Shown: positions 1-38,879 of the stretch, one piece after another
How positions within the stretch are numbered: position 1 is the first letter of the stretch
Layout: every line of letters begins with the position of its first letter
Assembly: GCA_026388125.1 (NCBI GenBank)
Contig: JAPLKJ010000190.1
Coordinates: 1-38,879, forward strand
Length of the DNA stretch: 38,879 bases
Reading direction: 5' to 3'
DNA from: Elusimicrobiota bacterium
GTDB lineage: Bacteria > Elusimicrobiota > Elusimicrobia > Elusimicrobiales > UBA9959
The notes under the pieces: generated by a model
What the model was told of the DNA's origin: nothing
Database searches by the model: none
What the model saw: only the letters and a program-made list of their open reading frames with translations
Position numbers and translations under genes: made by a program

Positions 1-114
1 CTTCCAGCAGACCAGCAGGTTATAGGAAAGCATTACGAACGCGAACACCGCCAGCACCCTGACGGCGAGCTTGTCGAAATCTATTTTGGAAAATATTTTA
101 TTCTCAGCCGCCAT
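1..114 (-). CDS. N-terminus of a membrane protein, truncated by window edge
   Basis: Minus-strand ATG at 114 opens 38 codons to the edge: MAAENKIFSKIDFDKLAVRVLAVFAFVMLSYNLLVCWK, with a hydrophobic segment. Confidence 0.5.
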   Translation of the reverse strand, partial: MAAENKIFSKIDFDKLAVRVLAVFAFVMLSYNLLVCWK

Positions 115-175
115 TGTCCGCGCTCCCCTATATTTAATAAAGTATATAAAATTAACCGCAAAAAGGCTTGGTACT

Positions 176-1456
176 ATGCGCGAACTTACCGTGGAATTCA
201 AGAAAATAGTAGGCGAGGGGAAAGCGCTGGGCCGCTCGGACGGCAAGGTGGTGTTCTGCTACGGCGTCCTGCCCAATGAGACCGCCCGGGTCAGAACCAC
301 CGTTGAAAAGCGGAATTTCATGGAGGCCGAACTGATAGAGGTCCTCACCCCCTCGCCCCGCCGCGTAGTTCCCGCCGAGGACCATTACCTCAGCTGCTCG
401 CCCTGGCAGGTGATGGACTACGAATTCCAGTGCGAGACGAAAAAAGGCCTGATAGAGGACCTGCTCTACCAGACCACCAAGGAGACCATACGGCTGGACA
501 AGTTCTACACCGCGTCGAAGGCGTACGGCTACCGCACGAAAATAGAGTACAGCTTCACGGGCCCCGCCGGGAACCTGTCCTTCGCCTTCCATAAGCGCGG
601 CAATTTCCGCGAGATGTACCTGCTGCCCGGCGGCTGCGCGCTGATCAGCCCCGAGGCCAACGCCGCGGCGCTGGAGATACTGGCGATGATCAATTCGCTG
701 AACCTTTCAACCTCCGACGTCAAGACGCTGATAATCCGCGAGGCGAAGAGACCCGGCAGCCGCGTGGCCGTGCTGTACCTCAAAAGGCAGGACATAGCGC
801 TGCCGGACATGAAAAGCCCGCGTCTCAACGGCTTCGTGGCGGCGTATTCCAACCCGCTCAGCCCGATGAGCCAGGTGGACGCCATCCTCAGCGCCTGGGG
901 CGACGACTTCGTGACGGAGGAGCTGCTGGGCGGGAAGTTCTCCTACGGCTTCGACTGCTTCTTCCAGAACAACATGGAACTTTTCGAAGAGGCGCTCAAA
1001 GAGATACGCGGAGCCGCTTTCAAGTGCGGCAAGCTGGTGGACCTTTATTCCGGGGTGGGCGTGATAGGCCTTACGCTGCGCGACCTGGCGGACAAGGTCT
1101 ACGCGGTGGAATCCTCGGCGAACTCCGCGAAATACGCCGCGCTCAACGCGGCGGCCAACGGCGCCGCCAACTTCGAGATGGTCTGCTCGCTGTCGGAAAA
1201 GACCGCCGACGGCCTGTTCGACAACACGGACATACTGGTGCTCGACCCCCCGCGCGCCGGGCTGCATAACAAGGTGATAAAGCGGATCATGGAAATACTG
1301 CCCCGGCGCGTCATTTACCTGTCCTGCAACCCCATCACCCAGGGCAGGGACGCGGCGTTCTTCCTGGAGAAGTACAAGATCGTGCGCTCCGCGGGCTTCG
1401 ACTTCTACCCCAACACGCCGCACGCGGAAACCCTGCTGGTGTTCGAGAAAGAATAG
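176..1456 (+). CDS. Class I SAM-dependent RNA methyltransferase, TrmA/RlmD family
   Basis: DLYSGVGVIGLTL SAM motif, LDPPRAGL and YLSCNP motifs typical of the uracil-C5 methyltransferase family; ORF-track start 71 extended, Met at 176 better. Confidence 0.9.
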   Translation: MRELTVEFKKIVGEGKALGRSDGKVVFCYGVLPNETARVRTTVEKRNFMEAELIEVLTPSPRRVVPAEDHYLSCSPWQVMDYEFQCETKKGLIEDLLYQTTKETIRLDKFYTASKAYGYRTKIEYSFTGPAGNLSFAFHKRGNFREMYLLPGGCALISPEANAAALEILAMINSLNLSTSDVKTLIIREAKRPGSRVAVLYLKRQDIALPDMKSPRLNGFVAAYSNPLSPMSQVDAILSAWGDDFVTEELLGGKFSYGFDCFFQNNMELFEEALKEIRGAAFKCGKLVDLYSGVGVIGLTLRDLADKVYAVESSANSAKYAALNAAANGAANFEMVCSLSEKTADGLFDNTDILVLDPPRAGLHNKVIKRIMEILPRRVIYLSCNPITQGRDAAFFLEKYKIVRSAGFDFYPNTPHAETLLVFEKE

Positions 1457-1469
1457 CGGACAGGGGATA

Positions 1470-1512
1470 AAAAAACCGGCGTCCGCTTTGAACGGGCGCC
1501 GGGATTTTTTTT
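1470..1512. terminator. Bidirectional intrinsic terminator between convergent genes
   Basis: AAAAAA-CCGGCGTCCG-CTTTGAA-CGGGCGCCGG-GATTTTTTTT. Confidence 0.85.
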
Positions 1513-1528
1513 GCCTGAGACCTGTGCC

Positions 1529-1726
1529 TTATTTGCCTTTCTTCGTGGTGGCAGGGGCGGGGGTGGCGGCGGGAGCGGGGGTCGCGGCGGGAGTCGCTGC
1601 GGGAGCGGCTTCAGCGGCGGGCTGCTCGACCACGGGCTGCTCGGCCACGGGGGCTTCCTGCTTCTTGCAACCGAAAGCGAACACCAGCGCCACGAGGGGC
1701 AGAGCGAACAGTACTGTCTTTTTCAT
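1529..1726 (-). CDS. Small Ala/Pro-rich lipoprotein
   Basis: MKKTVLFALPLVALVFAFGC lipobox, AGGAG RBS just upstream, PAATPAATPAPA low-complexity tail. Confidence 0.8.
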   Translation of the reverse strand: MKKTVLFALPLVALVFAFGCKKQEAPVAEQPVVEQPAAEAAPAATPAATPAPAATPAPATTKKGK

Positions 1727-1806
1727 TTTCTTTCTCCTATAAATTCCCGGGAACTTAAGCGTCCCCGGGTAAATTTTCCGGCTTTAATGCCTTAAATTAT
1801 AGCTCA

Positions 1807-1836
1807 ATACTACATTTTTTTCCGCTCCTGGTTCAA
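1807..1836 (-). promoter_or_regulatory. Candidate sigma70-type promoter for small lipoprotein
   Basis: Minus strand TTGAAC-18-TAGTAT. Confidence 0.4.
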
Positions 1837-1848
1837 CAAGCCCCCCGT

Positions 1849-2817
1849 TCAGCGGAGCAAGGCCCGTTTTTTCGCGAGGACAGCCCGCGCGGTGTCAAAC
1901 GTAAAAACCAGGGGCGCCGGCCCCGGCCCGGCGGGAGCCGGAGTTTCCCCCCTCAACGCCGCGGCCAGCAGCCCGCGGCCATGCTCCAGCGCCGCGGCGA
2001 AAGCTTCCTGCGTAACCTCCCCCCCGGCGCAGTTCTTTTCCAGCTCCGAGAGCAGCAGCGCCTGTACGCCCGCCGCGGCCAGCTTCGAGCAGGCCGCGGC
2101 CTCGGCCGAGGGATGGTGGTCGTTCTCCTCCTCCAGGGAAAAGAATTCAAGCACCGCGGATGCGCTGTACAGCGCCAGCTCCAGGGCCCGCGCCTTATCG
2201 CCTCCGCAGCCCAGCAGCCGCCTTACCACAAGATCCATTCCAGCCGCCTCCAGCTCGTCTGAAAAGCCGGCCAGGCCCTTTTGCGCGAGCCGGCGCCGCA
2301 AAGCCGCGTTCAGGGCGGCTTTTTCACCGGCTCTCTTCGCCGCGGCGAAGCGCAGCGCGGGGCGGCCGGGCTGGAAGTCGAACGCCGCCCTGGCCGTTAC
2401 TTCGAACCCCGCCTCGGACAGCAACTCCTCCAGCAGCCCGGCCGGGAAACAGTAAAGATGGTTCATGCCGGGGGTTTCGGAGCCGTACACCCAGCCCAGG
2501 GCGGCTTCCTTTATCTTATGGCCGCCGTTCAAAAAAACCTCGAAAGTTTTTTCTATATCGGGGGTTTCCAGGCTCAGCGTCCCGCCCGCGGCCAGCACCC
2601 GCCAGCACTCGGCCAGGAAATACTTGGTCTTGAAAAAGCCGAGATGCTCCACCAGCTGCAGGGCTTTTATTTCTTCCGCGGAGCGGTCCGGCAGGTCCAG
2701 CGCGTGCGCCTCCATCCTCCTGTCGGCGGCCGAAGCGCCGGAAGCGTCTATGTTCAGATAGCCGGGCAGATAATTGTAGCCGCAGCCTATATTAATTTTC
2801 ACTGGTCCCTCTTTCAC
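1849..2817 (-). CDS. SAM-dependent methyltransferase (Methyltransf_11-like) with C-terminal extension
   Basis: INIGCGYNYLPGYLNIDA motif, ALQLVEHLGFFKTKYFLAECWRVLAAGGTLSLETPD. Confidence 0.75.
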   Translation of the reverse strand: MKEGPVKINIGCGYNYLPGYLNIDASGASAADRRMEAHALDLPDRSAEEIKALQLVEHLGFFKTKYFLAECWRVLAAGGTLSLETPDIEKTFEVFLNGGHKIKEAALGWVYGSETPGMNHLYCFPAGLLEELLSEAGFEVTARAAFDFQPGRPALRFAAAKRAGEKAALNAALRRRLAQKGLAGFSDELEAAGMDLVVRRLLGCGGDKARALELALYSASAVLEFFSLEEENDHHPSAEAAACSKLAAAGVQALLLSELEKNCAGGEVTQEAFAAALEHGRGLLAAALRGETPAPAGPGPAPLVFTFDTARAVLAKKRALLR

Positions 2818-3943
2818 CGGAGAACATCCGCCCCAGCCGCCTGAAAGCGCCGCCCCCTCCCAGCCCGGCGAGGCGCAGTTTCAGCTTTTTCAAGGGATCG
2901 CCGAACTCTTCCGCGAAAAGCTCTTTTTCAATGGCGCAGAAGCAGTACGGGTCGTTGTGCAGCGCGCCGGTCTTCATCAGGGACATCTCGTTGCAGCCGC
3001 CTTTGCAGGCTTGCGCGTGCGCGCAGGCGGAGCAATTGGGCCCGGCCTGGCTTGTTTCAAAACCGCGCGTATGGCTGAAAGCGCCCGGCCTGTTCCACAG
3101 TTCATAGAACGGCGTCGCCAGCGCGTTGCCTTCGATAAAACGTCCGTCGTTGACGGCCAGGCAGCCCAGCACATCGCCGTCGCTCCTTATGCCGGCCACC
3201 GAGATCCCGGCCTGGCATCCTTCCCATTTATCGTACAGCGAAACGTTCTTTAAAAGCAGCGAGTTATAGCCCAGGTCGTGCGCGCCGATCACCGGCAGTT
3301 CTTCCGGCGTATATTCGCGGCGGCAGGCCTCCACGAAAAGCCCTACGGAGTAGAATTCTTCCCGGTCCAGCAGGAATTCTTCGGAGAACCGCCCGCCCTC
3401 GGCCCCGGCGGTCTGCACCTGCCAGGCGATGCCGCGGCCCTTCAGCAGGTCGCGCAGCCCGGGCAGCTCTTTTAGGTTCAGTTTATGTACGGTGGTGATA
3501 ACGCTGACCGGCAGCCCTTCTTTAAGGCAGCGTTCGATGAAAGCGCAGGATCTCGCGAAGGCTCCCTCCGCGCCGCGTATGCGGTCGTGCAGGGCCGCGC
3601 CGGCGGCGTCCAGGCTTACGGCCACGGCGCGCGGCTTCAGCTTTTTAAGCTCCGCGAATATCTCTTCGCTGTGTATGGTGCCGTTGGTTATTACGGACAG
3701 TTCCATGCCCAGTTCGCGCACGCGGGAGGCTATGGCAAAGAAATCCCCGCGCAGCAGCGGCTCGCCCCCCATCAGGGCCACGCCCCGGCAGCCGGTCCGT
3801 TCCAGGTCGGCGCAGATCTTAAGCGCCTCTTCGGTGGTAAGTTCCCGCGCCCGGCGCCGCCCCGCAGTAGAACCGCAATGCAGGCATTTAAGGTTGCAGC
3901 CCAGCGTCAGCTCCCAGACCACGCAAGCCAGGTCATATTTCAT
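2792..3943 (-). CDS. Radical SAM / SPASM domain protein
   Basis: CNLKCLHC cluster, MGGEPLL, C-terminal SPASM-like cysteines GCQAG...CLAV...NCSACAHAQACKGGC...CFC. Confidence 0.9.
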   Translation of the reverse strand: MKYDLACVVWELTLGCNLKCLHCGSTAGRRRARELTTEEALKICADLERTGCRGVALMGGEPLLRGDFFAIASRVRELGMELSVITNGTIHSEEIFAELKKLKPRAVAVSLDAAGAALHDRIRGAEGAFARSCAFIERCLKEGLPVSVITTVHKLNLKELPGLRDLLKGRGIAWQVQTAGAEGGRFSEEFLLDREEFYSVGLFVEACRREYTPEELPVIGAHDLGYNSLLLKNVSLYDKWEGCQAGISVAGIRSDGDVLGCLAVNDGRFIEGNALATPFYELWNRPGAFSHTRGFETSQAGPNCSACAHAQACKGGCNEMSLMKTGALHNDPYCFCAIEKELFAEEFGDPLKKLKLRLAGLGGGGAFRRLGRMFSGERGTSEN

Positions 3944-4671
3944 TTTTTCAGGTACCAGAGAAATTCCAGGTTGCCTTTGGCGCCTTTAATAGGCGAGTCC
4001 ATCAGGCCTTTCTCCCCGACTCCCGGCAGAGCGTCCTTAAGGAAAGCGCGCATATTCTCAACGGCTTTAAGCCGCAGCTCTTCGGTCTTGACAATGCCGC
4101 GCTTGAGGTCGGACGGCGACAGCTCGAACTGTGGTTTTATCAGCGCCACCATTTCCCCGCCCGGGGCCATAACGCCGAATACCGGGCCGAGGATCAGCTT
4201 CAGCGAGATGAAAGAAACGTCGACGGCGCAAAGCCCGGGCTTTTCGCTGAAAATTTCCGGCTTAAGGAACCGGGCGTTGGTCTGCGGGATGAAGACCACG
4301 CGGGGATCGTTCTTTATTTTTTCGTGGATCTGGCCTTCGCCCACGTCCACCGCGTATACTTTTTTCGCCCCTGCCTGCAGGAAGCAGTCGGTGAACCCGC
4401 CGGTGGCCACGCCCACGTCCAGGCAGACCCTGCCGCCGGCCTCTATGCTGAAATTATCCAGAGCGCCCTTGAGCTTCAGGCCGCCGCGCGACACGTAGGG
4501 GCAGTCGCTTTTAAGCAGTGAGATCGCGTCGCCGTCGCGCACGGCCTGCCCGGCTTTGTCGGCGGGTTTGCCGTTCACGGCCACCAGCCCGGCCATGATG
4601 GCGCGCAGAGCTTTTTCCCTGCTTTCAAATAGCCCCTGCTCGACGCAGGCCAGGTCCAGGCGCATTTTCAT
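3940..4671 (-). CDS. tlyA: TlyA-family rRNA 2'-O-methyltransferase / hemolysin A family
   Basis: S4-like N-terminus MRLDLACVEQGLFESREKALRAIMAGLVAVNG, DVGVATGGFTDCFLQAGAKKVYAVDVG. Confidence 0.92.
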   Translation of the reverse strand: MKMRLDLACVEQGLFESREKALRAIMAGLVAVNGKPADKAGQAVRDGDAISLLKSDCPYVSRGGLKLKGALDNFSIEAGGRVCLDVGVATGGFTDCFLQAGAKKVYAVDVGEGQIHEKIKNDPRVVFIPQTNARFLKPEIFSEKPGLCAVDVSFISLKLILGPVFGVMAPGGEMVALIKPQFELSPSDLKRGIVKTEELRLKAVENMRAFLKDALPGVGEKGLMDSPIKGAKGNLEFLWYLKK

Positions 4672-4684
4672 TGTTTAAGCCCGT

Positions 4685-4933
4685 TTACTTATCGCCGTCC
4701 CCGTCCTCGAAGGCTTCCAGCTTCAGCTTGCCCTCGGCGTCCTTGCGCAGCACCTCTATCTTGCGCTTCACTTCCTCCAGCTTCACGGAAAGCTCTTTGG
4801 AAATGGCAACGCCTTCCTCGAACAGCGAAAGGGATTCCTCGATGGGCGTGTTCTCGTCCTCGAGCTTGCCCACTATCTCTTCGAGCTTGCCTAGCTTTTC
4901 CTCGAAACCGCCGGGATTCGTTTTTTTCACCAT
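4685..4933 (-). CDS. xseB: Exodeoxyribonuclease VII small subunit
   Basis: FEEKLGKLEEIVGKLEDENTPIEESLSLFEEGVAISK, adjacent to xseA. Confidence 0.95.
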   Translation of the reverse strand: MVKKTNPGGFEEKLGKLEEIVGKLEDENTPIEESLSLFEEGVAISKELSVKLEEVKRKIEVLRKDAEGKLKLEAFEDGDGDK

Positions 4934-6216
4934 AAAGTCTCCTGTTCGGGCGCGCTCCCGCCGTTATTTCCGGGCCGCCGCTTTTTCCTGTCCGCCGCGC
5001 TCCCCGCGCCTCCGGCCGTACCGGAGCCCAGCACTTCGGCCTCCGCCCTGCCCTCGGCGAACTGCAGCGACAGCCTGTCGCCCGCGGCCAGCGCCGCCGC
5101 CGTTTTCACGGCGCGGCCCTGCGCGTTCTTCACTATGGCGTAGCCTTTCCGAAGCGGGAACAGAGGGCTCAGCGCTTTAAGTTTCTCGCTCTGTAAATTT
5201 AATTTCTCTCCGGAGCGGCGCAGTCTGTCGGCCGAGGCCGCGAACAGCCCTTCCACCGCGTCGTCCAGCCGCCGCACGGGCCGCTCCAGCAGCACCAGCG
5301 GGTTCATCATAGGCCGGCTCGAGACCAGCCGGCGGAACTTGCCGCTGAGGTTCTCGTAATAGATGCGCAGGCTCTGCAGCAGACGCCGCTCCAGCCCGGC
5401 GATATTGGCCGCCAGCTCCACCTTGCTTTTCACCACCAGTTCGGCCGCCGCCGAAGGCGTGGGCGCGCGGAGATCGGCCACGAAATCCGCAATAGTGAAA
5501 TCGGTCTCATGCCCCACGCAGGAGATCACCGGGATCTTCGAGCCGGCTATGGCGCGGGCCACTATCTCCTCGTTGAAGGCCCACAGGTCCTCCATGGAGC
5601 AGCCGCCGCGGCCTACCAGCATCACGTCTATGTCCGGGAAGCCCGCGTTGAGGTCCTTTATGGCCTGGGCTATCTCTTCCTTCGAACCGGCCCCCTGCAC
5701 CTTCACCGGCGCTATGATGATGTGCATGTTGGCGTAGCGCCGTTTTAAAATGGAAAGGATGTCGCGGATGGCCGCGCCTGTCGGGGAAGTGACCACCGCT
5801 ATCTTCTGCGGCAGCGCGGGGATGGGGCGCTTGCGCGCGGGGTCGAACAGCCCCTCGGACTGCAGTTTCTTTTTCAGCTGCTCGAAAGCCAGCTGCAGCG
5901 GGCCGATACCCGCGGGCACGATCTCTTTGGCCATCAGCTGGTACTTGCTCTGACGATCGTAGGTGGTTATATTGCCGCGCACCCGCACCAGCAGACCGTT
6001 GGCGAGATCGAACTTCAGATTGGCCGCGAAGCCGCGGAACATCACGCCCGAGATATTGGAATTGGCGTCCTTCAGCTCGAAGTAAGTGTGCCCCAGCGAA
6101 GAGATCTTCAGGCCGGAGATCTCCCCTTCCACCCACAGCTCGCGGAACGAGGTTTCGAGCAGGTACTTTATGCCCCCGCTGAGCTCGCTGACGGTGTAGA
6201 TCCGGGGCTCCGTCAT
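4927..6216 (-). CDS. xseA: Exodeoxyribonuclease VII large subunit
   Basis: LWVEGEISGLK, OB-fold, VVTSPTGAAIRDIL, VGRGGCSMEDLWAFNEE, SCVGHETDFTIADFVADLRAPTPSAAAE. Confidence 0.97.
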   Translation of the reverse strand: MTEPRIYTVSELSGGIKYLLETSFRELWVEGEISGLKISSLGHTYFELKDANSNISGVMFRGFAANLKFDLANGLLVRVRGNITTYDRQSKYQLMAKEIVPAGIGPLQLAFEQLKKKLQSEGLFDPARKRPIPALPQKIAVVTSPTGAAIRDILSILKRRYANMHIIIAPVKVQGAGSKEEIAQAIKDLNAGFPDIDVMLVGRGGCSMEDLWAFNEEIVARAIAGSKIPVISCVGHETDFTIADFVADLRAPTPSAAAELVVKSKVELAANIAGLERRLLQSLRIYYENLSGKFRRLVSSRPMMNPLVLLERPVRRLDDAVEGLFAASADRLRRSGEKLNLQSEKLKALSPLFPLRKGYAIVKNAQGRAVKTAAALAAGDRLSLQFAEGRAEAEVLGSGTAGGAGSAADRKKRRPGNNGGSAPEQETLW

Positions 6217-7544
6217 TTTTCTCCCCGCAGGCGCTTGAGCCTTTTGGCTATCTCGGCCTCGAAGCCCTGCTCGGTGGGCCGGTAGAAGGTTTTCGGGTCG
6301 GGCATGTACTCCTGCTTCACGTAATGGCCTTCGAAAGCGTGCGGGTATTTGTAGCCCTGCCCGTGGCCCAAAGCCTTGCCGTCCTTGGAGGCGTCGCGCA
6401 GGTGCATGGGCACCGCGCGCTCCGCGCCTTCGCGCACTTCTTCCTGCGCCTCGTTCACGGCCATGTAGGCCGCGTTGGACTTGGGAGAGCAGGCCACGTA
6501 GATGGCCGCCTGCGCGAGGATGATGCGCGCCTCGGGCATGCCCAGCACCTCGGCCGCGCTGAACGCGCTCTGCGCCAGCATCAGCGCCATCGGGTTGGCG
6601 TTGCCCACGTCCTCGGACGCGCAGATAAGGATGCGCCGCGCCACGAAGCGGGGGTCCTCGCCCGCCTCCAGCATCTTGGCCAGCCAGTACACCGCGGCGT
6701 CGGGGTCGGAGCCGCGCATGCTTTTTATGAAAGCGGAGATATGGTCGTAATGCTCGTCGGAGCTGCGGTCGTAGCGCAGGCTCCGGCGCTGTATGCTTTC
6801 GCGGGCCACTGACTCGTCTATCACGCGCAGGCCGCCCGGCCCGGGCTTGGTGGTGATCACGGCCAGCTCCAGCGCGTTGAGCAGCCGGCGCGCGTCGCCG
6901 GAGGAATTCTCCACCAGGTAGCTCTTGGCGCCGGGAGTGACCTCCGGGTTAAGGTCCTTCAGCCCGGCCGCGGCCGTCAGCGCCCGGTCGAAAATAGCGG
7001 AAAGGTGTTCGGTGGAGAGCTGCTTGAACTCCACCACTATGAACCGGGACAGCAGCGCCTGGTTTATGTAGAAAAAAGGATTTTCAGTGGTCATCCCGAT
7101 AAGGATGATCTCGCCTTTTTCAACGGAAGGGAGCAGCACGTCCTGCTGCGTGCGGTTGAAATGGTGGATCTCGTCGAGCACCAGCAGCACGCGCTGGCGC
7201 TGCGCGAGCCCGCCGCCCAGGCCGCGGGAAAATTCGATTATTTTTTTAAGGTCCGCCACCCCGGCCATCACGGCGTTGAGATCGAAGGTCTTGGCGTTGG
7301 CGCGGGAGGCTATGTAGCGCGCCAGGGCCGTCTTGCCCGAGCCGGGCGGGCCGAAAAAAACGGCCGACTTAAGCGTGTCGGCCTCTATGGCGCGGCGCAG
7401 CAGCTTGCCCTCGCCCAGGATATGCTCCTGCCCCGAGAAATCGGCCAGGTCCCTGGGCGCCAGGCGGGCGGCCAGCGGGGCGAAGGCGGGCCCGCCGTCA
7501 TCGGCGGCGGGGTCCGGGGGCGCTTCAAAAAGCGGGTCTGTCAT
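6213..7544 (-). CDS. rarA: Replication-associated recombination protein A (AAA+ ATPase, RarA/MgsA)
   Basis: Walker A FFGPPGSGKTALAR, LVLDEIHHFNRTQQD, RRILICASEDVGNANP, KDGKALGHGQGYKYPHAFEGHYV. Confidence 0.95.
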   Translation of the reverse strand: MTDPLFEAPPDPAADDGGPAFAPLAARLAPRDLADFSGQEHILGEGKLLRRAIEADTLKSAVFFGPPGSGKTALARYIASRANAKTFDLNAVMAGVADLKKIIEFSRGLGGGLAQRQRVLLVLDEIHHFNRTQQDVLLPSVEKGEIILIGMTTENPFFYINQALLSRFIVVEFKQLSTEHLSAIFDRALTAAAGLKDLNPEVTPGAKSYLVENSSGDARRLLNALELAVITTKPGPGGLRVIDESVARESIQRRSLRYDRSSDEHYDHISAFIKSMRGSDPDAAVYWLAKMLEAGEDPRFVARRILICASEDVGNANPMALMLAQSAFSAAEVLGMPEARIILAQAAIYVACSPKSNAAYMAVNEAQEEVREGAERAVPMHLRDASKDGKALGHGQGYKYPHAFEGHYVKQEYMPDPKTFYRPTEQGFEAEIAKRLKRLRGEK

Positions 7545-7570
7545 ATTGTGCTGCCGCGGCGGCGGACTGG

Positions 7571-7867
7571 CTATGCCTTCTCTACGGACCTTTCAAGCTT
7601 GGAGATCATTTCCTCTACTTTCTGGGAATTGGCCGTGACGTTGGTCTCGGACTGCTGCCTGAGGTTGTAAAGCTCCACCGCGAACTCGTACGCGGCCACG
7701 ATGGCTATCTTGGAGGAGTCCACAATGCCCAGGTTCTCCTCCACCTTGTTCATCTTTTTCTCCACCTGGACGACGATGGTGCTCAGCTCCAGCTGGGAAA
7801 GGCCGTCCACGGCCGGGAATTTTATCAGGCGGTTGCGCACCTTGGCCTCGAATTCGTTGTTATTCAT
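7571..7867 (-). CDS. zapA: ZapA-like cell division protein
   Basis: 98 aa, AYEFAVELYNLRQQ helix characteristic of ZapA; coiled-coil C-terminus. Confidence 0.7.
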   Translation of the reverse strand: MNNNEFEAKVRNRLIKFPAVDGLSQLELSTIVVQVEKKMNKVEENLGIVDSSKIAIVAAYEFAVELYNLRQQSETNVTANSQKVEEMISKLERSVEKA

Positions 7868-8126
7868 CTTCCTCCCCCCCGAACAGCCCAGGCTGCAGGT
7901 CGTTGACCTTCTCTATCTTCGCGCAGATGCGCTCGAGGCGCCGCCGGACCTTGGCTTTGAAATCTATAAGCTCGCGCGCGGCCGCGGTGTTGGAGGCGGC
8001 CTTGCCGCGCGCCGCGCCCAGCAGTTCCACCTGGCCCTTAAGGACCTCGTTCTCTTCTTTGAGACGCTGGATAACGGCGGCCGCGCCGCTTACCAGTTCC
8101 TCAAGGCGCTTTATACGGTTATGCAT
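7860..8126 (-). CDS. Small coiled-coil protein (ZapB-like size and position)
   Basis: MHNRIKRLEELVSGAAAVIQRLKEENEVLKGQVELL heptads; overlaps zapA start; Met at 8126 preferred over ORF-track start 8195. Confidence 0.6.
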   Translation of the reverse strand: MHNRIKRLEELVSGAAAVIQRLKEENEVLKGQVELLGAARGKAASNTAAARELIDFKAKVRRRLERICAKIEKVNDLQPGLFGGEEDE

Positions 8127-8188
8127 ATTTTCCCACGTCCAATTATAGTAAAAATCCGCTGGGACTATCCTGAAACGTGCCGCCGCTC

Positions 8189-8217
8189 TTGACATTCGCT
8201 GATGCCGGGGCTATAAC
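8189..8217 (+). promoter_or_regulatory. Sigma70-type promoter for chitosanase gene
   Basis: TTGACA-17-TATAAC. Confidence 0.75.
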
Positions 8218-8275
8218 ATAACTGCGAGGACTGAAAACTTCAGGTGCCTGCGCCGACAGGTGTGATCATCGGAAT

Positions 8276-9172
8276 ATGTGCGCTATAAAAAACCTACTGG
8301 TATATTTAGCCCTCCCGGCGCTGTTCCTTTTCGCGGCCGCTCACGCGGAAGGACAGGCCTGGCGCCAGGCCGCCTCCGCCTCCGGCGCGGGCAGGACCGC
8401 GGCGGCGGGGAACCCTGCCGCCAGCCCGGCTCCGGCGGCCGCCGATGCCGCGTTAAGCCCGGCACAAAAGCTGCGCGCCGATATGCTCATCAGCGTCTTC
8501 GAGAATTCCTCGCTCGAGCTCCAGTACGGCTATATAGAGAACCTTCACGACGGTCGCGGCTATACCGCGGGCCGGGCCGGCTTCTGCTCCGGCTGCGGGG
8601 ACCTGCTGCTGGTGGCTGAGCGGTATACAGAATTGAAGCCGGACAATCCTCTGGCGGGATATCTGCCGCGCCTGAACAGGCTGGCCGCGCTCGCCAGCGC
8701 CTCCACCGCGGGGCTGGACGGCTTCCCGGCGGCCTGGCGGCAGGCGGCCCGGGACGAACTTTTCCGCTCGGCGCAGGACGCGGTTTCGGACGAGCTCTAT
8801 TACCTGCCCGCGTTAACATACGCCGGTCAGCTGGGCCTGAAAAAAGACTTTTCGAAGATAGCGCTCTACGAGGCGGCCATACAGCACGGCACAGGCAGCG
8901 ACCCCGACGGGCTTGGCGCCATGATAGAGCGCGCCTCCAGGGCCGCAAAACCTCCCGCGGCCGGCGGCAGCGAAAGAACCTGGCTGGGGAAGTTTCTGAA
9001 GGTACGCAGAGCTGCGCTTGCCCATCCCGCTTCCGCCGCCACCGGTGAAGCCTGGGCGGGATCCGTAGGCAGGGCCGACGCGATGCTGGCCATCTACGCC
9101 GCCGGCAACATGGATTTTTCCGGGCCGGTGGCCCTAGCTCCGTTCGGATGTCAGTTCGTTATCCCGAAGTAG
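8276..9172 (+). CDS. Secreted GH46 family chitosanase
   Basis: Signal peptide; FENSSLELQYGYIENLHDGRGYTAGRAGFCSGCGDLL aligns by eye with the GH46 active-site region; later RDELFRSAQDAVSDELYYLPAL, HGTGSDPDGLG. Confidence 0.88.
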   Translation: MCAIKNLLVYLALPALFLFAAAHAEGQAWRQAASASGAGRTAAAGNPAASPAPAAADAALSPAQKLRADMLISVFENSSLELQYGYIENLHDGRGYTAGRAGFCSGCGDLLLVAERYTELKPDNPLAGYLPRLNRLAALASASTAGLDGFPAAWRQAARDELFRSAQDAVSDELYYLPALTYAGQLGLKKDFSKIALYEAAIQHGTGSDPDGLGAMIERASRAAKPPAAGGSERTWLGKFLKVRRAALAHPASAATGEAWAGSVGRADAMLAIYAAGNMDFSGPVALAPFGCQFVIPK

Positions 9173-9215
9173 AGACAGGGGATCCGGCGGCTTATTATTA
9201 AAAGATCCGCCGCGG

Positions 9216-9977
9216 TCACGGCTGCGGTCTTTTCTTTTTTACGAGGACTATTTTGGTGCCGACGAAAACGTTCTCGTACAGGGCTCGCGCGGCGTAGGCG
9301 GTCACGCCGGGGCAGACGTGCGGGAAAGCCTCGTGCAGTTTTTTCTGGGGCGCCGGGCCGTGGATAATGAGGGGGCCGTCCGTAAAAAGCACGAACTCGC
9401 CCAGGCCGCCGCTCCGGGGGTCCTTGCCCACCTGCGGCGGCTCCCAGGTCAGCTTCCCGTCCGCCTCTTCCACCCTGCCTCTTTCCGGGTGGGCGTAGCG
9501 CTCTTTGGAGATTATCCTGGCCGCGGCGGGCATGGCCTGCCTCCCGGGGCCGAACGACTTCAGCGGGGAATACTGGAACGGGTAATCTTTCAGCGAATGG
9601 TCCCCGCGCATCAGGGCGATCTTGCCGGTCTCCTCATTGAGTTCCAGGTAAGTGGTCATTATCTCCCGCGGCTTTTCCAGCAGGCGCGTCTCTTCCTGCA
9701 GAGAAGCCCCGGCCTCGTAACCGGCCGTCTTCGACTTCGCCAGATCCTTGAGCGCTTTTTTATAATTATCCACGTCCCGCAGTTTAAGGTCCCTGAGCAC
9801 GCGCAGTTCTTCCAGCGCGGCTCCGGAATCGGCCACGGCCGCTTCGGTGCGCGCGGCGTCCGGCCTGACCGTCTCCAGCTTCGCGGCCAGGCGCGAGCCG
9901 GCCAGCCACAGCAGGGCCAGCAGCGCGGCGCCCAGCGCCTTTAGCACAACGGAAGGGATCTCGGTCATGAGCGTCAT
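9216..9977 (-). CDS. Divergent L,D-transpeptidase (YkuD)-like protein with atypical motif
   Basis: N-terminal TM, coiled-coil, then FTDGPLIIHGP...PHVCPGV...VGTKIVL, parallel to the neighbouring canonical YkuD protein. Confidence 0.6.
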   Translation of the reverse strand: MTLMTEIPSVVLKALGAALLALLWLAGSRLAAKLETVRPDAARTEAAVADSGAALEELRVLRDLKLRDVDNYKKALKDLAKSKTAGYEAGASLQEETRLLEKPREIMTTYLELNEETGKIALMRGDHSLKDYPFQYSPLKSFGPGRQAMPAAARIISKERYAHPERGRVEEADGKLTWEPPQVGKDPRSGGLGEFVLFTDGPLIIHGPAPQKKLHEAFPHVCPGVTAYAARALYENVFVGTKIVLVKKKRPQP

Positions 9978-10663
9978 CAGTAGATATAAACCTTCGTGCC
10001 CGTCGGGGCGGCTTTATAAAGCTTCTCCAGCGGCCCGGCGCCCAGCCTGATGCAGCCGTGGGAGACCGGGGTCCCCAGGGCGGCCTCGTTCTTCGTGCCG
10101 TGGATCAGGTAGCCGTCGCCGATATCGAGCGCGTACTTGCCCAGTTCCCCCTCCACTTTGCGCGAGGGGTTCATTATCCGGAATTCGCCGCGCGGCGTGG
10201 CGAACAGCCAGGAGCGGCCGGTCTTGCGGTCCTTTATGGTCCCGCCGCGCCCTACCGAGCAGTCCGCGGCCCACAGCAGGCGCAGCCCCTTCTTGAAATA
10301 AAGCTTGTTGGCCCGGGTGTCCACGGCTATATGCAGCCGGCCCCCCAGGCGGGCGCCCGCCGCTTTCCTGAGCACGTCCACCTCTTCCGCTATGGCCTTC
10401 TGCGTGCGCAGGTAGCCCTTGTTCTCGGGGTAAAGCTCCATCAGCCCGCTGAAGAACGCCGCGTCCTCGGCCCCGGCGCGCACTTCCTGCGCCAGCGCCT
10501 TCGCCTCGGAGTTCTCCAGCGTCAGCGCCGCCGCGGCTTTGTCCAGGCCGGACGAAGCGTTATACAGCGCGGCGCCGTAATAGCCGAGCCGGCCGAGCAC
10601 GGCGCAGAACGCCAGCGCCCACAGTAAAGCGGCGGGCCTTTTCAGCGTTTCATTGAGTTTCAT
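9977..10663 (-). CDS. L,D-transpeptidase (YkuD domain)
   Basis: YLIHGTKNEAALGTPVSHGCIRLGAGPLEKLYKAAPTGTKVYIY; N-terminal TM. Confidence 0.9.
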   Translation of the reverse strand: MKLNETLKRPAALLWALAFCAVLGRLGYYGAALYNASSGLDKAAAALTLENSEAKALAQEVRAGAEDAAFFSGLMELYPENKGYLRTQKAIAEEVDVLRKAAGARLGGRLHIAVDTRANKLYFKKGLRLLWAADCSVGRGGTIKDRKTGRSWLFATPRGEFRIMNPSRKVEGELGKYALDIGDGYLIHGTKNEAALGTPVSHGCIRLGAGPLEKLYKAAPTGTKVYIY

Positions 10664-10696
10664 AGGAGCCGGCGGTGAACGGGGCGGCCGGGAGGC

Positions 10697-11479
10697 CTAA
10701 CTTATTTTAAGAAGTTTCCTGACCGCTCCCAGCAGGATGTCCGGGGTAAGCGGCTTCTTCAGAACGATGACGTTCAAGTTCCTTTCCAGGCCGGCCACGG
10801 ATTCCGGGGAGCCGGTGGAAAATATTATCGGGGCGGAGGACGCGAGCTGTATGCGCAGGCGCTCGAAAACCTTCTTCCCGCCGCCGGCCGGCATGTCCAC
10901 GTCGAGTATGGCCAGCGCGGGCTTGAAGTTCTGGAACACGGTGACCGCGCCTATGGCGTCTTCCGCGGTCTGCACTTCGAAACCGGCCTTTGAAAGTATT
11001 TCCGTGTAAAGTTCCAGTATCACCACGTCGTCGTCCACCACCAGTATTTTCTGCTTTACGGCGGGGGGAAGCCGGGGCGGCGGCGGAGGAGGCGGCGGAT
11101 TGTTGTCCACGGCCTGGCCGAAATGCCTCGGGAGAAGGCTTTTAACGGTGGCCATCAGGAATTCCGGGTCGGCGGGCTTGCTCACCACGGCCACGTTGTA
11201 AATGTTCTTGAGATTGGGCAGCAGTTCCGGCTTGCCCGTGGAGAAGATGATGGGCACCGGGTCGTTGAGGCGGTTGCGCAGCGTGTCGAAGACCAGCATC
11301 CCCCCGCCGGCGGGGATGTTCAGGTCGAGCACGATCAGGTCGGATTTGAACTGCTGGTGCTTCGTTATCGCGGAAAAAGCGTCCTCGGCGGTCTGGACCT
11401 CGAAGCCGGCCTCGCCGAAAAAATCCCTGTAAAAATCCAATATGGCGGGGTTATCTTCCACCGCCAGAATTTTAAGCAT
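10697..11479 (-). CDS. Tandem response-regulator receiver protein (two REC domains)
   Basis: KILAVEDNP...VLDLNIP...FSTG...SKP and KILVVDDDV...ILDVDMP...FSTG...KKP joined by a polyproline linker; start Met at 11479. Confidence 0.9.
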   Translation of the reverse strand: MLKILAVEDNPAILDFYRDFFGEAGFEVQTAEDAFSAITKHQQFKSDLIVLDLNIPAGGGMLVFDTLRNRLNDPVPIIFSTGKPELLPNLKNIYNVAVVSKPADPEFLMATVKSLLPRHFGQAVDNNPPPPPPPPRLPPAVKQKILVVDDDVVILELYTEILSKAGFEVQTAEDAIGAVTVFQNFKPALAILDVDMPAGGGKKVFERLRIQLASSAPIIFSTGSPESVAGLERNLNVIVLKKPLTPDILLGAVRKLLKIS

Positions 11480-11541
11480 CGCTGTTCTTCCCCCGGCCGC
11501 GCGCCGCCGCGCCTGAACTTCAGTGAAATAATACAATACTT

Positions 11542-12279
11542 TCAGGGTCTCGCACCCGCCCCCGCTTTCGGCGCCGGGCTTTCGCTAAGATACTCCAGCC
11601 CCCCCCGGCCCTCCCTGATAACGGGCAGCGGGGCGTCCCAGATCCCCAGGGAAAGCACGTCCCGCACGAACGCCCTGCGGCCGTCCTTGCCGGCGCGCTC
11701 CCATTGCGGGGAAAGGTTCCTGAGGGAGCCGCGCAGCAGCATTTCCCTCAGGTTGTCCTCTAAGTTCAGTTTGATATCGTCCACCAGCGGCGACACGGAC
11801 AGCCGCAGGCGCTTACGCGGACCGGCGGCGGACCGGTTGACCACCCCGCCGCCGGTCGGCCCCTCCGCGACGGCGGCCGATGGCGGCTTCTCATGCTCGA
11901 CGATAAGGCGCCAGGGATTGGTCTTAAAGCCGTAATAATTAAGCCTGGTGTTCTGGGTTATATCCCAGGAAGCAAGCGCTTTAACCTCGGTGAGCAGCGT
12001 ACGCAGGTTCGGCCGGAAAGAGAGCAGGTCGGAAAAATCCCACTTCATGGAATAATCCAGCCCCACGCGCGAACGTTCGGAATTCTTCGAGATATCCAGG
12101 AATAAATTGCTCTGCTGGAACAGGCTGGCCTGGGACGCCGGGACGGTAGAAGCCTCCACGCCCCGCCGCAGCGGCGGGGCCTGCGCGCCGGCGCGCGCGC
12201 AGACCAGCGCCAGCAGGAGCGCAGCGGAGAACGCCCGCGGAAGCGGCGGGCCTGATCGTACACGTGGACGCGCGTTCAT
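11542..12279 (-). CDS. Exported protein of unknown function
   Basis: Signal-like N-terminus AFSAALLLALVCARAGAQA; no recognised domain. Confidence 0.55.
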   Translation of the reverse strand: MNARPRVRSGPPLPRAFSAALLLALVCARAGAQAPPLRRGVEASTVPASQASLFQQSNLFLDISKNSERSRVGLDYSMKWDFSDLLSFRPNLRTLLTEVKALASWDITQNTRLNYYGFKTNPWRLIVEHEKPPSAAVAEGPTGGGVVNRSAAGPRKRLRLSVSPLVDDIKLNLEDNLREMLLRGSLRNLSPQWERAGKDGRRAFVRDVLSLGIWDAPLPVIREGRGGLEYLSESPAPKAGAGARP

Positions 12280-12310
12280 ATAAGCCGCAAAGACAACCCG
12301 GGAAACCGCC

Positions 12311-13555
12311 CTAAAATCCTTCTTTGGTATAGCGCTCGTTCAGCTCGCGCGCCAGGCGGCCTTCGGGGTTGAACTTAAGAGCCTCGTCGAGGGAGGCTTT
12401 AAAATCCGCTTCAAGCCTGGCCGCGGCCGCTTTTTTAAGCTTAGCGCCCTTCACCGCGCGTATGGCGGCGATGGCCGCCGCCTTAAGGGCATAGGTATCC
12501 CCGATGAACTTATCCGGCTTCAGGAAGGGGATGCTGTTGGCGGCCGGTCCGGCGGCCGCTATCACGGCGTTGGCGCCGGCATAGGCCCGGCCCAGCAGCT
12601 GGTCGGCGGCCTTGGCCGCCCCGCCCACCGCGGCAAGGCTGGCGCCCTCCTGGAAATCCGTCTCCGCGAGCTGGCGCCGGGCGTCCAGCAGCCCGGGGTA
12701 GCGGGACAGAGCGCCCTGGTAGAAGGCCCGGGCCCGGGCGTAGTCCTTGCCGATCAGCGCGGCGTTGCCCTGTATGGTCATCGTAACGGCGTTCCTGAAA
12801 GCCGGCTCGGCGGCCGCTTTCGCGTTGAAAGCCGCGGCCCGCGCTATCCCGTCCTTGTCGCGCAGAGCGTCTGCGCAGGCCACTTCGGCCGCCGAGGCGA
12901 GCTTCGGCGACGGGACTTTTTTCAGCGCGGCGTCGGCGGCGGTCATTTTGTCCAGCTCGGCCTTGATGGCCGAGGCCTGCTCCGCGGCCGCGGAATAGCC
13001 GCCGGCTTTTTCAAAAAAGACCTCGGGCGACTTGTTCAGGCTGACGAAAGCTTCCGATTCCAGCCAGGGCACCGAGGCTGCCGTGGCGGCCAGCTGCACC
13101 AGCAGAGCGCAATAGCGGTTCCCGGGGTCTTTATCGGAATTCGAAGTAAGTTTTCCGGCGGCCATGGCCTCGTCGGCCAGGCCGTTCAAGTCTCCGCGCG
13201 AGGCCAGGAAGCTCACGAGGGATTCCCGCGCGGGCCAGTAAGAGCCGTTGCGCGCTATCATTTTCTTAAGGATGGCCGGCTGCAGCTCGGCCCCTTTGGA
13301 GAAGGCGATCTTTTCGCTGGCGGCGGCCAGGTCTTCCAGCACCTCCACGGCCGCAGGCGAGTCGGGCGCGTACCCGGAGGCCTTTTCCACCCGCGCGAAA
13401 GCCTCCTCGAGTTCGGCCGGCGCGGGGCCGGCCTTCTGCGCCGTGGCGCGGGCTTTGGACAGATAATAGCCGGCGGCCTTGCCTTTGACGAAGCCGCAGC
13501 CGGAGAGCAGCAGCGTGGCGGCGATGGCGGCTAACAGCGTGAAGTTCTTCATCAT
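12311..13555 (-). CDS. Lipoprotein with helical/TPR-like repeats
   Basis: LLAAIAATLLLSGCGF lipobox; alanine-rich helical repeats. Confidence 0.7.
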   Translation of the reverse strand: MMKNFTLLAAIAATLLLSGCGFVKGKAAGYYLSKARATAQKAGPAPAELEEAFARVEKASGYAPDSPAAVEVLEDLAAASEKIAFSKGAELQPAILKKMIARNGSYWPARESLVSFLASRGDLNGLADEAMAAGKLTSNSDKDPGNRYCALLVQLAATAASVPWLESEAFVSLNKSPEVFFEKAGGYSAAAEQASAIKAELDKMTAADAALKKVPSPKLASAAEVACADALRDKDGIARAAAFNAKAAAEPAFRNAVTMTIQGNAALIGKDYARARAFYQGALSRYPGLLDARRQLAETDFQEGASLAAVGGAAKAADQLLGRAYAGANAVIAAAGPAANSIPFLKPDKFIGDTYALKAAAIAAIRAVKGAKLKKAAAARLEADFKASLDEALKFNPEGRLARELNERYTKEGF

Positions 13556-13626
13556 CGTAGGTTTCCCGGTCTTTGTTCCCGTTGCGCCCTGGCCGGGGAC
13601 GCTGCCCCGGGCTTCGCGCGGCCCGC

Positions 13627-14658
13627 TCAGAGCTTCGTCCAGTCGAGTATTATCTTGCCCGACCTGCCGGAAGACATTATTTCAAAGCCCTCTTTGAAAT
13701 CCCCGGCCGGGAAGCGGTGAGTGATTATTGGTTTTATGTCCAGGCCGCTGGTAAGCATGGCGCACATCTTGTACCAGGTCTCGAAGATCTCGCGCCCGTA
13801 GATGCATTTCAGCGTAAGGGCCTTGAAGATGACGTTGCTCCACGGGATCGTGGTGTTGGGCGGCAGTATGCCGAGCAGCGCTATTTTAGCGCCCATCTTC
13901 ACCGAGCCTATCATGTCGTTGAAGGCCTGCGCGTTGCCGCTCATCTCCAGGCCCACGTCGAAACCTTCGGTCATGCCGAGCCGGTGCATCGTATCGGTGA
14001 GTTTTTCCTTGCGGGAATCCACCACGTTCTTTATGCCCAGCTTGCGGGCCAGGTCCATGCGGTACTCGTTCACGTCGGTTATCACCACGTGGCGCGCGCC
14101 CACATGGCCGGCTATGGCCCCGGCCATTATGCCGATGGGGCCGGCGCCGGTTATCAGCACGTCCTCGCCGATAAGGTCGAAGGAAAGCGCCGTATGCACG
14201 GCGTTGCCCAGCGGGTCCAGGATGGAGGCTTCGTCGTCGGACACGCCCTCGGGCAGCGGGAACACGTTCTCGGCCGGTATGGCCAGGTACTCCGCGAAGC
14301 AGCCCGGCAGGTTCACGCCTATGCCCTTGGTGTTCACGCACAGGTGCCGGTGGCCGGCCTTGCAGTTGCGGCAGTGGCCGCAGACGATGTGGCCTTCGCC
14401 GGAAACGCGCTCGCCAAGAAAATGGCCTTTCACGTTCTTCCCGAGCTCGGCGATCTCGCCCACGAATTCGTGTCCCACGTGCATCGGCACGGGGATGGTC
14501 CTCTGCGCCCATTCGTCCCACTGGTAAATATGTATGTCGGTGCCGCAGATGGCGGTCTGGCGGATCTTTACCAGCACCTCGTTATCGTTTATCTGCGGCT
14601 TCGGGACATCCTGCAGCCAGAGGCCTTTTTCAGGTTTAGCTTTCACAAGGGCTTTCAT
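13627..14658 (-). CDS. tdh: L-threonine 3-dehydrogenase (zinc MDR family)
   Basis: [34 protein letters not shown], Zn ligands [38 protein letters not shown]. Confidence 0.93.
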
Positions 14659-14721
14659 AGTTCTCTCCTTAAAAAAGAAACGCTCACTGGCGGCATGCGG
14701 CGGGGTTTCCTTACGAATAAT

Positions 14722-14750
14722 ATTATACCGATTTTGAACCGGAACTCGAA
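14722..14750 (-). promoter_or_regulatory. Candidate tdh promoter
   Basis: Minus strand TTCGAG-17-TATAAT. Confidence 0.45.
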
Positions 14751-14762
14751 GAATGCTAATCT
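14734..14762 (+). promoter_or_regulatory. Candidate promoter immediately before the start codon
   Basis: TTGAAC-17-TAATCT; GTG start at 14769. Confidence 0.5.
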
Positions 14763-14768
14763 AGTCCC

Positions 14769-17516
14769 GTGAAAACACTTCAGGCGCTGACGGCCGTTCT
14801 GCTGCTTTTGTCGCCCCGCGCGCTCAACGCCGCCTCCAGCGTGGCAATACACTACTTCGACCACGAATACCGCATCACCTTCGGCCTGGCCGGGGCCGTG
14901 GAGCAGTTCGCCGCCTCCACCGGCACTATAAACCTGGAGAACGTCAACAGCGCCATAACCTACACCAACGGCGCGAAATTCGTTATAAACGGCCCGGAAG
15001 AGCTGGGCCCGGCGGAACTCGGCCGCACCACCCGCTACACTTTCGAAAGAAGGCTGGACATCATAACGGGAGGGAATTCCCTGATCGTTCCCCCCAGGGA
15101 CCTGCTGGAGAATTTCGCCGATACTACGCGGGCCGCGGGCCTGAAGACCGAGCAACTGCCGGCGGAGATCCTTACCGGGTATTCGCCGTCGGGGCTTAAG
15201 TTCCGCGTGCTGTACGTCCCCTCCTTCCGGGAGAAACGGCTGTGGGAGCCCACTTTCAAGATGGAACACCGCCTGGCTACGGACGCCGGGAGAAGGATCT
15301 TCACCAGCCTCGGGCTCCCGATGGGCCTCGACAGCCCGAGCTGCGACACGGTGGAAGAGGCCTCCAACAAGGACTCCAACCTCCTTTTAAGCCTCGGGGC
15401 CTCGGAGGCCGGGCCGCCCAGTTCCGGGGACGCGGGCCACGGGCTGCTGCTGGACGAGCTCACCGCCGCCGGCACCGATATCGCCGCGCTGGACCAGCCC
15501 GACCTGACGAATTTCTGGCGCCTGTCCAAGGAAGGGAGAGTGAAGCTCTCCTCCTCGGCGCCGGAATTCGTGTGTTCCAACGTGAAGATCTCCGACCCCG
15601 GCCTCGCGGGCATCATAAAGCCTTACGTCCTGCGCGAGATAGCCGGCACTACGGTGGCGTTCATCTCCCTGCTTCCCTACAACCCCGTCACGCTGGCCGC
15701 GCTGCGCGGCTCGCCTTTCGCGCCGTGGGACCCCCGCTCCGGCGAGGCTTTTTCAGCGCTGCTGGCCGAACTGCGCGGCAAGTATAACGCCGGGACGGTG
15801 GTGGCGGTGACGTTCTCCAGAAAGGAGGACCTGGGCTGGCTGCTGAACACGGCGGGCGTAGACGTGCTGATAGGCCCCAGGACCGGGGAGACCGCCCCGG
15901 TAAGGAAGAACCGGGTGGAGCTGGCGAACTGGAGCAAAGAAACACGTTTCGGCCCGGCCCTGATGGTCTTCCCGGACTCCAGCGGCGCCGGCAGGATAAC
16001 CCTGGAATTCAACCAGGAAGGCGAGTTCACGGCGGCGGAAGCCGCGCCGCGGCCCGAGGACGCCAGCGAACCTTTCCAGTACCAGAAAAAAACGGAGATG
16101 AAGGAGCGCATCATCAAAAGCCTGATGGGCTCCGGCGACGCGCTGCTGCCCGACCCGCGCCGCATCTCGCTGAACAACAGGCCCCCTTTCCCGATCTACG
16201 CCGTCCCCGACTTTTTTAACATGGCGGCCGGCCTCCTCAGGAAAAAATTCAAAGCCGAGATAGCGGTGCTGAAGCTGACGCCCGGCATAAGCAACGTGCT
16301 GGGCGATACGCCCTCTTCGCTGGTAAAGGTCTGGCTGGGCCCGGACGAGCCGGTAGAGCTGGTCTGGGTGCCCGGGGCCTTTCTCAGGAATTTCGCGAGG
16401 AAGGTGCCGCCGGCCATGAACGCCCTGGCGTATTATTCGCCCCAGTCGTACAAAGAAAAAGAATATTACGCCGTCTCCGGCATCGACGCCGCCGGCCGCG
16501 TGGCCGGCCTGCCGCTCAGCGACGGGGAATACTACCTTACCGCGCTGCCGTCCAGCCTGCTGGCCGGCAAGAACGGGTTTCACAGGAGAAAAGGCCCGCC
16601 CGTCACGCTGCACGAAGCCGTGACGGGAAGCCTGCGCGCCCTGAAGGACGGCTCCCCTACGCGCGAGGCCTGGGAAAGGGCGGTCAAGGCCGAAGCGGCG
16701 AACCTGCCGGAGAACCGCGACATCTGGCGCCTGAACCTGCGCAACCTTTCGCTGCAGATGGTCAACACGTCGGTCTCCGCCGGGGCGGGCTACGCGGGCG
16801 TCAACGAGTCGCGGCTGAGCGCCGTGGACCAGACCCAGATACAGGGCTCCGGCAGGCTGTTCTCCGAATTCCACAGCGGGAAATTCAGGTTCGACTCCGG
16901 GATCTCGGCCGACTACGGGAAACTGGTGCTGCGTCCCTCGGGCAAGCCGCAGGTGACCACCGAAAGCGTGGACCAGATAATCCTGGAGAACGAGCTCCGG
17001 TACCGGCTCAAGAGCTATAACGGGGCGCTGGGAGCGCTGGTAATAGGCCCTTTCGCAACGGCGGCCTATGACACCGAATTTTCAAGGGCCACCCCGCTGC
17101 CTTTGAGAAAAGTGCTGCGGGGCAAGGCCGGCCTGAAAATGTTCGAGGGCACTTACGTGCAGGAATTTTACGCCGGCCTGACCACGGAACAGGTCTATAC
17201 CTATTCCCCGGCGCGCACCCAATACGCGGCCGAAACCGGCTTCAGCCTGGCCTGGCCGGTGCCGGGCACGGCCCTGACCCTGAACGCGGACGGCACTTAC
17301 CGTAATTTCGCGCGCAGCCGCTTCGACACGGTCAACGACCTCAAAGAAAGGCTCGAGCTCAACTTCAGACTGAGCACGCGGCTGTACGGCGATATAACAA
17401 TAAACCCGTTCGCTAGTTATTTCCTGACTTCGGGCAAGAAGCTCGGCGGCTCCGCTTCTAACCTTACCACCGGCTTTTCGCTGGAATATTCCAGGCTTTT
17501 CAAATTAAAGCGCTGA
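14769..17516 (+). CDS. Exported protein: degenerate 5'-nucleotidase/UshA-like region plus C-terminal beta-barrel-like region
   Basis: Signal peptide MKTLQALTAVLLLLSPRALNA; LLLSLGAS...AAGTDIAALDQPDL...FVCSNV...VVAVTF...AGVDVLIGP resembles the 5'-nucleotidase order with ligands missing; last ~220 aa alternating beta-strand pattern. Confidence 0.55.
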   Translation: MKTLQALTAVLLLLSPRALNAASSVAIHYFDHEYRITFGLAGAVEQFAASTGTINLENVNSAITYTNGAKFVINGPEELGPAELGRTTRYTFERRLDIITGGNSLIVPPRDLLENFADTTRAAGLKTEQLPAEILTGYSPSGLKFRVLYVPSFREKRLWEPTFKMEHRLATDAGRRIFTSLGLPMGLDSPSCDTVEEASNKDSNLLLSLGASEAGPPSSGDAGHGLLLDELTAAGTDIAALDQPDLTNFWRLSKEGRVKLSSSAPEFVCSNVKISDPGLAGIIKPYVLREIAGTTVAFISLLPYNPVTLAALRGSPFAPWDPRSGEAFSALLAELRGKYNAGTVVAVTFSRKEDLGWLLNTAGVDVLIGPRTGETAPVRKNRVELANWSKETRFGPALMVFPDSSGAGRITLEFNQEGEFTAAEAAPRPEDASEPFQYQKKTEMKERIIKSLMGSGDALLPDPRRISLNNRPPFPIYAVPDFFNMAAGLLRKKFKAEIAVLKLTPGISNVLGDTPSSLVKVWLGPDEPVELVWVPGAFLRNFARKVPPAMNALAYYSPQSYKEKEYYAVSGIDAAGRVAGLPLSDGEYYLTALPSSLLAGKNGFHRRKGPPVTLHEAVTGSLRALKDGSPTREAWERAVKAEAANLPENRDIWRLNLRNLSLQMVNTSVSAGAGYAGVNESRLSAVDQTQIQGSGRLFSEFHSGKFRFDSGISADYGKLVLRPSGKPQVTTESVDQIILENELRYRLKSYNGALGALVIGPFATAAYDTEFSRATPLPLRKVLRGKAGLKMFEGTYVQEFYAGLTTEQVYTYSPARTQYAAETGFSLAWPVPGTALTLNADGTYRNFARSRFDTVNDLKERLELNFRLSTRLYGDITINPFASYFLTSGKKLGGSASNLTTGFSLEYSRLFKLKR

Positions 17517-17554
17517 CTGCCGGGCCTTCGCGCCCCCGGTTTTCCGCTCCTGCG

Positions 17555-17583
17555 GTGACACAGGTGCCGAAAATATCTATAAT
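17555..17583 (+). promoter_or_regulatory. Candidate promoter
   Basis: GTGACA-17-TATAAT, 23 bp before ATG at 17607. Confidence 0.5.
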
Positions 17584-17606
17584 TATACGTTGCGGACTGA
17601 ACTACA

Positions 17607-19181
17607 ATGGTAAACGACCCGATATCCACCTTTTCCGGCCTTCCCGCCAAACAGCAGGACCCCGTCATAATCTCCGGCGGCATGGGCATCTGGATCTCCT
17701 GCTGGGTCATGTCCCGCATAGTTTCCCTGCTGGGCGGCATGGGCATAGTTTCGGGGACGGCCCTGGACATAGTCTACGCCCGCATACTGCAGCAGGGCGA
17801 TGCCGGCGGCCATGCGCGCCGGGCCTTCGCCGAGCTCAGCCGCCGCGTACCGGCCCTGGAACTCCCGCTCAGGCAGCTCCTGAAGAACTATTTCATAGAG
17901 AACGGCAAGCCGGCCTCGGCGCCGTTCAAAGCCACCCCCACCGGGAAACTCACCCGCGTCCCGGGGGCGGCCGGCCCGGCTTCCCTCTGGGAGCCAAACC
18001 CGGAATTCCAGCTGCTCACGCTGGCCGCCAATTTCGCGGAAGTCTGGCTGGCCAAAGAGGGCCATGCCGGGAAGGTCGGCATCAATTACCTGCGCAAAGT
18101 CGAGCGCCCGCTGCCCTGGGGCCTTTACGGGGCCATGCTGGCCGGCGTGGACTATGTGGCGATGGGCGCCGGCAGCCCCGCCGAAATTCCGGGGATCATA
18201 GACAAGCTTTCCAGGCACGAGGCTGCGGCGCTGGCGCTGCGCGTTTACGGCACCGATTCCAATTCGGGCGAATTCGCGGTCTGCCTACGCCCGGACACGC
18301 TGGGCGCCGGCGCCGCCACTCCGGCCCTGCCTAAACCAAAGTTCCTGGCCATAGTCTCCTCTTTCGCCCTGGCCGAAGCTTTGGCCGCCAACCCGGTTTC
18401 CCGCCCCTACGGCTTCATCATAGAAGGCTCCGTGGCAGGAGGGCATAACGCCCCTCCCGGCCGCAAGGCTTTCAACAAGCAGGGCGATGCTGTCGTGATC
18501 TATACCGAAGCCGACGCTATCGACGTCAAGGCCATAGCCGGCCTCGGCCTGCCTTTCTGGATGGCCGGAGCTTACGGCAGCCCGGAGCGGCTCGCGGAAG
18601 CGCTGGCTCTCGGCGCCTCCGGCATACAATTCGGCACCGCCGCGGCTCTCAGCGGGCAGTCCGGGCTCGCCCCGGAACTCCGCAACCAGGCCCTGGAAAT
18701 GATCTCCCGGAACGCTCTGGAGATCAAGACCGACGGCAGGACCTCGCCCAGCGGCTTTCCGTTCAAAGTCGCGCAGATCCCCGGCACCTTATCGGACGAG
18801 AAGGTCTATTCGGCCCGCAAGCGGGTCTGCGATATCGGTTTTCTGCAAAGCGCCTACCTCACCCCGCAGGGCGACCTGCGTTTCCGCTGCCCCGCGGAGA
18901 ACGAGGACGAATATGTGCGCAAAGGCGGCAAGGTCCCGCACACCAAAGGCAGGGTCTGCCTGTGCAACGGGCTGCTGGCCACGGCCGGTTTCCCCCAGAC
19001 CTGGGCCAGCGGCTACAAAGAGCCGCCCATCGTCACGCTGGGCGACGATCTGACCGCGGTGCGCAGGCTGATGGAAACCCTTCCCCCCGGCCACAAGACC
19101 TACAGCATCGGCAAAGCTTTCCAGTACATAGCCTCCGCCCTGGACGCGCAAAAAAAGACCGGCCCCGGGAACACTCCCTGA
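17607..19181 (+). CDS. Nitronate monooxygenase / 2-nitropropane dioxygenase-like flavoprotein
   Basis: GGMGIWIS, GFIIEGSVAGGHNAPPG, PFWMAGAYGSPERLAEALALGASGIQFGTAAALS. Confidence 0.8.
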   Translation: MVNDPISTFSGLPAKQQDPVIISGGMGIWISCWVMSRIVSLLGGMGIVSGTALDIVYARILQQGDAGGHARRAFAELSRRVPALELPLRQLLKNYFIENGKPASAPFKATPTGKLTRVPGAAGPASLWEPNPEFQLLTLAANFAEVWLAKEGHAGKVGINYLRKVERPLPWGLYGAMLAGVDYVAMGAGSPAEIPGIIDKLSRHEAAALALRVYGTDSNSGEFAVCLRPDTLGAGAATPALPKPKFLAIVSSFALAEALAANPVSRPYGFIIEGSVAGGHNAPPGRKAFNKQGDAVVIYTEADAIDVKAIAGLGLPFWMAGAYGSPERLAEALALGASGIQFGTAAALSGQSGLAPELRNQALEMISRNALEIKTDGRTSPSGFPFKVAQIPGTLSDEKVYSARKRVCDIGFLQSAYLTPQGDLRFRCPAENEDEYVRKGGKVPHTKGRVCLCNGLLATAGFPQTWASGYKEPPIVTLGDDLTAVRRLMETLPPGHKTYSIGKAFQYIASALDAQKKTGPGNTP

Positions 19182-19198
19182 GCCGGCCGCCGCCGTCC

Positions 19199-21781
19199 TT
19201 ACGCGAGTTCGTTCAAAGCCTTTCGGAATTCCTCTACGCTGCGGAAGCGGTTCTCCGGCTCCGGCGCCAGGCATTTGTCCAGCAGGACGTCCACGCCCGC
19301 GGGCAGCCCCGGCACCACCGCGCTGAGAGCCTGGTATGACCTGTGCGTTTTCTGATAGCGGAAATCCGGCCCGTGGAAAGGCAGCACGCCGCTGAGCGCC
19401 TCATAAAAACCGATCCCGAGGGAATAGACGTCGGATTCCACCGAAGAAACGCCCAGTTCCTGCTCGGGCGCCATGTAAGCCGGCGAGCCCACCACTTCCC
19501 GGTTCGAGACCAGCGCCAGGGATTCCTTGGCGCGCCGCGCCAGCCCGAAATCCATCACCTTCACGCTGCCGTCCTCGTCGGAAAGCATGATATTTGAAAG
19601 CTTGAGGTCGCGGTGCACCACGCCTTTCGCGTGCGCGTAGGCCAGCGCCTTGGACGCCTCGTCGAAGATGCCGCGCGCCCGGTCGAAGGGGATGCGCACC
19701 TCCGCGTCCAGCACCTTGTCCAGCGTTTTGCCCTGCACATATTCGAACACCAGGTAGATGTCGCCTTCCTCTTCGAAGATGGTGTAGATCTCCACGATAT
19801 TGGGGTGGTGCAGCAGCGCCACGGTGCGCGCCTCGTCGAGGAAGCGCTGCTTCTCGCGGTCGTTGACCTTTATCTCCTCGTTCATTTTCTTGATGGCGAC
19901 CGTCCGGCCCAGGGACTGGTCCACGGCCTGGTAAACCTGCCCCATGCCGCCTTCCCCCACCTTTTTCTCTATCTTATACTTGCCGGTGGTCACGCCTTCG
20001 TAGAAGACGGAAGGAGACAGCACGTCGGGGTGCGTCGCGCGGGCCTCGGCCGTATCTTTTTCCTTCTTGCCGGTCACTATATGGACAAGGCCCAGCGCCA
20101 CCAGGCCGCCGCCGGTAAGCGAAAAGACCAGCAGGAGCAGGAAGCGCTTGAGCGGGCTGCGGGCGTGCCCGGCGGCAGCGGTCATCTCCCCGCGGTACGC
20201 GGCGCCACCGGTGGCGACGAAACCCGGAACGCGCGGGCCGTACTGCGCCACGGCGTCCTGGTAGCGGCTGGAATAAGAGCCGCTCAGCGCCGCGGCCTGC
20301 CTGAAATCCTCCAGCATGCGCTTGTAATCGCCCTGCTTCTCGTAGGACAGCGCGCGGTTGAACCAGGCGTCGGCGAAATTAGGATTGATGCCTATCGCGC
20401 GGCTCGCGTCGGTTTCGGCGTCCCGGGCCTTGCCGTTGCGGTTAAGGGCCCAGGCCCGCATATTGAAAGCCTGCATGTTGCGCGGGTCCTTCTCTATCAC
20501 GTAGCTGGTATCGCGCACGGCGTCCTCGTACTTGCCCATGAAATTATAAGCGTTGGCGCGTTCCAGGTAAGCTTCCAGATTGCCGGAATCCTTCTCGATG
20601 GCCAGCGAAGCGTAGTTCGCGGCGCTCTCGTAATCCCCCAGGCGGTTCTTCGCCAGGGCGGTCTTAAGGTAGGTTTTTGACCGGGCGAAATCGGGGACCG
20701 CGAGCGGGGGCGTCCCGGAAGCCTCCTCCTGCTCTCCGGCCCCGGCCATGCCCCCTGCCGCGGCCGCGGCAGCCGCGCTCTTCACCGCGGCGGGAGAATC
20801 CTCGGAGATCCCCAGCGAGCGCTTCATGTCCTGCAGGGAGGAAACGGTCTTAAGCGTGGGCACCGGCTTGCGGCTTTCAAGCAGGACGGACAGCACGCGC
20901 GCGGATTCGTCGTCCGGGTCCATGGCCACGGCCTTCTTTATGTCCTCGATGGCGCCTTTCCTGTCCTCGAGGGAAGCCCTGGCCATAGCGCGCGTTTTAT
21001 AAGCGTCCGGGGAATTGGAGTCCATCTTAATAGCTTTCGTGGCGGCTTTTTCGGCCATCGTGAAATTTTCCAGCTCGGCGTAATAGGCCGCGACCGCCGA
21101 CTGCACGGAGGAGTTATCGGGGAAGGAGGCGGCCGCTTCCGTTATAGCGGCCTCGCTTTTTTTCGCGTCGCCGGAATCCATGGCCAAGCGCGCGTTCAGC
21201 AGCGAGACCACCGGGTCCTTTTCCGGCGGCGTTCCTTTGCGCTGGGGGCCGCCGTCGGCCATAAAGTCCGCGCGCGGGGGGCCGCCGTCGCGGTTGCCGG
21301 AACGTTCCATGGGGAAGAGATTATACGGAGCGAGCTGCCCGGTGATGCGCTGGTACTCTTCTCCGCCCCCGCCCCCTTCCGCCCGGCCTTTGTTCAAAGC
21401 CGTCATCAGCTCCACTATTTTCCCGCAATTCCTTCTGCGGAACTCGGGCACCTCTTCGGGCGGCATTTTTTCCAGCAGGCGCACCAGGGCCGCGGCTGAA
21501 ATTTCCGGATTGTCGGTCGCGTTGCGCCTGAACAGCATGAAGTCCTCGCCGCCCGGCCCCATCGGCGGCGGGCCGTTATGATGCTGATCGTGCATCACCG
21601 CGCCCTCCTGCGGCGGGCGGGGAAGATGGCCGCCTCCACCCTGCGCTGCCACGGGCGAAGGCGTTATTTCTGCCACAGGCGCGGCCGCGGGATCGCCGTC
21701 ATTGACGGCCGCCAGCGGCCGCAGCGGACCGGCCGCCAGTAACAGCGGAGCAAAGATAAGGGATAGCACGATAGTTCTCAT
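19199..21781 (-). CDS. Receptor-type Ser/Thr protein kinase: exported TPR region, TM, C-terminal kinase
   Basis: Signal peptide MRTIVLSLIFAPLLLAAGPLRPLAA; TPR repeats; TM FLLLLVFSLTGGGLVALGLVHIV; VGEGGMGQVYQA, VAIKKM, HRDLKLSNIML, DFGLA, GSPAYMAPEQ. Confidence 0.93.
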   Translation of the reverse strand: MRTIVLSLIFAPLLLAAGPLRPLAAVNDGDPAAAPVAEITPSPVAAQGGGGHLPRPPQEGAVMHDQHHNGPPPMGPGGEDFMLFRRNATDNPEISAAALVRLLEKMPPEEVPEFRRRNCGKIVELMTALNKGRAEGGGGGEEYQRITGQLAPYNLFPMERSGNRDGGPPRADFMADGGPQRKGTPPEKDPVVSLLNARLAMDSGDAKKSEAAITEAAASFPDNSSVQSAVAAYYAELENFTMAEKAATKAIKMDSNSPDAYKTRAMARASLEDRKGAIEDIKKAVAMDPDDESARVLSVLLESRKPVPTLKTVSSLQDMKRSLGISEDSPAAVKSAAAAAAAGGMAGAGEQEEASGTPPLAVPDFARSKTYLKTALAKNRLGDYESAANYASLAIEKDSGNLEAYLERANAYNFMGKYEDAVRDTSYVIEKDPRNMQAFNMRAWALNRNGKARDAETDASRAIGINPNFADAWFNRALSYEKQGDYKRMLEDFRQAAALSGSYSSRYQDAVAQYGPRVPGFVATGGAAYRGEMTAAAGHARSPLKRFLLLLVFSLTGGGLVALGLVHIVTGKKEKDTAEARATHPDVLSPSVFYEGVTTGKYKIEKKVGEGGMGQVYQAVDQSLGRTVAIKKMNEEIKVNDREKQRFLDEARTVALLHHPNIVEIYTIFEEEGDIYLVFEYVQGKTLDKVLDAEVRIPFDRARGIFDEASKALAYAHAKGVVHRDLKLSNIMLSDEDGSVKVMDFGLARRAKESLALVSNREVVGSPAYMAPEQELGVSSVESDVYSLGIGFYEALSGVLPFHGPDFRYQKTHRSYQALSAVVPGLPAGVDVLLDKCLAPEPENRFRSVEEFRKALNELA

Positions 21782-21819
21782 AGTCGCCGGTTGCCCGCAC
21801 GCCAATATAAGTAAGTAAT

Positions 21820-21848
21820 AGGATAGGTGGCGGCTCCGGTTTTGTCAA
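21820..21848 (-). promoter_or_regulatory. Candidate promoter for the Ser/Thr kinase gene
   Basis: Minus strand TTGACA-17-TATCCT. Confidence 0.6.
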
Positions 21849-21957
21849 GGGCCCAGCGGCCCCCCCGTCAGCAGTAGGCACCATGGCCTATGTTCTTCTG
21901 GGCCTTTCATCCTTGCGGATAGACATAATGGAAGCTAGACTATAGACGGAGGACATT

Positions 21958-22788
21958 ATGAAAACAATTAAAACAACCGTGGTCCTTGCAGCGATACTTT
22001 CAATAGTTCCCCCCTTCCTTTCGGCCCAGGGGGAGCAGTTCTCCGAAAAAGACTATTACACAATTAAAAACTCGGCCGTCACGCTGACCGCTGCGGAAGA
22101 GGGCGGGGAAGCCGTCCCCCCGGAACTTCCCGTCCTTACCCCGCTCAAGGGCGCGGAAGGCGGCTTAGCCAACGCGGGGCTGGCCGCCTGGGGCGTTATT
22201 ACCAGCGGGGCTCCCAGCGCCGGCTACGCCTCCGCCTACGCCAGCGCCATCCCCGGCTTCTCCTTCAGCTGGGGCAACATCGCCGGCTGGCAGGGCCCCA
22301 AGAAGATGGTCTACCAGTACAAGGTCACCAACCTGATGGGCGTGGACGTCATCAACGTGAAATACAAGATCTCTTTCTTCTACGGCGGCACCGAGGATTA
22401 CAGCGGGAAGGGCGACGCCCGCCTGGACAACTACGTGGCCCAGGCCACCGGGCAGGGCGCGAAGAAAGACGACAAGATACACGGCCGCTATATCACCAAC
22501 TTCACCGTGCAGCCGGTCAGCGTGAACGTGAAATGGGGCTGGAAATTCGACCTGACGGTCAGGATGTCCGACCCGATGAACATCGGCACCAAGATGAACC
22601 CGGTGGCGGCCCTGCAGGCCTCCCTGAACTGGACGCAGAGCACGCCCTTCTCCACCAACGGCGGGACCCTCACCTATAACGTGGACGGCCTGGGTAATTT
22701 CAAGGACCTGACCAAAGAGGAAATGGACCGGACCGGCGAAATAGGCCCGGTGCAGGTCTCGAAAACCGCGAAGATCTCCTGGGACTAA
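21958..22788 (+). CDS. Exported protein of unknown function
   Basis: Signal peptide MKTIKTTVVLAAILSIVPPFLSAQG; GGAGG RBS; beta-rich sequence. Confidence 0.7.
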   Translation: MKTIKTTVVLAAILSIVPPFLSAQGEQFSEKDYYTIKNSAVTLTAAEEGGEAVPPELPVLTPLKGAEGGLANAGLAAWGVITSGAPSAGYASAYASAIPGFSFSWGNIAGWQGPKKMVYQYKVTNLMGVDVINVKYKISFFYGGTEDYSGKGDARLDNYVAQATGQGAKKDDKIHGRYITNFTVQPVSVNVKWGWKFDLTVRMSDPMNIGTKMNPVAALQASLNWTQSTPFSTNGGTLTYNVDGLGNFKDLTKEEMDRTGEIGPVQVSKTAKISWD

Positions 22789-22806
22789 AGGAACTATAAA
22801 GTAAAT

Positions 22807-22836
22807 AAAAAACCCCGGGACCACCCGGGGTTTTTT
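22807..22836. terminator. Bidirectional intrinsic terminator between convergent genes
   Basis: AAAAAA-CCCCGGG-ACCA-CCCGGGG-TTTTTT. Confidence 0.9.
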
Positions 22837-22854
22837 ATTGCCCGCCGCCGGCCT

Positions 22855-23349
<495 letters not shown>

Positions 23350-23389
23350 ATATAAGTCCTCCTGGTAATTTCCGAAGCCGGCGTTCCTC

Positions 23390-24322
23390 TTAGTTCACAG
23401 CCACCTTGGCCGCGTCCTTAAGATAACACGCCAGCGCTATAGAGTGAAGTTTGGTGACCGGGGAATCCGTCCTGGACGGCAATATCACCGGGATATTCGA
23501 GCCCGCCAGCAGCGTGGCCGATTTCATGCCCGCGCCGAAGAAGGACAGGCACTTGTAGACCGGGTTCGCGCTGTCGAGGTTCGGGAACAGCGCTATGTCG
23601 GTATCTCCGGGAACGCTGGCGCCCTTGATGCCTTTTTCGGCGGCCAGTTCCTTGGAGAACGAGATATACACGTCGTAAGGCCCCTCCACCACGCAGTTCT
23701 TTATGGAACCCTCCCTGTTCATCTTCACGAGGGCTTCCGCGTCCAGCGTGCTGGGGATACTGGGGTTCACCTTCTCTACGGGGCAGATCACGGACACTTT
23801 CGGCGTTTCCACGCCCAGCATCCGCATCATGTCCACGGCGTTGCGCACGATCTTGGCCTTCTGCTCCAGCGTGGGATTGATCATGATGGCCGCGTCGGTG
23901 ACGGCGAAAAGCTTGTGGTAATTGGCCAGCTCGAACAGCACGAAATGGCTGAGCACGGTGCCTTCCGCCACGGCGCCCACTTCCTTGCGCAGGATGGCCT
24001 TCATATAGAACTTGGTGTCCACCAGGCCTTTTACCAGGAAATCCCCTTTGCCGGCCTTCACCAGGTCCACGGCCAGGTTGCACATCTCGGCGTAGTCGGA
24101 CTTGTCGATGAGCTCGAAAATATCCAGTTTAAGCCCCACCTTGGCGGCCATGGCTTCCACCTGGGGTTTGGGCCCGATAAGGATGCCGCCTGAAATTATA
24201 TTGTTGTCCACGCCCATTTTGCAGGCGGTAAGCACCTCGTCGTTGTTCGCGCCCGGCACCACGATGCGGTTGGTCTTGCCCCGCACCAGCCCCAGCAGTT
24301 CGTCAAAGTTCTTGAATTTCAT
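23390..24322 (-). CDS. ptb: Phosphate butyryltransferase family (phosphate acyltransferase)
   Basis: PTA/PTB-family sequence [42 protein letters not shown]; adjacent to buk. Confidence 0.85.
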
Positions 24323-24355
24323 TTATCCTCCGGAGTCGTTTAGATCGCCGAAAAT

Positions 24356-25474
24356 TCAATATTTCTTTATTTTCGCCGGGTGCCTGAGCGCTATCTCGGC
24401 CGCCGTGCGCAGCGCCGTCATCTCGTCGCCGCCCGGGTAGGAGAGCACCTGCGCTATCCAGCCCACGCGCCGCTTGATCTCGGGCACCAGCACCTTGTCG
24501 TAGGCGAGCCCCCCGGTCAGCACTATCGCGTCCACCTTGCCTTCCAGCACGGTTGCCATCGCGCCTATCTCCTTGCAGATCTGGTAGCCCATCGCGTCCA
24601 CCGCCTCGCGGGCCTCCTCGCGGGTCATCTTGTCGGGGTCTATGCCGGAGCCGGGCTTGATCTCGCCGGTCAGGATATATTTTTCCAGCGCCACGCAGTC
24701 GGACGTGCCGGTATAAGCCACCAGGCCGCCGCGGCCCTTGAGCTTGAGCATCATATCAACCTGGCTGTACTTGCCGCTGAAGCACATCTTCACCAGGCCG
24801 CCGGCCGGCACGCCGCCGGAGCGCTGCGGGGTGAACGGCCCGTCGCCGTTGAGCGCGTTGTTGACGTCTATGACGCGCCCGCCCATGTGCGCCCCCACCG
24901 AGATGCCGCCGCCGCCGTGCATGACGATCAGCCGGCATTCCTCGTACGGCTTGCCCAGCTGCCGCGCCGCGTGGCGCGCGCAGCGCTTCTGGTTCAGCGC
25001 GTGAAAAATGGAGATGCGCGGGTTCTCCGGCATGCCGGAGTAGCGCGCGAGCGGCAGCATCTCGTCGACCACGACGGGATCGGCGATGAAAGCTTTTATG
25101 CCGTTGGCGCCGGCTATGTCGTGCGCAATGATACCGCCGAGGTTTGAGGAATGGTCGCCCAGCACGCCCTCGCGCAGGTCGGCCAGCAGCGCGTCGTCCA
25201 CAGCGTAGACGCCGCCCTCGATGGGCTTCACCAGGCCGCCGCGGCCGATGACCGCGTGCAGCTCCTTCACGTCCACCCCGTGTTCCTTCAGCGCCTCCAG
25301 CGCCATGCGCTTGCGCAGCTCGAACTGAGCGGTTATCTTCTCGAGTTCGTAAGGCTTCAGGTCGTCGGGGCTGTAGCGGACGGTCTTATGGAAGACCTCC
25401 TTCTCGCCGCGGAAATAACTGACTTCGTCCGAGGTGGACCCCGGGTTTATGACGAGTATGTTATAGTCGGCCAT
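24356..25474 (-). CDS. buk: Butyrate kinase
   Basis: ILVINPGSTSDEVSYF, VIGRGGLVKPIEGGVY, VMHGGGGISVGAHMGGRVIDVNNALNGDGPFTPQRSGGVP. Confidence 0.95.
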   Translation of the reverse strand: MADYNILVINPGSTSDEVSYFRGEKEVFHKTVRYSPDDLKPYELEKITAQFELRKRMALEALKEHGVDVKELHAVIGRGGLVKPIEGGVYAVDDALLADLREGVLGDHSSNLGGIIAHDIAGANGIKAFIADPVVVDEMLPLARYSGMPENPRISIFHALNQKRCARHAARQLGKPYEECRLIVMHGGGGISVGAHMGGRVIDVNNALNGDGPFTPQRSGGVPAGGLVKMCFSGKYSQVDMMLKLKGRGGLVAYTGTSDCVALEKYILTGEIKPGSGIDPDKMTREEAREAVDAMGYQICKEIGAMATVLEGKVDAIVLTGGLAYDKVLVPEIKRRVGWIAQVLSYPGGDEMTALRTAAEIALRHPAKIKKY

Positions 25475-25482
25475 GTTCTCCC

Positions 25483-26604
25483 CTATTTGAAGTTTATTTC
25501 GTACAGGTACGGCACGTTCTTCCTCTCCAGCGTGAGATAGACGGTCTGCCCCTGCCGGGCGGCGAAGACGGAGTGTTCTTTCGCGCCGTCGCAGTATTCT
25601 TCCTTTTTACAGGCCAGCAGCCGCTGGGGGCCGCTCCACGGTCCCCAGGGATAGGAGGCGGTCCTGGCCAGCACGCCGCCCGAGACCGCGTCCGTGTACA
25701 CGGCCAGGTAGCTCTTCAGGAAATCATTATAGGAGACGGAAAATTCCTCCGGCGCATTGTCCAGCACAGGCGAAGCCTCGGAAACGTCCTCCGTCCAGGA
25801 ACCGGCCGGGACTCCCAGGCTGTAGTACGAATATTTTTCCCGCGAGGAGAGGTCTTCCGGCTTTACCCTGGCCAGCACCGCGCCGTATTCCCCGGGGGCG
25901 TTCATCGCGCGGCCGTATACGTAGATCCAGCCGTCCTCGTCGGCCCATGCCGCGCTGCCGAAAGCGGGTTCGATGTCGTCCCAAAGACAATAGCCTGCGG
26001 CGCTGCGCGCTTTCTGGTAAGGGCCGCCAGGTTTTTCCGCCCAGGCCACTCCCTGTCCGACGCGGAAATAATCGTAAAGTTCGGGGCCGTAGTTGTTCAG
26101 CACCGAGTAAAAGAAATAATACCTGCCGCCAGCCGTCACGCCGGCCCTGGGCCGGAACTTGCGGGCCTGGCTGTACTCCTTCATCTCCGCGGAAAGCAGG
26201 GGCAGAGGCCAGCCGTTCTCGTCCTTAATGTAGCCCAAAGCGCCGCGCTGCGCCTCCGGGGCCGTGCTTTGCGAGATAGCGGCCGCCCCGTCCACTATCC
26301 CCCACACCGCGGCCTGGCCGTCGTCCTTCACCTCGCCCAGCCACACGTTATTGAGCAGCCACAGCACGCCGCCGTCCGGCAGGGGCAGGGTGTAATTCCC
26401 CCCCTGTCCTACGACCGCGGCGGTAGCCGCCGACTGCGTGAGCAGGGGCGTGCCGCTGGAGATCTCAAAAGGGGGCAGGGCCGTCGTTCGCTGGGCGTAG
26501 GCCGGCGCCGCGCAGAGCAGCGCCAGGAGCAGGGCGATTTTCCCCGCCGCGCGCCGCCGGCCGCGGCCGGACGTAGCGTCTAGCTTTATCATTTTAATTT
26601 TCAT
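25483..26604 (-). CDS. Exported beta-propeller-like protein (DUF4185-like / GH43-like fold suspected)
   Basis: Signal peptide after Met at 26604; VWGIVDG...YYFFYSVLNNYG...ADEDGWIYVYGRAMN...YNDFLKSYLAVYTDAVSGGVLARTASYPWGPWSGPQ blade-like repeats. Confidence 0.5.
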   Translation of the reverse strand: MKIKMIKLDATSGRGRRRAAGKIALLLALLCAAPAYAQRTTALPPFEISSGTPLLTQSAATAAVVGQGGNYTLPLPDGGVLWLLNNVWLGEVKDDGQAAVWGIVDGAAAISQSTAPEAQRGALGYIKDENGWPLPLLSAEMKEYSQARKFRPRAGVTAGGRYYFFYSVLNNYGPELYDYFRVGQGVAWAEKPGGPYQKARSAAGYCLWDDIEPAFGSAAWADEDGWIYVYGRAMNAPGEYGAVLARVKPEDLSSREKYSYYSLGVPAGSWTEDVSEASPVLDNAPEEFSVSYNDFLKSYLAVYTDAVSGGVLARTASYPWGPWSGPQRLLACKKEEYCDGAKEHSVFAARQGQTVYLTLERKNVPYLYEINFK

Positions 26605-26786
26605 CCGCTGGTGACCTCTCGGGAATGCCGGCTGCGGAAAACGGTCAGTACAATGCGTCCGTGTAATTTGAATTATAATATAATAGAAACCGCGGGGCAT
26701 GCAACAACGCCCGCCAGACGCCTTATTTTCAGCGCCGGGGCGCGGCCGGGCCGCGGGCGGCGCGGGGCGCCGTAATATAATTGACA

Positions 26787-26814
26787 TTGATTTCTGCGAA
26801 GTTTCTGGTAAACT
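26787..26814 (+). promoter_or_regulatory. Weak candidate promoter directly before the FN3 gene
   Basis: TTGATT-16-TAAACT; ATG at 26820. Confidence 0.3.
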
Positions 26815-26819
26815 GTAAT

Positions 26820-29800
26820 ATGCCGTCATGTGGAAAAACCATCAAGCGCCTGGCTTTAGCGGCCCTGCTGCTTTGCCCCGCGCTGACCGCATCGGCGCTG
26901 ACCGACCTGCGCCCCACCGTCTCGGACTATACCGCCAGCTCCATCACCTTCTCCTGGAACTCCTCCGGGACTTTCGTGGCGGCCATCTCCACCAATTCTA
27001 ATTTTTCCACGTTCATAGCAACCGGACCGCTGACGAGCAACACTACCACTTACACGAACCTTAACCTGAACACCACCTATTATTTCCAGGTAAAGAAGCA
27101 GTCCGAAGGCGACGCGGCCTACGCGCTGAACCGGGTCACGGTCTCCACCTGGGCCGCCGCCCCGTCAGCCCCTTACTTCGAGCCGTCCCGTTTTTCAGCG
27201 GTCTCGTCCTCCCTGGCCGTGGCCGGGCTTGGCTGGAACACGGGCGGCAACCCGGACTGGACCATTTACGAGGTGCAGTACGCCTCCAACCCCGCTTTTT
27301 CCGGGGCCCTGGCGGCCGACTATCAGCTGGCGGCGATATCCATAGACGTCGGCGGGCTCGACGCCAATACCACCTATTATTTCAGCATAAGGGCGCGCGC
27401 GTTCCGTGGCGCGTATTCTTCGTCCGCCACGGTTATTTCCACCGCCACGATGGCGCTGGAGCTTTCCGGGCTGAGGGAAACGCTGGATGAGACCAGCGTC
27501 ACGGTGAACTGGGCCCCTGTTTCTGACACCATACAGGCCCTGACCTCCGAAGGCTACCGTATACTTTATTCTGTTTCCGAACTGATGACCGGCCCGGCAG
27601 AGCGGCTGATAGCGGACGCGGCGACGTCCTCCGCCGTTCTTACCCCGCTCACCCGCAACACCACCTACTATTACAGGGCGGGCGCGCTGAACTGGAACGG
27701 CGCGGCCAAGTTCTCGGACAGGCACACCTTTACGACCCTCGCCGCGGCCCTGCTGAACTTCCAGAAGCTGTCCGTAGCCGACTACTCGGCGCGGCTGGGC
27801 TGGACGGCGCTCCCGTCCGCCCCGGTCACGGCCACCGCCGCGGGCTACAGGCTCGAGGCTTCCACCAGCGCCGCTTTCGAGACTTACCTTTCCTCCGGCA
27901 CCCCGAGCGTGCTCCTAAGCACGCTTACGGTCTCCGCGCTGGATTCGAACACCACTTATTATTTTCGGGCGGCGGCTCTGAACGCGGCGGGGAACCCCAA
28001 TTATACCGCCGTCGTAGCTTCGGTGACGCTGGCCGCGCCGATCCCTGAGAACCAGACCTACACCGTGCCGGACACCATGAGCCTCGAGGTGTTCTTCAAC
28101 CCGCTGCCGCCCGCCCCCCCCGGCATCTCCTGCGAAGGCTATCGGCTGGAGGCTTCGACCCTGCCTTTCGGCGCCGGAGGAACGGTGATATCCTCCGTTA
28201 CGCACGACAACCAGCTGGACCGGCTTGTGGTCCGGGGGCTGGCTTCGAACGCGGACTATTACCTGCGGCTGGGAACGCTTAACTGGCAGGACACTCCGAA
28301 CTACACCGACCTGGACATGACGAGGACGCTCCTGCCGCAGAGCTTTTCCCGGGCCGTCCTCGCCAGCGTGTGGCAGTCCAGCGCCGCGGCAGCATTCAGC
28401 CCCGGGGACGAAACCCCTGACGGCTTCGTGGCCGAAGCGTCCCTGTACACCTTCCCCAGCGAATTCTTCACCGGGATCTTCGCCAGCTCCGTCACCTACG
28501 ACCCGCAGGTCTCCACGCTGACCATCACGGGCCTGCCGCACAATAAGAAATTCTATTTCCGCGTGGGCGCCCTTTTCAACGGCGCAACCGTCTATCTCAA
28601 CACCACGCCGTCCCGCGGCTACACGCGCGCGCCGCCCCTGGCCGGCGTCATGGCCGGCGGGGTCTTCGCCTCCAGCGTAACCGTTACCTGGACGCCGCTG
28701 GCCTCCACGGACTCGAACCACTACCTGCTCGAAGCGGCCGCCGGAGACGATTTCTCCCCGGTGCTGTTCTTCTCCTCCACTGCGGTAAGTTCGGAGCCGG
28801 GCCTGACCATCAGCGGGCTTGAGCCGAACACCAGCTACTATTTCCGCGCCGGGACCTTCGACGAGGAAGGGGACGTCACCTATGTCGTCACCCCGGCCAC
28901 CTCCACCCTGGCCAACGCGCCGGTGCCGCGGCCCTTCGGCATCAGTCATTCCACCCTGACGCTCAACTGGCTGCCCGACTCGAACCCGCCGGACACGCTC
29001 TACCGGGCGGAGCTCGCGGATAATTCCGGGTTCCTCTCCCTCTCCTCCTCCGCCACCGTACTTACCTCAGCGACTTTCGAAGGGCTGGCTTCCAACACCC
29101 CCTACTGGTCGCGCGTTACGGCCGTCAACCGCCTCGGCCGGGAAACTCCTGCGGTGAGCTTCTCTTCCATAGCCACCGCCGCAGACTTCCCCGGCTACGC
29201 CGCCTATTCTGACGTAGGCGTCACTTCGGTCACGGTCAACTGGACCCCCGGCCTTAACCCGGCGGGGACCTCCTACCTGGTGGGCGTTTCCACGAACACT
29301 GATTTTTCCGCCGTGACAGAAACCACCACGCTCAATTACCAGGCGTCGTTCGGCGGGCTCATCTCCAACGCCAGCTACTATCTGCGCGTAGGGGCCCTGA
29401 ACCTGGACGGCCTGGCCACCGATCCGGCCACGCCGCTGGGGACCGCGCTGACCCGGCCGGCCACCGCCTATCTTTTCCCGGTCACCACGCAGACGTTCAC
29501 GGCTTTCATGATAGACGGCTTCTCCGTGAACTGGGGCGGTAACGGCAACTCGCCCCTTACGCGCTACAACGTGGAGATCTCCACCATGCCGGAGGCTTTC
29601 TTCGTCATGTACGCTTCGCGTTCCGTAACAGCAGAAACCTGCCCGTTCTCAGACCTGCCCATGAACACCACTTATTGGGCGCGCATCCAGGCCGAAGGGC
29701 AGAGCGGGCTCCTGTCCGACTTCGTCTCCACCGGCACGGCGCGCACGCTGATGGTCTCGCACCTGCACGCGGTAGCGCAGAAGGACAACACTATTTCCCT

Positions 29801-30455
29801 GGAAACGTCCTACGGCACCATCTCGGTTTACCTGCCCAGGGGCTCGCTGGGCAGCTCTACGATAATAGACCTCAGGCCGGTTTCCGTCTTCGCCCCGCCC
29901 GTTTCCGCGGTGGCGGACCTGCGGCCCACCGGCATCGGCATCTCGATAACGTACTACCCGGCCCCGCTGATCCTCAACGCCATCACCATTACGCTCCCTT
30001 ACAGGCCGGGAAGCCTCCCCGGAGGGACCGACAGGGCGAAGCTGGTCATCGCGCTTTACGACGAGATAAGCGGCATCTGGGTGCCGCTGCCTTCCGTCTC
30101 CGACACCTCCGGCAACAGGGTGGTGGCCCAGACCTGGCATTTGTCCACTTTCCAGCTGATGGAAACGGTTTCACAGACGGCCCTGTCGGAAGTCAAGATC
30201 TACCCTAACCCGTACAAACCGAACACCACGGCCGAAGTGATGCATTTCACGAATATGACCCCGTACGCCAAGGTCAGGATCTACACTTTCCTGGGCGAAC
30301 TGGTGCGCGACCTTAAAGCGGACATCAACGGCATGGCTTACTGGGACGGGCGGAACAACGCCGGAGAAAAAGCCGCCAGCGGCGTCTATATCGCTTACAT
30401 CCGCAGCAGCGACAAGAAGAAAGACAAGACTTTCAAGATCGCGCTGGAAAGATAA
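26820..30455 (+). CDS. Exported fibronectin type III repeat protein with FlgD-like/T9SS-type C-terminal domain
   Basis: Signal peptide; about ten repeats ending in NTTYYFRAGALN-type motifs; C-terminus KIYPNPYKPN...VRIYTFLGELVRDL...WDGRNNAGEKAASGVYIAYI...KIALER. Confidence 0.88.
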   Translation: MPSCGKTIKRLALAALLLCPALTASALTDLRPTVSDYTASSITFSWNSSGTFVAAISTNSNFSTFIATGPLTSNTTTYTNLNLNTTYYFQVKKQSEGDAAYALNRVTVSTWAAAPSAPYFEPSRFSAVSSSLAVAGLGWNTGGNPDWTIYEVQYASNPAFSGALAADYQLAAISIDVGGLDANTTYYFSIRARAFRGAYSSSATVISTATMALELSGLRETLDETSVTVNWAPVSDTIQALTSEGYRILYSVSELMTGPAERLIADAATSSAVLTPLTRNTTYYYRAGALNWNGAAKFSDRHTFTTLAAALLNFQKLSVADYSARLGWTALPSAPVTATAAGYRLEASTSAAFETYLSSGTPSVLLSTLTVSALDSNTTYYFRAAALNAAGNPNYTAVVASVTLAAPIPENQTYTVPDTMSLEVFFNPLPPAPPGISCEGYRLEASTLPFGAGGTVISSVTHDNQLDRLVVRGLASNADYYLRLGTLNWQDTPNYTDLDMTRTLLPQSFSRAVLASVWQSSAAAAFSPGDETPDGFVAEASLYTFPSEFFTGIFASSVTYDPQVSTLTITGLPHNKKFYFRVGALFNGATVYLNTTPSRGYTRAPPLAGVMAGGVFASSVTVTWTPLASTDSNHYLLEAAAGDDFSPVLFFSSTAVSSEPGLTISGLEPNTSYYFRAGTFDEEGDVTYVVTPATSTLANAPVPRPFGISHSTLTLNWLPDSNPPDTLYRAELADNSGFLSLSSSATVLTSATFEGLASNTPYWSRVTAVNRLGRETPAVSFSSIATAADFPGYAAYSDVGVTSVTVNWTPGLNPAGTSYLVGVSTNTDFSAVTETTTLNYQASFGGLISNASYYLRVGALNLDGLATDPATPLGTALTRPATAYLFPVTTQTFTAFMIDGFSVNWGGNGNSPLTRYNVEISTMPEAFFVMYASRSVTAETCPFSDLPMNTTYWARIQAEGQSGLLSDFVSTGTARTLMVSHLHAVAQKDNTISLETSYGTISVYLPRGSLGSSTIIDLRPVSVFAPPVSAVADLRPTGIGISITYYPAPLILNAITITLPYRPGSLPGGTDRAKLVIALYDEISGIWVPLPSVSDTSGNRVVAQTWHLSTFQLMETVSQTALSEVKIYPNPYKPNTTAEVMHFTNMTPYAKVRIYTFLGELVRDLKADINGMAYWDGRNNAGEKAASGVYIAYIRSSDKKKDKTFKIALER

Positions 30456-30518
30456 AGGGCTCGGAGATCAAGAATAGAGGATCCGGGGTCGGAAGTCGGG
30501 GACGGAAGACGGGAGCTT

Positions 30519-31526
30519 ATGAAAGGACCGAAGAAAAGGTGCGCGGGCACATTCGCGGCTTTACTGCCGTGGCTGCTGCTCTGCGCCCCGCTGTGCCCGG
30601 GCCGGGCGGCCGCCAGCAGCTTCAGCTCCGACTCGGCCGGTACGGCCGGGGTGCAATTCCTTAAGATCGCCTCCGGGGCGCGGGGCGCGGGGCTGGGCGA
30701 GGCCTATTCCGCGTTCGTCGACGACGCTTTCGCGCTGGACTGGAACCCGGCGGGCCTGATAAACATAGAGGCCCAGTCCCTGGTCTTCATGCACGCGCCA
30801 TACCTGGCCGAGACCTACGTGGACTACTTCGCCTACGCCGAGAAGGCCGGCGAGGTGGGCGCCTGGGGCGTGTCCGGCAAGTACATGAATTTCGGCGAGC
30901 TGCGCCATACGGATTCCAGCGGCTTCGACATGGGGGCGTTCACCCCGTACGACATGTCCATGAGCGTCGGGCTCGCCTGCTATATCACGGGGTTCAACAA
31001 GGACCCCGACGAGCGTTTCGTGCTGGGCGCCACCGGCAAGTTCGTGCGCTCGAAGATAATTTCCGCCGACAGCACTCTTTCCGCGGATATAGGCCTGCTG
31101 ACCCCGCTGATGCTGGACAAGACCTTCCGCATGGCGCTTACGGCGCAGAACATCATGGGGACGCTGCGCTTCGACAAAGAGGAGACCCAGCTGCCGCTCG
31201 TCCTGCGGCTGGGCAGCCTCATCAGCCTCTCCAAATATCTAAATATTACCGCCGATATCGTGGCGGCGCGCGACTACCTGCCTTACCTGGCCGCCGGCAG
31301 CGAGGCGCGGATCCGCGCCTACGAGGATATGGACCTTTTCCTGCGCGCGGGCTTCAACACGCGCGCGGTGAGCGACACTTCCGGCGCCCGCAACGTCACC
31401 TTCGGCGCGGGGCTGCGCTTCAGCGGCTACCGCCTGGATTACGCTTTTTCCCCTTTCGGCGTGCTGGGCTCGGCGCACCGGATCTCTATTTCCATGATCT
31501 TCAGCAGCCCGCAGTACAGGCGCTGA
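30519..31526 (+). CDS. PorV/PorQ family outer-membrane protein
   Basis: GTAGVQFLKIASGARGAGLGEAYSAFVDDAFALDWNPAGL, PorV/UPF0164 N-terminal signature; GGGAG RBS. Confidence 0.85.
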   Translation: MKGPKKRCAGTFAALLPWLLLCAPLCPGRAAASSFSSDSAGTAGVQFLKIASGARGAGLGEAYSAFVDDAFALDWNPAGLINIEAQSLVFMHAPYLAETYVDYFAYAEKAGEVGAWGVSGKYMNFGELRHTDSSGFDMGAFTPYDMSMSVGLACYITGFNKDPDERFVLGATGKFVRSKIISADSTLSADIGLLTPLMLDKTFRMALTAQNIMGTLRFDKEETQLPLVLRLGSLISLSKYLNITADIVAARDYLPYLAAGSEARIRAYEDMDLFLRAGFNTRAVSDTSGARNVTFGAGLRFSGYRLDYAFSPFGVLGSAHRISISMIFSSPQYRR

Positions 31527-31532
31527 GACAGC

Positions 31533-32783
31533 CTACCCCCCGGCCGCGGTCCGGTTCTTCGAAGTAAGGGGGAAAGAAATAATAAACCACGCGGAAGAGA
31601 AGGCCAGCCCAAGCGCCGGATAGAAGTTCGGCGCCACGGTCCCCGCCGCCTTGAGCGCGGACACCCAGGTGGCAGTAAGCCCCTTTGCGAACCGGTAGGT
31701 GAAGGCGTCCGCCACCTGCTTGGCGCGGTAGCGCGTATCGTAGGAGAACGGGATATAGAGCGTCTCCTTGGACGCCCTGAAGATGGAATAGTCCATGCCC
31801 TTGAACAGCAGCAGCGCCGCGGAAGCCACGCCCAGCGCCGGGTAGACGAACAGCAGCAGGCAGGTGACTATATGCACGGCGGGGATGGCGGTGAGTATGC
31901 CGCGCCGCGGTATATAGCGCAGCAGCAGCGGGGTCAGCAGGAACTGCATCGAGAACGAGAAAACGTTCACGTACATCCAGAAATGGCCGAAATAAGCGGT
32001 GCGCTGGTCTTTCAGCGGCATATAGTCCTGCACCAGCTGCGTCCAGCGGAAATCCAGCGCCGTGGCCACTACCTGCGCGGAGAAGATGATGAAAGCGATA
32101 TACAGCACGGTCCGGTTCTCGGCCAGTATGCTCAGGTGCAGGTGGCCTTTTTTACCGCCGGCCTCGTCCGCCGCCGGCTTGGGCTCCCCGGCGTTGTTGT
32201 AGCCTATCCAGAACAGGACGACGGCCGGGAGGATGACCGCGGCGGAGAAAGAGATAAAGATCTCCGTGCCCAGGCCCACCGCGAACCGGCCCAGCAGGTA
32301 GCCGCCGGCCAGCGACCCCAGCGCGCCCAGCCCGGCCACGGGGCCGTTGAACACCTTCCCCTCCTCGTCCTTCAGCACGCTGTTTATGAAGGACCAGTAC
32401 TGCTCTGAAATGATCACCACATAGGATTCCTTGAACACCAGCAGCAGGAAGGCCAGCCACCTGCCGGCATGCCCCAGGCCCAGCCAGGCCAGGAAAAAGA
32501 AGGCGGCGCTGCCCAGCATCGAGACGGCCATGGCCTTCTTGGCGCCCGCCGCCGAGAGCAGGCGGCCGTAGCCGTAGATCATGGCGGCCATCATGAACGG
32601 CACGCAGGCTATGGCGTAGGGCTTGGCCCCGGCGCCGAACTGGTCGATGAAAATGGATTCCGCCGGCGAGCGGATGAACTCGTAACCGCAGAACAGGAAA
32701 GAGGCCGAAAGCCCGGCCATAAAAACGGCGCCGGCCACGTGCCTGCCCCGTTCGGTCTTAAGCGCGGCGTGTAGTGTGGACAT
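31533..32783 (-). CDS. NTP/NDP exchange transporter (TlcA/NTT)-like membrane protein
   Basis: About 12 hydrophobic segments; FRASKETLYIPFSYDTRYRAKQVADAFTYRFAKGL resembles the conserved NTT/ADP-ATP translocase region. Confidence 0.65.
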   Translation of the reverse strand: MSTLHAALKTERGRHVAGAVFMAGLSASFLFCGYEFIRSPAESIFIDQFGAGAKPYAIACVPFMMAAMIYGYGRLLSAAGAKKAMAVSMLGSAAFFFLAWLGLGHAGRWLAFLLLVFKESYVVIISEQYWSFINSVLKDEEGKVFNGPVAGLGALGSLAGGYLLGRFAVGLGTEIFISFSAAVILPAVVLFWIGYNNAGEPKPAADEAGGKKGHLHLSILAENRTVLYIAFIIFSAQVVATALDFRWTQLVQDYMPLKDQRTAYFGHFWMYVNVFSFSMQFLLTPLLLRYIPRRGILTAIPAVHIVTCLLLFVYPALGVASAALLLFKGMDYSIFRASKETLYIPFSYDTRYRAKQVADAFTYRFAKGLTATWVSALKAAGTVAPNFYPALGLAFSSAWFIISFPLTSKNRTAAGG

Positions 32784-32834
32784 AGCTGCACGGGCTGGAC
32801 TGCGGCTGGCTGACCTTCCGGCGGCCGGGCGCGG

Positions 32835-33823
32835 TCAGCACTTGAACTGGCCTTTCTCGTATAGCGTGATCTTTTTGCCGCTCTTCAGCGTCGCGGTCAC
32901 TTTCTTGTCTTCGGTGTTTATCAGGTCCCAGTGCACGGCCGAGCTGTTGTAGCCGAGCTTCTCTTTCTTTTCCTTCGTGAGCTTCGAGATGGCGCCCGCG
33001 TAGGTGTCCGAGTAGGAACTGCCGATGGCCACGTGGCAGTTGCCGTATTTGCCGCCATGGTTCTCGTCGAACAGCGTGTCGGCCATGAATTTGTCTCTGG
33101 CGAAGTGAAGATCTCGAACGACGGGATATTGTGCCCGCTTATCCCGAGGAATTTGCGCATCTCGCCCATCTTCACCTCAAGGTCCATGGAGCGCGACTCC
33201 GTACGGATCACGTCTATGTTCAGGCCGTTAAGCCATTTCTTTATGGCCGTGGAATTTTTATAGACCTCGGCCCATTTTTTGGCCGGGTTTTTTTCGTCAA
33301 GGAAACAGGCCCTGGCTATCTGCCGGGCGTATTCCTTCACGGACAGCCTGGCCTGGCGGGCCAGCTCCGCGGTGGGGTAGGTGCACAGCGTCCAGCCGAA
33401 TTTGCCGCGCTCCTCGTTCTTCGTCATGATGTCGCGCAGCGTTTTGCGGGTTATGGCCACCTGCGCCTGGCGCCGGGTATCTATGCCTTTAAGGTGCGTC
33501 AGCGACGCCGGCGCGGTTATGTAGATATTGCCGTTCAGCGCGCCGAACAGCTCCTTTTCCCCCGCCGGCAGGAAGGCGCGCTGACCCTCGTCGGAAAACT
33601 CGTAGAAGTCGCGCTCCAGCCGGGGGCTGGGCATGAACCGGAAAACCACGTTGCGGCCGGCCTGCACGAGCTTGCGGTGCACCACCTCGCCGAGCTCCCG
33701 GCCTTCCAGGTCGCAGCGCACGAGCACGGTGTCGTACCTGGCGGAGCCGGGGCGGGCCGTGGTCAGTCCCCAGATAAGCGTATCCGCGTATTTCTCCAGC
33801 TGAACCTTAGTATAAATGCTCAT
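32835..33823 (-). pseudogene. M29-family aminopeptidase disrupted by internal deletion plus frameshift
   Basis: N-part MSIYTKVQLEKYADTLIWGLTTARPG...NIPSFEIFTSPE in one frame; C-part MADTLFDENHGGKYGNCHVAIGSSYSDTY...SSAVHWDLINTEDK in another; intervening conserved region missing. Confidence 0.8.
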
Positions 33824-33942
33824 GCCATTCTCCTTGGCCGCCTTACCGACCTTTTAATTATATTCTATTTCGCGGTCATTTGGCCCTTGCCATATAGGTC
33901 CTTTGGCACTTAATAAACGCAGTGGTTCAGCTACAATTAAGT

Positions 33943-33984
33943 ATGGACCATCAGGATCTTGCCGTTAACCGGTTTCAACTATGA
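33943..33984 (+). other. Possible 13-codon upstream ORF overlapping the next start (ATGA)
   Basis: ATG GAC CAT CAG GAT CTT GCC GTT AAC CGG TTT CAA CTA TGA. Confidence 0.3.
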
Positions 33985-34958
33985 TAAAACTTATTTCTCT
34001 CGTATCGGTGCTCCTGCTTGCCTCCTCTAACCTCCGGGCGCAGCTCAATGTCTATTTCGTGGATGTCGGCCAGGGCGACGCCATTTACATCGAACTGCCC
34101 AACCATCACAATGTCCTCATCGACGGCGGCCCCTCGGGTGAGCCTATTGCTAAGTTCCTCAAAGAGAAGGGCGTGACCACCATCGACCACGTGCTGCTCA
34201 CCCATCCGCACAGCGACCATTACCGCGGCCTGAAAAAGGTCTTCACGGCCTTCGACGTCAAGAATTATTACGATACCAAGGCCGAGAACAGGGACGCCCA
34301 GGGTGACAACAACCTGCGGGACCTGGCCGCCGCGGAACCGGGCTGCAAGACCCATTATCCCGAGCCCGGCGAAACGCTGAACTGGGATTCCAGGGTTACG
34401 GTAAAGGTGCTGAACTCCTGCTATGAGCCGGTGATAACGCACAACAACGACGAAACCAACGCCTGCTCCCTGGTGATCCGGCTGTTCTACAACGGCACCG
34501 GGCTGCTGTTCATGGGCGACGCCGATACCGCCGTGGAGAACGCGATGACCCGGATCTTCAAGTCAGGCCTGCAGTCCTACGGGCTGAAGGTCGGCCACCA
34601 CGGCTCGCGCTATTCTTCCAGCGAAAATTTCCTCGCCCGCGTACAGCCCAAAGTGGCCGTTATCTCGGTGGGCGTGGACAACGTCTACGGCCATCCGCAT
34701 AAAGAGGCCATCGACCGCATCAGGGCGACCGGCGCCAAGATCTTCTACACTACCAGCGGCACCCAGACGCTCTTCATCCCTGCTCCCCAGAAAGGCGTGG
34801 AGCCCGTGCTGCAGGGCCCGGTGCCCTATGACCCGGGCGCCGCCGCCCAGCCTCAGGCCGTCAGGGACGTGGTCTATACCCCCGAAGTGCAGGCGCCTGA
34901 CAGCGTGAATTCGCAAGCGCTGGACCAGCTGACGCAGCAGGCCGCGGACCAGAATTAA
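33981..34958 (+). CDS. Secreted ComEC/Rec2-like MBL-fold hydrolase
   Basis: Signal peptide MIKLISLVSVLLLASSNLRAQ; LNVYFVDVGQGDAIYIELP, HPHSDHYRGL (HxHxDH), LKVGHHGSRYSSS. Confidence 0.9.
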   Translation: MIKLISLVSVLLLASSNLRAQLNVYFVDVGQGDAIYIELPNHHNVLIDGGPSGEPIAKFLKEKGVTTIDHVLLTHPHSDHYRGLKKVFTAFDVKNYYDTKAENRDAQGDNNLRDLAAAEPGCKTHYPEPGETLNWDSRVTVKVLNSCYEPVITHNNDETNACSLVIRLFYNGTGLLFMGDADTAVENAMTRIFKSGLQSYGLKVGHHGSRYSSSENFLARVQPKVAVISVGVDNVYGHPHKEAIDRIRATGAKIFYTTSGTQTLFIPAPQKGVEPVLQGPVPYDPGAAAQPQAVRDVVYTPEVQAPDSVNSQALDQLTQQAADQN

Positions 34959-34974
34959 AGGACCGCTATAAAGC

Positions 34975-35010
34975 AAAAAGGCCGTCCGCCTGAAGCGGAC
35001 GGCCTTTTTT
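34975..35010. terminator. Bidirectional intrinsic terminator
   Basis: AAAA-AGGCCGTCCGC-CTGAA-GCGGACGGCCT-TTTTT, perfect 11-bp stem. Confidence 0.95.
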
Positions 35011-35028
35011 CCGGGCCGGGACAAGAAC

Positions 35029-35487
35029 TTACTGCTGCTGGTTCAGCTCGAATCTCCTGGCGGCGGCAAGGCTTTTCATGTAGGCCACAAAATCCGGATT
35101 CCCTTTGGCCACCTCGTTGAAATGCTCTGCGAGCAGCACGAAAACTTTGGAATCTTCCTCGCAGATCACGGTAGCGTTCCTGGGTGCCCTTTCCAGCAGC
35201 GCCATCTCGCCGAAGAAATCGCCTGAACTGAGCGAGGCCACCTTATGGGCGGAACTTAAAAACCCTTTTTTAATATTGACGCTCAGTTTCCCGGAATAGA
35301 CCAGGTAGAACGCGTCCCCCGGCCCGCCCTGTTTGCATACTTTCTCGTCTTTCTTATATTCGAAGAGCATTACAAAGGCGAAGATCTTCTCGAGCAGCCC
35401 TACGGTCATCTGGCTGAAAAAGCTGACCTTGCGGGCCATGTTAGTGAATTCCGCGATATCTGCGTCGGTAGCGTTGATTCTTTTCAT
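35029..35487 (-). CDS. Cyclic nucleotide-binding domain protein (CRP-like sensor fold, no HTH)
   Basis: VCKQGGPGDAFYLVYSGKLSV...LSSGDFFGEMALLERAPRNATVICEEDSKVFVL. Confidence 0.9.
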   Translation of the reverse strand: MKRINATDADIAEFTNMARKVSFFSQMTVGLLEKIFAFVMLFEYKKDEKVCKQGGPGDAFYLVYSGKLSVNIKKGFLSSAHKVASLSSGDFFGEMALLERAPRNATVICEEDSKVFVLLAEHFNEVAKGNPDFVAYMKSLAAARRFELNQQQ

Positions 35488-35557
35488 AATCCCCTAGCGG
35501 ATATTCTACCTTATTATTACGAAAACTTTTCAGGCGGCGGCGCCCGGGAAGGCCAGG

Positions 35558-36586
35558 TTATTTTCCCGCTGGCGGCCCGGCCGGGCCGCCGGTGAAGTCC
35601 GGCAGTTCCCGCACCTCCAGCTGCACGCGGCGGCCCAGCGCGGCCTGCCCAGCTACGAACTCGTTGAATAAGGCCAGGCAGCCCGGGCGCAGCTTCACGC
35701 AGCCGCTGGTATCCCTGAAGCGGAAATCCTCTAATTCCGCCCTGCCGGCGAACGCGGGATCAGCGCGCTTTCCCGCGTCCTCCCATCTGTCAGTATGGAC
35801 GGCCCAGCCCGAGCGCCCGTAGGGCCCGTAATAATAGCGCGGGTTGTGCGCCAGCTGCGCCTCCAGCCTGGCCCGCTCCTCGGGCTTCAGGACCGTGGGA
35901 CGCAGTTCCAGGAAAGGCCGGCCCTCGCCCTGCGTGCCCGCCTGATACTCTTCCGCCCAGGTCATGTCCACCGGCACAACGCGCGCGTCCGCGGGATACC
36001 AGTGCTTCCAGACGGAGGAAAAGAACGGCTTGGGCTTTCCGTCCGGGTTCGCCGTGGCGGCCAGCACGGCCTCTTCGCCCTTGAGGTCCTCCGGCTTGCC
36101 GAGCAGGGTTATCTGGTAACGGTCGGGGGTAATATTGCGCAGGTCATAAACGCCGGGAACGGTGATCCCGTTCATAATGTCCGCGGGAGCGTAATAAATG
36201 GTGGTCCCGCCTATTAGGCCTTTCAGCGTGCCGGGGATCTGCCTGGCGTAAGTAGCGCCCCTGCCCAGCGCCTCGCACTGGTAAACGCCCGGCCGGCTGC
36301 CGCCCTCCAGCTCGAAGCTCAGCACCCCGGAGTTCGCGCGGTCGGCCGGCAGCAGCAGCAGCGCGCGGGAGAGCTTTTCGCCCTTCAGCCCTTCCATATT
36401 ATTAAGCCCGAGGGTCTTGAGCTTGCCGCGCAGTTCCGCGGTAAGCAGGTCCAGGGCGGGCCGGTCATAGGGTATCTGAAAAGAAGGGAGCAGGGTTGCA
36501 GCGCTGAGCGCGTCTTTCTTTTCGGCCCCGGCCACAGCGCAGGACGGATAAATTAAAAGCACAACGAGGAATTTTAAAAGTCTCAT
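35558..36586 (-). CDS. Exported, divergent L,D-transpeptidase (YkuD)-like protein
   Basis: Signal peptide; RSGWAVHTDRWE...FRDTSGCVKLRPGCLALFNEFV corresponds to the IHG...SHGCIRL arrangement. Confidence 0.65.
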   Translation of the reverse strand: MRLLKFLVVLLIYPSCAVAGAEKKDALSAATLLPSFQIPYDRPALDLLTAELRGKLKTLGLNNMEGLKGEKLSRALLLLPADRANSGVLSFELEGGSRPGVYQCEALGRGATYARQIPGTLKGLIGGTTIYYAPADIMNGITVPGVYDLRNITPDRYQITLLGKPEDLKGEEAVLAATANPDGKPKPFFSSVWKHWYPADARVVPVDMTWAEEYQAGTQGEGRPFLELRPTVLKPEERARLEAQLAHNPRYYYGPYGRSGWAVHTDRWEDAGKRADPAFAGRAELEDFRFRDTSGCVKLRPGCLALFNEFVAGQAALGRRVQLEVRELPDFTGGPAGPPAGK

Positions 36587-36628
36587 TGCCGATATAATAC
36601 AATAACTTGCCCCGCACTTTGAACTTCT

Positions 36629-36646
36629 CCCTCCCGCCTCCCTCCC
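36629..36646 (-). promoter_or_regulatory. Potential G-quadruplex in 5' leader
   Basis: Minus strand GGG-A-GGG-AGGC-GGG-A-GGG. Confidence 0.55.
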
Positions 36647-36662
36647 GCCGGGGGAAAAGAAA

Positions 36663-36699
36663 GAACCCGCGAAATCCCGTTTATAAGGGCCGCAGGTTC
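36663..36699 (-). promoter_or_regulatory. 5' leader hairpin followed by a pyrimidine/T-rich tract
   Basis: Minus strand GAACCTGCG-GCCC-TTATAAAC-GGG-ATTT-CGCGGGTTC then TTTCTTTT; 9-bp outer stem including one G-U. Confidence 0.55.
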
Positions 36700-36705
36700 A
36701 AAAAT

Positions 36706-36733
36706 ATTCTAGCAGAAATATAACGGTTGTCAA
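36706..36733 (-). promoter_or_regulatory. Strong sigma70-type promoter with extended -10
   Basis: Minus strand TTGACA-16-TAGAAT with TGC before the -10. Confidence 0.7.
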
Positions 36734-36741
36734 GACCCAAT

Positions 36742-38541
36742 TCAGTCCCCGTGCAGCTCCGACCAGCGGAGGAAAAGCGCCTCTACTTTGGCCAGCGCGG
36801 CGTCCAGTTTTTTATGGCGCGCGGCCAGTTCTTCCGAGTTGGTGGCTATGGCGGGGTCCTCCAGGGCCAGGCGTGCCTTGGCGGCCTGGTTCTCGGCGGT
36901 CTGCATTTCGGATTCCAGCTTGCGTATGGCCGCCTTGAACTCCCTGGTCTCTTTGGCCGAAGGCCCCTGCGCGGCGGCCGCCTCAGGGGCTGGCGCACTG
37001 GCGGCCTCGAGCCGCTGCTGCTCCATCCAGTTCTCCCACTGCGAAAGGTCGGCGAAGAACCCGGCGTTGCCCCTGCCGTCCAGCGCCAGCAGCCTGCGGC
37101 TGACGCGCTCCAGCAGGTAGCGGTCGTGAGTGACCAGCACCAGCGCGCCGGGGAACTCGCACATGCTTTCCTCCAGCACCTCCAGCGACTGCAGGTCCAG
37201 GTCGTTGGTGGGCTCGTCCAGCAGCAGCACGTCTGCGGGCTCCAGCATGAAGCCGGCTATCAGCACGCGGGCCTGCTCGCCGCCCGACAGCAGCCGGAGC
37301 GGCATTTCCAGCTGCTCGGCCCGGAAAAGGAAACGGGTGGCCCAGCCTTTGACGTGTATGGCCGCGCCTTTGTAGAACACGTGCTCGCCGTGGCCGCACA
37401 GCGCCTGTTTAAGAGTATGGTCGAGGTTGAGCTTCGCGCGGTGCTGGTCGAACACGGCCACGCGCAGGCCGTCGGCCCGCTTGAGCGTGCCGGTGTCCGG
37501 CGCCAGCTGCCCGGCCAGCATCCTGAGCAGGGTGGTCTTGCCCGAGCCGTTGCCGCCCAGCAGCCCCAGTTTCTCTCCTGGCCCCAGCGTAAGGTCCAGC
37601 GGCCCGAACAGCTTGCGCCCGCCCAGGCTTTTCGAGATGTTCACGGCGTGTATGAGGCGGTTAGCCTGGCGGTCACCGGCGGTGAAATCCAGGCTGGCGG
37701 TGCGGTTCTGGGCGTTGTGATACTCCAGCTCGGAAAGTTCCTTTATCCATTCGCCCGCCCTGTCGATATGGGCTTTCTGCTTGGTGGTGCGGGCCCTGGC
37801 CCCCCTGCGCAGCCAGGCTATTTCAGTGCGCACTATATTGCGCACCGATTCTTCGCGCGAGGCCTGGGCGTCGAAGAAAGATTCCCGGTTCTCCAGGAAC
37901 TTGCTGTAATTGCCCACGCTGTTGAAACAGCCTTCGGGGTAGCGCTTGTTGAGCTCTATCACGCGGTTGGTGACGCGCTCGAGGAAGCGGCGGTCATGCG
38001 TGACCACCAGGAAAGGGAATTTGTAGTCGGCAATGAAATTTTCCAGCCACAGCACGCCTTCGATGTCGAGGTGGTTGGTAGGTTCGTCCAGCAGCAGCAG
38101 GTCGGGCTCGCGCACGGTGGCCGCCAGGATAGCCAGCCGCTTGCGCCAGCCGCCGGACAGCACGTTCACGCCCTGCGCCGGGTCAGCGAAACCCGCGGCG
38201 GCCAGCCCCGCGCTGGCGCGCCGGTCTATCTCGTAATCTTCCAGGCCCAGGCCGTCCAGGGCTTTCACGATCTCTTCGCGCACCGTCCAGCCTTCGGCGG
38301 CGCCGGTAAAACGGTCCTGCTGCGCCAGGTAGCCCAGCCGCAGGCCGCGCCTGGGCGTGACCGCGCCGGAGTCCTGCGTTTCGGCCCCGGCCAGGATCTT
38401 CAGCAGCGTGGATTTGCCGGCCCCGTTGGGGCCGATAAGCCCCGTCCGCTCGCCGTCGGACAGGCCGAACGACAGCCCCTCGAACAAAGGGCGCGAGCCG
38501 AAGCTTTTGGAAAGGTCCTGACAGCTGAGCAGTATGGCCAT
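36742..38541 (-). CDS. ABC-F family ATPase (Uup-like)
   Basis: Two ABC domains: GPNGAGKSTLLKIL / LSGGWRKRLAILAA / LLLDEPTNHLD and GGNGSGKTTLLRML / LSGGEQARVLIAG / LLLDEPTNDLD; C-terminal coiled-coil. Confidence 0.95.
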   Translation of the reverse strand: MAILLSCQDLSKSFGSRPLFEGLSFGLSDGERTGLIGPNGAGKSTLLKILAGAETQDSGAVTPRRGLRLGYLAQQDRFTGAAEGWTVREEIVKALDGLGLEDYEIDRRASAGLAAAGFADPAQGVNVLSGGWRKRLAILAATVREPDLLLLDEPTNHLDIEGVLWLENFIADYKFPFLVVTHDRRFLERVTNRVIELNKRYPEGCFNSVGNYSKFLENRESFFDAQASREESVRNIVRTEIAWLRRGARARTTKQKAHIDRAGEWIKELSELEYHNAQNRTASLDFTAGDRQANRLIHAVNISKSLGGRKLFGPLDLTLGPGEKLGLLGGNGSGKTTLLRMLAGQLAPDTGTLKRADGLRVAVFDQHRAKLNLDHTLKQALCGHGEHVFYKGAAIHVKGWATRFLFRAEQLEMPLRLLSGGEQARVLIAGFMLEPADVLLLDEPTNDLDLQSLEVLEESMCEFPGALVLVTHDRYLLERVSRRLLALDGRGNAGFFADLSQWENWMEQQRLEAASAPAPEAAAAQGPSAKETREFKAAIRKLESEMQTAENQAAKARLALEDPAIATNSEELAARHKKLDAALAKVEALFLRWSELHGD

Positions 38542-38585
38542 AGGGGTAAAGAAATTAATTTATTCCGGCCGCGGACGGCGGGCCG

Positions 38586-38861
38586 CTAAAGTCTGTCGCG
38601 GTAGTAATGCCAGCCCATGATCCCGGCCCCGATAAGGATTATATAGGGCGTCCTCGTGACGAAATAAGGGAAGACCATCAGCACAACGCCCGTCCCCAAA
38701 GTAGTAAAGTCGCTGTTCCTTTTCCCGGCCCTGAAATAGAAATAGCCTATGGTGGAAAAGGCAATTCCGGCCAGCAGCGCCCACACCGTGAACCCGAACA
38801 TCCCGTCCGCGCCGCCTCCGGTAGCCAGATTAGTAAAAGCTTCCTTCTGCAGCTCGTTCAT
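38586..38861 (-). CDS. Small membrane protein of unknown function
   Basis: 91 aa with 2-3 hydrophobic segments; ends YIILIGAGIMGWHYYRDRL. Confidence 0.65.
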   Translation of the reverse strand: MNELQKEAFTNLATGGGADGMFGFTVWALLAGIAFSTIGYFYFRAGKRNSDFTTLGTGVVLMVFPYFVTRTPYIILIGAGIMGWHYYRDRL

Positions 38862-38879
38862 ACAGTGATTCTACCAAAT

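Follow-up and report, generated by a model that had tools for sequence, protein, structure and literature searches.

A probable family of very small non-coding RNA genes, each a fixed promoter followed by a bulged hairpin, in one family of Elusimicrobiota

The window, the whole 38,879-nt stretch of an Elusimicrobiota genome analyzed here, carries on its minus strand an ABC-F ATPase gene, a compact unit consisting of a promoter, a hairpin and a U-rich tract, and the open reading frame P0001. The features are listed below in the order in which the minus strand is read, and the counts refer to the copies of the unit described in the following paragraphs.

36742..38541, minus strand: ABC-F ATPase gene, conserved upstream neighbor of the window copy
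36728..36733, minus strand: -35 hexamer TTGACA (TTGAC invariant and spacing fixed in 77 distinct copies)
36706..36714, minus strand: extended -10 element TGC TAGAAT, hexamer 36711-36706 (TG-TA-A-TAT nearly invariant in 77 copies)
36699, minus strand: predicted +1, a G at the hairpin foot, placed by comparison (G in 77 of 77 distinct copies)
36655..36699, minus strand: predicted small RNA of ~45 nt (match to covariance model R2, 68.7 bits, E 1.2e-13)
36691..36699, minus strand: 5' strand of the 9-bp outer stem, GAACCUGCG (covariation)
36690, minus strand: conserved G ahead of the inner stem
36687..36689, minus strand: 5' strand of the inner stem, CCC (covaries between copies)
36679..36686, minus strand: apical loop of 8 nt, UUAUAAAC (loop tally; possible cross-loop pairs U-A/C-G)
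36676..36678, minus strand: 3' strand of the inner stem, GGG (covariation)
36672..36675, minus strand: 3'-side bulge AUUU, 3-5 nt in the family (extracted copies)
36663..36671, minus strand: 3' strand of the outer stem, CGCGGGUUC (covariation)
36655..36662, minus strand: U-rich tract UUUCUUUU (TTTCTTTT, 36662-36655), a terminator tail or linker; conservation ends here
36629..36646, minus strand: G-tract GGGAGGGAGGCGGGAGGG, a G-quadruplex motif of chance frequency outside the conserved unit
36594..36623, minus strand: promoter-like TTCAAA-18-TATTAT just 5' of P0001, candidate own promoter of P0001
35558..36586, minus strand: P0001, YkuD-like by motif only, a neighbor outside the unit

The promoter consists of TTGACA and TAGAAT separated by a 16-nt spacer with a TG extension, and matches the consensus at 11 of 12 bases. 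In the 4-kb region, four promoter-like sites were found versus 0.8 in shuffles. A first-pass annotation of this DNA had already described this extended -10 promoter on the minus strand and placed the transcript start at about 36698-36699, where the hairpin begins. Comparison of the copies bears out both readings: the promoter is where it was described and is kept across copies, and the predicted start is supported by the invariant G as well as by the distance from the first base of TTGACA to the hairpin foot, which is 34 nt in all 46 copies measured. G 36699 is the seventh base past the -10 hexamer, which is the canonical +1, so the stem foot occupies the usual start position. Among the extracted copies the layout is invariant, TTGACA-N13-TGCTANANTAT-N4-(36-39 nt hairpin)-UUUCUUUU, and the information content drops to ~0 outside the region from -40 to the U-tract, with random flanks in the 77 distinct copies. 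A promoter of its own at a fixed distance from the RNA is what would be expected of a small RNA gene. The promoter pattern occurs eight times in the window's genome; three of the occurrences precede the hairpin family, and a fourth precedes a diverged hairpin.

The 37-nt hairpin (36699-36663) folds with -19.6 kcal/mol (z = -4.4). Covariation in related genomes, which the first-pass annotation had named as a check on its 5'-terminal hairpin, supports this fold: pairing was retained in 99.1% of cells among 37 distinct sequences, with 41 double changes versus 10.8 in shuffles, and in 98.8% of cells among 82 copies (69 distinct), with 80 double-sided compensatory changes versus 24 in shuffles; none of 500 shuffles reached the observed value in either set. 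In the 82 copies, changes on both sides were found in 9 of the 12 pairs, compared with slid controls that pair in 28-57%. The inner stem covaries between CCC/GGG, CCU/AGG and ACC/GGU. G-U occupies 38 cells and A-C only 3 among the 69 distinct copies; since an A-C cell is a G-U pair of the opposite strand, this bias indicates that the RNA lies on the strand of the promoter. The odd outer pair of the window hairpin, pointed out previously as G-U in minus-strand RNA, was thus read correctly and follows a general rule. Compensatory changes preserve the structure of the transcribed strand, again as in a small RNA gene. The loop changes between copies with the fold maintained (21 copies with UUAUAAAC, 8 with CUCUUAGU, 8 with CUCUCAGU, 6 with CUAUUAGU, plus others), and what stays the same is the upper part of the outer stem, the 3' bulge, and the inner stem with the G that precedes it. 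The loops also suggest a pair across the loop, which is U-A in one type and C-G in the other, with few evolutionary events behind it. The promoter and the hairpin are real and lie far above chance.

When the window's own genome was searched with a 201-bp stretch, a second copy was found on another contig, spanning the promoter, hairpin and U-tract only. (That contig also carries a group II intron match of 41.6 bits, at L050:61-139.) By BLAST, 31 of 61 relatives contain a match, frequently two, and almost all of these genomes belong to the same genus; the matches cover the promoter, hairpin and U-tract and, the nearest relative excepted, extend no farther than the edge of the G-tract. The RNA unit occurs throughout the genus and also in four sister genera from the family to which it belongs: with the covariance model built on the RNA only (R2), strong copies were found in all 32 genus genomes as well as in the genera g14 and g15, and weaker copies in g3 and g16. 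With the combined model that includes the diverged hairpins (R3), four copies were found in the window's genome, and the number per genome ranges from one to ~5. In g3 and g16 an extra segment lies between the promoter and the conserved hairpin, indicating that the hairpin forms a module separate from the promoter. R2 matches in the phylum's other families reached only 25-34 bits; we did not count these as family members, and two that were inspected (L099, L104) have no promoter. A pattern scan of 84,980 GTDB species genomes matched 63 stretches, and the true matches are MAGs named Elusimicrobia, Elusimicrobiales or Elusimicrobiota, or bins corresponding to genus genomes. Four of the 63 (Aminicenantes, 'Bacillota') were rejected as chance matches; they have no hairpin and, by eye, run into tRNA-like genes. 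The scan thus found no TTGACA-hairpin unit outside this Elusimicrobiota family. A viral origin was considered and rejected, as all 15 pattern matches in IMG/VR were one unrelated promoter. No Rfam 15 family matches the RNA unit at the gathering threshold or at E <= 1, and neither Rfam families nor tRNAs were found in the window.

The copies with known context mostly lie within ~150 nt behind a same-strand gene. There are two main sites. First, the ABC-F gene is located upstream of the window-type copy in 15 or 16 genomes. (In L033, G005:C52, only the first 44 ABC-F residues match upstream of the RNA copy, either a truncated remnant or an assembly problem.) In other genomes, no fewer than six unrelated genes stand downstream at the orthologous site; by eye, they encode RNase HI, a CDP-alcohol phosphatidyltransferase, a sigma factor, chromate- and metal-related proteins and an unknown protein. 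Second, copies are located in a metH / S1-domain / WG-repeat / coaD neighborhood (names by eye from translations), where the RNA points toward the 3' end of the WG-repeat gene and sometimes occurs as a pair separated by 120-180 nt. Away from the ABC-F site, copies abut convergent genes. There is no fixed association with one downstream coding gene, a further property of a small RNA gene, and the varied downstream genes at orthologous sites exclude a gene-specific leader.

This bears directly on the first-pass annotation, which had taken the unit for the leader of a YkuD-like gene, P0001. The hairpin does start 113 nt ahead of the P0001 ATG (36586) on the same strand, with no independent terminator between. 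However, P0001 is downstream of an RNA copy in two genomes only, the window's and that of its nearest relative, whereas orthologous copies precede unrelated genes, many copies face convergent genes, and P0001 has the promoter-like site of its own listed above. The name YkuD-like finds no support in Pfam, where P0001 gives no match even at E = 10; only an SGCVKL motif, seen by eye, fits it. (A P0001 homologue is found at the ABC-F site of one other genome only.) As to the proposed G-quadruplex, the motif is present, but nothing supports it as a regulatory element: the window contains seven such motifs versus 5.6 expected from dinucleotide shuffles, and the G-tract follows 2 of 84 copies; in L003, the nearest relative, the motif is no longer intact. 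The C-run beside it, suggested as a competitor for the G-tracts, is not conserved. Conservation in close relatives therefore extends to the hairpin and not to the G-tracts, and among the roles that had been offered (attenuator, thermosensor or small RNA) comparison speaks for the small RNA and gives no support to the other two. We consider it very improbable that the unit is a leader, attenuator or thermosensor of P0001 with a G-quadruplex.

Several dispersed copies per genome could also be expected of a mobile or repeat DNA element, REP- or MITE-like, that happens to carry a promoter. However, the copies number only ~1-5 and occupy orthologous positions across the genus, at the ABC-F and metH/coaD sites, which argues for vertical inheritance rather than mobility. 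Moreover, the unit has no conserved ends past the promoter and RNA, conservation tracks the RNA pairing, and viral contigs contain no true match. We therefore regard a mobile element as hardly credible.

The diverged hairpin behind the fourth promoter in the window's genome, GGAGCGGAACACCUUAUCGACGGUUGCUUUCCGCUCCUUUCUUUU (type C), has both the outer and the inner stem rewritten, with the promoter and the 9-1-3-8-3-4-9 layout unchanged. Type C copies were found in 26 of the 32 genus genomes and in three genomes of g14; when they are aligned with the other copies, 97.9% of cells are paired and the covariation score is 0.58 versus 0.20 in shuffles. In all ten type C copies examined, a conserved GAGGGAGACAG and, beyond it, a canonical terminator come after the hairpin. 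(At L245, G000:C145, minus strand, this GAGGGAGACAG might pair with the CUCC/UUUC stretch ahead of it.) A terminator within 90 nt downstream is also present in 12 of the 66 other non-A copies, compared with none of the 16 type A copies. At the window site, the hairpin with its U-tract is the only terminator-like feature, from which we predict an RNA of ~45 nt; where a separate terminator follows, as at the type C loci and part of the type B loci, the prediction is ~75-95 nt. Since better terminators stand behind type C and the 12 non-A copies, the 3' end may differ between loci. A GC-rich hairpin followed by a U-rich tract is present at the window site, but the hairpin is bulged and the U-tract is interrupted by C; together they resemble only a moderate terminator, and a simple scan allowing no bulge omitted the hairpin.

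These observations raise the question of whether the unit is a specialized intrinsic terminator that serves whichever gene lies upstream (ABC-F, metH or another) and contains a promoter, the short RNA being a by-product. Such a reading would account for the location of most copies within ~150 nt behind a same-strand gene, for the U-rich tract after the hairpin and for the absence of any other terminator within 90 nt downstream at the window site. On the other hand, a terminator could do without a fixed promoter, an invariant +1 or conservation of the inner stem, bulge and loop, and in type C and part of the type B copies the hairpin is accompanied by a separate canonical terminator. Termination as the main function is accordingly unlikely in our judgment, and it is possible that at type A sites the RNA serves as a terminator also for the upstream gene.

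The explanation that we favor, and hold to be probable, is a family of very small non-coding RNA genes, specific to this lineage and acting in trans, most likely by binding a protein. The conserved unit, its promoter geometry, RNA strand, structure and copy number, as well as the absence of any constant gene downstream, are computed from the genomes; from these we infer transcription, the 3' end and the mode of action of the RNA. The strong extended -10 promoter would start transcription at the first base of the 37-nt hairpin. The resulting RNA would consist of a 9-bp outer stem, a 3-5 nt bulge on the 3' side, a 3-bp inner stem and an 8-nt loop, followed by UUUCUUUU, and would act in trans, most likely by binding a protein through the bulged apical stem-loop and less likely by base pairing through the loop. 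With positive controls working, Hfq was detected in none of 41 genomes, ProQ in none of 37 and 6S RNA (RF00013) in none of 41. Since the loop varies while the stems and bulge stay, and neither Hfq nor ProQ was found, we rank binding to a protein above antisense pairing. The latter shares our gene-level reading and differs in the mode of action: the apical loop (UUAUAAAC or CUCUYAGU) would pair with target mRNAs. A small RNA with its own promoter and a U-rich end, whose paralogues within a genome differ in the loop, is reminiscent of multi-copy sRNA families and makes this a possibility to be taken seriously, if the less probable one. Against it, the loop is only 8 nt long and variable between copies, no longer conserved single-stranded seed is present, the cross-loop pairing would occlude the loop, and the two chaperones were not found in the searched genomes. 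It is also conceivable, though rather doubtful, that the ~45-nt hairpin RNA, with its near-consensus promoter and an upstream palindrome that some copies share with c-di-GMP riboswitch promoters, is a global regulator binding a core protein such as RNA polymerase or the ribosome, in genomes where 6S, Hfq and ProQ were not detected. Two further ideas were discarded: a kissing homodimer through the palindrome UUAUAA, as one loop type only is palindromic and CUCUUAGU and CUCUCAGU are not, and a CsrA sponge, as GGA occurs by eye in some copies only.

Among known systems, independent intergenic bacterial sRNAs have their own promoter and a Rho-independent end, with an early expected size of 100-200 nt (PMC9438474). 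The Elusimicrobiota RNA is similar to these in its own promoter, intergenic site, structured RNA with a U-rich end and paralogues, and differs in being much shorter, in that the whole RNA at the window site would be one bulged hairpin from +1, and in that Hfq and ProQ were not detected in the host genomes. Like sRNAs from mRNA 3' ends (PMC9438474), the hairpin RNA lies just behind a same-strand gene and may terminate that gene; in contrast to them, it has a strong dedicated promoter past the stop codon rather than being a processing product, its upstream gene varies by locus, and type C adds a separate terminator. The genus-wide presence would be compatible with a general role like that of 6S RNA, yet the RNA is one hairpin of 37 nt that lacks a large central bubble, and RF00013 has no match in the 41 genomes. 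Termite-flg and Termite-leu are Rfam RNA motifs of Elusimicrobia, from the same phylum; a search of Rfam as a whole matched no family to the hairpin RNA. Finally, the c-di-GMP-I riboswitch (RF01051) occurs in the same genome behind the same promoter type and a similar upstream palindrome, but is unrelated in structure and sequence, and the hairpin RNA has no aptamer match.

In the type C set examined (L240-L249) and in four g14 copies (L085-L088), the palindrome, TTGAC-NN-GTCAA, lies ~52 bp ahead of +1, and in 11 type B copies it overlaps the -35 box; it is a candidate operator of a regulator. Together with the same promoter type, it precedes c-di-GMP-I riboswitches at L191 (G000:C135) and, in relatives, at L051 and L044, hinting that these riboswitches and the small RNA genes may share regulation.

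A full-text search of open papers for small or non-coding RNA in Elusimicrobia or Elusimicrobium found no relevant paper, and Elusimicrobiota are almost unstudied at the RNA level. The hairpin RNA is of an ordinary kind, a small RNA gene, belonging to a new family of unusual size and geometry, and the case shows how an apparent leader may turn out to be a gene in its own right. The covariance models point to ~100 RNA genes that no Rfam family matches. In genomes where Hfq, ProQ and 6S were not detected, the retention of promoter and fold throughout the genus and into sister genera argues that this RNA has a real job.
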